Below are positions 1 to 45,713 of a stretch of DNA of 45,713 nucleotides, one piece after another. The stretch spans positions 1 through 45,713 of the forward strand of contig DATIBR010000146.1 in assembly GCA_035457425.1 (NCBI GenBank), read 5' to 3'. The position numbers and the translations under genes are program-made. Each line of letters starts with the position of its first letter. Within the stretch, counting starts at the first letter, position 1. This stretch comes from Terriglobales bacterium (GTDB lineage Bacteria; Acidobacteriota; Terriglobia; Terriglobales; Acidobacteriaceae). The notes under the pieces were generated by a model. It saw nothing but the letters and a program-made list of their open reading frames with translations. It ran no database searches and was not told the DNA's origin.

Positions 1-495
1 TGGCTGCAAGACCTGCAGCCGGCGCAGCACGAGCGCCTCATCCGCTGGTGGCAGGACGAGATCGAAGGCACCGGCCGCGTGCCCATCTTATCGGTCGAGC
101 AGCGGCCCGAGGTGCTGCGCTTCGGCTCGGGCACCGACCAGGACCTGCGCCTCGCCTGGCAGGAGTTCCTCATCCGCATCATTGCCGACGCGTTCGACCT
201 GCCGCCGCTGGTGCTCGGCCTCGAGCACGACGTCAACCGCGCGACCGCCGCCGACCAGCTCGACCAGGCCTTCCGCACGGCCATCGTGCCGACCGCCCGC
301 CTGCTGGCCGAGCACCTCACGCGCGACGCCATCGGCAAGCGCCTCGGCTGGCACGACCTGGAGTTCGTCTTCACCGACGTGGACGCGCGCGACGAGCGCG
401 AAGAAGCCGAGATCCACGAGATCCTGCTGCGCTCGGGCGTGCTGACGGTGAACGAGGTGAGAAGGATGCGCGGACTAGCGGAGATCAGCGGCTAG
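1..495 (+). CDS. Phage portal protein, C-terminal part (5' end outside window)
   Basis: The reading frame is open from the first base and ends with TAG at 493-495, so the window holds about the last 164 residues. The tail of the protein (FRTAIVPTARLLAEHL, then a DAIGKRLGW segment, then LTVNEVRRMRGL) has the look of the C-terminal clip and crown region of HK97/lambda-type portal proteins, where a conserved 'vltvNEvRr.rGl' segment is common. Portals form the dodecameric ring at the capsid vertex through which DNA is packaged. The position directly before a protease, scaffold and capsid order supports this. The internal GTG at 79 is not taken as the start because coding continues upstream of it. 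The stop overlaps the stop of a gene on the other strand through a shared CTAG. Confidence 0.75.
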   Translation, partial: WLQDLQPAQHERLIRWWQDEIEGTGRVPILSVEQRPEVLRFGSGTDQDLRLAWQEFLIRIIADAFDLPPLVLGLEHDVNRATAADQLDQAFRTAIVPTARLLAEHLTRDAIGKRLGWHDLEFVFTDVDARDEREEAEIHEILLRSGVLTVNEVRRMRGLAEISG

Positions 496-752
496 CGTGG
501 AAGCACGAACCAGGCGATCGACATGATCACGGTGACGCTGAGTCCGATGATCCAGTAGGCCGTCCAGATCTTCTTCTGCTGGCGCTCGTTCTTGGACATC
601 GCGATCCACGCCGCTCTGCCAGACATCAGCGCCATCGCAATGATGCAGCCAGCGAGGAACTGAACGAACTGCCAGTGGCTGTACATCAGCCAAACGACCA
701 CACCGACGAGTGCGAAGGCCGCTAGTTCGGACAGCACGAATTGCCGATTCAC
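492..752 (-). CDS. Small two-helix membrane protein, cargo gene 1 at the portal/protease seam
   Basis: An 86-aa protein starting at GTG (750-752, VNRQFVLSEL). A longer in-frame extension exists but reads as low-quality sequence antisense to a phage fragment. Two hydrophobic segments are visible, about residues 7-45 (possibly a hairpin around LVGVVVWLMYSHWQFVQFL) and about 63-83 (WIIGLSVTVIMSIAWFVL), separated by a basic loop KNERQQKK. I do not recognise a family. It runs against the phage structural genes, is AT-richer than they are, and its TAG stop shares the CTAG of the portal stop. A moron-type accessory gene, for example for superinfection exclusion, is a plausible inference without direct evidence. 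Confidence 0.6.
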   Translation of the reverse strand: MNRQFVLSELAAFALVGVVVWLMYSHWQFVQFLAGCIIAMALMSGRAAWIAMSKNERQQKKIWTAYWIIGLSVTVIMSIAWFVLPR

Positions 753-766
753 GGACCCATCTGAGC

Positions 767-910
767 ATGAAGACCGATATCCAATCCATGGCAATCGAGA
801 TGCCGCCGGTCGTCTGCCCAGGCGGACATCCGAACCGGCTGCCGTTCCGCGGCGTGCTGACGGTGAGCGAGGTGAGACGGATGCGAGGGCTGCCGGAGAC
901 CAGCGGCTAG
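767..910 (+). pseudogene. Chimeric relic: protease-gene start fused to portal-gene end
   Basis: This 47-codon frame starts like the downstream protease-like gene: MKTDIQSMAIEM followed by HPNRLPFRGVLT matches MQIESMAIAL and HPNRLPFRGVLT at 1317. After GVLT it switches to a copy of the portal C-terminus (VSEVRRMRGLPETSG versus VNEVRRMRGLAEISG). By hand count about 53 of 60 bases at 851-910 match 436-495. The junction lies in the GGCGTG(C/T)TGACG word common to both genes, which suggests recombination at microhomology. It is most likely a non-functional scar between two cargo genes, although the frame is intact and could be translated. Confidence 0.7.
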
Positions 911-1287
911 GCGAGCTCGCGACTCTCGTTGCCAGGGAAGAATGCTGCAAACAGGGCGGCCATCCATACCGGAAAGAAGACGAGATCGAAGAGGTCATGT
1001 TTTCGATTGCCGTGGAGAAGATAGCCGTCAAGCCACGGCACCTGATAAATGATCTCGAAGAGCAACAGATTATGAAGAAAGCGGTATCGATATTTCTTCA
1101 TTGCTTGCACAACGCGATCTCGCCGGAGCGGCAAATGCGCAGAAATCAGCAATACTCCGCCACCAAGCCCAATAGCTAGATCGACCGCTTCAAAGTTCGG
1201 CCGTACCTCCAACCAGACAACAAAAACCATTAGCACCAGCGATAGGGGAATCGCCCAGCGAAGATCGACTGCGGCTCGCTTCTCCAT
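907..1287 (-). CDS. Multi-pass membrane protein, cargo gene 2 at the portal/protease seam
   Basis: A 126-aa protein with ATG at 1285-1287. About four hydrophobic stretches are visible: residues 11-28 (IPLSLVLMVFVVWLEV), 34-52 (VDLAIGLGGGVLLISA), 70-88 (FLHNLLLFEIIYQVPWL) and 98-117 (VFFPVWMAALFAAFF). A basic loop (LRRDRVVQAMKKYRYR) lies between the second and third. No family recognised, and there is no evident similarity to cargo gene 1, although it occupies the equivalent position. Its stop overlaps the stop of the chimeric relic through CTAG, exactly as cargo gene 1 overlaps the portal stop. It is AT-richer than the phage genes, which suggests separate acquisition. Role unknown. Confidence 0.6.
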   Translation of the reverse strand: MEKRAAVDLRWAIPLSLVLMVFVVWLEVRPNFEAVDLAIGLGGGVLLISAHLPLRRDRVVQAMKKYRYRFLHNLLLFEIIYQVPWLDGYLLHGNRKHDLFDLVFFPVWMAALFAAFFPGNESRELA

Positions 1288-1316
1288 GGGCCTATTACTT
1301 CATACGGACCTGCCCA

Positions 1317-2003
1317 ATGCAAATCGAATCCATGGCTATTGCGCTTCCGCGTATTGCGGCGCACCCCAACCGCCTGCCCTTCCGCGGCGTGTTGACGCTG
1401 GTCGACTCGCCCAGCGAGCGCGCGCCCGCCGGCGCGCGCGGTCACCGCGTTCTTCTGACGCGCGAGGCCGCCGAGCGCGCGCTGCCCTCGCTGCTCGGCA
1501 TGGGGCTCGACTTCACGCCGTCGCTCGACGGACACGACGCGCGGCGCAAGGTGGGCGTGATCACCAGCGCCGAGATTGTGGAGCTGTCGTCGGCCCACGG
1601 TCCACGGCCCTCGGCCGCGACGGAACTGGACGGCCGACGACCGAAGACCGACGACCGACGACTCGCGCTGGAAGTCGCGGGTTATCTGTTCGCCAAGGAC
1701 TTCCCCGACGTGGTGCGCGAGCTGCGCGCGGCGGGCCAGTCGCTCGGCATGTCGTACGAGGTCGCCGACGCCCGCGTCGCCGACACCGGCGCCCAGGTCT
1801 GGGTCCTGAACGAAGTGACCTTCACCGGCGCCGCGGTGCTGAAGAAGAGCAAGGCGGCGTATGCGGGGACGTCGATCGAGATCGAAGCCGTCGTCGGCTC
1901 TCGGCCCTCGGCCGCAACGACTCTGGACGGCCGACGACCGATGGCCGTCGACCGACGACCCACCAACATTCGGGCCGCTAGCCCACAGCAGGAGCTCCCA
2001 TGA
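1317..2003 (+). CDS. Prohead protease-like protein with two repeat-derived insertions
   Basis: A 228-aa protein. Residues 61-90 (GMGLDFTPSLDGHDARRKVG) and 117-180 (LEVAGYLF.KDFPDVV, then LGMSYEV, then VWVLNEVTFTGAAVL) resemble the core of HK97-type (S78/U35) capsid maturation proteases. Those use a His-Ser pair; His73 and Ser146 are candidates, with Glu166 as a possible third residue. These proteases process the scaffold and capsid during prohead maturation. Two copies of a hairpin repeat interrupt the gene in frame: one encodes about residues 91-116, the other about 192-216 near the C-terminus. The stop overlaps the next start (ATGA). The assignment rests on gene order and motif pattern, so the family is moderately sure and the exact activity less so. 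Confidence 0.55.
   Translation: MQIESMAIALPRIAAHPNRLPFRGVLTLVDSPSERAPAGARGHRVLLTREAAERALPSLLGMGLDFTPSLDGHDARRKVGVITSAEIVELSSAHGPRPSAATELDGRRPKTDDRRLALEVAGYLFAKDFPDVVRELRAAGQSLGMSYEVADARVADTGAQVWVLNEVTFTGAAVLKKSKAAYAGTSIEIEAVVGSRPSAATTLDGRRPMAVDRRPTNIRAASPQQELP
1586..1662. repeat. Hairpin repeat family B, copy 1 (inside the protease-like gene)
   Basis: Two 32-nt arms (1586-1617 and 1631-1662) form an imperfect inverted repeat with 25 of 32 positions pairing by hand count. The right arm is built from the word CCGACGACCGA. It is translated in frame as a low-complexity stretch with DGRRPK and TDDRR. Related copies are at 1890, 10514, 31673 and 38146. Confidence 0.75.
1890..1959. repeat. Hairpin repeat family B, copy 2 (inside the protease-like gene)
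   Basis: The left arm 1890-1914 and right arm 1928-1959 repeat copy 1 closely, including the TCGGCCCTCGGCCG core and the GGACGGCCGACGACCGA right arm. It is translated as the near-C-terminal segment with DGRRPM and VDRRPTN, so the repeat has altered the end of the protein. Confidence 0.75.
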
Positions 2004-2401
2004 ACGAAGAACTGATCCAGCAACTCTCCGCCACCGCGGACCGCTTTGCCGCGGCCACCGAGGCGCTCGAGCACACACTCGCGCGGCTCGACGAGCAGTC
2101 CGGCAAGATCGACCGCATCGTCGCCGCCATCGACGAGAGCGACGCGAGCACCCGCAAGACGCTCGAAGAGCGCGTCACCGAGCTGGTGCACGCCAACGAC
2201 GAGCTGCGCGCGCAGGCCGCCCGCCTGAGCGCGCAGCGCAAGACGCTGCCGCCGCTCGTCACCGCCATCCTCGCGAAAAACGGGTACGAGCCGGCGGAGA
2301 CGATCGATGCCGCCGTGCTCGACAAGACGCTCGCCGCGCTCTCGGTCGAGCAGCGCATCGCGGTGAAGAGCGAGATGGCCAGGGCAGGACTGATCGAGTA
2401 G
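2000..2401 (+). CDS. Coiled-coil phage protein, probable scaffold
   Basis: A 133-aa, charged, strongly alpha-helical protein. Residues 1-80 show heptad-like spacing of Leu, Ile and Ala (for example FAAATEALEHTLARLDEQ and IDRIVAAIDESD), followed by a short C-terminal domain (TAILAKNGYEPAET). The start overlaps the end of the protease-like gene by ATGA, implying translational coupling. A coiled-coil protein between a protease and the major capsid gene is the usual place for a scaffold, which guides capsid assembly and is then removed. No catalytic motif is present. It could also be a head decoration or unrelated structural protein; scaffold is an inference from order and composition. Confidence 0.5.
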   Translation: MNEELIQQLSATADRFAAATEALEHTLARLDEQSGKIDRIVAAIDESDASTRKTLEERVTELVHANDELRAQAARLSAQRKTLPPLVTAILAKNGYEPAETIDAAVLDKTLAALSVEQRIAVKSEMARAGLIE

Positions 2402-2439
2402 TTCTCGCACCTTCTGACCCTTCGGCTGTTTTCAAACGT

Positions 2440-2530
2440 CCCGAGCCCGCCGCGGCGGGCTCGGGAACCCTACTCTCACGAGAATTCGTCGTGACGATAG
2501 GGCTCCCTCGCGCTGCGCGCTCGGGATGTT
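2440..2530. repeat. Hairpin repeat family A, copy 1 (between scaffold and capsid genes)
   Basis: It contains the palindrome CCCGAGCCCGCCGCGG followed by its complement (CGGGCTCGGG). A spacer and a second complementary part ending CTCGGGA follow. The same core, GAGCCCGCCG(C/T)GGCGGGC with a trailing CGCTCGG word, recurs at 13610 and 42535. It occupies most of the 182-bp gap before the capsid gene, so the repeat family has spread into the prophage. Confidence 0.7.
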
Positions 2531-2583
2531 TTTTGTACGAGATATCCACGCAGCACACACCTCCTCCTTTCGAAAGGACACCC

Positions 2584-3555
2584 ATGCACGCAAAATTCCT
2601 CGACCTCCACGCCGCCGCCGACTTCCTCGGGCCGGGCGCGGTGGAGGTGAACCGCTACCAGAACGAGATCACCGACATCGTCCGGCGCCGCGGCGCCTTC
2701 GGGCAGCGCATCAAGCAGGTGCCGGCCACCGGCCACCCGTCGCGCTTCTTCGAGCAGACGGCGATCGCCGCCAACTCCGCGGCGAACGCCTTCGTCGACC
2801 CGCGCAACATCGTGGCCACGGTCGCCGCGCCCACGCGCGCCGAGCGCTCCGTCCCGCTCAAGGCGCTGGTCTCGCAGATCAACTACAACCTGTTCGACCT
2901 CGAGGTCGGGCAGCAGCAGTCGCAGTTCGCCTTCCTCCAGGCCAAGGACCTGGCCGACGCGGTCGAGGGCCTGCTGCGCACGCACGACGTCGCGCTCTGG
3001 AACGGCAACGACACCTCGCTCTCCACGCCGACGACCAACCAGTACTACGGCGCGGCCGCGCAGATCGCCGACGGCGGCAACGTCGCCACCGTCGAGACCA
3101 CCGAGAGCATCGTCGACGGGCTGAAGCAGACCATCGCCGAGATGGTCGCCAGCTCCAGCTACGAGGTGCGCCCGACCGCCATCTACGCCAACCCGGTGCT
3201 GCTCGACTTGATCGACCGCGAGATGAAGGACCAGTTCAACGTGGTGCTCGCGACCGCCGAGATCTTCGGCGGCCTGCGCGTGAAGACGCTCTCCACCCAG
3301 GCGGGCGAGCTGCCGCTCATCCCCGAGTGGTCGCTCGGCTACACCGGCACGCCCGGCTCCGGCTCCGCGGTGCTGCCGGCCTACATCGTGAGCGAGGACA
3401 TGATCGAGTACCACTGGCTCACCGACCCCAACCCGCGCGTCTTCCAGCTCGGCCTCTCGGGCTCGCTCGCGCAGCAGCACGTCGTCGTGAAGTTCGGCGG
3501 CGTGGTGGTCAAGGGCGCCGGCTACGCGCACTACAAGGTGAACGTCGAGCGGTGA
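2584..3555 (+). CDS. Phage major capsid protein
   Basis: A 323-aa protein with ATG at 2584, preceded by CGAAAGGACACCC (AAAGGA as ribosome-binding site). An upstream in-frame extension is rejected because it runs through a repeat. The N-terminal part (FLDLHAAADFLGPGAVEVNR) is followed by a long mixed alpha/beta body. Stretches typical of capsid subunits include VRPTAIYANPVLLDLIDREM (an 'allele lookup' helix region) and the C-terminal VFQLGLSGSLAQQHVVVKFG strand segment. Length and place, after protease and scaffold and before the connector, match a major capsid protein that assembles the icosahedral shell. The C-terminus ends cleanly before a repeat. The specific capsid subfamily cannot be stated by eye. 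Confidence 0.75.
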   Translation: MHAKFLDLHAAADFLGPGAVEVNRYQNEITDIVRRRGAFGQRIKQVPATGHPSRFFEQTAIAANSAANAFVDPRNIVATVAAPTRAERSVPLKALVSQINYNLFDLEVGQQQSQFAFLQAKDLADAVEGLLRTHDVALWNGNDTSLSTPTTNQYYGAAAQIADGGNVATVETTESIVDGLKQTIAEMVASSSYEVRPTAIYANPVLLDLIDREMKDQFNVVLATAEIFGGLRVKTLSTQAGELPLIPEWSLGYTGTPGSGSAVLPAYIVSEDMIEYHWLTDPNPRVFQLGLSGSLAQQHVVVKFGGVVVKGAGYAHYKVNVER

Positions 3556-3561
3556 TTCCGA

Positions 3562-3634
3562 TTCAACGCAGAGGCGCAAAGCACGCGGAGGTTGATTTGT
3601 GCCTGCCTCTGCGAACTCCGCGACTCTGCGTTGA
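3562..3634. repeat. Hairpin repeat family D, copy 1 (capsid/connector gap)
   Basis: The left arm 3562-3591 (TTCAACGCAGAGGCGCAA...) is an imperfect inverted repeat of the right arm 3605-3634, which ends CGACTCTGCGTTGAA. It fills the gap between the capsid and connector genes and leaves only a short leader for the connector. Similar 'cgcagaggcgc' words recur at 44353-44421. Confidence 0.7.
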
Positions 3635-3646
3635 AGAAGAGGTCCC

Positions 3647-4276
3647 ATGATCTATCTCAATCCTTCCGAATACGAGCAGTACGGCCTGGACCACTCCGCG
3701 GCGGCAGCGCTGGTGGCGGCGGCTTCGTCGCTCATCGACGCGCACTGCCGCCGCGCGACGTTGGGCGTGGCGCAATACGTGGAACGCGTGCGCCTGCGCC
3801 CCGGGCGCAACTCCCTGCGGCTGACCTACCTCCCCCTGGCCGCGCTTGCGCCCGCCTCCTCTCCCTTCGTCGCGGTGAAGGCGCGCTACACCGTGCCGCG
3901 CCGCGGCGAAGGGCTGGAGGGGGATCCGCTCGCCGTCGAGGTCGCCGGCGCCTTCGGGCTCCCCGGCGCCTGGACCGCGCTCGATCCCGCCGCGCTCGAG
4001 CACGATGCCGCGACCGGCGAGGTCGCGCTGCCGCAGCATCCGCTCGGCCTCGGCTACAACGAGGTCGAGGTGACGTACACCGCGGGCTTCGCCGCCATCC
4101 CCGAGGCGGTGAAGTTCGCGTGCGCGCAGGTCGCGCGCAACGCGCAGGCCACGCCCGCGCTCAACGTGAAGAGCTCGGGCCTCGACCGCATGCAGATGGC
4201 GTACTTCGAGGATTCGCTGCTCGACGCCTCGGTGCGCGCGCTGCTCGCGCCCTTCATGGCGCAGAAGGTGGGCTGA
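3647..4276 (+). CDS. Head-tail connector / head completion protein
   Basis: A 209-aa protein. The N-terminal helix (EYEQYGLDHSAAAALVAAAS) is followed by SSLIDAHCRR. Further on are a beta-rich middle, the segment VEVTYTAGFAAIPEAVKFAC, and a helical end (SLLDASVRALLAPF). This arrangement is characteristic of gp6/gp15-type connector proteins that bind under the portal ring, in which 'v.vtYtaGy..iP..v..A' is a hallmark. It directly follows the capsid gene and overlaps the next gene by one base (TGATG), so the two are probably translated together. Function in closing the DNA-filled head and joining the tail follows from the family. Confidence 0.7.
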   Translation: MIYLNPSEYEQYGLDHSAAAALVAAASSLIDAHCRRATLGVAQYVERVRLRPGRNSLRLTYLPLAALAPASSPFVAVKARYTVPRRGEGLEGDPLAVEVAGAFGLPGAWTALDPAALEHDAATGEVALPQHPLGLGYNEVEVTYTAGFAAIPEAVKFACAQVARNAQATPALNVKSSGLDRMQMAYFEDSLLDASVRALLAPFMAQKVG

Positions 4277-4692
4277 TGGAAGACTACTCCGCGTTCGCTC
4301 CGCACACCCTGGGCGCGACGGCCGCGCGCGCTGCCGAAGCGCTGCTGCGCTCGCTGGGTGACGGTAAGGTCACGCTGCGGATCCTGCTGCCCGAGGGGGC
4401 CGCAGGTGGCGGCTTGGGATTAGCGGCGCCGCAGACCGAAGAGGTCGAACTCTGGCCGGCGATGGTCCGGCTGGTCGCGCCCGGCGAGGACGGCGGCGCG
4501 CGCTACGAAGTCGCGATCGCCGGCAGCTCCGTCGTAGAAGAAGCCGAAAAGCGCAACCACGAAAGCGCCGACGAATTCCTGGCGGCCGCGCTCGGCGTCG
4601 TGCTGGGCGAGAAGCTGTTGCGCATCGTGAACGCCACGCCGCACTCCTGCGGCGGGAAGGTCTATCTGTACCGGCTCGAGGCGCGCGGATGA
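4276..4692 (+). CDS. Phage protein of unknown function between connector and tail terminator
   Basis: A 138-aa protein whose ATG overlaps the connector stop by one base. It has a helical N-terminus (GATAARAAEALLRSL), a beta-rich middle with EEVELWPAMVRLVAPG, and a C-terminal segment (ADEFLAAALGVVLGEKLLRI) ending KVYLYRLEARG. Its place between connector and tail terminator is where head-closure (stopper) or neck proteins are coded, so a neck or stopper role is possible. I do not recognise a specific family. Codon use and GC content match the neighbouring phage genes. Confidence 0.6.
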   Translation: MEDYSAFAPHTLGATAARAAEALLRSLGDGKVTLRILLPEGAAGGGLGLAAPQTEEVELWPAMVRLVAPGEDGGARYEVAIAGSSVVEEAEKRNHESADEFLAAALGVVLGEKLLRIVNATPHSCGGKVYLYRLEARG

Positions 4693-4696
4693 GCGC

Positions 4697-4891
4697 TCAG
4701 CGGAAGTCTTCGTCCGCCTCGATGGGCGAGGCGGGCCGCACGAAGCGGAAGCGCACCTCCCCGTTGCAGATGTTGCATTCGGGGAATACCCCGCCGCCCG
4801 CCGCCGTTACGGGATGGCTCTCGCGGTGCCCGCGGTGGATCGCCTCGTAGATCCCCGACTGCGGGACCGCTTCTCCGGGTTTGAACAGCAT
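4697..4891 (-). CDS. Small CxxC protein, copy 1 (YjzC-like front, zinc-ribbon-like knuckle)
   Basis: A 64-aa protein on the strand opposite the phage genes. I start it at ATG 4889-4891 because AAAGG lies upstream at a good distance and the paralogue at 5071 starts at the same point; a longer start at 4951 is possible. It reads FKPGEAVPQSGIYEAIH, then HRESHPVT, then FPECNICNGEVRFRF. One CxxC pair is visible, and nearby histidines might complete a metal site. The front half (FKPGE.VP.SGIY) recalls YjzC-type small proteins. Sequence and orientation say paired duplicate with 5071-5301; the function is unknown. Confidence 0.6.
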   Translation of the reverse strand: MLFKPGEAVPQSGIYEAIHRGHRESHPVTAAGGGVFPECNICNGEVRFRFVRPASPIEADEDFR

Positions 4892-5070
4892 GAACAGCCT
4901 TTCGTCGCGCCGGACACCGTCGTCCGAGGACACACGTCCGCTCTGCGACATTCTGGATTCGGGGCAGGTGGCGCTCAGCAGGGAGGTCTCGCGGCCACAA
5001 CGCCCGCGGGAAGCAGATGAGTCAGTTCCCGCGTCGTCAGAATAGATGCCGCCCTCGGAGGCGAGGTTGA

Positions 5071-5301
5071 CTAGCGGCCGTTGGCGGCTTTCTTGGCGGG
5101 GCGGAAGTCGTAATCATCGCGCAGGAAGTGCACTTCCTGGAGGTAGACGAAGCGCACGCGGTCGTCGCAGCGCGTGCACCGCGGAAAGTGCGAGCCCGCT
5201 TCGATCGTCACGTCGTGCGGCATGCGGTGCGCGTGGTGCAGCACGCGGTACATGCCCGATTCCGGCGCTGCCTCGCCCGGCCTGAAGGTATCGCGTTCCA
5301 T
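5071..5301 (-). CDS. Small CxxC protein, copy 2 (paralogue of 4697-4891)
   Basis: A 76-aa protein with ATG at 5299-5301. Alignment by eye with copy 1 gives a shared pattern: F(K/R)PGEA.P.SG(I/M)Y, three or four residues, H..HR..H.VT, then G..FP.C..C...VRF. The conserved residues are those expected for a fold and a metal knuckle, while the C-terminal tails differ; copy 2 has a basic RPAKKAANGR end. The two copies sit in tandem, both antisense to the phage genes, in the gap between the 138-aa gene and the tail terminator-like gene. A role as accessory cargo is inferred from position only. Confidence 0.6.
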   Translation of the reverse strand: MERDTFRPGEAAPESGMYRVLHHAHRMPHDVTIEAGSHFPRCTRCDDRVRFVYLQEVHFLRDDYDFRPAKKAANGR

Positions 5302-5460
5302 GGAGCCGCCTGACTTACGGTTGCGGCCGCCCGTGAGGGCAGCGCGTTCCTGGAGTGCTAGGCAACGAAGGGGGACGAAGCCCGGCGCGCACACTTCCGC
5401 TACCCGATTCGATGTCCCGCGCTCGCTTCAGAGTTGCTCCTGCCCAAGGTCAGACAAACG

Positions 5461-5958
5461 ATGCAATCCGCCAAAGACAGCTTCTACATCGCGCTGCGCG
5501 ACCGCCTGGCGGCGCTCGCGCCGGACCGCACCGTCACCATCGGGGGACAAGAACGTCCCGCGGTGGTGGTGGCGGAGAACGAACCCGTGACCTCCAGCTC
5601 GCCTCTGCCCGACGCGTTTTACCTGCACTGGGAAGGCGCTCGGACGGCGTCCGCATCGGGCGCGCGGCGTCCGCTGCTGCGGCTCGACTGCCGCATCGCG
5701 TACCGCACGCTGGGTTCGAGCGAGCTGAATGGCCTCGACCGTGGGCGCGCGCTCGCCGCGCTCGACCTGGAGCTTTGCGGCATCCTGGCGCCGCACTTCG
5801 CGGAGAAAAAGGACTACTCGCAACCGGAGCCGCAAGCGCTGGGCTCGGCGGTGCTGTGGTCGCCGCCGGAGTTCGCCGCCGCCGAGGCGCACGACCGCGA
5901 GCTGCGCCGCGTCGCAAGGGTCGCGCTCTTCTTCTGGCCGGAGGTGGAACTGCCATGA
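5461..5958 (+). CDS. Tail terminator / minor tail-like protein
   Basis: A 165-aa protein taken from ATG 5461, with AAGGT 11 bases upstream; a start at 5434 is also possible. The N-terminal helix (AKDSFYIALRDRLAALAP) leads into a beta-rich body with ERPAVVVAENEP and AFYLHWEG. LRLDCRIAYRTLG follows, then a helical segment (LDRGRALAALDLELCGIL). This resembles the layout of tail terminator and completion proteins, in which a helix is followed by a beta sheet carrying 'r...i.i.......G......ra..l...l...L'. Its stop overlaps the next start by ATGA. The assignment is by fold pattern and position. Confidence 0.5.
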   Translation: MQSAKDSFYIALRDRLAALAPDRTVTIGGQERPAVVVAENEPVTSSSPLPDAFYLHWEGARTASASGARRPLLRLDCRIAYRTLGSSELNGLDRGRALAALDLELCGILAPHFAEKKDYSQPEPQALGSAVLWSPPEFAAAEAHDRELRRVARVALFFWPEVELP

Positions 5959-6920
5959 CCGCACGCGCCGCCATGCTGCCCGCCGGCCGCCGCTGGCGCG
6001 CCTACTTCGCGCCCGTGGAGCGCGAGACCGGCACGCCGCAGCTCTTCGACCCCGCGCTCGACGCCGCCTTCGCGCTCGACGCCCCGCCGGCGCCCTGGCT
6101 GGACCTCGGCTGGATCGAGAGCTTCGCGCGGCGCTCCGCCACCGAGACGCTCGCGATCGCCGCCGGCCCGAACCAGGCGGTGCTTCGCCAAGCCCGCAAG
6201 AACCTGCGCGCCGAGGTCGAGTTCGCATTTTGCGATTGGGGCAAGCTCCAGATGGCGCTCGCCGGCGGTGCGCAGCACATGAACGTGCTCGCGCCGGCGG
6301 GCTCGACGCGCGTGCCCTCGGGCGCGGCAGCCGCCGCAGCCGTTCCGCTGGAAGCAGGCTCCACGGCGAGCCAGCTCGTCGTCGGCGCCGGCGCGGTCGG
6401 CAGTTTTGCCGCCGGCGACCTCGTCGTCGCAGACATCGACTACACCGGCGAGACCGGCTACGTCGGCTCGGGCCTCGCCGGCGCTTGCGTCACGTCGTCC
6501 GCCGCCGTCGGAGACGACCCCGGTTACATCCGCCGCGTGAGCTTCAACGTCGGCCGCGTCGCCGGCAAAGACGCCACTTCGCTCGCCCTCGCGCAGCCGC
6601 TGCCCGGCGGCGCGCCGGCCGCGAACGCGAAGGTGCAGAAGGTCATCGGATTCACCGACCGCGAAGGCGGCGCGTTCTTCCAGGAGTGGTCGGGGCTGTT
6701 CGTCTTCGAGAACGAAGCGGGCGGGCGCGTCATCCTTCATTACCCGCGGCTCCAGCCGGCCGTCCCGGCGGCGGAAGGGAAGCTCGAGCTGGCCGAGCCG
6801 TTGTGCGCGCTCACGCTGCACGCGCGCTTCACCGCGCTGCCGCTCACCGATGCGAACGACTCGGAAGCGTGCCTCTGCTGGCGGACCTACTACCCAGTCG
6901 GCGGGTCGACGTTATATTGA
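5955..6920 (+). CDS. Tail tube-like structural protein
   Basis: A 321-aa protein coupled to the previous gene by an ATGA overlap. It begins AMLPAGRRWRAYFAPVERET and has a WLDLGWIESFARRS segment near residues 47-60, then a long Ala/Gly/Val-rich beta-type middle (TASQLVVGAGAVGSFAAGD). Near the C-terminus comes KVIGFTDREGGAFFQEWSGL. The combination of a 'dlGwi...' start and a repeated beta-strand body, between a terminator and a hub, is what a major tail or tube protein would look like. The 3' end overlaps a gene on the other strand by 31 bases. Minor tail or baseplate protein is an alternative. Confidence 0.45.
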   Translation: MTARAAMLPAGRRWRAYFAPVERETGTPQLFDPALDAAFALDAPPAPWLDLGWIESFARRSATETLAIAAGPNQAVLRQARKNLRAEVEFAFCDWGKLQMALAGGAQHMNVLAPAGSTRVPSGAAAAAAVPLEAGSTASQLVVGAGAVGSFAAGDLVVADIDYTGETGYVGSGLAGACVTSSAAVGDDPGYIRRVSFNVGRVAGKDATSLALAQPLPGGAPAANAKVQKVIGFTDREGGAFFQEWSGLFVFENEAGGRVILHYPRLQPAVPAAEGKLELAEPLCALTLHARFTALPLTDANDSEACLCWRTYYPVGGSTLY

Positions 6921-7423
6921 CCCGTGTTCTCAGTTTTCGCTCTTTCGATTCGCGCGCGGACCCAGGCCACGGGCTCCGGTTCAGAGCGGCCCCGAAGCAT
7001 CGCCCAGTACTCGCCCACCGAGACGCCGGCGGGAGTGGTCACGCCGGCCGGAATGATGACTTCCAAATAGCCACCGACGGGCCTTCGCAGCCGCAGCACC
7101 AGCTCTTCACGGATCAGGCTGAACTCGATCGACCGGACGTCGTGCCAAGCGACAAAGCGCTGCGTCCGCCAGCGCTGGACATAGATCCCGGAATCGTCGG
7201 CTACCGCGTAAGCAAACTTGCCCATGTGAAAAACAATCAGTGCACCACCCACCATCACCATCACTCCCGCAGCCAATGCGCTTTTGCGGTCTAGATAAGC
7301 TGCGAGCCCAAGCGCGGTGAGAATCCCCATAACGCTGAGGGTGACGATCAGGACAAAGGCAACGGCGACTCGTGTGCCTATCCACGAGCTTCTACTTCCG
7401 AGGACTCGGCGCGCCTCTTCCAT
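6890..7423 (-). CDS. Membrane protein with PH-like domain, cargo gene 3
   Basis: A 177-aa protein starting at ATG 7421-7423; upstream in-frame sequence is rejected as antisense to the hub gene. Two hydrophobic segments, about residues 18-44 (VAVAFVLIVTLSVMGILTAL) and 48-68 (ALAAGVMVMVGGALIVFHMG), are followed by a cytoplasmic-type domain with DDSGIYVQRWRTQRFVAWHD and VRSIEF. This is the pattern of bacterial PH-like (bPH) domains after a membrane hairpin. A TACAAT -10-like box lies nine bases before the ATG. It is antisense to the phage operon, overlaps the tube-like gene's end by 31 bp, and is AT-richer than its neighbours. A third moron-type insertion is likely. Confidence 0.6.
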   Translation of the reverse strand: MEEARRVLGSRSSWIGTRVAVAFVLIVTLSVMGILTALGLAAYLDRKSALAAGVMVMVGGALIVFHMGKFAYAVADDSGIYVQRWRTQRFVAWHDVRSIEFSLIREELVLRLRRPVGGYLEVIIPAGVTTPAGVSVGEYWAMLRGRSEPEPVAWVRARIERAKTENTGQYNVDPPTG

Positions 7424-7450
7424 TGCCGGCCGATTGTAGCGAAACACCAG

Positions 7451-9772
7451 ATGAAACTTCTCATCGACAACACGGACTACACGTGCGCGCTGGCCGCCGA
7501 CGGCGCGCCGCGCGTCCTGCGCCGGCTGAACCAGCCCTCGCGCTTCGAGTGCGCGCTCCTGCTCACTCCGGCCGCGCCTGTGATCCCGGCAGCGAACGCG
7601 CGCGTCGTGCTCGAGCGCGAAGATGGCGCAAAGCTCTTCACCGGCTACCTCGACGCCATCCCGGAACACGAGTACCTCGGCTGGGGCGAGCGCGGGCCCG
7701 AGTACCGGCTGCACATCACGGCGACCAGCGACGAGCTGCTGCTCGACCGCAAGGCGCTGCCCGAGCGTCCGCCGTTCGTGGCGCGCCCCGCGGGCGAGAT
7801 CCTGCGCGCGACCGCAGCGAGCCTGCTGCCGGGCGCCTTTGACGTCTCCGGCGTCACCGACCTCGGCGTCATCCCGTCGTACGAAGCCGACTTCCAGCGG
7901 CCGTGGTCGGAGCACGCCGCCGCGCTCGCGCTGCTCGCGCGCGCCGCCTATCGCGCGCACGACGGCTCACTGGTCTTCCAGCCCGTCGGCAGCGCAAGCC
8001 ACACGCTCGAGGAAGAGTCTCCCACTTTCACCCCCGAGGGCCTGAAGCTCGCCGCCCCACAGCGCTTCGTGAACGACGCGACCATCATCAGCCGCGCCGA
8101 GCCGCGCCTGCACGTGCGCGACTACTTCGTCGGCGACGGCCTCACGCTGCAGTTCGACCTCTCGCGCACGCCCTTCGCGCAGCGCACGCGCGTGCTGCTG
8201 GACGAAGAGTTCGCCGGCGACGAACTCGACCCGCTGCGCTGGACGCAGGCCGATCCCGCCGCCGCGCTCAGCAGTTCCGGCGGGCAACTGGCTGTTGCCG
8301 GCGGCACCGCGACCGACGGCGAGACGCGCGTCGAAGCGGTCGAGCGGCTCGAACTGGGCGGCGGACTCCTCCTTCAGCACGGCGAGTTCAGCTTCACCGC
8401 CGCATCGGACGCCGTGCTCGGCGGCCTCTACGCCGGCGCGGTCAATGTCGCCGGCTGTTTTGCCGGCTTCCGAGTCACGCCTTCCGGCGACCAGTCTGCG
8501 ATCCAGGCGCTCATCGACGGCAGCGCGACCGGGTCGGCCGTCACGACGGTCGCTGGCCACCGCTACGGCATGACCACGCGCCTCTACGCCATCGAGAACT
8601 TCCGCGCGTCGCAGACCTTCCATTCGTCCGCGCATCCCGCCGGCAGCGGCCGCGGCGGCGGCGCGCTCCCGAGCGGCGCGCGCCTCGTGCTCGAGCTGCA
8701 CGACATCGACCCAGCAAACCCGGGCTCGCAGGGCGCCGCCGCCACTGTCCTGTATGACGCGGTCGTCAGCGACGTGCCCGCGCTGGTGACCTACGCGCTG
8801 CTCAACGTGACGACCGCGCACTGCTCCACGCCGTTCGCCCGCATCGCGCGCATCTCCGGCGTAGAGGTGCGCAGCCAGGCACCCTCGCAAAGCTATCGCA
8901 CTCGCCTGGTCGGCGCTCTCGCCGACGGCGGTGAGTGCCAGGTGTTCCAGACTCCCGAGCTCCAGTTCTTTTCCCAGTACCCGCCGGTCGCGGGCGAGCA
9001 GATCGTGGTCCGCTACCGCAGCCAGGCGCGCAGCCTGGCGCGCGTCATCGACCCCGCCAGCATCGCCACGCTCGCCGCCGGCGCCGATGACGGCGTGCGC
9101 TCCGCGGTGCGTTACCTGGCGGCGCCCGCGGCCCGCACCAGCGCGGAGTGCGAGACCGCGGCGCTTGCCCTGCTCGACGACTCGACGCAGCAGGCGTGGG
9201 CGGGCGAGTATCGCGCGTGGAGCGACGCCCTGCCGGGCGGCCCGGCGACCGACGTCTGGCCCGGCGACGCCTTCGCCGTCGACATCCCCAGCCGCGGCGC
9301 CGAGTTCACCGCCCTCGTCCGCGAGGTCGAGCTCTTGTGCGCCGACCTCCGCGGCGACGGTTCCCGCTACCGCATCGCCTTCGCCAACGACGCCGCGCAG
9401 CCGCCCGGCTTCGCGTTCGATCCCGCGCGGCTCGACGAGCCGCTCGAAGACGTCGCCACGGTCACGACCGCCGGCACTCTGTTCGCGCCCGACCTCTCCG
9501 CCGCCGAGATCACCGGCGCCACCTCGACCACCGTCGACATCGATTGCGGCCTCACTCCGCCGGCAGGGTGGGGCGTCGAGGTCCGGCGCAGCGACCGCGA
9601 TTGGGGCGAGGAGAACGACCGCGACCTCGTCGGCCGCTTCACCACGCGCACCTTCACGGTCCCTCGGCTCACGCGCGTCGTCGACTTCTTCCTGCGGCAA
9701 CACGACGACTCGTCCCCGCGCAAGTACTCGCGCAACGCCACGCTGCTGCACCTCGACTGGCCGTACAGCTAG
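7451..9772 (+). CDS. Large tail hub-like protein with an internal lectin-like domain
   Basis: A 773-aa protein. The first 200 residues look like a hub or late-control-type protein: an N-terminal strand (MKLLIDNTDYT), RVVLEREDGAKLFTGYLDAI, then an ITATSDELLLDRK strand-helix. Around residues 255-430 there is a probable concanavalin-like beta-sandwich, beginning EEFAGDELDPLRW and continuing with LLLQHGEFSF and AVLGGLYAG. The C-terminal part (RYLAAPAARTSAECE, then QAWAGEYRAWSD, then EFTALVREVEL) returns to a tail-protein style, with a final fibronectin-like segment (TVDIDCGLTPPAGWGVEVRR). It probably combines tail-tip assembly with binding to a cell-surface sugar. Domain calls are by eye. Confidence 0.5.
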   Translation: MKLLIDNTDYTCALAADGAPRVLRRLNQPSRFECALLLTPAAPVIPAANARVVLEREDGAKLFTGYLDAIPEHEYLGWGERGPEYRLHITATSDELLLDRKALPERPPFVARPAGEILRATAASLLPGAFDVSGVTDLGVIPSYEADFQRPWSEHAAALALLARAAYRAHDGSLVFQPVGSASHTLEEESPTFTPEGLKLAAPQRFVNDATIISRAEPRLHVRDYFVGDGLTLQFDLSRTPFAQRTRVLLDEEFAGDELDPLRWTQADPAAALSSSGGQLAVAGGTATDGETRVEAVERLELGGGLLLQHGEFSFTAASDAVLGGLYAGAVNVAGCFAGFRVTPSGDQSAIQALIDGSATGSAVTTVAGHRYGMTTRLYAIENFRASQTFHSSAHPAGSGRGGGALPSGARLVLELHDIDPANPGSQGAAATVLYDAVVSDVPALVTYALLNVTTAHCSTPFARIARISGVEVRSQAPSQSYRTRLVGALADGGECQVFQTPELQFFSQYPPVAGEQIVVRYRSQARSLARVIDPASIATLAAGADDGVRSAVRYLAAPAARTSAECETAALALLDDSTQQAWAGEYRAWSDALPGGPATDVWPGDAFAVDIPSRGAEFTALVREVELLCADLRGDGSRYRIAFANDAAQPPGFAFDPARLDEPLEDVATVTTAGTLFAPDLSAAEITGATSTTVDIDCGLTPPAGWGVEVRRSDRDWGEENDRDLVGRFTTRTFTVPRLTRVVDFFLRQHDDSSPRKYSRNATLLHLDWPYS

Positions 9773-9782
9773 GAGCATTTGC

Positions 9783-10061
9783 ATGTCTGAGGAACGACCA
9801 CACTTCAAGTGCCCGCTCGGCATGACGCCCGGGCGCATCACCATCCCCGAGTTCGAGCAGCAGGTGCTGGCGGACCTCACGGAGCTGAAGACGCAGATGA
9901 AGTTGCTGCTCGGCAACGGGCAGCCGGGCCGCGTCCAGTTGCTGGAAAGCCGCGTGGAACATCACGAGGCGCTGGTGCAGCGCGCCGTCGGCGTGGGCGC
10001 GCTTGCCGGCTTCCTCACCACCATGCTCAACCTGGTGTTGAGCTACCTGCAAAGGCGATGA
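9783..10061 (+). CDS. XhlA-like small phage protein with C-terminal membrane segment
   Basis: A 92-aa protein with ATG 9783, starting MSEERPHFKCPLGMTPGRIT. The middle (VLADLTELKTQMKLLLGNG, then LLESRVEHHEALVQR) is a likely coiled coil. The C-terminus is one hydrophobic segment (VGVGALAGFLTTMLNLVLSY) followed by a short basic end (LQRR). This layout matches haemolysin XhlA and related holin-accessory proteins that sit beside endolysin genes. Its stop overlaps the glucosaminidase start by ATGA, which supports a shared lysis role. Confidence 0.6.
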   Translation: MSEERPHFKCPLGMTPGRITIPEFEQQVLADLTELKTQMKLLLGNGQPGRVQLLESRVEHHEALVQRAVGVGALAGFLTTMLNLVLSYLQRR

Positions 10062-10507
10062 CCAGCGAAGAGTTCCTGCGGCAGGCGGCGGAGGCCGCGC
10101 GCGCCAGCTCCGCCGCCAGCGGCTTCCCGCCCGGCGTCACGGTCGCGCAGGCGGCGCTCGAGTCGGCGTGGGGACGGTCGCGCCTCGCCACCGAGGCAAA
10201 CAATTACTTCGGCATCAAGGTGCACGGCGGCATGCCGTCGATCGCGCTGCCGACCGTCGAGATCGTGGCGGCGGCGCCGGTGCGCGTGGTCGCGCGCTTC
10301 GCGCGCTACGCCTCGATGGCAGACTGCTTCCACGACCGCGACGCCATCCTCGCGCGCGTCCCGCTCTACGCCGAGGCGCGCGCCGCCTCCGCCGATCCCG
10401 AAGCCTTCACGCGCGCCCTCGCGAAGCGCTGGGCCACCGACCCGCAGTACGCCGACAAAGTGCTCGCCATCTATCGCACGCATCGGCTGGATGCGCTCGA
10501 CCGCTAA
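10058..10507 (+). CDS. Phage endolysin, GH73-type N-acetylglucosaminidase
   Basis: A 149-aa single-domain protein. The segment PPGVTVAQAALESAWGRSRL contains the catalytic glutamate of the family (Glu35) in the usual 'aQaaLESgwG.S' setting. NNYFGIKVHGG follows and then a FARYASMADCFHDRDAIL stretch; both are hallmarks of FlgJ-type glucosaminidases. These enzymes cut the peptidoglycan glycan strand. No signal peptide is present, so it would depend on a holin such as the neighbouring small membrane proteins. It overlaps the XhlA-like gene by four bases. The C-terminal segment (ALAKRWATDPQYADKVLAIY) is also typical. Confidence 0.85.
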   Translation: MTSEEFLRQAAEAARASSAASGFPPGVTVAQAALESAWGRSRLATEANNYFGIKVHGGMPSIALPTVEIVAAAPVRVVARFARYASMADCFHDRDAILARVPLYAEARAASADPEAFTRALAKRWATDPQYADKVLAIYRTHRLDALDR

Positions 10508-10513
10508 GCGCAT

Positions 10514-10541
10514 GACGACCGACGGCCGAGGGCCGACGACC
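10514..10541. repeat. Hairpin repeat family B, copy 3 (after the endolysin gene)
   Basis: The sequence GACGACCGACGGCCGAGGG followed by CCGACGACC repeats the arms of the copies inside the protease-like gene. It lies just past the endolysin stop and ends 31 bases before the next start. Confidence 0.65.
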
Positions 10542-10572
10542 AGAACGGCCACTACATTTCAGGAGAACCAAG

Positions 10573-10827
10573 ATGAGTTTCCTCGCCAAGCTGCTCCGCA
10601 GCATCGCGTTCATCCCCGCCATCATCACCGGCATCGAAGGCTTCTTCGGCGCCCGCACCGGCAACGACAAGAAAGAAGCCGCGCTCAGCTTCATCTCGGC
10701 GGCGCTCGGGCTCACCGAGGCCATCGCCGCCCGTGAAGTCATCGACGACGGCAAGTTCAAGGACGGCCTCTCGAAGATCATCGACGGCACCGTGCAGTGC
10801 CTCAACGCCTCGGTGTGGGCGAAGTGA
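10573..10827 (+). CDS. Small holin-like phage protein
   Basis: An 84-aa protein with a strong ribosome-binding site (AGGAGA, nine bases upstream of the ATG). It begins MSFLAKLLRSIAFIPAIITG, a hydrophobic stretch, followed by a Gly-rich turn (EGFFGARTGNDKKEAAL). A second mildly hydrophobic helix comes next (SFISAALGLTEAIAA), then a polar C-terminus (FKDGLSKIIDGTVQCL). Position after the endolysin at the end of the phage operon suggests a holin or lysis-associated role. The second hydrophobic segment is weak, so a small structural or regulatory protein cannot be excluded. It is the last phage-type gene before chromosomal genes. Confidence 0.5.
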   Translation: MSFLAKLLRSIAFIPAIITGIEGFFGARTGNDKKEAALSFISAALGLTEAIAAREVIDDGKFKDGLSKIIDGTVQCLNASVWAK

Positions 10828-10865
10828 AGTCTTCGGACGCCAGACTTCATTCTTCCGAAAAAAGT

Positions 10866-10889
10866 GAGGCCGGCATCGCTGCCGGCCTC
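10866..10889 (-). terminator. Intrinsic terminator of the E2 gene
   Basis: A perfect 10-bp stem (GAGGCCGGCA / TGCCGGCCTC) with a four-base loop. Read on the minus strand it is followed by ACTTTTTT, as expected for a terminator of the E2 gene ending at 10923. On the plus strand it may also stop read-through from the phage operon but lacks a T-run. Confidence 0.75.
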
Positions 10890-10922
10890 CTGCGGACTGA
10901 CGACTGAAGTCTGACGGCTGCC

Positions 10923-12515
10923 TTACCCGATCGGCTCGTTCCAATCTTCCAGGTTGCGCTTCACCATCGCCATGAACTGGTCGGCGACGGCGCCGTCGAT
11001 GATGCGGTGGTCGAAGCCGAGCACCAGGTGCACGATGGTGCGGATGGCGATGGAGTCGTTGCCGTCCTCGTCGGTCACCACGACCGGCGCCTTGTGCACG
11101 CCGCCCATGCCCAGGATCGCGACCTGCGGCTGGCTGATGATGGGCGTCCCGAACAGCGCGCCGTAGCTGCCCGGGTTGGTGATGGTGAACGTGCCGCTCG
11201 CCACGTCGTCCGGCACCAATTTCTTGGTGCGCGCGCGCTCGCCCACGTCCTGGATGGCCCGCGCCAGGCCAAGGAAATTCCGCTCCTCGGCGTGCTTGAT
11301 GACGGGCACGATCAGCCCCTGCTCCAGCGCGACCGCGATGCCCAGGTTGATCTCGCGCTTGTAGTGGATGCTGTCGCCTTCGATCGACGAGTTCATCACC
11401 GGGAACTGCCGGATGGCGTTCACCGCCGCCTGCGCGATGAACGGCATGTAGGTCAGCTTGGCGCCGTTGCGCGCCTCCCACTCCGGCTTCTGCCGCGCCC
11501 GGATGGCCGCGATGCGCGACATGTCCACCTCGAACACGGTGTGGACGTGCGCGCTCGTCGCCTTCGACGCCACCATGTGCTCGGCGATCTTCTTCCGCAT
11601 GTTGGTCATCGGCACGACTTCGCCGGCGGTGCCGACTCCCGCTGGCACCATCTGCGGCGCCGCCGCTGCACGCTGCGGCGGCGTGTAGGGCGCCTGCGCC
11701 GGCGCCGCCGCGCCGCGCTGCGGTGCGGACGAAGACGCAGCCGCCGCCGCCGGCGCGCCCGCGCCGTGTTGCGACAGGAACGCCTGGATGTCATTCTTCG
11801 TGATGCGACCTCCCAGGCCCGTGCCCTGCACGCTGCCCAGGTTCAGGTTGTTGTCGCGCGCGATGCGCCGCACCAGCGGGCTCGAGCGGATGCGCCGGCC
11901 TTGCTGGTCGCGGTCGTTCGCCGGGAATTCGATGACGGTGTCTTTCTGCTGCGCCACCGCCTGCCGCTCCAGCGGCTTCGCTTCCGGCTCCACGTCGCGC
12001 CGCCCGCGCAACTGCGTCGAGATCTCGGTCTCTTCCTCGCCCGCGCGCGCCATGCCCGGCGCCGTTGCTTCCCGCGCCCCCGCGCCCTTGCGCCCGGTGG
12101 GATCCTCGGTCCGGCGCTGCTCCTTCTTGGCGCCTTCTGCCGGGCTGGTGGCCTCGGTCGTCCGCGCCTCTTTCCCTCCGTGCGCCACTCCCGCGCTCGC
12201 CGGCGTGCCTTCGCCCTGCGCGGCGGCCTTGGTCGGCGCGGGCGCCGGCTTCGCGCCGCCCGCCGCCACCGCCTCGCCTTCCGCCGCGATCAGCCCGACC
12301 ACGGTGTTCACCTGCACGGTCGTGCCTTCCGCCACCTTGATCTCGGCCAGCGTGCCTGAGGCGGGCGCGGGGATCTCCGCGTCCACCTTGTCGGTCGAGA
12401 TCTCGAACAGCGGCTCGTCGCGCTGCACCTTGTCGCCGGGCTTCTTCAGCCACTTGGTCAGCGTGCCCTCGAAGATCGATTCGCCCATCTGGGGCATGAT
12501 CACGTCAGTCGGCAT
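10923..12515 (-). CDS. 2-oxo acid dehydrogenase E2 component (dihydrolipoamide acyltransferase)
   Basis: A 530-aa protein with the full E2 layout. An N-terminal lipoyl domain (residues 1-76, MPQMGESIFEGTLTKWLKKP) carries the lipoylated Lys43 in STDKVDAEIP. A very long Ala/Pro/Glu-rich linker follows. A peripheral subunit-binding domain (IRSSPLVRRIARDNNLNL, then GLGGRITKNDI) precedes the catalytic domain, which ends in GFDHRIIDGAVADQFM; His503 and Asp507 are the expected active-site pair. It transfers the acyl group from E1 to CoA. Substrate class (pyruvate, branched-chain or other) cannot be fixed by eye. It is at the far end of the run that holds E1-alpha, E1-beta, lipB and lpd. Confidence 0.9.
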   Translation of the reverse strand: MPTDVIMPQMGESIFEGTLTKWLKKPGDKVQRDEPLFEISTDKVDAEIPAPASGTLAEIKVAEGTTVQVNTVVGLIAAEGEAVAAGGAKPAPAPTKAAAQGEGTPASAGVAHGGKEARTTEATSPAEGAKKEQRRTEDPTGRKGAGAREATAPGMARAGEEETEISTQLRGRRDVEPEAKPLERQAVAQQKDTVIEFPANDRDQQGRRIRSSPLVRRIARDNNLNLGSVQGTGLGGRITKNDIQAFLSQHGAGAPAAAAASSSAPQRGAAAPAQAPYTPPQRAAAAPQMVPAGVGTAGEVVPMTNMRKKIAEHMVASKATSAHVHTVFEVDMSRIAAIRARQKPEWEARNGAKLTYMPFIAQAAVNAIRQFPVMNSSIEGDSIHYKREINLGIAVALEQGLIVPVIKHAEERNFLGLARAIQDVGERARTKKLVPDDVASGTFTITNPGSYGALFGTPIISQPQVAILGMGGVHKAPVVVTDEDGNDSIAIRTIVHLVLGFDHRIIDGAVADQFMAMVKRNLEDWNEPIG

Positions 12516-12557
12516 GTGCTCCTCTAGTCGGCGCGGAAAGCCTTCCGCAGCCGGTCA

Positions 12558-13592
12558 TTATATATCCCACCCATCGCCCCACTTCGCGCGCCGCGCCCGC
12601 CGGTACGCCTCTCCCTGCTTCTTGCTGATGGTGACGAGCGCGAGCCCCTCCGGCCCGCATAGATCCAGCTTCATGTGGCCCTTCCCCGTCTGCGGATGGC
12701 GCACGATCCGCGCCGGCGCGCGCGCGATCCCGGGATCCCTGGCGAAGATGACATAGCTGAATTTCTCGTCCTCCCAGCCCAGCTCGCCGGCTTTCAGCTT
12801 GCGGTGCAGGGAAGTCCGCTCCACGCGCGCGGCAAAGTGACACCAGTCTTTGGTGCCGTCCATCGGACACCGCCGCTCGTGCGGACACGGCGCCACCAGA
12901 AAGGGCGCGCCTGCAGCCGCGCCGTCAGGCTGCCTTTCTTTTTCCTGGGGCTTTCGCCCCGGCGCGATGAGTTGATCCCGCACTCGCATGATGGTCGCGT
13001 ACCCGCGCGGCGTCCCCGGTTCGATCACGCACAGCACCTGCAACTGCTTCCACGCGCGCTCGACCACCTGCGCCGCGTCACTCGCCGAGAGTTCCCCGAG
13101 CGAGTACGCGGCAACCGCCAAATCGCAGCTCGGCATCTTCGCCGACCGCAGGTCCTCCGCGAACCGATCAGCTTGCGGCGAGCCGCCGGCCGCGAGCCGC
13201 CGGCCCAACTCGAGGAACGAGGCATCGCGTTCGACCAGCGTCAGTCCTGTCAATGCAGGAAACTGCTCAAGCGCCGCGAGCGTGGCCGTCCCCGGCCCGG
13301 CCCCGAGGTCGAGCATCGTGCGCGGCGCGAACTGCGGCGCGCGCGCCTTCAGCTCCTCGAGCACCGCGCTGATCGCGGCGTAGGTGGCAGGGAAGCGCAC
13401 CGCGAGGTACGCGGCGCGGTCCGTGCCGCTCGCGAGCAGCGGCGCAGCACCGTCACTCGTGTGGAGGCGGGCGACTCGCCCGCTATCGCGATAAGCCTCG
13501 CTGATGCGCTCCGCCGCAGCCCGCAATTGCTTGAAGTCGTGCTCGGTGACCAGAGATTCGATGGCTGCGGCGAGATGGGATGGGAGCTGCAT
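12558..13592 (-). CDS. Rsm22-like small-ribosomal-subunit methyltransferase
   Basis: A 344-aa protein starting at ATG 13590-13592 with CCGAGG just upstream. It contains the SAM-binding motif LDLGAGPGTATLAALEQF (about residues 92-109). A Cys cluster follows, APCPHERRCPM and then WCHF, as in the Rsm22/Mrps family, where cysteines are thought to hold an iron-sulfur cluster. The C-terminal part (GWEDEKFSYVIFARD, then KLDLCGPEGL) is also family-like. The substrate is presumed to be small-subunit rRNA. A hairpin repeat (13467-13483) lies in frame and encodes part of SGRVAR near residue 37. The gene separates E2 from the rest of its complex. Confidence 0.7.
   Translation of the reverse strand: MQLPSHLAAAIESLVTEHDFKQLRAAAERISEAYRDSGRVARLHTSDGAAPLLASGTDRAAYLAVRFPATYAAISAVLEELKARAPQFAPRTMLDLGAGPGTATLAALEQFPALTGLTLVERDASFLELGRRLAAGGSPQADRFAEDLRSAKMPSCDLAVAAYSLGELSASDAAQVVERAWKQLQVLCVIEPGTPRGYATIMRVRDQLIAPGRKPQEKERQPDGAAAGAPFLVAPCPHERRCPMDGTKDWCHFAARVERTSLHRKLKAGELGWEDEKFSYVIFARDPGIARAPARIVRHPQTGKGHMKLDLCGPEGLALVTISKKQGEAYRRARRAKWGDGWDI
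13467..13483. repeat. Hairpin repeat family E inside the Rsm22-like gene
   Basis: GCGGGCGACTCGCCCGC is an 8-bp inverted repeat around a single base. It has the same form as GCCGGCGACTCGCCGGC, found at 14111 and 35388. It is read in frame as part of the protein, near residues 37-42. Confidence 0.6.
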
Positions 13593-13609
13593 GATCCTCG
13601 GGGCACTTA

Positions 13610-13698
13610 CATTCCGAGCCCGCCGCGGCGGGCGAGGAAGCCCTACCGCCGCGACGCATTCTCGTGAGGGTAGGGCTTCCTCGCTTCGCTCGGAATGA
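13610..13698. repeat. Hairpin repeat family A, copy 2
   Basis: The outer arms CATTCCGAG (13610-13618) and CTCGGAATG (13690-13698) are exact inverted repeats. Inside are GCCCGCCGCGGCGGGC and a second pair around GGAAGCCCTAC / GTAGGGCTTCC. It fills most of the gap between the EVE and Rsm22-like genes and shares its core with 2440-2530 and 42535-42600. Confidence 0.8.
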
Positions 13699-13714
13699 CA
13701 ACAAAACGAGCCGA

Positions 13715-14095
13715 CTAATCGCCGGTCAAGAATCTGTACTGCTCCGCCGTGAGCGGGACCACCGAGAGCCTGCCCTGCCGCACCAACGGCGAGTCCTTGA
13801 ACGTCTTGTGAGCTTTGATCTCCGCCAGCGTCATCGGTCGCGGGATGGCCTTGCCCGCCTGGATGGTCACGCGCGGGTCGTTCGGGTCGCTCGCATCGAC
13901 CTTCCGCACCTTCGCCGTGCCGACCGCGCGCTTCTCGTCGCCCGTGTGGTAGATGACCAGCGTGTCGCCCGGCTTCATCGCGCGCAGGTTGCGCTTCGCC
14001 ACCGGGTTCGAGACGCCGTCCCACAGCGTCTGCTTGTCCTTCCGCAGGTCGTCGAACGAGTACGTGGATGCTTCCGTCTTGAGCAAGTAATACAT
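13715..14095 (-). CDS. EVE domain protein
   Basis: A 126-aa single-domain protein. MYYLLKTEASTYSFDDL at the start, then TLWDGVSNPVAKRNLRAMKP and GDTLVIYHTGDEK, are the hallmarks of the EVE (thymocyte nuclear protein 1-like) family. The family's fold resembles PUA/YTH and is thought to bind modified bases in nucleic acid. The full-length family form is about this size. The C-terminal LVRQGRLSVVPLTAEQYRFL is also typical. It stands between an Rsm22-like methyltransferase and a cupin gene; a link to RNA modification is possible but not shown. Confidence 0.85.
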   Translation of the reverse strand: MYYLLKTEASTYSFDDLRKDKQTLWDGVSNPVAKRNLRAMKPGDTLVIYHTGDEKRAVGTAKVRKVDASDPNDPRVTIQAGKAIPRPMTLAEIKAHKTFKDSPLVRQGRLSVVPLTAEQYRFLTGD

Positions 14096-14110
14096 AGAAC
14101 CTCTATCAGG

Positions 14111-14160
14111 TAGCGGCCGGCGACTCGCCGGCCGTGCACCGGCGGGGTCGCCGGTGCCTA
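14111..14160. repeat. Hairpin repeat family E, copy between the cupin and EVE genes
   Basis: Two nested hairpins: GCGGCCGGCGACTCGCCGGCC, and then GCACCGGCGGGGTCGCCGGTGC. They fill the gap between the two genes almost to the stop codon of the cupin gene. The same unit occurs at 35388 and in altered form inside mutS2 and before rpiB. Confidence 0.7.
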
Positions 14161-14164
14161 CCAG

Positions 14165-14521
14165 CTATTTTTTCCCTCTCAGATACGCGTCGTCGCCCGA
14201 TTCCCAATCCGCCCGGTTGGGCGAGAAGACGTCGGTCACCACGGTGTCTTCGATGGCCTCGGCCGCGTGCGGCAGGTTGGGCGGGATGACCAGCACTTCG
14301 CCGGCGCGCACGTCCATCGGCCCGCCGCCCGGCCAGGTGAAGCGCAGGCAGCCCTCCACCACCCACGTCATCTGCGAGTTCTCGTGCTTGTGCTCCGGCA
14401 CGATCGCGCCGCGCTTCAGCTCGAAGCGCGCCAGCGACTGGTTCACGTTGGAGATGAACCGCCGCGTGATCTCGGGCGTCATCTGGTCGTGCTTAACATC
14501 CTTCCAGGAAATCTTTTTCAT
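14165..14521 (-). CDS. Single-domain cupin protein
   Basis: A 118-aa small beta-barrel protein. Cupin motif 1 is seen as GAIVPEHKHENSQMTWVVEG, with His44 and His46 and a Gln (residue 50) where the family often has Glu. Motif 2 is GEVLVIPPNLPHAAEA with His85. These residues would bind a metal. The product is cytosolic with no signal peptide. The function cannot be told from a lone cupin; small cupins of this type often bind a ligand or act as simple dioxygenases or isomerases. It is co-directional with the dehydrogenase genes and followed by a hairpin repeat. Confidence 0.8.
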   Translation of the reverse strand: MKKISWKDVKHDQMTPEITRRFISNVNQSLARFELKRGAIVPEHKHENSQMTWVVEGCLRFTWPGGGPMDVRAGEVLVIPPNLPHAAEAIEDTVVTDVFSPNRADWESGDDAYLRGKK

Positions 14522-14533
14522 AAGTCAAAACCC

Positions 14534-14565
14534 TACCGCGGATCTTCGCGGATGAACGCGGATCA
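14534..14565. repeat. Left inverted repeat of the small cassette (family C)
   Basis: A 32-bp arm beginning TACCGCGGAT. By hand, 27 of 32 positions match the reverse complement of the arm at 14788-14819. The stop codon of the enclosed gene (complement of 14563-14565) lies within it. Confidence 0.75.
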
Positions 14566-14778
14566 AAACTTTCGAGCTAAGTCCCAGGCACCCCAACCAG
14601 CACAGGCGACTCCGACCAAGAGGAAGAGCAACCGTGCCCAGACAGGCTTCACCATCGCTATCACCTTTGATCCGCCACGGCCGTGCGACATCAACTGCCC
14701 TCGCGTCCCCGCGCCGATGAGCCAAACCGCGAGCACCAACGCTATAACGTAAATCCACACCCTGCTCAGAACATCCAT
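14563..14778 (-). CDS. Small two-helix membrane protein within an inverted-repeat cassette
   Basis: A 71-aa protein starting MDVLSRVWIYVIALVLAVWL, a first membrane segment with an outward Gly-rich loop (GAGTRGQLMSHGRGGSK). A second segment follows (ARLLFLLVGVACAGWGAWDL) with a basic end (ARKF). No family recognised. It is flanked by 32-bp inverted repeats (14534-14565 and 14788-14819), and its TGA stop lies inside the left repeat. It is AT-richer than the neighbouring genes and interrupts the run between E1-beta and the cupin gene. The whole 286-bp block looks like a mobile or once-mobile cassette. Confidence 0.6.
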   Translation of the reverse strand: MDVLSRVWIYVIALVLAVWLIGAGTRGQLMSHGRGGSKVIAMVKPVWARLLFLLVGVACAGWGAWDLARKF

Positions 14779-14787
14779 TGTTTTCCC

Positions 14788-14819
14788 TTATCCGCGTTCA
14801 TCGGCGTTCATCCGCGGTA
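14788..14819. repeat. Right inverted repeat of the small cassette (family C)
   Basis: The arm ends GTTCATCCGCGGTA and is the inverted counterpart of 14534-14565. It lies nine bases upstream of the enclosed gene's ATG and eight bases beyond the E1-beta stop. The half-element at 31053-31084 has nearly the same sequence. Confidence 0.75.
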
Positions 14820-14827
14820 AGCCTTTC

Positions 14828-15802
14828 TTAGTACCGGTGCAGCCACCTGCACTTCTCCACAACGTCCTTCAATTTCGGCAGGAAGTACTCCTCCAGCGGC
14901 GGCGAGAAGGGCACGGGCGAATCCTGCGCCGCGATGCGCGTGATGGGCGCGTCGAGGTCGTCGAATGCCTCTTCGTTGATGATGGCCGCGATCTCGCCCG
15001 CCAGCCCGCCGGTCTTGGTGTCCTCGTGCAGCACCAGCACCTTGTTGGTCTTCTTCACCGTCGCCGCGATGGCCTCGCGGTCGAGCGGCAAGAGCGTCCG
15101 CAGGTCGAGGATCTCGACCTCGATGCCGTCGCGCGCCAGCATGTTCGCCGCGTCCATCGCCAGGTGGACCATCGCCGCGTACGTGATGATGCTCAGGTCG
15201 CGCCCCGCGCGCGCCACCCGCGCCTTGCCGATCTCGACCGTGTAGTCCTCGGCCGGCAGCTCTTCCTTGATGCGCCGATAGAGGAACTTGTGCTCGAAGA
15301 AGAGCACCGGGTTGTTGTCGCGGATGGCCGACTTGATCAGCCCCTTGGCGTCGTAGCACGTCGCCGGGTAGAGCACCTTCAGCCCGGGCGTGTGGACGAA
15401 CGAGACCTCGGGATTCTGCGAGTGGAACGGCCCGCCGTGCACGCCGCCGCCCGAGGGCCCGCGCAGCACCACGTTCGCGGGCGCGCCCCAGCGGTAGTGC
15501 GTCTTGGCCAGCATGTTGACGATCTGGTTCTGCGCGCAGGTGATGAAGTCGATGAACTGGAACTCGGCCACCGGACGCAGCCCGGTGAGCGCCGCGCCCA
15601 GCGCCGCACCCACGATGGCGTTCTCCGCGATGGGCGTGTCGATCACGCGCTCCGGGCCGAAGCGGTCGATGAAGCCGTCGGTCACCTTGAATGCGCCGCC
15701 GTAGACGCCGATGTCCTCGCCGATGCAGAAGACGCGCGCGTCGGCCTCCATCTCCTCCCACAGGCCTTGCCGGATGGCTTCGAGGAATGTGACGGCGGCC
15801 AT
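14828..15802 (-). CDS. 2-oxo acid dehydrogenase E1 component, beta subunit
   Basis: A 324-aa protein of standard E1-beta length. The thiamine-binding glutamate lies in CIGEDIGVYGGAFKVTDGF. Further on are GPERVIDTPIAENAIVGAAL and FQFIDFITCAQNQIVNML, then GPSGGGVHGGPFHSQNPE and the late KVLVLHEDTKTGGLAGEIAA. All are typical of transketolase-like E1-beta subunits. With E1-alpha it forms the alpha2-beta2 decarboxylase that passes the acyl group to lipoyl-E2. Its start is only two bases beyond the stop of the secreted-protein gene, which separates it from E1-alpha. Confidence 0.9.
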   Translation of the reverse strand: MAAVTFLEAIRQGLWEEMEADARVFCIGEDIGVYGGAFKVTDGFIDRFGPERVIDTPIAENAIVGAALGAALTGLRPVAEFQFIDFITCAQNQIVNMLAKTHYRWGAPANVVLRGPSGGGVHGGPFHSQNPEVSFVHTPGLKVLYPATCYDAKGLIKSAIRDNNPVLFFEHKFLYRRIKEELPAEDYTVEIGKARVARAGRDLSIITYAAMVHLAMDAANMLARDGIEVEILDLRTLLPLDREAIAATVKKTNKVLVLHEDTKTGGLAGEIAAIINEEAFDDLDAPITRIAAQDSPVPFSPPLEEYFLPKLKDVVEKCRWLHRY

Positions 15803-15804
15803 CG

Positions 15805-16491
15805 CTAGCTACTCCCTTGCAGTTCCACGACAATTCGCCCTGACTCCAGCTTCCGGTATGCAAAGGCACCATTCATGATGTTGCAATTCGGACCTTCGGT
15901 CTTACTCTGCTGCCACTGATACAAACTAGCCCTGAGCTGACCGGTCTTCGTTGGCTTGAAATCCTGTCCATGCGGATAGCTCGACTTGACCGTTGCTTTG
16001 ATACGGATATTCGCTTGATCTCCAGGCTGCAGCTCCAGAGAGCTCCAAGGTTTGTCATCGGAAGAATAGAGAAAAGCGGTGGCCACGAGCGGGCTCGAGA
16101 CGTCCTCAGTTCGCAGCCACACCGAGAACGATGCGATGAAGTAACCCTCTTTAAGAATCTGGGGTGAGTTAACAACCGTTAAAGGGTCCGGACTCCACGG
16201 GATCGTGGTGGGTCGCTTGCCAACATTCTTGAGCGAGAGTGTGATTCCGATTTCATCCCCTTGCCGGAATGAGTGAGAGCTTAGGTCAGTCACAGCAAGC
16301 TGCAACTGACCTCGTTCTCCTCCGCTTATTGCGCCGTCAGCCCAACCTTCAAAAACGTTGGCGCACTTCGGGTTCTTCCAGCGGTCGATTTGCACTGTCC
16401 GCTGATTGGTCAAATCGACCGTGAAGGTTTTCTGCGCGATGGCGCAGCTAGGCACGATGAGAGCGATTCCGACGGCTATCCAGGTCTTCAT
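15805..16491 (-). CDS. Secreted protein of unknown function inserted between E1-alpha and E1-beta
   Basis: A 228-aa protein with a clear signal peptide (MKTWIAVGIALIVPSCAIAQ, then KTFTVDL). The mature part is beta-rich: LQLAVTDLSSHSFRQGDEIG, then ITLSLKNVGKRPTTIPW, then SFSVWLRTEDVSSPLVATAF, like an immunoglobulin-type or transthyretin-like fold. Three cysteines are seen, one in WKNPKCANVF, one in GPNCNIMNG, and one in the signal region. No family recognised. The start overlaps the E1-alpha stop by ATGA and the stop is two bases before E1-beta, so it sits in the seam exactly. Its codon use is visibly AT-richer than that of its neighbours, which suggests transfer. Confidence 0.65.
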   Translation of the reverse strand: MKTWIAVGIALIVPSCAIAQKTFTVDLTNQRTVQIDRWKNPKCANVFEGWADGAISGGERGQLQLAVTDLSSHSFRQGDEIGITLSLKNVGKRPTTIPWSPDPLTVVNSPQILKEGYFIASFSVWLRTEDVSSPLVATAFLYSSDDKPWSSLELQPGDQANIRIKATVKSSYPHGQDFKPTKTGQLRASLYQWQQSKTEGPNCNIMNGAFAYRKLESGRIVVELQGSS

Positions 16492-17843
16492 TTCAAGTGC
16501 ACCGCCGCTTCCACCTGCTCGAGCTTCACGTCCTTGTGGCCGCGCGCCTGCACCTCACCGTACATCAGCGGGATGGGGTGGCAGTCCGCTCCGGCGCAGT
16601 AGACGCCTTTCGCCGCCCACTCCGGCTCGGGCATCGGTGAGGCCTCCGCTGCCATGCGGTCGTCGTCGAGCTGCCGCTCGACCTCGGCCTTCATCCGCTC
16701 GTTCTGCTCGCGCGTGAGCCACTTCTTCCCGTCGACCAGGTACTTCTCGAAGCGGGCGATGCAGTCGCGCTTCTGCCAGAACTCGCGCATCGCCGCGGGC
16801 ACGTACTGCGCCGCGTCGTGGATGGCGTGGCCCTTCATGCGCATCATCTTGGCCTCGATCAGCGTGGCGCCCTCGCCGCGATACGCGCGCTCGACCGCTT
16901 CGTAGGTCGCGTCGTAGACCTGGCAGGGGTCGGTGCCGTCGACGATCACGCCCGGCACGCCGTAGCCGATCGCGCGCTGCGCCAGGTCCTTCACCCCCAC
17001 CTGCTCCTCGGTCGGCGTCGAGTACGCCCAGTGGTTGCTCTCCACGATCAGCACCACCCCGAGCTTCTGCACGGCGGCGAAGTTGAAGCCTTCGTAGGTG
17101 ACGCCGGTCGACTGCCCGCCGTCGCCGATCCACGTCAGGCACGCGATGTTCCGCCCCTGTAGGCGCGCGCCCAGCGCGATGCCCGCCATCACCGGGATGG
17201 AGTCGCCCAGCATCGAGATGGGCGCCGAGACCTTCTTGTCGATGGAGCCGAAGTGCGAGCCGGCGTCCTTGCCCTTGGTCGGGCCCTCGGCCTTCGCCAT
17301 GTACTGCATCATGACGTCGCGCGTGTGGTAGCCGCGCACCAGGAACGCGCCCTGGTTGCGGATCATCGGCGCGATCCAGTCGTCTTTGCCGAGCGCGTAC
17401 GCCGACGCGACCGAGCAGCCCTCCTGGCCGGTGCCGAAGTACACCCCGCCCACCACCTTCGATTGCTTGTAGAGCTTCTCGAGCGTGAACTCCATGCCGC
17501 GGTTCAGCAGCATGTACTTGTAGATCTCGATGGCCTGCGCCGGCTTGAGGTACTTGGAGTCGCGGATCGGCGGGACGGGAAGGTCCAGGTTGCCGCGCAC
17601 TTCGTAGTGGACGTCACCGTCTTTGTCGACCTCGACGACGCGGAAGTCGGGCTTCTCCAATCTCCAGTCTTCGATCCGGCCGGCTCCGCTCGGCGGCGCC
17701 GGCTTCGCGGCTCCGCCGCCGTCCCAGCGCGCGCGTACCGCCTGCCGGGCAACGCTGCTGCGCTGCTCGGGCGTCATCTTCGTCAGGCGCGCCTTGCCGC
17801 CCTTCCTGCCAAGCGCTACCGCTGCCGGGTCCTTCTTTGCCAT
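16488..17843 (-). CDS. 2-oxo acid dehydrogenase E1 component, alpha subunit, with a basic N-terminal GGKAR domain
   Basis: A 451-aa protein, longer than a usual 330-400 aa E1-alpha. Residues 1-43 carry a basic motif (ALGRKGGKARLTKMTPEQRS, then VARQAVRARW) like that of small stand-alone 'KGGKAR' proteins. A low-complexity linker follows. The E1-alpha core starts near residue 80 with YLKPAQAIEIYKYMLLNRGM. The thiamine site is WIGDGGQSTGVTYEGFNFAA, then VESNHWAYSTP. VDGTDPCQVYDATYEAVERA and EAKMMRMKGHAIHD are further family marks. It decarboxylates the 2-oxo acid with thiamine diphosphate. The N-terminal domain is unusual here and may bind nucleic acid or a partner; that is an inference. Confidence 0.85.
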   Translation of the reverse strand: MAKKDPAAVALGRKGGKARLTKMTPEQRSSVARQAVRARWDGGGAAKPAPPSGAGRIEDWRLEKPDFRVVEVDKDGDVHYEVRGNLDLPVPPIRDSKYLKPAQAIEIYKYMLLNRGMEFTLEKLYKQSKVVGGVYFGTGQEGCSVASAYALGKDDWIAPMIRNQGAFLVRGYHTRDVMMQYMAKAEGPTKGKDAGSHFGSIDKKVSAPISMLGDSIPVMAGIALGARLQGRNIACLTWIGDGGQSTGVTYEGFNFAAVQKLGVVLIVESNHWAYSTPTEEQVGVKDLAQRAIGYGVPGVIVDGTDPCQVYDATYEAVERAYRGEGATLIEAKMMRMKGHAIHDAAQYVPAAMREFWQKRDCIARFEKYLVDGKKWLTREQNERMKAEVERQLDDDRMAAEASPMPEPEWAAKGVYCAGADCHPIPLMYGEVQARGHKDVKLEQVEAAVHLK

Positions 17844-17901
17844 GCGCTTAGTATAGACCTCTTGGTTCTGAACCTGTCAAATGCCTTGCAGAATCAATCA
17901 C

Positions 17902-18720
17902 TTACGCTAGGTATGTGTCCTCTTCGTCCAGCTCCCGCAACTCCTTCGGCGGACGTGCCGGCACACCGACTTTCGCGCCCAGCAGCTCGTCCACCGTCGC
18001 CACTTCCTTCATCTCGTGCCCGAAGACCGTCTCGAAATTCCGCACCACGTACTGCGCGACCTCGGCGACCGTCGGCGGTGCGACCGTGCGGTTCGGATGC
18101 CGCGCCTGCAGCTCGGCGTTGAGCGAGGTCACCGGTTTGTCCGCGATGCCGCAGGGAACAATCAACTTGAAGTGGTCGAGATCGTTGGTCACGTTGAACG
18201 CGAACCCATGCGAGGTCACGCCCCGCGAGACGTGGATCCCCATCGCAGCCAGCTTTTTCGGCTGCGCGCGCTGCGGATCTTCGTTCTGCCCAGCCTCCTG
18301 CATCCCGTGCAGCGGCCGCGTCCACACCCCGGTCAGCCCGGGCACGCGCGAGGTCAGCACGCCGAACTCCGCGCACGTCCGGATCAGCACCTCTTCCATC
18401 TTCCGCATGAAGTCCACCGGCCACACCTTTAGCGCGCGCAGGTCGCAGATGGGATAGCCCACGAGCTGCCCCGGCCCGTGGTACGTGACGTCGCCGCCGC
18501 GGTCGCATTCGAAGAGCTCCACGCCCTTCGCCGCGAGTTGCTCCTGCGAGGCCAGCACGTTCTTCTTGTCGGCGTTCTTGCCCAGCGTGATGACCGCCGG
18601 GTGCTCGAGCAGCAGCAGCACGTCGCCGATCTCGCCCGCCTGGCGCGCGGCGACGAGCTTCTCCTGCAGCTTGAGCCCTTGAGAGTAGGGAACCAGTCCG
18701 AGTTGGACGTAAGAGATCAA
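17902..18720 (-). CDS. lipB: Octanoyltransferase LipB
   Basis: A 272-aa protein, about 40 residues longer than most LipB. It moves octanoyl from acyl carrier protein to the lipoyl lysine of E2 and related proteins, the first step of de novo lipoylation. LipB marks are RGGDVTYHGPGQLVGYPI (residues 74-91), KLAAMGIHVSRGVTSHGFAF with the catalytic Lys156, and KLIVPCGIADKPVTSL with Cys190, the acyl-accepting thiol. A non-conserved insert lies around residues 138-154 (HGMQEAGQNEDPQRAQP), and the C-terminus is extended. It sits between lpd and E1-alpha, so the modifying enzyme is coded with its target complex. No lipA is seen in this window. Confidence 0.92.
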   Translation of the reverse strand: MISYVQLGLVPYSQGLKLQEKLVAARQAGEIGDVLLLLEHPAVITLGKNADKKNVLASQEQLAAKGVELFECDRGGDVTYHGPGQLVGYPICDLRALKVWPVDFMRKMEEVLIRTCAEFGVLTSRVPGLTGVWTRPLHGMQEAGQNEDPQRAQPKKLAAMGIHVSRGVTSHGFAFNVTNDLDHFKLIVPCGIADKPVTSLNAELQARHPNRTVAPPTVAEVAQYVVRNFETVFGHEMKEVATVDELLGAKVGVPARPPKELRELDEEDTYLA

Positions 18721-18725
18721 AACCT

Positions 18726-18797
18726 AGCCACGGATGGCCACGGATGAACACGGATCAATCAGGATTTAATCCGTGCGATCCGTGGCAATCCGTGGCT
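18726..18797. repeat. Hairpin repeat family C between lipB and lpd
   Basis: The left arm starts AGCCACGGATGGCCACGGAT and the right arm ends CAATCCGTGGCT; together they form a long imperfect hairpin. The 'cacggatgaacacggat' word is a variant of the arms that flank the small cassette at 14534-14819. Here nothing lies between the arms beyond a short loop, so it looks like the empty form of the same element. Confidence 0.7.
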
Positions 18798-18805
18798 GAA
18801 AAGAA

Positions 18806-20242
18806 CTACGCGTTGATGGCCATCCCGTACACGCTGGCGAACGCGTCGCCCATCGCCTCGTACAGCGTCGGATGCGCGTGGATGGTGTACATCAGGTCGT
18901 CGACCGTGCCCTCAAGCTTCATCACCGCCACCGCCTCCGAGATCATCTCGGTCGCGTCCGGCCCGATGATGTGCACGCCCAGGATCTCGCCGTACTGCTC
19001 GTCGGCCACGATCTTGATGAACCCTTCGTGCGCGCCGATGATGCTCGCTTTCGAGTTCGCCGTGAACGGGAACTTGCCCACCTTGATCTTGCGGCCGCCT
19101 TCCTTGGCCTTCGCCTCGGTCAGCCCGACGCTCCCGATCTGCGGCTCGCAATACGTCGCGCCCGGGATGAGCTCGCGCTTCACCGGGTCCGCCGGCTTGC
19201 CGGCGATCTTCGACACCGCGACGATTCCCTCCATCGCGCCCGCGTGCGCCAGTTGCGGCAGCCCCGCCACGATGTCGCCCACCGCGTAGACGCCCGGCTC
19301 CTCCGTCTGCATCCACTCATTGGTCTTGAGGAAGCCGCGGTCGGGCTTGATCTTCGTCTTCTCTAGCCCGACGTTGTCGGTGCGCGGCGCGCGCCCCACC
19401 GCGACCAGCACCTTCTCCGCGTCGAGCTTCTGCTTCTTGCCCTGGTCGTCGGTGAAGCTGATCGACACTCCGTCCTTGCTCTTCTCGACCTTCTCCACCT
19501 TCACGCCGAGCTGGCAGGCGATGCCGCGCTTCTTGAAGTTCCGCAGCAGCTCCTTCGAGACGTCTTCGTCCTCCACCGGCACCAGCCGCGGCAGCGCTTC
19601 CAGCACCGTGACGTCGGTGCCGAACGACTTGAAGATGCTGGCGAACTCCACGCCGACCGCGCCCGAGCCGATCACCGCCAGCGTCTTCGGGATGGCCGGC
19701 AGGTCGAGGATCTCGATGTTGGTCAGCACCCGCGAATCGGCTTCCATCCCCGGGAGCATCTTGGCTTCCGAGCCGGTCGCCAGGATCACGTTCTTCGCCT
19801 TGATGTGGTTGGTCTCGCCGCCCGCGCCGCCGCCGCCCGCGGTGTAGACCTCGATATCGAGCACGCCGTTCTTCTGCGGACCGGTCAGCTTGCCCCAGCC
19901 TTCGACTGTGGTGACCTTGTTCTTGCGCATCAGGAACTCGAGGCCCTTGGCGTGCTTCGTCACGATCTTGTTCTTGCGGTCGAGCACCGCCTTCCAGTCG
20001 ATCTTCGGCTCGCCCGTGATCGTGATCCCGAAATCCTTCGCCGCCTTCAGGTGGTCGTAGATCTCGGCGTTGAACAGCAGCGCCTTGGTCGGGATGCAGC
20101 CGACGTGCAGGCAGGTGCCGCCCAGCTTGTCGTCTTTCTCGATCAGGCAGGTCTTCAGGCCCAGCTGCCCGGCGCGGATCGCCGCGGTGTAGCCCGCCGG
20201 CCCGCTCCCGATGATGGCGACGTCGTAGATCGTCTCAGCCAC
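18806..20242 (-). CDS. lpd: Dihydrolipoyl dehydrogenase (E3)
   Basis: A 478-aa flavoprotein starting at GTG 20240-20242, with GAGGGAG upstream. The N-terminal FAD site is VAIIGSGPAGYTAAIRAGQL. The redox-active disulfide is in GGTCLHVGCIPTKALL (Cys44 and Cys49). The NAD site is LAVIGSGAVGVEFASI. The second FAD site is GVYAVGDIVAGLPQLAH, and the C-terminal active-site base lies in HAHPTLYEAMGDAF. It reoxidises the dihydrolipoyl group of E2 and reduces NAD. A Gly-rich loop (YTAGGGGAGGETNH) around residue 135 is an unusual insert. It leads the co-directional run that includes lipB, E1 and E2. Confidence 0.95.
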   Translation of the reverse strand: MAETIYDVAIIGSGPAGYTAAIRAGQLGLKTCLIEKDDKLGGTCLHVGCIPTKALLFNAEIYDHLKAAKDFGITITGEPKIDWKAVLDRKNKIVTKHAKGLEFLMRKNKVTTVEGWGKLTGPQKNGVLDIEVYTAGGGGAGGETNHIKAKNVILATGSEAKMLPGMEADSRVLTNIEILDLPAIPKTLAVIGSGAVGVEFASIFKSFGTDVTVLEALPRLVPVEDEDVSKELLRNFKKRGIACQLGVKVEKVEKSKDGVSISFTDDQGKKQKLDAEKVLVAVGRAPRTDNVGLEKTKIKPDRGFLKTNEWMQTEEPGVYAVGDIVAGLPQLAHAGAMEGIVAVSKIAGKPADPVKRELIPGATYCEPQIGSVGLTEAKAKEGGRKIKVGKFPFTANSKASIIGAHEGFIKIVADEQYGEILGVHIIGPDATEMISEAVAVMKLEGTVDDLMYTIHAHPTLYEAMGDAFASVYGMAINA

Positions 20243-20304
20243 AGTGCGCGCTCCCTCTTACCTTCGGATGTCAGGGACAAACAAAAGATTCTAGATGATG
20301 GGGA

Positions 20305-20425
20305 ACGTTTCGTGAGGCCCTTCGTGAAACCTTTGTGACCTTGGTGTGCTGCTTTTTGCCGGCGGGACCAAGAAGCGTCACACGAAGGACACAAAGGAAG
20401 CACAAAGGCCCTTTACGAAGGGCTG
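20305..20425. repeat. Inverted repeat in the VOC-lpd gap
   Basis: Words on the left such as CCTTTGTGACCTTGGTGTG are answered on the right by CACACGAAGGACACAAAGG and GCACAAAGGCCCTTTACG. The 183-bp gap between lpd and the VOC gene thus holds little other than this imperfect hairpin. I see no promoter that I would rely on here. Confidence 0.6.
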
Positions 20426-20806
20426 CTAGCTGCGCACCTCGCACATCAGCCCGAAGATGTTGTTCTCCGGGTCGCGGAAGAAACACATCCACAGGTCGTG
20501 GTCGGGAAGCTTGGCGATGAGGTGCGGCTGGTCCTCGAACTTCACGCCGCGCGCGACCAGCGCCTGGTGCGCCACTTGGATGTTCGGCACCTTGAAGTAG
20601 AGGATGGACGCCGGGTGATCGTGCTCCGGCTTCTCCGGCGGCGAGAGCATGATGCGCACGTCGCCGCACATCAGGAACGCCATGTTCCCGGCGGTGAACA
20701 GAAACTTCATCCCCAGCTTGTCGCGGTAGAACTCGGTCATCGCCGCGGTGTTCCTGGTCACGATGGCGATCTGCCCGATCTGCCCGAGCCCGAATTGCTC
20801 TGCCAT
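20426..20806 (-). CDS. VOC-superfamily (glyoxalase-like) protein
   Basis: A 126-aa protein of the vicinal oxygen chelate fold. The halves are IGQIAIVTRNTAAMTEFYRD with KLGMKFLF, and VPNIQVAHQALVARGVKFED with FFRDPENNIFGLM. The first strand lacks the usual metal-binding His (it reads QIAIV), while Glu in DPENN fits the last metal position. The protein may therefore use a changed metal site or none. The ribosome-binding site AAGGAG is strong. It diverges from the MarR gene at 20856, and the palindrome between them would let that regulator control it. The substrate is unknown; such pairs often deal with an electrophile or antibiotic. Confidence 0.8.
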   Translation of the reverse strand: MAEQFGLGQIGQIAIVTRNTAAMTEFYRDKLGMKFLFTAGNMAFLMCGDVRIMLSPPEKPEHDHPASILYFKVPNIQVAHQALVARGVKFEDQPHLIAKLPDHDLWMCFFRDPENNIFGLMCEVRS

Positions 20807-20834
20807 GACGAATCTCCTTGCTGACGGGGAGAAT

Positions 20835-20857
20835 ATTAGTTAGCATAGCTAACTAAT
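20835..20857. promoter_or_regulatory. Palindromic operator between VOC and MarR genes
   Basis: ATTAGTTAGC and GCTAACTAAT are exact 10-bp inverted arms around three bases (ATA). The site is in the 49-bp divergent gap and covers the start codon of the MarR gene (ATG at 20856). It also lies 29 bases upstream of the VOC start. A MarR-type dimer would be expected to bind such a site and repress both genes. Confidence 0.75.
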
Positions 20858-21320
20858 GTCAAGGCCTGCGACAGGGAAATTTCGCGGGGTCGAGGCCGTC
20901 GCCGACCGGCTGCACTCCGCCGCCATCCGCCTGCTGCGCCGGCTCCGCCTGCAGGACGCCGCGATGGGGATCGGCCCGGCTCAGGCCTCGGCGCTCTCCG
21001 TGCTCGTCTTCGGCGGCCCGATGTCGCTCAAGGAGCTGGCGCGCGCCGAGCAAGTCCGCCCGGCCACGATGAGCCGCGTGGTCCGCGGCCTCGAGCGCGC
21101 CAAGCTCGTCCGCCGCGCGACCGCCGGCGACGACGCGCGCCGCATCGTCCTCACGCCGACGGAGGAAGGGAAGTCGCTGCTCTGGGAAGGCCGCCGCCGC
21201 CGCGTCGCCCTGCTCGCCTCGGGCCTGCGCGCGCTCGCCCCGGAAGAACAAAAGCAGCTCGCCCAGACCGCCGAGCTGCTTCACCTGCTGCTGCCGAAGC
21301 TGGAGATACGAAGGGGCTAG
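20856..21320 (+). CDS. MarR-family transcriptional regulator
   Basis: A 154-aa protein with the MarR winged-helix layout. The N-terminal dimer helix is followed by FGGPMSLKELARAEQVRPAT, then MSRVVRGLERAKLVRR (helix-turn-helix), and a wing with DDARRIVLTPTEEGKSLL. The C-terminal helix carries LASGLRALAPEEQKQLAQTA. The start codon overlaps the right arm of a perfect palindrome. No ribosome-binding site is placed properly, so its message may begin near the ATG. It is divergent from the VOC gene and likely autorepressed. The stop shares CTAG with the stop of the convergent nucleotidyltransferase gene. The ligand is unknown. Confidence 0.85.
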   Translation: MSRPATGKFRGVEAVADRLHSAAIRLLRRLRLQDAAMGIGPAQASALSVLVFGGPMSLKELARAEQVRPATMSRVVRGLERAKLVRRATAGDDARRIVLTPTEEGKSLLWEGRRRRVALLASGLRALAPEEQKQLAQTAELLHLLLPKLEIRRG

Positions 21321-21754
21321 TCGGCCTCGAGAGCCCGGAGGTCCTCCAGGTCCCGCGTCCTGCCCGCAGCACGCTTCGCAGCAATCAGATCGGAACGAGA
21401 GACGACGAAGAATTTCTGTCCTTCAAACTCCATCACCTCGCGGCGCTCCCATGCATCCGCGAACTGGATTCCCGGTGCTGTCGTCATGACGTCGATGGGA
21501 ATGCGGTCCTTGAGACGGGTGATCTGTGTCGCCACCAGCTCTTCTGGCGTGATTTCGGCTGCGGTGCCAAAGCCGAGCTGCTGGAGCGAGTCGAGAAGCT
21601 GCCTAGCATTGGCGACATTGGCCTCGATGAGGATGTCGAGGTCGAAGGTGGCGCGGGGAACGCCGTGCAGCGCCACAGCGATGCCGCCGAAGACGAGATA
21701 GCGGACGTTATTTCGTTGAAACGATTCGAATACCGGCTTCAGCCGTTGCAGCAT
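21317..21754 (-). CDS. Minimal nucleotidyltransferase domain protein
   Basis: A 145-aa protein with the polymerase-beta-like nucleotidyltransferase pattern: FGGIAVALHGVPRATFDLDI, with the Gly-Gly pair and Asp38 and Asp40 as metal ligands, and a further Asp88 in IPIDVM. LIAAKRAAGRTRDLEDLRAL at the end is typical of the family that includes MNT-type and AbiEii-type proteins, where a hydroxyl or tRNA is nucleotidylated. It overlaps its upstream partner (21708-21905) by 47 bp. The two-gene layout recalls toxin-antitoxin pairs, but neither partner is proven. It is more AT-rich than hemB, which follows the same direction upstream. Confidence 0.7.
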   Translation of the reverse strand: MLQRLKPVFESFQRNNVRYLVFGGIAVALHGVPRATFDLDILIEANVANARQLLDSLQQLGFGTAAEITPEELVATQITRLKDRIPIDVMTTAPGIQFADAWERREVMEFEGQKFFVVSRSDLIAAKRAAGRTRDLEDLRALEAD

Positions 21755-21905
21755 CGTTGGCTTTCGTCTGGAGCAGGCCCGGATTGACCGAAATCAGGAA
21801 CTCAGTGAACTCGTTGAATACATGCATGCGCTCGGCCAGCGGCAGGGATTTGAACCACCGCGCTTTTTCTTCCAGCGACTCGTCGCCCATTAGAAGAGTG
21901 TTCAT
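21708..21905 (-). CDS. Small partner protein of the nucleotidyltransferase
   Basis: A 65-aa polar, mostly helical protein (EEKARWFKSLPLAERMHVFN, then EFTEFLISVNPGLL). It starts three bases after the hemB stop and overlaps the nucleotidyltransferase gene by 47 bp, which implies coupled translation. No family recognised. Small helical proteins ahead of a minimal nucleotidyltransferase are common as partner or antitoxin. It may start at the second Met (residue 6). Confidence 0.5.
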   Translation of the reverse strand: MNTLLMGDESLEEKARWFKSLPLAERMHVFNEFTEFLISVNPGLLQTKANDAATAEAGIRIVSTK

Positions 21906-21908
21906 GAT

Positions 21909-22979
21909 CTACCCGAGCACCCGCGCCGCGTCCTTCGCGAAGTAGGTCAGGATGAGGTTCGCGCCCGCGCGCTTGATCGAGGTGAGCGACTCCATCATCA
22001 CGCGCTTGCCGTCGATCCAGTTGTTGCGCGCCGCCGCCTGGATCATCGCGTACTCGCCCGACACCTGGTAGGCCGCGAGCGGCACGTCGAACCGCCGCCG
22101 CGCCTCCGCGATCACGTCGAGGTACGCCATCGCGGGCTTCACCATGATCATGTCCGCGCCTTCTTCCAGGTCGAGCTCGATCTCGCGCATCGCCTCGCGC
22201 AGGTTCGCGCCGTCCATCTGGTAGGAGCGCCGGTCGCCGAACGCGGGCGCCGAATCCGCCGCCTCGCGGAACGGCCCGTAGAACGCCGACGCGAACTTCG
22301 CCGCATACGAAAGGATGGGGGTGTTCTCGAAGCCGCTCGCGTCGAGCGCCTTGCGGATGGCCGCGACGCGCCCGTCCATCATGTCGGACGGCGCGATGAT
22401 GTCCATGCCCGCCCGCGCTTGCGAGACCGCGGTCTTCGCCAGGATCTCCAGCGTCGCGTCGTTCACGATCTCGTACTCCGCCGCGGCCGCCGCGGCGACC
22501 TTGTCCATCGCCGCCGGCAGCTCGGCTTCTTTCACCGCCATCGCTCCGACCGAGCGCGGCGCGCTCCCGCCGGACTTCTGCACGATGCCGCAGTGCCCGT
22601 GGCTCATGTACTCGCACAGGCACACGTCGCCCACCACGATCACGTCTTTCGCTTCGCGCTTGATGGCGCGGGTCGCGCGCTGCACGATGCCATCTTCCGC
22701 CCACGCCCCGGTCGCGACCTCGTCCTTCTTCTCCGGCAGGCCGAACAGGATCACCGCCGGCACGCCCAGCGACTTCGCCTCGGCGGCTTCCTTCACCGCC
22801 TGGTCCACCGACAGGTTGAACACCCCGGGCATCGACCCGACTTCCTTGCGCACGCCCTCGCCGGGCACGACGAACAGCGGATAGATGAAGTCGTCCGGAG
22901 TGAGGCGCGTTTCGCGGACGAGGTTCCGCATCGCCTCGGTGCGCCGCAGGCGCCGCATGCGTGTAGTGGGGAAGGCCAT
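21909..22979 (-). CDS. hemB: Delta-aminolevulinic acid dehydratase (porphobilinogen synthase)
   Basis: A 356-aa enzyme of haem synthesis that joins two 5-aminolevulinates into porphobilinogen. The start is ATG 22977-22979 with GGAGAG upstream; a longer in-frame start is rejected as it runs into mutS2. The three zinc-type cysteines are seen in [15 protein letters not shown] (Cys120, Cys122, Cys130). The two active-site lysines are in [14 protein letters not shown] (Lys228) and [14 protein letters not shown] (Lys281, Schiff base). The N-terminal arm ([20 protein letters not shown]) is family-typical. Zinc-dependent use is inferred from the Cys triad. It diverges from mutS2. Confidence 0.95.
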
Positions 22980-23035
22980 GGCTCTCCTTATTCTAGTACT
23001 CCCGGCGGGCCCGCCGCCGCGAAACTCGCGTGCGA

Positions 23036-23041
23036 TACCAT
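23036..23041 (+). promoter_or_regulatory. Possible -10 box of mutS2 (leaderless-type)
   Basis: TACCAT lies six bases before the mutS2 ATG. With usual spacing the transcript would start at or next to the ATG. No ribosome-binding site is visible between. The -35 side is not convincing. Confidence 0.3.
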
Positions 23042-23047
23042 TAGCGG

Positions 23048-25519
23048 ATGCCCGCGCCCCCGCCACCGGCCTTGCTCCAGCACACCAGCGCCCGCGCGCT
23101 CGAATTCGACGCGCTGCTGGACCTGCTCCGCGGGTACGCGCAGTCGCCCCTCGGCCGCGCCCGCATCGCGGCGCTCGCTCCCGTCTCCGGCGCGGAATGG
23201 ATCCGGCGTCAGCAGGCGCTCACGCAGGAGATCCGCGACTACCGCCGCGCCGGCGGCCGCTTCGAATTCGCCGGCCTGGAAGACCCGGGCAAGCTCATCG
23301 ACAAGGCTCGCATCGAGGGCACCGCGCTCGAAGCCACCGAGCTGCGCGACGTGGTCGCCGTGCTCGACCGCGCGCAGCAGTGGCGCGAGGTCGTGCAGCA
23401 TCCGCCCGCCGAGCTGCGCGCAGGCTTTCACGCCGTCGCCGAGCTCTCGCGCGCCATCGCCGACTTCGGCGAGCTGCTCAAGTTCTTCCACGGCAAGATC
23501 CTCCCCGACGGCACGCTCGACGACCGCGCCTCGCCCGAGCTGGCGCGCATCCGCAAGGAGATCGAGAAGCAGAAGCGCGCCATCCAGCAGACGCTCCAGG
23601 GCTACCTGCGCCGCCTCGCCGAGGACGGCTCGGTGCAGGACGAGCTCGTCACCATCCGCGGCGAGCGCTTCGTCATCCCGGTGAAGACCGAGCAGAAGCG
23701 CAAGGTGCAGGGCGTGGTCCACGGCGCCAGCTCCACCGGGCTGACCGTCTACATCGAGCCGCTCGAGACCATCGAGCAGAACAACGAACTGGTCCGCCTG
23801 ATCGACGAAGAGCTCGCCGAGGTCCACCGCATCCTGCGCGAGATGACGCGGCGCATCGGCGAGCGCGCCGCCGAAGTCCGCGCCGCCGTCGAGACGCTCG
23901 CGGAACTCGAGCTCCAATTCGCCAAGGCGAGATTCGCCGACGACTACGACTGCGTCGCGCCCAACATGAGTAGCGCCGGCGGCTCGCCGGCTGTAGCGCG
24001 GGCGGCCTCGCCCGCGCTCCTGCTCGAGAACGCCCGTCATCCCTTGCTCGAGCGCAACCTGCGCGGCAAGGGCGCCGCCGTCATCCCGCTCACGCTCGAC
24101 CTCGCCGGCCACCGCCAGCTCATCATCAGCGGCCCCAACACCGGCGGCAAGACGGTCGCGCTCAAGACTCTCGGCCTGCTCGCGCTGATGGCGCAGTCCG
24201 GCATCCCGGTGCCCGCTGCCCGCGCCGAGCTGCCTGTCTTCGACGCCGCGCTCGCCGACATCGGCGACTACCAGTCCATCGAGATGAATCTCTCTACCTT
24301 CTCCGCGCACGTCACCAACATCGACTTCATCTCGAAGACCGCGACCGCTCGCTCGCTCGTCCTGCTCGACGAGCTCGGCTCCGCCACCGACCCCAACGAA
24401 GGCGCGGCGCTCGCCGTCGCCATCGCCAGCCACTTCCGCGAGCTCGGCTGCGTCTCCATCATCTCCACGCACCACACCGCGCTCAAGGTCTACGCCGCCA
24501 ACGCCGAAGGCGTGCTCAACGCCGCCGTCGGCTTCGACGAGCACACGCTCCAGCCCACGTACGAGCTGCGCGTCGGCGTACCCGGCGCCTCGGCCGGCAT
24601 CAACATCGCGCAGCGCCTCGGCCTCAATCCGAAGATCATCGAGCAGGCGCGCGGCCGCGTCGAACAGCAGTCGCAGGACATCGCCAAGTTCCTCGACCAG
24701 CTTCACGCCGAGCTTCGCCAGGTCTCCGACGAGCGCGCGCGCATCCGCAAGCAGGAGCAGGAGGTCGCGCGCGAGAAGTCGCGCCTTGCCGCCGAGGGCA
24801 AGCAGGAGCAGCAGAAGCTGGTGCGTGCGATGGAGAAGAAGCTCGACGACGTCCTGAAAGATTTCGAGTACCGCGCGCGCGAGACCGTGCGGGAGGTCCA
24901 GGACCGGGCCGCGGCGCAGAAGCTCTCCAAGGAAGCCGAGCGCCGCATCGCCAAGCTGCGCCGCGAGTTCAAGGAACAGTTCGACCAGACGGTGGTCGCG
25001 CATCACACCGGCGCCGACCGCGGCGACGTCCACGCGCGTCCCGCCGAGGTCAAGCACGTCGAAGAGGGCGACACCGTGAAGCTCAAGTCGTTCGGCCGCA
25101 ACGCCGTGGTCAAGCGCATGCTCGACAGCAACACCTTCGAGGTCGAGATGGGCAACATGAAGATGCGCGTGCCGCGCTCCGACGTCGCCGAGATCGTGGT
25201 GCGCGCCTCCGCTTCGCCGGTGCAGGCGGCGCGGGCCCGCGGCATCTCCGTGCACACCGCCTCCGACGCGAGCGTCCCTTCCGAGCTCAACGTCATCGGC
25301 CAGACGGTCGACGAAGCCACGCAGCGCGTGGAGAAGTACGTGGACTCCGCCTTCCTCGCCGGGCTCACGCGCGTGCGCATCGTGCATGGCAGCGGCATGG
25401 GCATCCTCCGCAAGGCGCTGCGCCACTACCTGAAGACGCACCCGCACGTCGCGCAGATCTCGGAGCCGCCGCAGAACGAAGGCGGCGCCGGCGCGACAGT
25501 GGTGGAGCTGCGAACCTAA
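23048..25519 (+). CDS. mutS2: Endonuclease MutS2
   Basis: An 823-aa protein with the full MutS2 layout. The N-terminal clamp and core region is residues 1-300 ([20 protein letters not shown]). The ATPase has the P-loop [20 protein letters not shown] near residues 360-379 and the Walker [22 protein letters not shown] long coiled coil ([20 protein letters not shown]) follows. The C-terminal Smr nuclease domain reads [20 protein letters not shown], then [16 protein letters not shown]. The protein acts on branched DNA or stalled, collided ribosomes in relatives. A family E hairpin repeat is read in frame at about residues 309-324, just before the ATPase domain. Confidence 0.93.
23971..24018. repeat. 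Hairpin repeat family E inside mutS2
   Basis: Two linked hairpins: GCCGGCGGCTCGCCGGC, and then AGCGCGGGCGGCCTCGCCCGCGCT. The same two-hairpin form stands before rpiB at 43534-43584. It is translated in frame ([16 protein letters not shown]) and adds about 16 residues before the ARHPLL motif. Confidence 0.7.
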
Positions 25520-25522
25520 CGT

Positions 25523-25584
25523 CCACCACAGAGACACAGAGACACAGAGGAAACCGATCCAAAAGCTCTGTGTCTCTGTGGTAG
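25523..25584. repeat. Hairpin repeat between mutS2 and the carbonic anhydrase gene
   Basis: The left arm, with CCACAGAGACACAGAGACAC, pairs with the right arm CTCTGTGTCTCTGTGGTAG. The hairpin fills most of the 93-bp gap. The ribosome-binding site AGGAGG follows it and serves the next gene. Confidence 0.75.
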
Positions 25585-25612
25585 ATTCTCGGCCCTGATT
25601 CCAGGAGGAAAC

Positions 25613-26266
25613 ATGGCACGTCGCGTCCTGGGCCTCGCTCTCTGCTGTTCGCTCTTCCTCTTCGCCGCCGACAAGCCCAAGTCCGCGGCCGCCCCGCCGT
25701 CCGCCGACAAGCTCTGGGCCGACCTCGCCGACGGCAACGCCCGCTTCGTCGCCGGCAAGCTGACCGTCGACGACGACCTCGCGGCGCATCGCGAGAAGCT
25801 GGCCCACGGCCAGGCGCCGCCGGTCGCGGTGCTCGCCTGTGCCGACAGCCGCGTCGGCCCCGAGCTGCTCTTCGACAAGAGCCTCGGACAGCTCTTCGTC
25901 GTGCGCGTAGCCGGCAACAGCGCTGACCCTGTGGGGATCGGCAGCCTGGAGTATTCCGTCGAGCACCTCGGCAGCACCATGATCGTGGTCATGGGCCACC
26001 AGAGCTGCGGCGCCGTGAAGGCCGCCTGCTCCGGCGGGAAGATGCCCACCGCGGGCCTCGCCGCCGTCGTCGAGCCCATCAAGCCATCGTGCTCGAAGGT
26101 CAAGGGCAAGGACATCGAGTCCGCGACTAGGGACCACGTCCACGTCACCGCGCAGGACCTGCTGGCCAGGAGCCCGCTCCTGAAGCAACACTTCGACGCC
26201 GGCAAGCTGGCCATCGTCGAGGCCTACTACTCGCTCGACACCGGCAAGGTCGAGCGCCTGAAGTAG
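25613..26266 (+). CDS. Beta-class carbonic anhydrase with a signal peptide
   Basis: A 217-aa enzyme. The zinc ligands are in AVLACADSRVGPELLF (Cys76, with the Asp78-Arg80 dyad) and VVMGHQSCGAVKAACSG (His129 and Cys132), as in all beta-carbonic anhydrases. VRVAGNSADPVGIGSLEYSV is also family-typical. The N-terminus (MARRVLGLALCCSLFLFAAD) is a signal peptide, so the enzyme probably works outside the cytoplasm on CO2/bicarbonate, less usual than the cytosolic form. AGGAGG precedes the ATG. The next genes are exported peptidases, but no functional link is shown. Confidence 0.9.
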   Translation: MARRVLGLALCCSLFLFAADKPKSAAAPPSADKLWADLADGNARFVAGKLTVDDDLAAHREKLAHGQAPPVAVLACADSRVGPELLFDKSLGQLFVVRVAGNSADPVGIGSLEYSVEHLGSTMIVVMGHQSCGAVKAACSGGKMPTAGLAAVVEPIKPSCSKVKGKDIESATRDHVHVTAQDLLARSPLLKQHFDAGKLAIVEAYYSLDTGKVERLK

Positions 26267-26314
26267 CCGAGATTAACGCAGAACCATCGCTAACGGCCGC
26301 GGCAGACGCGCGTC

Positions 26315-26320
26315 TATAAT
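26315..26320 (+). promoter_or_regulatory. Possible -10 box for the M16 peptidase pair
   Basis: TATAAT, a full match to the consensus, lies 67 bases before the start of the first peptidase gene. No convincing -35 hexamer stands 16-18 bases upstream. Confidence 0.4.
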
Positions 26321-26387
26321 CCCCGGGTTCTTCTTTTCTCCAAATCTCCTGCCTGAGCTATCCAGGCGGCAACTCCGCGGAGGAACT

Positions 26388-27836
26388 ATGCGCGCACTCG
26401 CACGTGCGGCGCTTGTCCTTTCCGTGCTCGGCCTCGCCCTCTCTGCGTCCGCGCAGACGGCGGCCGGCGCGAAGAAGGGCGGCGCTCCAGCCAAAGCCGC
26501 GGCCGGCAAGGGAGCCATGAACGCCGGCTTCCACGTCCCGGTCGAGTATTACAAGCTTCCCAACGGTCTTCGCGTCGTGCTTTCCGAAGACCACACCGCG
26601 CCCACCGCCGTCATCGCGGTCTACTACAACATCGGCTTCCGCATCGAGCCCAAGGATCGCACCGGCTTCGCGCACCTGTTCGAGCACCTGATGTTCGAAG
26701 GCTCCGAGAACGCGCCCAAGGGCACCTTCGACAAGCTCATCCTCGGCAACGGCGGCGTGAACAATGGCTCCACCCGCTTCGACTTCACCAACTACTTCGA
26801 GGTCGTGCCCGCCAACGTGCTCGAGACCATGCTCTGGCTCGAAGCCGACCGCATGCGCGCCCTCGATCTCGACGAGAAGCACCTCAAGAACCAGCAGGGC
26901 GTCGTCGCCAACGAAGTGAAGGTCAACGTGCTCAACCAGCCCTACGGCGGGTTCCCGTGGATCGACATGCCGATGGCCGCCAACACCAACTGGTACAACT
27001 CGCATAACTTCTACGGCGAGCTCTCGGACTTGGAAGCCGCGTCGCTCGACGACGCGCGCTCCTTCTACAAGACCTTCTACGCGCCCAACAACGCCGCGCT
27101 GGTCGTCGTCGGCGACTTCGACGCCAAGCAGACCAGGGCCTGGATCGAGAAGTATTTCGCCAAGATCCCGGCGGCGCCGCAGCCCGCCAAGGCCGACCTC
27201 ACCGAGCCCAAGCAGACCGCCGAGAAGAAGAAGGTCATCGAAGACGCCATCGCCAAGCGCCCGGCGCTGGCCGTCGGCTACCACGTGCCCGAGCGCAACA
27301 CGCCCGAGTACTACGCGATGGTGTTGCTCGACCAGATCCTGGTGCAGGGCAACGATTCGCTCCTGCGCAAGGAGCTGGTGAAGAAGCAGGGGTATTCCTC
27401 AGCCGTGTCGGGCGGCATGAACCTGCTCGGCAATCAGTTCAACTACAACGGGCCCATGAACTGGATGGCATACCTCTTCTACGACCAGAGCGTCGCGCCG
27501 GAGCAGATCCTGGCGTCCATCGATTCCGTCATCAGCGACCTGCAGTCGAAGCCGGTGGACAAGGCCACGCTCGAACTCGCGCGCACCAAGCTGCTCTCCG
27601 GGCTCTACGACGACCTCGGACAGCTCAACGGCTTCGGGCGCGCCGACATGCTCGCCTCGCTCGCCCTGTTCGACGACAACCCGGCGCGCATCAACCAGCT
27701 CGATGCCGAGCTGGCCAAGGTCACTCCGCAGCTCGTTCAGAAGACCGCGCAGGAGTACCTGCGCTCCACCAACCGCACGGTCGTGATCCGCGAGCCCAAG
27801 AAAGACGCTCCGGCTCCGGCCAAGGCCGGACTGTAG
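26388..27836 (+). CDS. M16-family zinc metallopeptidase, catalytic subunit
   Basis: A 482-aa exported protein. A signal peptide (MRALARAALVLSVLGLALSA) is followed by a low-complexity linker and the M16 start YKLPNGLRVVLSEDHTAP. The inverted zinc motif HLFEH is at residues 96-100 in GFAHLFEHLMFEGSEN, and VVANEVKVNVLNQPYGGFPW supplies the distal glutamate region. SHNFYGELSDLEAASLDDAR, then FYKTFYAPNNAALVVVGDF, is the family core. The second half (LAVGYHVPERNTPEYYAMVL) is the inactive-like domain. It likely degrades peptides in the periplasm together with the product of the next gene, which starts ten bases downstream. Confidence 0.9.
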   Translation: MRALARAALVLSVLGLALSASAQTAAGAKKGGAPAKAAAGKGAMNAGFHVPVEYYKLPNGLRVVLSEDHTAPTAVIAVYYNIGFRIEPKDRTGFAHLFEHLMFEGSENAPKGTFDKLILGNGGVNNGSTRFDFTNYFEVVPANVLETMLWLEADRMRALDLDEKHLKNQQGVVANEVKVNVLNQPYGGFPWIDMPMAANTNWYNSHNFYGELSDLEAASLDDARSFYKTFYAPNNAALVVVGDFDAKQTRAWIEKYFAKIPAAPQPAKADLTEPKQTAEKKKVIEDAIAKRPALAVGYHVPERNTPEYYAMVLLDQILVQGNDSLLRKELVKKQGYSSAVSGGMNLLGNQFNYNGPMNWMAYLFYDQSVAPEQILASIDSVISDLQSKPVDKATLELARTKLLSGLYDDLGQLNGFGRADMLASLALFDDNPARINQLDAELAKVTPQLVQKTAQEYLRSTNRTVVIREPKKDAPAPAKAGL

Positions 27837-27846
27837 GGAGGCGAAC

Positions 27847-29241
27847 ATGAAAACGACAACCAAAACACTGCTCCTCGCGCTCGCGCTCATGCTCCTCGCC
27901 CTGCCCATGCTGGCGGAGAAGTCCTCGCCGCCGCTGCCCGGCCCGGCCAAACCCTTCAAGGTCCCGCCGCGCCAGCAGTTCACCCTGCCCAACGGCTTGG
28001 TCGGCAACCTGGTCGAGTACGGCTCGATCCCGAAAGTCCAGATCACGGTCGCCGTCCGCGCGGGCGGCCTCAACGAAGCCCCCAACCAGGTCTGGCTGTC
28101 GGACATCACCGGCCAGCTCATGCGCGAGGGCACGAAGTCCAAGACCGCCGAGCAGGTGGACGCCGCCTTCGCCCGCATGGGCGGCGAGCTCTCCATCAAC
28201 GTCACCAACGACCAGACGCTGATCACCGCCGACGTCCTCGCCAGCCATGCCGCCGAAGCCGCGGCCCTGCTCGCCGAGGTCGCGACCGAGCCGCGCCTGC
28301 CGGAGAGTGAGCTGGCGCGCCTCAAGAATGATCAGCTCCGCCGCCTCGCGATCGGCAAGACGCAGCCCGGGAACCTCGCCACCGAGCGCTTCCGCAAAGT
28401 GCTCTACGGCGACCATCCCTATGGCCGCGTCTTCTCGACCGAGGAGATGATCAAGGGCTACACCCTCGCCGACGTGCAGAAGTTCTACGACCAGAACTTC
28501 GGCGCGCAGCGCACCCGCGTCTACGTGGCCGGCAAGTTCGATCCCGCCGCCGTCAAGGCCGCCCTCACCAAGGGCTTCTCCGGCTGGAAGCAGGGGCCGG
28601 AGCCGCTGATCAACATCCCGAAGACCAATGCCGTACGCGGATTCGAGCTCGTCGACCGCCCCAAGTCGGTACAGTCCACGCTCTTCATCGGACTCCCGAC
28701 CATCGACCCGTCGAGCCCGGACTATGTCCCGCTTCTCGTCACGCACACCATGCTCGGCGGCTCCTTCATCTCGCGCATCACGCAGAACATCCGCGAGAAC
28801 AAGGGGTACACCTACTCGCCGAGCGCGCAACTCTCGTCGCGGTATCGCGACGCCTACTGGCTGGAGCGCGCCGACGTCACCACCGCGGTCACCGGACCCT
28901 CGATGAAGGAGATCTTCGCCGAGATCGACGGCATCCGGAACGCGTCGCCCGACGCCGCCGAGGTCGGGCGCATCCAGCGCTATATGTCGGGCGTCTTCGT
29001 GCTGCAGAACTCCAGCCGCGGCGGCCTCATCAACCAGATGAACTTCGTCGACCTGCACGGCGTCGGCGACGACTACCTGCGCTCCTTCGTGCAGAAGGTC
29101 AACGCCGTCACCGGCGCCGACGTGCAGCGCATGGCGCAGAAGTACCTCGATCCGGGCAAGATGACCATCGTCGTCGTCGGCGATAAGGAGAAGATCTCCG
29201 ACCAGGTCGCTCCCTACCAGACCACCGCGATGAAAAAGTAG
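27847..29241 (+). CDS. M16-family peptidase, non-catalytic partner subunit
   Basis: A 464-aa exported protein with a signal peptide (MKTTTKTLLLALALMLLALP). The M16 fold is clear from FTLPNGLVGNLVEYGSIPKV, then GDHPYGRVFSTEEMIKGYTL and FYDQNFGAQRTRVYVAGKF. The zinc-binding HxxEH site is lacking; the matching place reads VWLSDITGQLMREGTKSKTA. The late QNIRENKGYTYSPSAQLSS is the Arg/Tyr-bearing segment found in partner subunits that complete the active site of the catalytic chain. It follows the catalytic gene by ten bases and precedes a strong terminator, so the two form one unit. Confidence 0.88.
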   Translation: MKTTTKTLLLALALMLLALPMLAEKSSPPLPGPAKPFKVPPRQQFTLPNGLVGNLVEYGSIPKVQITVAVRAGGLNEAPNQVWLSDITGQLMREGTKSKTAEQVDAAFARMGGELSINVTNDQTLITADVLASHAAEAAALLAEVATEPRLPESELARLKNDQLRRLAIGKTQPGNLATERFRKVLYGDHPYGRVFSTEEMIKGYTLADVQKFYDQNFGAQRTRVYVAGKFDPAAVKAALTKGFSGWKQGPEPLINIPKTNAVRGFELVDRPKSVQSTLFIGLPTIDPSSPDYVPLLVTHTMLGGSFISRITQNIRENKGYTYSPSAQLSSRYRDAYWLERADVTTAVTGPSMKEIFAEIDGIRNASPDAAEVGRIQRYMSGVFVLQNSSRGGLINQMNFVDLHGVGDDYLRSFVQKVNAVTGADVQRMAQKYLDPGKMTIVVVGDKEKISDQVAPYQTTAMKK

Positions 29242-29256
29242 CAGTAAGAAAACTCA

Positions 29257-29283
29257 GGCCGCCGGTTCGCCGGCGGCCTTTTC
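29257..29283 (+). terminator. Intrinsic terminator after the M16 pair
   Basis: The 9-bp stem GGCCGCCGG / CCGGCGGCC encloses a TTCG tetraloop and is followed by TTTTCTCTT. It ends the peptidase operon and lies just before the stop of the convergent DUF4139 gene. Confidence 0.9.
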
Positions 29284-29302
29284 TCTTGCCAGCCCATGCG
29301 CC

Positions 29303-30904
29303 CTAATTCCGCACCAGGATCTTGTAGCGATACGTGATCTTCCGCTCCTCGCCCGCCTTCAGCGGGATCTCCCACGTCACGCGCGAGTTCGGGTTCGCCG
29401 ACGCCACCGCCTCGGCCACCTTCTCCGTCTTGCCTTCGTCGCTCGCGCTCAGCATTTCGCCGGTCACCGACTTCTTGATGATGAGCTTCGCTTCCTTGCT
29501 CTTGAAGTTCTTCACCGTCAGCGTGCCGTCCACCGTCACCGCGTCGTAGCTCGACCCCGCCCACTTCGCCGCGTTGATCTGCCGCGCCTGCTCGAGCTCC
29601 TGCGCTTTTGCCTGGATGTCGGTCGCCGCCGTGATCTTCAGCTCGCCGCGCCCGGCCTTCGGCGTGTACGCCAGCATGTCCTGCGCCAGCGGCCGCTCGC
29701 CCGAGATCACCATCGCCGGCGCCGTCGTCCACGGGAAGTCGGAGGAGTTCGTCATGCGCAGCGTGTGCCAGACCTGCGGCTCCGTCGCTGGCTTCGGCTG
29801 CTCGTACTGGGAGGTGCGCGCGGTGTCACCGATGTCCCACGTGTAGACGTGCGCGATCGGCACCGTCGCGGAGAAGACGTTGTACTGCGCGCGCTGTCCC
29901 TTCGCCAGCGTCACGCTCGGCTGGCGATACAAGAACAGGTCCTCTTCCGGCGCGCCGGAGAGATCGCTGACCGTCGCGACGTAATCTGCGGACTCACCGT
30001 ATGGCGGAGGAGGCGGCGCCATCGCCGCCTGCCGCATGGCGTTGCTGAGTGCGCCGCCGTAACCGTAAGAGCCGCGGTCGCGGCTCAACGCCCCGATGTA
30101 CTGCGCCAGCGTCTGCTGGAGCGTCATCGGAGACGGCACCTCCGCGAACGCGAAATTCGGATACCCGACCACGAAGAACAGCTCCGTGTTCTTCAACTCC
30201 TCGACGTCGTTGATCACTACCGCCTGCATCGTGAGCTGCGCTGTCTTGTCGTCCTTCAAGCTCACGACGTACGCCGGACTCCACCCCAGCCCCTTCTCCA
30301 GGTATCCCATGGTCAGCTTCGCGCTTTCGCCCGCGCCCTTCAGCCGCAGCCGCAACGACGCCGTGCCCTGGTCCGCGACCGTCGTCTTCGCGCCGCCGAC
30401 GCTCACCGCCTGGATATTGCCGGCCTGCAGCGCGACCACGCCGCTCTCGGTCTGCAGCAGCACCGCCGTCGGGACCATGCGAGGCGTGCGCGGATAGACG
30501 TTGTTGTCGTCGCCTTCCTCGCCTTCCGGCTTTTCCGCCGTACCGAGGATCGTGCCCGTCCACTCTTTGCCGCCGCTGGAGATCGTCGCCTTCTTGCCGG
30601 CGTTCAGGTGGATGAACTCCTCCACCGACACCGGCGCGCGCTCCTTGCCCTTGCCGCGCTGCGCGAGCACCTCTTCGATCGCCATGCCCGCCTGCGCCGG
30701 TGCGACCCAGAGCGTTCCCAGCGTCGCCGCCGGCACCGGCTCGATCACCGCCGTCCCTTGTGCGGTCTTCACCGTGCCTTGCTTCACCACGAACCCCAGC
30801 CCGTTCTTGAACACCGCGACCGAGGTCGCGCGCATCTCGTCCTGCGCGCCGGCGAGTGCGACCAAAGCAAGGATGAGGCAGACTGCCATCGAACGAAGAC
30901 GCAT
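29303..30904 (-). CDS. DUF4139-domain secreted protein
   Basis: A 533-aa protein with a signal peptide (MRLRSMAVCLILALVALAGA), started at ATG 30902-30904 with GGAGGGAACC upstream; a longer reading to 30979 is rejected. ATSVAVFKNGLGFVVKQGTV begins the mature part. The C-terminal half has the DUF4139 body: AKLTMGYLEKGLGWSPAYVV, then TLRMTNSSDFPWTTAPAMVI, then EIPLKAGEERKITYRYKILV. Members are beta-rich, probably envelope-linked proteins of unknown function. A Pro/Tyr-rich loop (MAPPPPPYGESADYV) is in the middle. It diverges from dnaG and shares a bidirectional terminator with the peptidases. Confidence 0.85.
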   Translation of the reverse strand: MRLRSMAVCLILALVALAGAQDEMRATSVAVFKNGLGFVVKQGTVKTAQGTAVIEPVPAATLGTLWVAPAQAGMAIEEVLAQRGKGKERAPVSVEEFIHLNAGKKATISSGGKEWTGTILGTAEKPEGEEGDDNNVYPRTPRMVPTAVLLQTESGVVALQAGNIQAVSVGGAKTTVADQGTASLRLRLKGAGESAKLTMGYLEKGLGWSPAYVVSLKDDKTAQLTMQAVVINDVEELKNTELFFVVGYPNFAFAEVPSPMTLQQTLAQYIGALSRDRGSYGYGGALSNAMRQAAMAPPPPPYGESADYVATVSDLSGAPEEDLFLYRQPSVTLAKGQRAQYNVFSATVPIAHVYTWDIGDTARTSQYEQPKPATEPQVWHTLRMTNSSDFPWTTAPAMVISGERPLAQDMLAYTPKAGRGELKITAATDIQAKAQELEQARQINAAKWAGSSYDAVTVDGTLTVKNFKSKEAKLIIKKSVTGEMLSASDEGKTEKVAEAVASANPNSRVTWEIPLKAGEERKITYRYKILVRN

Positions 30905-30971
30905 GGTTCCCTCCGCGAGAAAAGAGGGCTGCGATTGTATGCGGCGCGGCCGGAAGAGAGAAGCGCCACAG

Positions 30972-30980
30972 TTATCCACA
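30972..30980 (+). promoter_or_regulatory. DnaA-box-like site before dnaG
   Basis: TTATCCACA, a full match to the DnaA box consensus, lies 115 bases before the dnaG ATG in the divergent region. A single box cannot mark an origin. It could tie dnaG expression to DnaA, but chance is also possible. Confidence 0.35.
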
Positions 30981-31052
30981 TAACCGCCTGGTTTTGCTCA
31001 CGGTTCACATGCGGGCGACCGGAACGCTCGACCATAGAATGCAGGATTCCCC

Positions 31053-31084
31053 GATCCGCGTTAATCTGCGTTCATCCGCGGTAA
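31053..31084. repeat. Repeat family C half-element before dnaG
   Basis: It nearly matches the right arm of the small cassette (14788-14819): TCCGCGTTAATCTGCGTTCA followed by TCCGCGGTAAG. It ends directly next to the dnaG start, so its last bases (GTAAGG) contribute the ribosome-binding site AAGGG. Confidence 0.65.
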
Positions 31085-31094
31085 GGGTTTCCGC

Positions 31095-32921
31095 ATGGCG
31101 AATCCCGGCGATTTCGCGTACACCGTCAAGCAGCAGGCCGACATCGTCCGCATCGTCGGCGACTACGTCAAGCTGAAGAAGACGGGCGCGCAGAACTTCG
31201 GCGGCCTCTGCCCCTTCCACCAGGAGAAGACCCCGTCCTTCTCCGTGCACGCCACCAAGCAGTTCTACCACTGCTTCGGCTGCGGCGTTTCCGGCGACGT
31301 CTTCAGCTTCGTCCAGAAGATCGAGAACGTCAGCTTCCCGGAAGCCGTGCGCGCGGTCGCCCAGAAACTCGGCATCGCGCTCCCCAAGCAGCAGTTCTCC
31401 GGCCCGGGCGAAGCGAAGGAAGCGGCGCTCCGCGGCGCCCTCATCGAGATGCACGAGAAGGCCTGCGTCTTCTTCGAAGAGACCCTGCGCCAGCCCGAGG
31501 GCGCCAAGGCGCGCGAGTACCTCTCCGCGCGCGGCCTGAAAGACGCCGACATCCTGGCCTTCCGCCTCGGCTTCGCCCCCGACTCCGGCTTCCTCCTGCG
31601 CGACCGCCTGCGCGGACAATACAACGAAGAACAGCTGAAGGCCTCTGGGCTGTTCTCCTGGAAAGACGTGGCGGCCGACGACCGACGGCCGAACGCCGCC
31701 GGCCAGCCAACGACCGACCAGAGACCAACCACCCTCTACTCTAAATTCCGCTCGCGCATCACCTTCCCCATCTCCAACGAGATGGGCAGGATCATCGCCT
31801 TCACCGGCCGCGCGCTCGCGTCCGACGAAAAAGCCGGACCGAAATATCTCAACTCACCCGAGACGCCCATCTACTCCAAGTCGCGCGTGCTCTACAACCT
31901 CGACCGCGCCAAGGAAGCCATCAAGAAGCTCGACTACGCCATCATCGTCGAGGGCCAGATGGACTGCATCGCGGTCTTCACCGCCGGGCTGCACAACGTC
32001 ATCGCCAGCTCCGGCACCGCGTTCACCGAGACGCAGGTCCGCCTGCTCGGTCGCTACACGCGCAACATCGTGGTGAACTTCGATCCCGACGCGGCCGGCG
32101 CGCGCGCCGCCGAGCGCTCGCTCGCGCTGCTCGTCGCCGAAGACTTCCAGATCAAGGTGCTCACGCTCGAAGGCGGCCTCGACCCCGACAACTTCATCCG
32201 CAAGCGCGGCGTCGACGCCTACAAGCAGGCCCTCATGGCCGCGCCCCGCTACTTCGATTACCTCATCGAGCGCGCCCGCGCCCAGTTCCCCGTGAAGACG
32301 GCGCAGGGCAAGCAGCAGGCGGTGAACTTCCTGCTGCAGCACCTGCAGCACGTGCCCAGCCGCATCGTGCGCGACGAGCTCGCCGCCGACATCGCGCAAA
32401 AACTCGGCATCGACTCCAGCGTGCTGCGCCAGGAGATCCGCCACGTCGCCGCCACCCGCGGCACCACCGTGAAAGCCATCGCGCAGGCGCAGGTCACGCC
32501 CGCCGAGCGCATCCTCATCCGCGTCCTTGCGGTCACCGCCGACCAGCTCGAGCCCCTGCCCGGCCTCCGCCACCAGGCGCAGTACACCGTGTCGCAGGAG
32601 CAACTGCATCTCGGCTTGCCGACCGAGGCGCTGCTCGGCGCGCTCGTCGCCGCCGACCCCGAGACCCTTGACCCGCTTGCCCTCGAACTGAGCGAGAGCG
32701 ATCGCCACCTGCTCGCCGAGGTGTTGATGCGCGACGACGAGCCGCTCTCCGACGAGCTCATCCACGGCGCGCTCGAAGCGCTGCGTCGCCGCCACCTCGA
32801 GCGACGCCAGCAGCAGGTGCGCGCCCGCATCGCCGACGCCGAGCGCAAGAACGATGCCGCCGCGCTCGCCCAGCTTCTGCAGGAAAAGCAGCGCATCGAC
32901 AAAGACCTCTCCGCGCTATGA
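31095..32921 (+). CDS. dnaG: DNA primase
   Basis: A 608-aa enzyme that makes RNA primers for replication. The N-terminal zinc-binding domain is seen as FGGLCPFHQEKTPSFSVHAT, then FYHCFGCGVSGDVFSF (Cys39, His42, Cys60, Cys63). The TOPRIM core has YAIIVEGQMDCIAVFTAGL and VVNFDPDAAGARAAERSLAL. The C-terminal helicase-interaction part follows and ends with a coiled coil (QQVRARIADAERKNDAAALA). A family B hairpin repeat (31673-31733) is read in frame as a spacer of about 20 residues before SKFRSRITFPISNEMGR. AAGGG nine bases before ATG comes from a repeat. It leads the dnaG-lipoprotein-rpoD series. Confidence 0.95.
   Translation: MANPGDFAYTVKQQADIVRIVGDYVKLKKTGAQNFGGLCPFHQEKTPSFSVHATKQFYHCFGCGVSGDVFSFVQKIENVSFPEAVRAVAQKLGIALPKQQFSGPGEAKEAALRGALIEMHEKACVFFEETLRQPEGAKAREYLSARGLKDADILAFRLGFAPDSGFLLRDRLRGQYNEEQLKASGLFSWKDVAADDRRPNAAGQPTTDQRPTTLYSKFRSRITFPISNEMGRIIAFTGRALASDEKAGPKYLNSPETPIYSKSRVLYNLDRAKEAIKKLDYAIIVEGQMDCIAVFTAGLHNVIASSGTAFTETQVRLLGRYTRNIVVNFDPDAAGARAAERSLALLVAEDFQIKVLTLEGGLDPDNFIRKRGVDAYKQALMAAPRYFDYLIERARAQFPVKTAQGKQQAVNFLLQHLQHVPSRIVRDELAADIAQKLGIDSSVLRQEIRHVAATRGTTVKAIAQAQVTPAERILIRVLAVTADQLEPLPGLRHQAQYTVSQEQLHLGLPTEALLGALVAADPETLDPLALELSESDRHLLAEVLMRDDEPLSDELIHGALEALRRRHLERRQQQVRARIADAERKNDAAALAQLLQEKQRIDKDLSAL
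31673..31733. repeat. Repeat family B, copy 4 (inside dnaG)
   Basis: It begins CGGCCGACGACCGACGGCCG and ends CGACCAGAGACCAACCACC. It matches the arms of copies 1-3. It is translated as AADDRRPNAAGQPTTDQRPT, a segment that standard DnaG lacks. Confidence 0.75.
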
Positions 32922-33433
32922 TCGTTCGACCGCGGTGCCGTCGTTGGCGACCGGCATTCCTGCTGGGGTGGGCATTCCTCGTCGCCTGTTCCTCCGCCCC
33001 GCAGACCACCAGGCTGTGGGAGGAATTCTCCAGCTACGCGCGCGCCGCCGACGTCAAGGCGCGGCTTCGCATCGTGGCGGACAGGGACGGCTGGACGGAA
33101 AAACGCGGGCGCTCGGAGGCGGCCGATGCGCGGCTGCAGTATGAGTTTCTCACCCTGGTCGGTCCGCGCGAGAGCTACGGTGTCCCCGGCGAACTCACGC
33201 TCACGTTCTTCAACGACCGGCTGATGTCGACCTCGTTCAAAGCTTCCTGCGAGCAGTACATCGAAGCGCTGCGCTCGCACGGGATGACGATGCCCGACAA
33301 GCCCTCGGCGGAGATCACCGTCGACCGCCGCACCGTGTTTCGCTATGACCAGCAGCAGACGAACTGCCGCTTTCTCTGGGTCGACCCCAAGCTCGAGCGC
33401 GAGTGGATGGACTGGGTCCGCGACCATGCGTGA
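32918..33433 (+). CDS. Lipoprotein of unknown function between dnaG and rpoD
   Basis: A 171-aa protein whose ATG overlaps the dnaG stop (ATGA). The basic N-terminus and hydrophobic stretch end in a lipobox (FLLGWAFLVACSSAP), with Cys24 as the lipid-modified residue. The mature part reads LWEEFSSYARAADVKARLRI, then GVPGELTLTFFNDRLMSTSF. It also has two cysteines (KASCEQYIEAL and TNCRFLWVD). No family recognised. A cell-envelope role is likely from the lipobox. Coupling to dnaG is probably only transcriptional. Confidence 0.7.
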   Translation: MIVRPRCRRWRPAFLLGWAFLVACSSAPQTTRLWEEFSSYARAADVKARLRIVADRDGWTEKRGRSEAADARLQYEFLTLVGPRESYGVPGELTLTFFNDRLMSTSFKASCEQYIEALRSHGMTMPDKPSAEITVDRRTVFRYDQQQTNCRFLWVDPKLEREWMDWVRDHA

Positions 33434-33681
33434 GCGCCCGGCGCATCCCCGCGATTCCGGCTATTTAGCTGAAACGAAAAGGCCTCGCGGACCATCTAAG
33501 TAGTAAGCGCTCGGCGCAAGGCGGCGAGTTCCTGCGAGAACCCGATTCGGAACTCTGGGGAAGTACTGCGTTTGTGCTAACATACGGGGGTTTGGGCCAG
33601 TGCCATCCGCCTGCTCATCCCCGTTAATCCGCACACACGCACGCCCGTCCGCCCGCGACGCGCGGAAGAGGAATTGACTGT

Positions 33682-35367
<1,686 letters not shown>

Positions 35368-35387
35368 CGCTCTTTCTCTGCAGCTGG

Positions 35388-35408
35388 GCGCCGGCGACTC
35401 GCCGGCGC
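35388..35408 (+). terminator. Hairpin (family E repeat) serving as rpoD terminator
   Basis: GCGCCGGCGA / TCGCCGGCGC is a perfect inverted repeat around one base, followed by TCTTTATTTCT. It has the same sequence form as the interspersed family E repeats, so a repeat seems to act as the terminator of rpoD. Confidence 0.7.
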
Positions 35409-35644
35409 TCTTTATTTCTACTCTCAACCCATTGATTCCATTCGAGCGCACCGCCGCCGGCTTCGCCTTCCGTTTGACAGTTGCGGGTTATCGGCATAGC
35501 GTCTTCTTGAGCGAGCATTCTTCTCCTCTTTCAGACTGACTGAGCTAAGTCAGCCCCTCTGAAGTTCTCCTTCCTTAGCCGGTAAGACCCGCGGCCGAAG
35601 CGCCCCTTGCCTCCGCGTCCGGGGAAACAGAAAAGAGGCCTCTC

Positions 35645-35770
35645 GTGCTAGCCCTGATCCTCATCATGATCACCGCGCTCATCTGCGCATTCTGCGTCTG
35701 GAAGGCGTTGCAGGAACCCAAAGTCCTGTCCATCGTGGTGGCGACCCCGCCCACTAAGGACCGCCGATGA
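35645..35770 (+). CDS. 41-aa single-helix membrane protein
   Basis: A short reading frame from GTG 35645, with AGAGG seven bases upstream. The protein has one hydrophobic helix (LALILIMITALICAFCVW) and a polar end (KALQEPKVLSIVVATP, then TKDRR). It overlaps the following small ORF by ATGA. A good ribosome-binding site, coupling and the clear membrane helix support a real small gene, but no family is recognised. Confidence 0.45.
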   Translation: MLALILIMITALICAFCVWKALQEPKVLSIVVATPPTKDRR

Positions 35771-35892
35771 GACCCGCGGCGAAGCGCGAGAACATCTTTC
35801 ACCGCATCATGATCGCGCCCCTGTTGCGCCTCATGGACTGGGCCTCGGGCCGCGGACTGCCGGCCAAGCGCCCCGCACGCGGCAGGAACTAG
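35767..35892 (+). CDS. 41-aa basic protein coupled to the small membrane protein
   Basis: The ATG overlaps the stop of the preceding small gene. The product is basic with an amphipathic centre (NIFHRIMIAPLLRLMDWASG) and a basic tail (RGLPAKRPARGRN). It ends seven bases before the receiver-like gene. The three genes thus form a compact unit between rpoD and dnaB. No known family. Confidence 0.4.
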   Translation: MRPAAKRENIFHRIMIAPLLRLMDWASGRGLPAKRPARGRN

Positions 35893-35899
35893 GACCGCC

Positions 35900-36280
35900 A
35901 TGGGCCTGCAACGGATCCTGCTGGTAGAAAAAGACGAGGGCGAACGCGCTCGCCGTGCTGTCATGCTCGTGGCCCAGGGCTACCGCGTGGCCACCGTCTC
36001 CGGTCCCGAAGACGCCGGCGCCGCCGTCGGCGCCGCCATGCCCGACCTCATCCTCGTCGGCCTGCAACGCCGCCCCGAGGCGGTCTCCGCCATCGTCAAG
36101 GACCTGCGTTCCCGCTTCCGCCAGGCGCGCATCGCCGTGCTCATGCACGAGTCGCATCGGCTCTGCGCCGTCGCCCTCGACGATGTCGTGGTCATCCCCG
36201 CCGAGCGCCCGCGCGATTTCGTGCGCCGCGTTGCCCGTGCGCTCGCGCCCAGCACCGCCGCCAAAGCCGTCGGCGCTTAG
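35900..36280 (+). CDS. Degenerate receiver-domain (pseudo-receiver) protein
   Basis: A 126-aa protein with the alpha/beta layout of a response-regulator receiver: QRILLVEKDEGERARRAVML, then GYRVATVSGPEDAG and MPDLILVGLQRRPEAVSAIV. The phosphorylated Asp is replaced by Gly54 (LILVGLQ in place of LILLDL). The usual acidic pair is Glu10/Asp12 and the conserved Lys is lost (VVVIPAERP). It therefore cannot be phosphorylated in the usual way and may act as a binding module. No output domain is attached. It ends the three-gene unit after rpoD. The start follows GGACCGCC and lies seven bases from the previous stop. Confidence 0.6.
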   Translation: MGLQRILLVEKDEGERARRAVMLVAQGYRVATVSGPEDAGAAVGAAMPDLILVGLQRRPEAVSAIVKDLRSRFRQARIAVLMHESHRLCAVALDDVVVIPAERPRDFVRRVARALAPSTAAKAVGA

Positions 36281-36779
36281 TCCGCACGCGCCCCTCACCC
36301 GGTTTCGCCCGGTTTTTCCTCTCGCTTCCACAATTTTCCTTATTCCGCACAGCTTCTCCACAGCCCCCACCTTAGTTCGCCCTTGAGTCTCGCCAGCCGA
36401 AGGCGCAATCTCTCGCGCACTGACAGAGTGCGATGTCTTGAGCTCTGGCGGTCGGGCGGCAGCGGCGCACGGACCACCTAGCGTGGGTCGCGCGCGCGCC
36501 GGCCGGCAGCGAGAGAACAAGAAGCGCTGCGGGAGCTTACGGAGGTCCGCCGGCGCACTGAACAGGACATCCATTCGAACGAGACGGCCGGTGCGGCTGG
36601 CGCCGGCCGTCCATCGTTTTCCACAGTTTCTCCCCCGATTTCCTCACTTCCGTTAACTTCGGGTTTTGCCCGTGTTTTCTCCACCGTTTCGCTTCGTTTT
36701 CCAGACAAATACCTCTTGAGAACGACGCGTTTTGCTCCTACCATCACCGCTGCAGGATCCCTGAAGTTCGCGACCAAGC
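36281..36779. other. 499-bp gap before dnaB
   Basis: No gene is credible here; the open frames on both strands lack a start signal and coding style. It holds two sites near the DnaA box consensus, TTCTCCACA (36354-36362) and TTTTCCACA (36617-36625). A GC-rich hairpin, GACGGCCGGTGCGGCTGGCGCCGGCCGTC-like, lies around 36582-36611. A promoter candidate is at 36716-36744. A structured leader RNA is possible but I recognise no known RNA family. Confidence 0.5.
36716..36744 (+). promoter_or_regulatory. Candidate sigma-70 promoter of dnaB
   Basis: TTGAGA (36716-36721) and TACCAT (36739-36744) are 17 bases apart. The -35 matches at five of six positions and the -10 at four of six. The distance to the dnaB ATG is 35 bases, which gives a short leader. 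Confidence 0.45.
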
Positions 36780-38141
36780 ATGGCCACCACCGATCACTCC
36801 CTGGACCGCGGCGGGCTCCCCGCCTCCATCGACGCCGAGCGCTCCATCCTCGGCTCCATCCTGCTCGATAACTTCCTCTACAACCAGGCCGCCGAGACCC
36901 TCAAGGCCGACGACTTCGCGCTCGACTCCCACCGCCGCATCTACGCGCGCATGGTCGAGCTCACCGAGCACAACAAGCCCATCGACATCGTCACCCTCGC
37001 CGAGGAGCTCGCGCGCCGCAAGGAAGTCGAGGCCGTCGGCGGCGTCGCCTACATCTCCTCGCTCACCGACGGCCTGCCGCGTCGCCCCAACATCGAGCAC
37101 TACGTCAAGATCGTGCGCGACAAGGCCATGCTGCGCGCGCTCATCCACACCGCCTCCACCGCCATCGCCCGCGCCACCGAACAGGCCGAGTCCGCCGACG
37201 AGATCCTCGACACCACCGAGGCCGCCATCTTCCAGCTCGCCGACGACCGCGTCCAGCGCGGCTTCGTCGGCATCCCTGAGATCGTCAAGGAATCCTTCGG
37301 CTCCATCGACCAGCTCTACGAGCGTGGCCAGCGCATCACCGGCCTCGCCACCCACTACGAGCGCCTCGATGAGCTCACCAGCGGCCTCCAGCCCTCCGAC
37401 CTCGTCATCATTGCGGCCCGCCCCTCCATGGGCAAGACCGCCTTCGCCATCAACATCGCCGAGAACGCCGCCGTGCGCGACGGCAAGGTGGTCGGCATCT
37501 TCTCGCTGGAGATGTCGCGCGAATCCCTGCTGCTCCGCCTGCTCTGCTCGCAGGCCATGGTCGACTCCCACAAGCTGCGCACCGGCTTCCTCGGCCGCGA
37601 CGACCACCAGAAGCTGGTCGACGGCCTCGGCCGCCTCGCCGACGCCCCCATCTTCATCGACGACACCCCCGGCATCTCCCTGCACGAGATGCGCGCCAAG
37701 GCCCGCCGCCTCAAGGCCGGCCAGAACCGCCTCGACATGATCGTCGTCGACTACCTGCAGCTCATGGCCGCCGCCCCCATCGGCGGCAAGCGCTTCGAGA
37801 ACCGCACGCAGGAAGTCTCCGCCATCTCCCGCGGCCTGAAAGCCCTCGCCAAGGAGCTGCGCTGCCCCGTCGTCGCGCTCTCCCAGCTCAGCCGCGCTCC
37901 TGAGAGCCGTGGCGGCGACCACCGCCCGCAGCTCTCCGACCTCCGCGAGTCCGGCTCCATCGAGCAGGACGCCGACGTCGTTATGTTCATCTTCCGCGAA
38001 GAGGTCTACAACCGCGACAATCCCGAGCTCGAGGGCATGGCCGAGATCATCGTCGCCAAGCAGCGCAACGGCCCCACCGACACCGTGAAGCTCGCCTTCA
38101 TCAAGCGCTCCACCCGCTTCGAGAACCTGGCAGTGGAGTGA
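36780..38141 (+). CDS. dnaB: Replicative DNA helicase
   Basis: A 453-aa protein. The N-terminal domain (LPASIDAERSILGSILLDNF, then TLAEELARRKEVEAVGGVAY) binds primase. The RecA-like helicase domain starts around residue 180. The P-loop is IIAARPSMGKTAFAINIAEN near residues 210-229 and Walker B is IVVDYLQLMAAAPI. The later ALSQLSRAPESRGGDHRPQL and SDLRESGSIEQDADVVMFIF are typical. It unwinds DNA at the fork as a hexamer. The usual neighbours rpsF-rpsR-rplI are absent; here it follows the degenerate receiver unit and precedes alr. Confidence 0.95.
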   Translation: MATTDHSLDRGGLPASIDAERSILGSILLDNFLYNQAAETLKADDFALDSHRRIYARMVELTEHNKPIDIVTLAEELARRKEVEAVGGVAYISSLTDGLPRRPNIEHYVKIVRDKAMLRALIHTASTAIARATEQAESADEILDTTEAAIFQLADDRVQRGFVGIPEIVKESFGSIDQLYERGQRITGLATHYERLDELTSGLQPSDLVIIAARPSMGKTAFAINIAENAAVRDGKVVGIFSLEMSRESLLLRLLCSQAMVDSHKLRTGFLGRDDHQKLVDGLGRLADAPIFIDDTPGISLHEMRAKARRLKAGQNRLDMIVVDYLQLMAAAPIGGKRFENRTQEVSAISRGLKALAKELRCPVVALSQLSRAPESRGGDHRPQLSDLRESGSIEQDADVVMFIFREEVYNRDNPELEGMAEIIVAKQRNGPTDTVKLAFIKRSTRFENLAVE

Positions 38142-38145
38142 GGCT

Positions 38146-38170
38146 CGGCCGACGACCAACGACCGACGAC
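38146..38170. repeat. Repeat family B, copy 5 (dnaB/alr gap)
   Basis: CGGCCGACGACCAACGACCG followed by ACGAC matches the right arm of the copies in the protease-like gene and dnaG. It begins five bases after the dnaB stop and ends 11 bases before a TATAAT box. Confidence 0.65.
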
Positions 38171-38181
38171 GGTTTCTCCGC

Positions 38182-38187
38182 TATAAT
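38182..38187 (+). promoter_or_regulatory. Possible -10 box of alr
   Basis: TATAAT lies 64 bases before the chosen alr start. No clear -35 hexamer is seen because the repeat family B copy occupies that position. Confidence 0.4.
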
Positions 38188-38251
38188 CCGCACACCCGAC
38201 GCTGACCCTCTGCGACTCGCTCCCGGCGTCGTTTGTCTCCGCCAGTCACCG

Positions 38252-39421
38252 ATGTCGACCGCTACCGCCCTGGGAATGAAGACTCGTCCGACGTGGGTCG
38301 AGGTGTCGCTCACCGCCTTGCAGCACAACTTCCGCACCCTCCAGGATTACGTCGCGCCCGGCGCCACCGTCTGCGCCGTCGTCAAGGCCGACGCCTACGG
38401 CCACGGCGCCGTCGAATGCGCCCGCGCCCTCGAGCAGGAAGGCGCCATGTGGTTCGGCGTCACCTCCACCGACGAAGGCGTCCAGCTTCGCCAGGGAGGC
38501 GTCACCGGACGCATCCTCCTGATGACCGGCTTCTGGCGCGGCGAGGAAGACACCGTCGTGCAGCACGACCTCACGCCCGCCGTCTGGGAGTGGTGGCACA
38601 TCGAGCTGCTCGAAGACGCCGCCGAGCGCCTCAAGCACGACACCGTCCCCGTTCACATCAAGGTCGACACCGGCATGGCCCGCCTCGGTCTCGCCATGGC
38701 CGACCTCGGCCTCTTCGCGCAGATGTTGAAGGACGCGCAGCACGTCGTCGCCGAGGGCCTCTTCACGCACCTCGCCTCGTCGGAGGTCATCGACGCGCCC
38801 GACGTCGACGCGCAGCTCTCGCGCTTCGAAGACGTCGCCCAGACCGTCATCGAGAGCGGCCTCTCGCCCGTCTACTACCACATCGCCAACAGCGCGGCCA
38901 TCGCCACGCGCCCCAACAGCTGGAAGAACATGGTCCGCCCCGGCATCTCGCTCTACGGCTACTACCTGCCGTTCCTTTCTGCCGTCACCGGCATGCCCGA
39001 CGCTTCGCTCGAGCTGCCGGTCAAGCCCGTGCTGACCTGGAAGACGCGCATCATGTCCATCCGCGAGGTCCCCGCGCGCACCCGCATCGGCTACAACGGC
39101 GCCTACATGACGCAGTCGCCCGCGCGCATCGCCGCCCTCCCCGTCGGGTATGCCGATGGCTTCAGCCGCCACCTCTCCAACCGCGGCCGCGTCATCGTCC
39201 GCGACGACTACGCCGCCATCGTCGGCAACGTCTCCATGGACATCACCCTCATCGACATCACCGGCATCCCCGGCGTCGACGTCGGCGACGAGGTCATCCT
39301 CCTCGGCCACAGCGCCCGCCGCAAGATCACCGCCTGGGAGCACGCCTCCCACGCCGGCACCATCCCTTACGAGATCCTCTGCAACATCAACAAGCGCGTC
39401 CCGCGGCGGTACGTCGAGTAA
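38252..39421 (+). CDS. alr: Alanine racemase
   Basis: A 389-aa PLP enzyme that makes D-alanine for peptidoglycan. The PLP lysine is Lys45 in CAVVKADAYGHGAVECARAL. The barrel continues with HIKVDTGMARLGLAMADLGL. The catalytic Tyr lies in PARTRIGYNGAYMTQSPARI, and LPVGYADGFSRHLSNRGRVI follows, as in all members. VGNVSMDITLIDITGIPGVD is also typical. ATG 38252 is taken; the Met at residue 9 (38276) is an equal choice as most homologues start near there. Its stop overlaps the next start by one base. Confidence 0.94.
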   Translation: MSTATALGMKTRPTWVEVSLTALQHNFRTLQDYVAPGATVCAVVKADAYGHGAVECARALEQEGAMWFGVTSTDEGVQLRQGGVTGRILLMTGFWRGEEDTVVQHDLTPAVWEWWHIELLEDAAERLKHDTVPVHIKVDTGMARLGLAMADLGLFAQMLKDAQHVVAEGLFTHLASSEVIDAPDVDAQLSRFEDVAQTVIESGLSPVYYHIANSAAIATRPNSWKNMVRPGISLYGYYLPFLSAVTGMPDASLELPVKPVLTWKTRIMSIREVPARTRIGYNGAYMTQSPARIAALPVGYADGFSRHLSNRGRVIVRDDYAAIVGNVSMDITLIDITGIPGVDVGDEVILLGHSARRKITAWEHASHAGTIPYEILCNINKRVPRRYVE

Positions 39422-40029
39422 TGCCGGCGCCCGCCCCCGCCCGCGCCACCTCCCGGTGGCAGGACTTCCGCGAGGAGCGCCTCTGGTTCCTCGACCAGCC
39501 CTGGAAGCCCGTCCCGCTCTGGGCGATGGTCCCGTGGCTGCTCTTCTATCTCTGGTTCCTGGTCTACGCGTGGCGCGCCCACGGCGACCCGCTCTTCCTC
39601 GACGCCGTCAACATGGTCACGCACGAGGCCGGCCACCCGCTCTTCGGCTACCTCGGCCAGACACTCCACCTCTGGGGAGGCACCATCCTGCAACTGCTCA
39701 TCCCCGCCGCGCTCGCCGCCAGCTTCGTTCGCATGCGCGAGCTCATGGGCACGGCCTTCTGCTCCTTCATGTTCTTCGAGAACTTCCTCGGCATCGCCAC
39801 CTACATGGCCGATGCGCGCTCGCAATCCCTCCCGCTCATCTCCGCCGAAGGCGGCGGCGAAGGCGGCATCATCCACGACTGGCACGCCATCTTCTACCAG
39901 CTCGGACTGCTGCCCTACGACACCCGCATCGCCGCCCTCACGCGCTTCCTCGGCTTCGCCGGCATGCTCGCCGTCACCGCCTGGTTCGCCTGGCGCGCCC
40001 GGCAAACACAAATGACGAATGAAAAATGA
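39421..40029 (+). CDS. Integral membrane protein with a HEAGH motif
   Basis: A 202-aa protein with several hydrophobic segments: residues 33-50 (LWAMVPWLLFYLWFLVYA), 86-103 and 174-191. HEAGH at residues 68-72 (in VNMVTHEAGHPLFGYLGQ) is the HExxH pattern of zinc peptidases. A late HDWHAIFYQLGLLP (152-165) could offer further ligands. An intramembrane or membrane-linked metalloprotease is possible; the family is not recognised. The last residues (QTQMTNEK) come from a hairpin repeat that begins at 40008, so the natural C-terminus may have been changed. It is coupled to alr by a one-base overlap. Confidence 0.6.
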   Translation: MPAPAPARATSRWQDFREERLWFLDQPWKPVPLWAMVPWLLFYLWFLVYAWRAHGDPLFLDAVNMVTHEAGHPLFGYLGQTLHLWGGTILQLLIPAALAASFVRMRELMGTAFCSFMFFENFLGIATYMADARSQSLPLISAEGGGEGGIIHDWHAIFYQLGLLPYDTRIAALTRFLGFAGMLAVTAWFAWRARQTQMTNEK

Positions 40030-40100
40030 CAAATGAGGACGCCGCCCGCTCCGGCAGCCTGCCTTTCAATCGTCATTTGTCATTTGTCAATCGTCATTTG
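40008..40100. repeat. Hairpin repeat (AATGACGAATG type) between the HEAGH and hydrolase genes
   Basis: The left part ACAAATGACGAATGAAAAAT with GACAAATG is answered on the right by CATTTGTCATTTGTCAATCG. The hairpin supplies the last codons of the upstream gene and ends 12 bases before an in-frame stop that bounds the hydrolase gene. Confidence 0.75.
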
Positions 40101-40168
40101 CCTCCATTCGCTGAAGATGCCTGCACCTGCAGCCCTACGGCCACTATATTGATATCCATCCCACGGAC

Positions 40169-41290
40169 ATGCGCCAGCGCTACCAGAAGTGGATCGAGGA
40201 CTGGGAGACGCGCCTCACCGAGCGCGACACCAATCGTGTCGTCCGCCCCTTCGACTGGGGTCTCGAGTGGATCCATGACTTTCCCGGCGTCAATGGCAGC
40301 GCCCCGCGTCGCGGCGCCGACAACGCCGCCATCGAGCAGTTCATCCACGAGCTGAACGACAAGATCGTCGCGCACTCGGACGAGTTCTTCAGTTACGCCA
40401 CCCCCACCGACTTCCGTGTCGAGCGCCGTGAGCTCAAGCTCTACGCCACTGGCATCGACAAGGACGAGCGCAACGCCGCCTTCAACGCGGAAGGGAAGAC
40501 CGGGCAGTTCCTGCGCTTCACCTCGCCGGTGAAGACGCCGCATCCCGCGAACGACCTCGCCAATGCGCGCTGGTTCCCCGCGCGCGGCCGCCGCGCCGTC
40601 GTCGTGATGCCGCAGTGGAACTCCGATGCCGAGAGCCACAACACGCTCTGCCGCGGCTTCAACCTGCTCGGCATCGCCGCCCTCCGCCTCAGCATGCCCT
40701 ACCACGATGTCCGCATGCCCGCCGAGCTCTCGCGCGCCGACTACGCCGTCTCCGCCAACGTCGGCCGCACCATCTCCGCCGCGCGCCAGGCGGTGCTCGA
40801 CGTCCGCTCCTGCCTCGACTGGCTCGCCGCCCAGGGTTACCGCCACTTCGGCGTCGTCGGAACTTCGCTCGGTTCCTGCTACGCCTTCCTCGCCAGCGCG
40901 CACGACCCGCGCCTGCGCGTCAACGTCTTCAATCACGCCTCCATGCACTTCGCCGACGTGGTCTGGACCGGCCAGTCCACCCGCCATATCAAGGCCGGCC
41001 TGGAATCCATCACCGACCTCGACCGCCTGCGCCAGGCCTGGCTCGCCATCAGTCCTGCCGTGTACTTCGACAAGTTCCGCCGCTGGCCCAAGAAGTCGCT
41101 CATGATCTACGGCAAGTACGACATGACCTTCCTGCCCGAGTTTTCGCACCAGGCCGCCGCCGCCTTCCACGACCACGGCCTCGACTGCAAGATCGTCGAG
41201 CTGCCCTGCGGCCACTACACCACCGGCGAGGCGCCCTACAAGTTCATGGACGGCTGGCAGATGATGAGCTTCCTCCGCACCGCATGGTGA
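40169..41290 (+). CDS. Alpha/beta hydrolase-fold protein
   Basis: A 373-aa protein. The nucleophile elbow is HFGVVGTSLGSCYAFLASAH (Ser near residue 233). The acid is likely in SLMIYGKYDMTFLPEF and the histidine in VELPCGHYTTGEAPY. Upstream AVVVMPQWNSDAESHNTLCR is the first strand and oxyanion part. The N-terminal 100 residues (QRYQKWIEDWETRLTERDTN) are extra. Coding continues upstream of ATG 40169 as QPYGHYIDIHPTD to a stop at 40112, so the true start may be CTG 40121 or 40127, or the original start was lost to the neighbouring repeat. Substrate unknown. Its stop overlaps the next gene by seven bases. Confidence 0.75.
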   Translation: MRQRYQKWIEDWETRLTERDTNRVVRPFDWGLEWIHDFPGVNGSAPRRGADNAAIEQFIHELNDKIVAHSDEFFSYATPTDFRVERRELKLYATGIDKDERNAAFNAEGKTGQFLRFTSPVKTPHPANDLANARWFPARGRRAVVVMPQWNSDAESHNTLCRGFNLLGIAALRLSMPYHDVRMPAELSRADYAVSANVGRTISAARQAVLDVRSCLDWLAAQGYRHFGVVGTSLGSCYAFLASAHDPRLRVNVFNHASMHFADVVWTGQSTRHIKAGLESITDLDRLRQAWLAISPAVYFDKFRRWPKKSLMIYGKYDMTFLPEFSHQAAAAFHDHGLDCKIVELPCGHYTTGEAPYKFMDGWQMMSFLRTAW

Positions 41291-41904
41291 CGCGACTCCA
41301 TGGATACCGCGGCCGTCCAAGCCTGCCCCGAGCGCAGTCGAGGGGGCCGGGGCTCTTGACCCTGATCTTCGTGTTGTTCGGGATCCTTGTCGCGGCCGCC
41401 CAGGCCCCGCCGCCGCCGCGCAAAAGATCGGCCGCCGAGCGCCAGCTCGAGGCCACCACGCGCTCCTTGCTCGCCGCGCTGCAGTCCGGCTCGCCCGCCG
41501 CCGTCACTCCCTACCTCTCGCCGCGCGGCGTCATCGTCGACATGGACGGCGAGCGCGCCTCGCTCGCCGAGATCCGCAAGCAGTTCGCCGCCCGGACCGG
41601 CCTCTACTGCCGCTGGTTCGACACTCCCTGCCTGGAAAAAGAGATGCAGGACCAGTCCGGCGGCGTCTTCACCCAGCGCACCTCCGAGCCCCGCTCCTAC
41701 CGCGAGCTGCTCCGGCTCGCCACCCGGCGCGACCTCACCGTGCTCGTGGATCTCGATACCCCCAGCCAGGGCTCGGCCTCCGTCTGCCTCCACGGACCGA
41801 AGCTCTCCGCGGAAGGCGCCGGCTACCTGCTGGAGTTCGGCTTCGAGCGCGTCGCCGGCCAGTGGCGCCTCGCCCTCGAAGAGGGCAACTTCGCCGGCTG
41901 CTGA
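41284..41904 (+). CDS. Exported protein of unknown function
   Basis: A 206-aa protein overlapping the hydrolase end by seven bases. One membrane or signal segment (LLTLIFVLFGILVAAAQAPP) follows an unusual N-terminus (GRPSLPRAQSRGPG) that is encoded by a repeat-like sequence (CCTGCCCCGAGCGCAGTCGA). The mature part begins with a helix (AAERQLEATTRSLLAALQSG) and continues SPRGVIVDMDGERASLAEIR, a pattern like NTF2-like or DUF4440 proteins, with cysteines in LYCRWFDTPCLEKEM. The end (YLLEFGFERVAGQWRLALEE) fits such a fold. Function unknown; start uncertain because of the repeat. Confidence 0.55.
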   Translation: MVTRLHGYRGRPSLPRAQSRGPGLLTLIFVLFGILVAAAQAPPPPRKRSAAERQLEATTRSLLAALQSGSPAAVTPYLSPRGVIVDMDGERASLAEIRKQFAARTGLYCRWFDTPCLEKEMQDQSGGVFTQRTSEPRSYRELLRLATRRDLTVLVDLDTPSQGSASVCLHGPKLSAEGAGYLLEFGFERVAGQWRLALEEGNFAGC

Positions 41905-42059
41905 AAACCCGTTGCTGGTTACTAAAGTACATGTCCGGAAGGACAGGGGGTGATGCGTCCAATGGGACATGGCCAGGTACAGGGTCCCGGCGTATGCTGC
42001 CCGGCACTTTAGGTTCGCCGGTGGTAGGCGCTAGCGAATCCCAGCAGCAGAGGCGTCTT

Positions 42060-42416
42060 ATGGCAGCAGCAGTCGCAACAGGCCACTCGAGTTGGTCCGA
42101 AAAGCGCGCCTTCCCGCGGTTTCCCGCCCCGGTCATGGTGCGCTACGGGACCCCGTCGCCGGAACACGCCGGTTATGCCTACGACATCAGTGAGGGCGGC
42201 ATCGGCTTTGCCGGCGACGCTCCCGAACCCATCGGCGTCGAGGTGCGTGTCCGCTTCAAGTGGGACTCGCCGCTCGGCGAGTGGATCGACGCCCGCGCCG
42301 TCGTCCGCCACGCCAACGGCAACAAGATGGGCGTCCAGTTCCTCGACCTCAAGGAGTCCGTCAAGATCAAGCTGGTCGAGATGATCTACCAGGAGATCAC
42401 CCGCCGCGGCGGCTAG
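42060..42416 (+). CDS. PilZ-domain protein
   Basis: A 118-aa single-domain protein started at ATG 42060 (MAAAVATGHSSWSEKRAFPR); a longer frame to 41862 is rejected. The c-di-GMP-binding RxxxR motif is Arg16-AFP-Arg20, and the second motif is DISEGGIGFAGDAPEPIG. RAVVRHANGNKMGVQFLDL and the C-terminal helix (IKLVEMIYQEITRR) are family-typical. It probably transmits c-di-GMP to a partner. The 155-bp upstream gap shows no c-di-GMP riboswitch that I recognise. A terminator-like hairpin follows at 42478. Confidence 0.85.
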   Translation: MAAAVATGHSSWSEKRAFPRFPAPVMVRYGTPSPEHAGYAYDISEGGIGFAGDAPEPIGVEVRVRFKWDSPLGEWIDARAVVRHANGNKMGVQFLDLKESVKIKLVEMIYQEITRRGG

Positions 42417-42477
42417 CCGCCGGATGCGGGTGGCATCCACAGGTTCTTCGCTGGCCGAAGGATCTCCCTTGTACAAA

Positions 42478-42507
42478 GAGGCGGCGTGCTGCAGAGCACG
42501 CCGCCTC
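42478..42507. terminator. Bidirectional terminator hairpin
   Basis: A perfect 13-bp stem (GAGGCGGCGTGCT / AGCACGCCGCCTC) with the loop GCAG. The T-rich side is better on the minus strand (CTTTGT) than on the plus strand (GCCATTTGG). It stands between the PilZ and crotonase genes, which converge. Confidence 0.75.
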
Positions 42508-42534
42508 GCCATTTGGAGACTGTTTCGTGAGTGT

Positions 42535-42600
42535 CATGCTGAGCCCGCCGTGGCGGGCGGAGCATCTCACGGCCGAGATCCCTCGCTACGCTCGGGATGA
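42535..42600. repeat. Hairpin repeat family A, copy 3
   Basis: It begins TGCTGAGCCCGCCGTGGCGG and ends CTCGCTACGCTCGGGA. It has the GAGCCCGCCG(C/T)GGCGGGC core of 2440-2530 and 13610-13698 and follows the terminator hairpin directly. Confidence 0.7.
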
Positions 42601-42641
42601 CGGCTGCGGGCTCCCGCTTCGCTCACGCCCGCAGAACGCCG

Positions 42642-43454
42642 TCACTTGTTCTTCCACACCGGCTTGCGCTTCTCCAGCACCGCGCGCAGGCCCTCCTGCA
42701 CGTCCTCGAGCGCCATCAGTTGGTTCAGGTAGACGTCCTGCGACTTCTTCATCGCTTCCTTCAGCGGCAGGCCCATCGAGCTCGAGATCACCTTCTTGGT
42801 CATCTCCAGCACCGGCGCCGAGAACTCCCCGATCTTCGCGATCACGTCGGCCACGGTCTTCGGCAGGTCGGCTTCGCTCACCACCTTGTTCACGAAGCCC
42901 AGCTGATGCGCTTCTTCCGCCGTCAGCGCCTCGCCCGTCAGGATGAGCTCATACGTCTTCTTCGGCCCGATGAGCTGCGGCAGCATGATGGCCGCGAACG
43001 GCGGGAAGATGCCGAGCTTCACCTCGGGCTGCGCGAACTTCGCCTTGGGCGTCGCGATCACCATGTCGGCGAACGCCACCAGCTCCGAGCCCGCCCCGAT
43101 CGCCGGCCCGTTCACGATCACGATCAGCGGCTTCGAGATCTCCGTGATCGCCTGGAACACGCGGTTGAACGCGTCCAGCGTCTGGAACACGCGGTCGGCC
43201 TTCGAGTCCTCCAGGCCGATGCCCGCCGAGAACGTCTTCTGGTTCGACTCCAGCAGGATGGCCTTGATCTCGCCGCGGCCGTTCAGGCTCTCGATCGCCT
43301 CGGCCAGCTCCGTCATCAGCGGCACCGTCAGCACGTTGTACGGCGGATGGTTCAGCGTGATGCGCGCGATGAACGTGGACGTGTCGAACTGGATGAGCTT
43401 GAACGCCTTCTTTTCCGGCTTTGGTTCCTGCACCTCGACTGCGGGGACTGCCAT
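42642..43454 (-). CDS. Enoyl-CoA hydratase/isomerase (crotonase) family protein
   Basis: A 270-aa protein started at ATG 43452-43454 with GAGG upstream; the longer frame is rejected. The oxyanion segment is IGLEDSKADRVF preceded by FSAG, and GPAIGAGSELVAFADMVIAT with KFAQPEVKLGIFPPFAAIML carries both glutamates of the hydratase active site. LPQLIGPKKTYELILTGEAL is notably like cyclohexadiene-carboxyl-CoA hydratases of aromatic degradation. The acyl-CoA substrate cannot be set by eye. It has a long N-terminal extension (MAVPAVEVQEPKPEKKAF). No other catabolic gene is near. Confidence 0.85.
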   Translation of the reverse strand: MAVPAVEVQEPKPEKKAFKLIQFDTSTFIARITLNHPPYNVLTVPLMTELAEAIESLNGRGEIKAILLESNQKTFSAGIGLEDSKADRVFQTLDAFNRVFQAITEISKPLIVIVNGPAIGAGSELVAFADMVIATPKAKFAQPEVKLGIFPPFAAIMLPQLIGPKKTYELILTGEALTAEEAHQLGFVNKVVSEADLPKTVADVIAKIGEFSAPVLEMTKKVISSSMGLPLKEAMKKSQDVYLNQLMALEDVQEGLRAVLEKRKPVWKNK

Positions 43455-43533
43455 GGGCCACCTCGATGTTTCTGCGCACTGCTGGGGGTCGCGGAGCGTG
43501 ATTATCCGTCGAAACCGCGCCCTCCGCAACTCC

Positions 43534-43584
43534 GTAGCGCCGGCCTCTCGCCGCCCGTCGCGCGGGCATCTGGCCCGCGCGGTA
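43534..43584. repeat. Hairpin repeat family E before rpiB
   Basis: GTAGCGCCGGCCTCTCGCCG followed by CGCGCGGGCATCTGGCCCGCGCG gives two hairpins, the same two-part form as the copy inside mutS2. It ends at the -10-like box TAGAAT of rpiB. Confidence 0.65.
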
Positions 43585-43588
43585 GAAT
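43583..43588 (+). promoter_or_regulatory. Possible -10 box of rpiB (leaderless-type)
   Basis: TAGAAT ends six bases before the ATG at 43595, so transcription would begin at or beside the start codon. No ribosome-binding site is present. The repeat just upstream takes the -35 position. Confidence 0.35.
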
Positions 43589-43594
43589 GTGGCC

Positions 43595-44071
43595 ATGAAG
43601 ATCGCCATCGGCGCCGACCACGCCGGCTACGAACTCAAGGAGAAGATCAAGCAGCGCCTCGCGCAGCAGGGCGTCCAGGTCGAGGACCAGGGCACCGTCT
43701 CCAACGAGTCGGTCGACTATCCCGACTTCGCGCGCAAGGTCGGCGAAAAAGTCGCCGGGAAGCAGGCCGACTTCGGGCTGCTGGTCTGCGGCTCCGGCAT
43801 CGGCATGGCCATCGCCGCCAACAAGGTGCCGGGCGTGCGCGCCGCCAACGTCTCCAGCGAGCAGGAGGCGCAGCTCTCGCGCGAGCACAACGACGCCAAC
43901 GTGCTCGCCATCGGCGCCCGCATCCTCGACGAATCGAAGGCCTGGAGCATCGTCGACAAGTGGCTGCACACGCCCTTCGCCGGCGGCCGCCACCAGCGCC
44001 GCGTCGACAAGATCAGCGAGATCGAGCGCGAAGAGATGCAGGCGCATGCCGGCCCAAGATCCCGCGCCTGA
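43595..44071 (+). CDS. rpiB: Ribose 5-phosphate isomerase B
   Basis: A 158-aa enzyme of the RpiB/LacAB family that interconverts ribose 5-phosphate and ribulose 5-phosphate. ATG 43595 gives MKIAIGADHAGYELKEKIKQ, the family N-terminus with the substrate His. The catalytic Cys and anion hole are in GLLVCGSGIGMAIAANKVPG, followed by VRAANVSSEQEAQLSREHND and ANVLAIGARI. The C-terminal helical part (SIVDKWLHTPFAGGRHQRRV) is typical. The last 26 bases overlap the next gene. Confidence 0.93.
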   Translation: MKIAIGADHAGYELKEKIKQRLAQQGVQVEDQGTVSNESVDYPDFARKVGEKVAGKQADFGLLVCGSGIGMAIAANKVPGVRAANVSSEQEAQLSREHNDANVLAIGARILDESKAWSIVDKWLHTPFAGGRHQRRVDKISEIEREEMQAHAGPRSRA

Positions 44072-44312
44072 CCGCCTCAGCGCGCCGGCGCAGCTCCGCC
44101 ACGGCGACCGGTTCTCCTCCGGCGCCGCCACGCTCGACCGCGAGCGCCTTCGCTTCCGCGGCTACTTCCAGTACGAGCTCGCGCTCGCCGACATCCGCTC
44201 CGTCCAGGTCCTGCGCGACATCCTGAAGCTCGAAACGCCCGGCGGCTACGTCACCCTCAAGCTCGGCAAAGTGGCTCGCGCCTGGGCCGCCTTCATCCAG
44301 GCGAACCGCTAG
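44046..44312 (+). CDS. Small PH-like-domain protein overlapping rpiB
   Basis: An 88-aa protein starting inside the rpiB end (26-bp overlap). GDRFSSGAATLDRERLRFRG, then YFQYELALADIRSVQVLRDI and LKLETPGGYVTLKLGKVARA, looks like a small PH/GRAM-type beta sheet, ending in a helix (WAAFIQANR). No signal peptide. No family assigned; the coding style matches the genome and the overlap suggests coupled translation. Confidence 0.55.
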   Translation: MPAQDPAPDRLSAPAQLRHGDRFSSGAATLDRERLRFRGYFQYELALADIRSVQVLRDILKLETPGGYVTLKLGKVARAWAAFIQANR

Positions 44313-44352
44313 CGCCACGTCGCCGGCGAGGCTTACACTGACCCTTCATCAC

Positions 44353-44421
44353 CGCCGAGGCGTCGAGGCCGCCGACGATCAAGACTCAAAACCTCGGCGC
44401 ACTCTGCGCCTCGGCGTTGAA
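44353..44421. repeat. Hairpin repeat family D, copy 2 (before glyA)
   Basis: Left words GCCGAGGCGTCGAGGCCGCC are answered by CCTCGGCGCACTCTGCGCCT and CGGCGTTGA on the right. It resembles the copy between the capsid and connector genes and fills much of the 138-bp gap ahead of glyA. No glycine riboswitch is recognised. Confidence 0.55.
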
Positions 44422-44450
44422 ACCTTCTGATCGCACCACCACGGACTCTT

Positions 44451-45713
44451 ATGAAGAACAGAATGTCGCTACCGCTCGCCGACGTCGACCCTGAGATCGC
44501 GCAGGCCATTGCCAACGAAGAGCGCCGCCAGCACGAAGGCCTGGAGCTGATCGCCAGCGAGAACTTCGTCTCCGAAGCCGTGCTCGAGGCCGCCGGCTCG
44601 GTCTTCACCAACAAGTACGCCGAGGGCTATCCCGGCAAGCGCTACTACGGCGGCTGCGAGTTCACTGACGTGGTGGAGAACCTGGCGCGCGACCGCGCCA
44701 AGCAGCTCTTCGGCGCCGAGCACGCCAACGTGCAGCCGCACTCCGGCTCCACCGCCAACATGGGCGCCTATTACGCCGTGCTGCAGAACGGCGACGCCAT
44801 CCTCGGGCTCAACCTCGCCCACGGCGGGCACCTCACGCACGGCCATCACCTGAACTTCTCCGGCAAGACCTACCAGGTCATCCCGTACGGCGTGACCAAG
44901 GAGACCGAGACCATCGACTACGACGCGCTCGAGAAGCTCGCCGAGGAGCACAAGCCGAAGCTCATCGTGGGCGGCGGCTCCGCGTATCCGCGCCTCATCG
45001 ACTTCGCGCGCATGCGGCAGATCGCCGACAAGGTCGGCGCGCTCTACATGGTCGACATGGCGCACTTCGCAGGCCTGGTCGCCGGCGGCGTGCATCCCTC
45101 GCCGGTGCCGCACGCGCACATCGTCACTACCACCACGCACAAGACGCTGCGCGGCCCGCGCGCCGGCATGATCCTCTCCGTCAAGACCATCGACCGCGGC
45201 GGCGACAAGCCGTTCGACCTCGCCGCTGCGATCGACAAGACGGTTTTCCCCGGCATCCAGGGCGGGCCGCTGGTGCACATCATCGCGGCCAAGGCGGTGT
45301 GCTTCCAGGAAGCCATGCAGCCGAGCTTCCAGGACTACGCGCGCCAGATCGTCGCGAACGCCAAGGTGCTGGCGCAGACGCTCGCCGGCGAAGGCTTCCG
45401 CATCATCTCCGGCGGCACCGACACGCACCTCATGCTGGTCGACGTCTTCGCCAAGGGCATGCTCGGCTCCGAAGCCGAGAAGGCGCTGGGCGAGGCCGGC
45501 ATCACGGTCAACAAGAACGCGATCCCGTTCGACGTGAATCCGCCGATGAAGCCGAGCGGCATCCGCATCGGGACGCCGGCGATCACCACGCGCGGCATGA
45601 AGGAAGCGGAGATGAAGCAGGTCGGCCGCTGGATCGCCGAGGCGCTCCACCACCGCACCGACGCGGCCGCGCTCACGCGCATCCGCAAGCAGGTGCTCGA
45701 GCTGTGCGAGCAG
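44451..45713 (+). CDS. glyA: Serine hydroxymethyltransferase (3' end outside window)
   Basis: The frame is open to the last base (421 codons seen). ATG 44451 gives [20 protein letters not shown]; a second ATG at 44463 is the more usual start. The family marks are [20 protein letters not shown] and [20 protein letters not shown], then [40 protein letters not shown] precedes the PLP lysine in [18 protein letters not shown]. The later [20 protein letters not shown] is also typical. The enzyme interconverts serine and glycine with tetrahydrofolate. Only the last few residues and the stop should be missing, since members are about 415-430 aa. Confidence 0.95.

Follow-up and report, generated by a model that had tools for sequence, protein, structure and literature searches.

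At the seam between the portal gene and a protease-like gene (positions 436 to 1400), the phage-like head gene cluster of an Acidobacteriaceae draft genome probably holds two seam alleles that were joined in tandem by recombination between related clusters, near codons for Gly-Val-Leu-Thr (GVLT) shared by both genes. The interpretation as two stacked alleles of a cargo locus, proposed in an earlier note on this DNA, is backed by the versions of the seam found in relatives and by the mainly synonymous differences between the duplicated copies. Recombination at microhomology is a plausible part of that proposal. The special hot spot that it also suggested was not supported, and the cluster looks vertically inherited rather than like an ordinary prophage.

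Results

The window, i.e., the whole stretch of 45,713 nucleotides that was analyzed, is one entire contig (G000:C146) from a draft genome that totals 3.1 Mb in 192 contigs, and the head gene cluster occupies positions 1 to 10507 of the window. Read from 5' to 3', the seam consists of the portal end, an antisense ORF (orfA), a chimeric ORF of 47 codons, a second antisense ORF (orfB), and the start of the protease-like gene. Direct inspection and a repeat search together revealed two portal ends, two protease-like starts, and two antisense ORFs in precisely the order claimed beforehand. With 821 nt, the seam is much longer than the median of 87 nt (quartiles, 44 and 148 nt) in 138 genomes.

The 3' part of the portal gene (1 to 495, plus strand; PF04860, E = 3.7e-24), within which the contig begins, is 61 to 85% identical to the portals of relatives (53% for one contig-cut copy). 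Its end, designated A1 (436 to 495, plus strand; repeat family D3), comprises the word GGCGTGCTGACG (436 to 447, read directly) and the C-terminal codons, and it recurs as A2 (851 to 910, plus strand) with 88% identity across 60 nt, which is far beyond chance. The start of the protease-like gene (C2; gene at 1317 to 2003, plus strand) has a relic counterpart, C1 (767 to 862, plus strand), of which 75 nt could be aligned to relatives; the repeat search matched 779 to 806 with 1323 to 1350 (79%) and 827 to 870 with 1362 to 1405 (82%). In the chimeric ORF (767 to 910, plus strand; 47 amino acids), C1 forms the front and A2 the back, and the join falls in GGCGTGCTGACG at 851 to 862, the opening word of A2, whose codons for GVLT are encoded by both parent genes. 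The fusion of a protease-like start to a second portal end at GGCGTG(C/T)TGACG was thus present as described. This motif occurs at 436 to 447, 851 to 862, and 1386 to 1397; the claim of a word common to both genes is exact for the two portal ends, but the present copy in the protease-like gene, GGCGTGTTGACG (1386 to 1397, plus strand, read directly), differs at one base.

The two units also share the small signatures that had been pointed out for them. A CTAG contains both the cargo stop and the portal-end stop at 492 to 495 (orfA/portal) and again at 907 to 910 (orfB/A2), and ACGGACC precedes the next start at 751 to 757 and at 1304 to 1310. The latter motif is present in four copies on the plus strand of the whole window. 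Among 115 other seams that measure 30 nt or more, just one has it in its last 45 nt, which rules the motif out as a conserved start signal.

The chimera had no family match in Pfam and PHROG searches. When it was compared with 122 seams longer than 40 nt, its sole match was the duplicated portal end of genome G114, and its matches elsewhere in the loci of relatives lay solely within portal or protease-like genes. A full independent gene family, which the earlier note had named as an outcome that would count against stacking, was looked for in this way, and judging from these matches the chimera is evidently not one. The designation of the protease-like gene likewise needs qualification: a gene is present at 1317 to 2003, but its name derives from its position only, and a Pfam search returned no match. 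The gene harbors two in-frame copies (85%) of a dispersed GACGACCGA-type repeat (1598 to 1662 and 1895 to 1959). Most relatives align to it just around residues 88 to 117; those of G021, G025, G026, G030, and G055 align through and may therefore hold something there too.

Relatives of the protease-like gene were detected in 37 of 100 genomes (the own genome included, one match weak) and, when 300 genomes of the family were searched, in 170 of them, again counting the own genome, with one match each except in G000 and G155; the second match of G000 is the chimera. Named genomes contributed 209 relatives, and since 79 of the best 80 of these 209 bear acidobacterial titles (Acidobacteriaceae, Terriglobia, Edaphobacter, Terriglobus, and others; the title of the remaining one reads Rhodanobacteraceae), the family is termed Acidobacteriaceae-like. 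A query with the putative major capsid protein (MCP) retrieved 20 viral contigs; the seam could be measured in 17 of them, and in none did it contain a convincing gene. The seams of L257 and L258 and those of L259 and L260 are identical. Searches of viral contigs yielded no relatives of orfA, orfB, the proteins orf72 and orf75 described below, or the protease-like query.

Altogether, 155 seams were measured, in 110 of 115 unique genome-search loci, 28 of 30 named-genome loci, and 17 of 20 viral-collection contigs. Loci with identical first 200 nt were counted once in the genome sets but not among the viral-collection contigs. The five genome-search loci without an upstream portal are the g34 genomes, and three loci without a match to the protease-like start were left out (L041, L168, and L171, the latter two being further stretches of genomes otherwise counted). 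The gap was negative in 7 cases, 0 to 200 nt in 127, and longer in 21.

Convincing seam genes were found in 5 of the 155 loci besides the window (G114, G159, G267, G025, and G006), while G055, with an antisense single-transmembrane (TM) ORF, is marginal; many seam ORFs of 60 to 130 amino acids without a TM segment or family were judged by eye to be spurious. Relatives that never carry genes at this place, which had been named as the other outcome unfavorable to stacking, are thus not what was observed. Empty, single-cargo, and portal-end-duplicated versions all occur among the 155 seams, so that the check suggested beforehand came out in favor of stacked alleles. Antisense TM proteins (orf72/orf75; 39% identity, E of about 3e-16, dN between genera of 0.64) are located at the seams of G114 and G159; a search of 300 family genomes turned them up in 2, both times at the portal/protease-like seam. 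The expectation of other membrane genes at the same place was thereby borne out, these two having no detectable kinship to orfA or orfB. The remaining loci contain an antisense gene with a hydrophobic N terminus (G267), a PemK-like toxin gene and a second ORF on the strand of the portal (G025), and an antisense TruB gene and a rhomboid gene (G006). In G115, which belongs to the same genus as G159, the seam is empty, i.e., the extra gene is absent from a close relative, as for an accessory-gene cassette.

The cargo genes repeatedly reach into the portal end. In G159, the cargo end and its stop are read from the antisense strand of the last 21 nt of the portal gene, and the end of the antisense gene of G267 also lies within the portal end. 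In G114, a second, duplicated portal end precedes the antisense TM gene; the cargo ends within this duplicate, and the true portal ends upstream. Because the cargo overlaps the portal 3' end, a transferred cargo gene would have to bring a portal end along to keep its own tail, and the overlap would thus account for the joint movement of cargo and portal ends. G114 furthermore has two portal versions on two contigs (L294 on G114:C201 and L072 on G114:C4) that overlap in the gene and are 86.7% identical over 249 nt, reflecting either a strain mixture or a second copy.

Both ORFs of the window are predicted to encode small membrane proteins with three TM segments each, i.e., orfA (492 to 752, minus strand; 86 amino acids, GTG start), whose stop lies within the portal-stop CTAG, and orfB (907 to 1287, minus strand; 126 amino acids, ATG start), whose stop lies within the A2-stop CTAG. 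Their composition is unlike that of the surrounding genes, another trait of an accessory-gene cassette: the GC content is 0.58 (0.582) for orfA and 0.525 for orfB versus 0.69 to 0.71 for the portal, the protease-like gene, and the MCP gene, and the value of orfB is among the lowest 0.2% of 381-nt windows. In 300 family genomes, orfA had no match beyond itself and orfB had one relative (33% identity), in a G029 locus without recognized phage genes. None of these 300 genomes carries orfA alone or orfB alone at the seam, so the parental alleles are unseen. A shuffling test revealed no similarity between orfA and orfB (p = 0.78), and hhalign comparisons among orfA, orfB, and orf72/orf75 found nothing. 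Across the 15 pairs of the shuffling test, the best p value outside the two related pairs, orf72/orf75 and orfB/G029, was that of orf72 and the G029 relative of orfB (0.009), followed by orfB/orf75 (0.04) and orfA/orf72 (0.08); given the weak orf72/G029 signal, the families of orfB and of orf72/75 may be remotely linked. The predicted structures were poor (pLDDT of 63 for orf72 and 51 for orfB).

In 124 seams with both motifs found (window included), the median number of matching positions among the 12 of the GVLT codons in the portal and the protease-like gene is 10, and all 12 agree in 9 seams. Portal end and protease-like start have 12 or more consecutive identical nucleotides in 14 of 124 seams versus 1 of 410 control pairs. 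Recombination at this microhomology, as put forward in the earlier note, is plausible on the basis of these alignments, given that both genes encode GVLT, but the parents are unseen, and the portal end and protease-like start now present in the window have an exact run of just 6 nt in common.

Divergence was assessed on short stretches of 33 to 75 nt, which limits the comparisons that follow. Over its 75 aligned nucleotides, C1 is 89.3% identical to G003, 88% to G115, and 81.3% to C2; the latter is an outlier to all, its best relative (82.7%) being about as near as C1. The differences amount to 8 synonymous and no non-synonymous changes for A1/A2 of G114 (16 codons, p = 8e-6), 9.5 and 4.5 for C1/C2 (21 codons, indel stretch omitted, p = 9e-5), 7 and 0 for C1/G115, and 4 and 3 for A1/A2 of the window (p = 0.09; compatible with neutral divergence). 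Because the differences are mainly synonymous, the duplicated parts seem to stem from alleles that each functioned separately and not from a local duplicate in decay, significantly so for C1/C2 and G114 but not for A1/A2 of the window. Upstream of the last 48 nt, the portal genes of G159 and G115 are identical at 328 of 360 sites, and within this final stretch at 27 of 45 (p = 3.5e-7); a 33-nt comparison yielded 91.7% identity upstream and 63.6% downstream; the antisense overlap itself could have shifted codon choice in G159. Conversely, A1 of the window and G159 are 90.9% identical downstream at 82.5% upstream, a likeness that is not strong when taken alone, as it is shared by 4 of 45 pairs in the bin.

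The idea that the portal/protease seam is a special hot spot was not sustained. In loci of at least 9 kb plus the window, gaps of at least 300 nt were counted in 12 of 107 cases for portal/protease (window included), 17 of 98 for DUF3037/portal, 10 of 108 for protease/scaffold, and 0 to 7 for each of the remaining eight cluster seams. Since few loci are occupied (5 of 155, with 127 of the 155 gaps at 0 to 200 nt) and two other seams are long about as often, this seam does not stand out. In the g34 genomes (five examined; L284, L286, L288, L290, and L292), the block from the giant gene through TerL, HipA, and DUF3037 to the portal has been relocated between two downstream genes, g321 and g717, leaving 14 to 17 kb between the portal and the protease-like gene. 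The portal/protease seam is therefore one of several breakpoints; a circular permutation is ruled out in g34, the arrangement being a block move.

Additional ORFs were noticed elsewhere in the clusters. Two antisense ORFs of the window (4697 to 4951 and 5071 to 5394, both minus strand; 44% identity), the second with a YjzC-like Pfam match, are stacked at the g133/g180 seam, which at 753 nt is the longest of 102 measured. An antisense ORF of 177 amino acids with a hydrophobic front (6890 to 7423, minus strand) fills the 530-nt g321/g717 seam and, like the seam cargo genes, overlaps the 3' end of the upstream gene that it faces by about 31 nt. In L118 and L165 (genus g23), an antisense PurK-like gene, named from its N-terminal sequence only, separates the scaffold gene from the MCP gene, the gaps being 2156 and 1905 nt long.

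The gene order in relatives is giant gene, TerL, HipA-like kinase, DUF3037, portal, protease-like, scaffold-like, MCP, and adaptor, followed by four further genes and then, in the loci looked at, by host-like genes. TerL, portal, and head-tail adaptor were recognized; the MCP (2584 to 3555, plus strand; PF17236, E = 0.0023, below cut-off; 86.7% identical in G114) is putative, and none of 10 proteins of L140 matched a tail family. The MCP had no match in 50,697 phage records, and TerL matched 557, all with less than 60% identity and with 27 to 29% among the ten matches listed. For the MCP, dN/dS is about 0.09 to 0.44 (28 pairs). A quick MCP-plus-portal tree of 91 rows (90 of 99 labeled loci and the window), judged by genus labels, required 37 label changes for 38 genera, which is the minimum; genera taken singly, g8 needs 3 changes and g90 needs 2.

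Discussion

Contrary to the earlier note, which spoke of a phage setting, the cluster (relatives L003 to L251 included) is mostly single-copy and its tree follows host genera; it looks vertically inherited rather than like an ordinary prophage, and for the same reason related prophages are the wrong comparison set. The tree and the dN/dS values fit vertical inheritance under selection, as in gene transfer agents (GTAs). Like a GTA, the cluster is a set of head genes that is present mostly once per genome and looks as if passed down with its hosts, and it may be GTA-like in function. In the parts of the literature consulted, PMC5900883 and PMC12142844 among them, neither the seam nor a vertical descent of the cluster is mentioned.

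For the seam itself, a coherent scenario can be sketched. Each allele would consist of a portal end, an antisense membrane-protein gene, and a protease-like start. Incoming DNA from a related lineage would have undergone recombination with the resident cluster, and one of the crossovers would have been illegitimate, falling in the stretch of roughly 12 nt for GVLT that the portal and the protease-like gene have in common. The resident start C1 would have been fused to the incoming portal end A2 and would survive as the 47-codon relic, and the intact portal (A1) and the intact protease-like gene (C2) would both have stayed in frame. The small membrane proteins are assumed to be accessory genes that are transcribed separately from the opposite strand.

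The geometry would also fit a local tandem duplication, in which the unit was duplicated by unequal crossover at the portal/protease-like likeness and one cargo was then replaced or diverged. At the GVLT codons the portal and the protease-like gene resemble each other (again, a median of 10 of 12), ACGGACC is retained before the next start in both units, and cargo can diverge fast, as the 39% identity and the dN of orf72/orf75 between genera illustrate. However, some other genera have starts that are closer to C1 than C2 is, the copies differ mainly synonymously although one of each was free to decay, and orfA and orfB are without similarity; a duplication of this kind seems unlikely to us. 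Still less probable is plain insertion tolerance, i.e., that the seams of a slowly eroding, non-essential phage remnant gather host genes and repeats without function. Inserts do occur at other seams, the window has antisense ORFs at two further seams and repeats in the protease-like gene, and PemK-like toxin, TruB, or rhomboid genes occupy the seam in other genomes, but the dN/dS of the MCP and the presence of the cluster in 170 of 300 genomes argue against simple erosion, antisense genes overlapping the portal end recur, and the C1|A2 join would by itself be left unexplained.

An assembly artefact that fused two strain variants of one locus in a draft genome deserves mention because the 192-contig assembly begins this contig within the portal, and the two portal versions of G114 show that strain mixing may occur in such bins. 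Yet the parent genes are alike across just about 12 nt at the join, which is below usual assembly k-mers, these being longer, and a duplicated portal end is also present in another genome, G114; we consider an artefact very improbable. The tandem joining of two seam alleles from related clusters therefore is the interpretation that we favor.

Such a stack suggests a route by which accessory genes may enter a conserved head cluster and pile up there while leaving it unharmed. The newcomer is oriented convergently with the portal, makes use of the portal stop region, and brings a spare portal end. The setting may even outweigh the stack: with a genus-following capsid cluster in a soil family this widespread, cultivable members would offer a way to test domestication and perhaps gene transfer. 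More speculatively, and with rather low odds in our own estimation, the cluster could be a domesticated, possibly GTA-like capsid cluster of the Acidobacteriaceae whose antisense membrane genes, turning over fast and set tail to tail against the portal, are exchanged release or exclusion accessories and whose stacks record GVLT-guided exchanges between lineages.

Among known systems, the acidobacterial prophage clusters 140 and 153 are tailed-phage-like prophages in several Acidobacteria genomes (Eichorst et al. 2018; PMC5900883); they are described as prophages, and in the accessible parts of that source the seam, its cargo, and vertical inheritance are absent.

Gene transfer agents such as RcGTA resemble the cluster in their mostly single-copy, genus-following head genes flanked by host genes. 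Unlike RcGTA, the cluster is without a recognized tail or tape-measure gene, and it is a genomic observation so far. Phage morons are autonomous accessory genes between structural genes, and the cargo of the window resembles them as small opposite-strand genes of different GC content between unbroken head genes. Unlike morons, it shares the portal stop region and brings a copy of the portal end, its two units are stacked with a chimeric relic between them, and the element that hosts it looks like a vertically inherited cluster. As accessory genes in a phage module, the stack is thus ordinary in kind and unusual in form.
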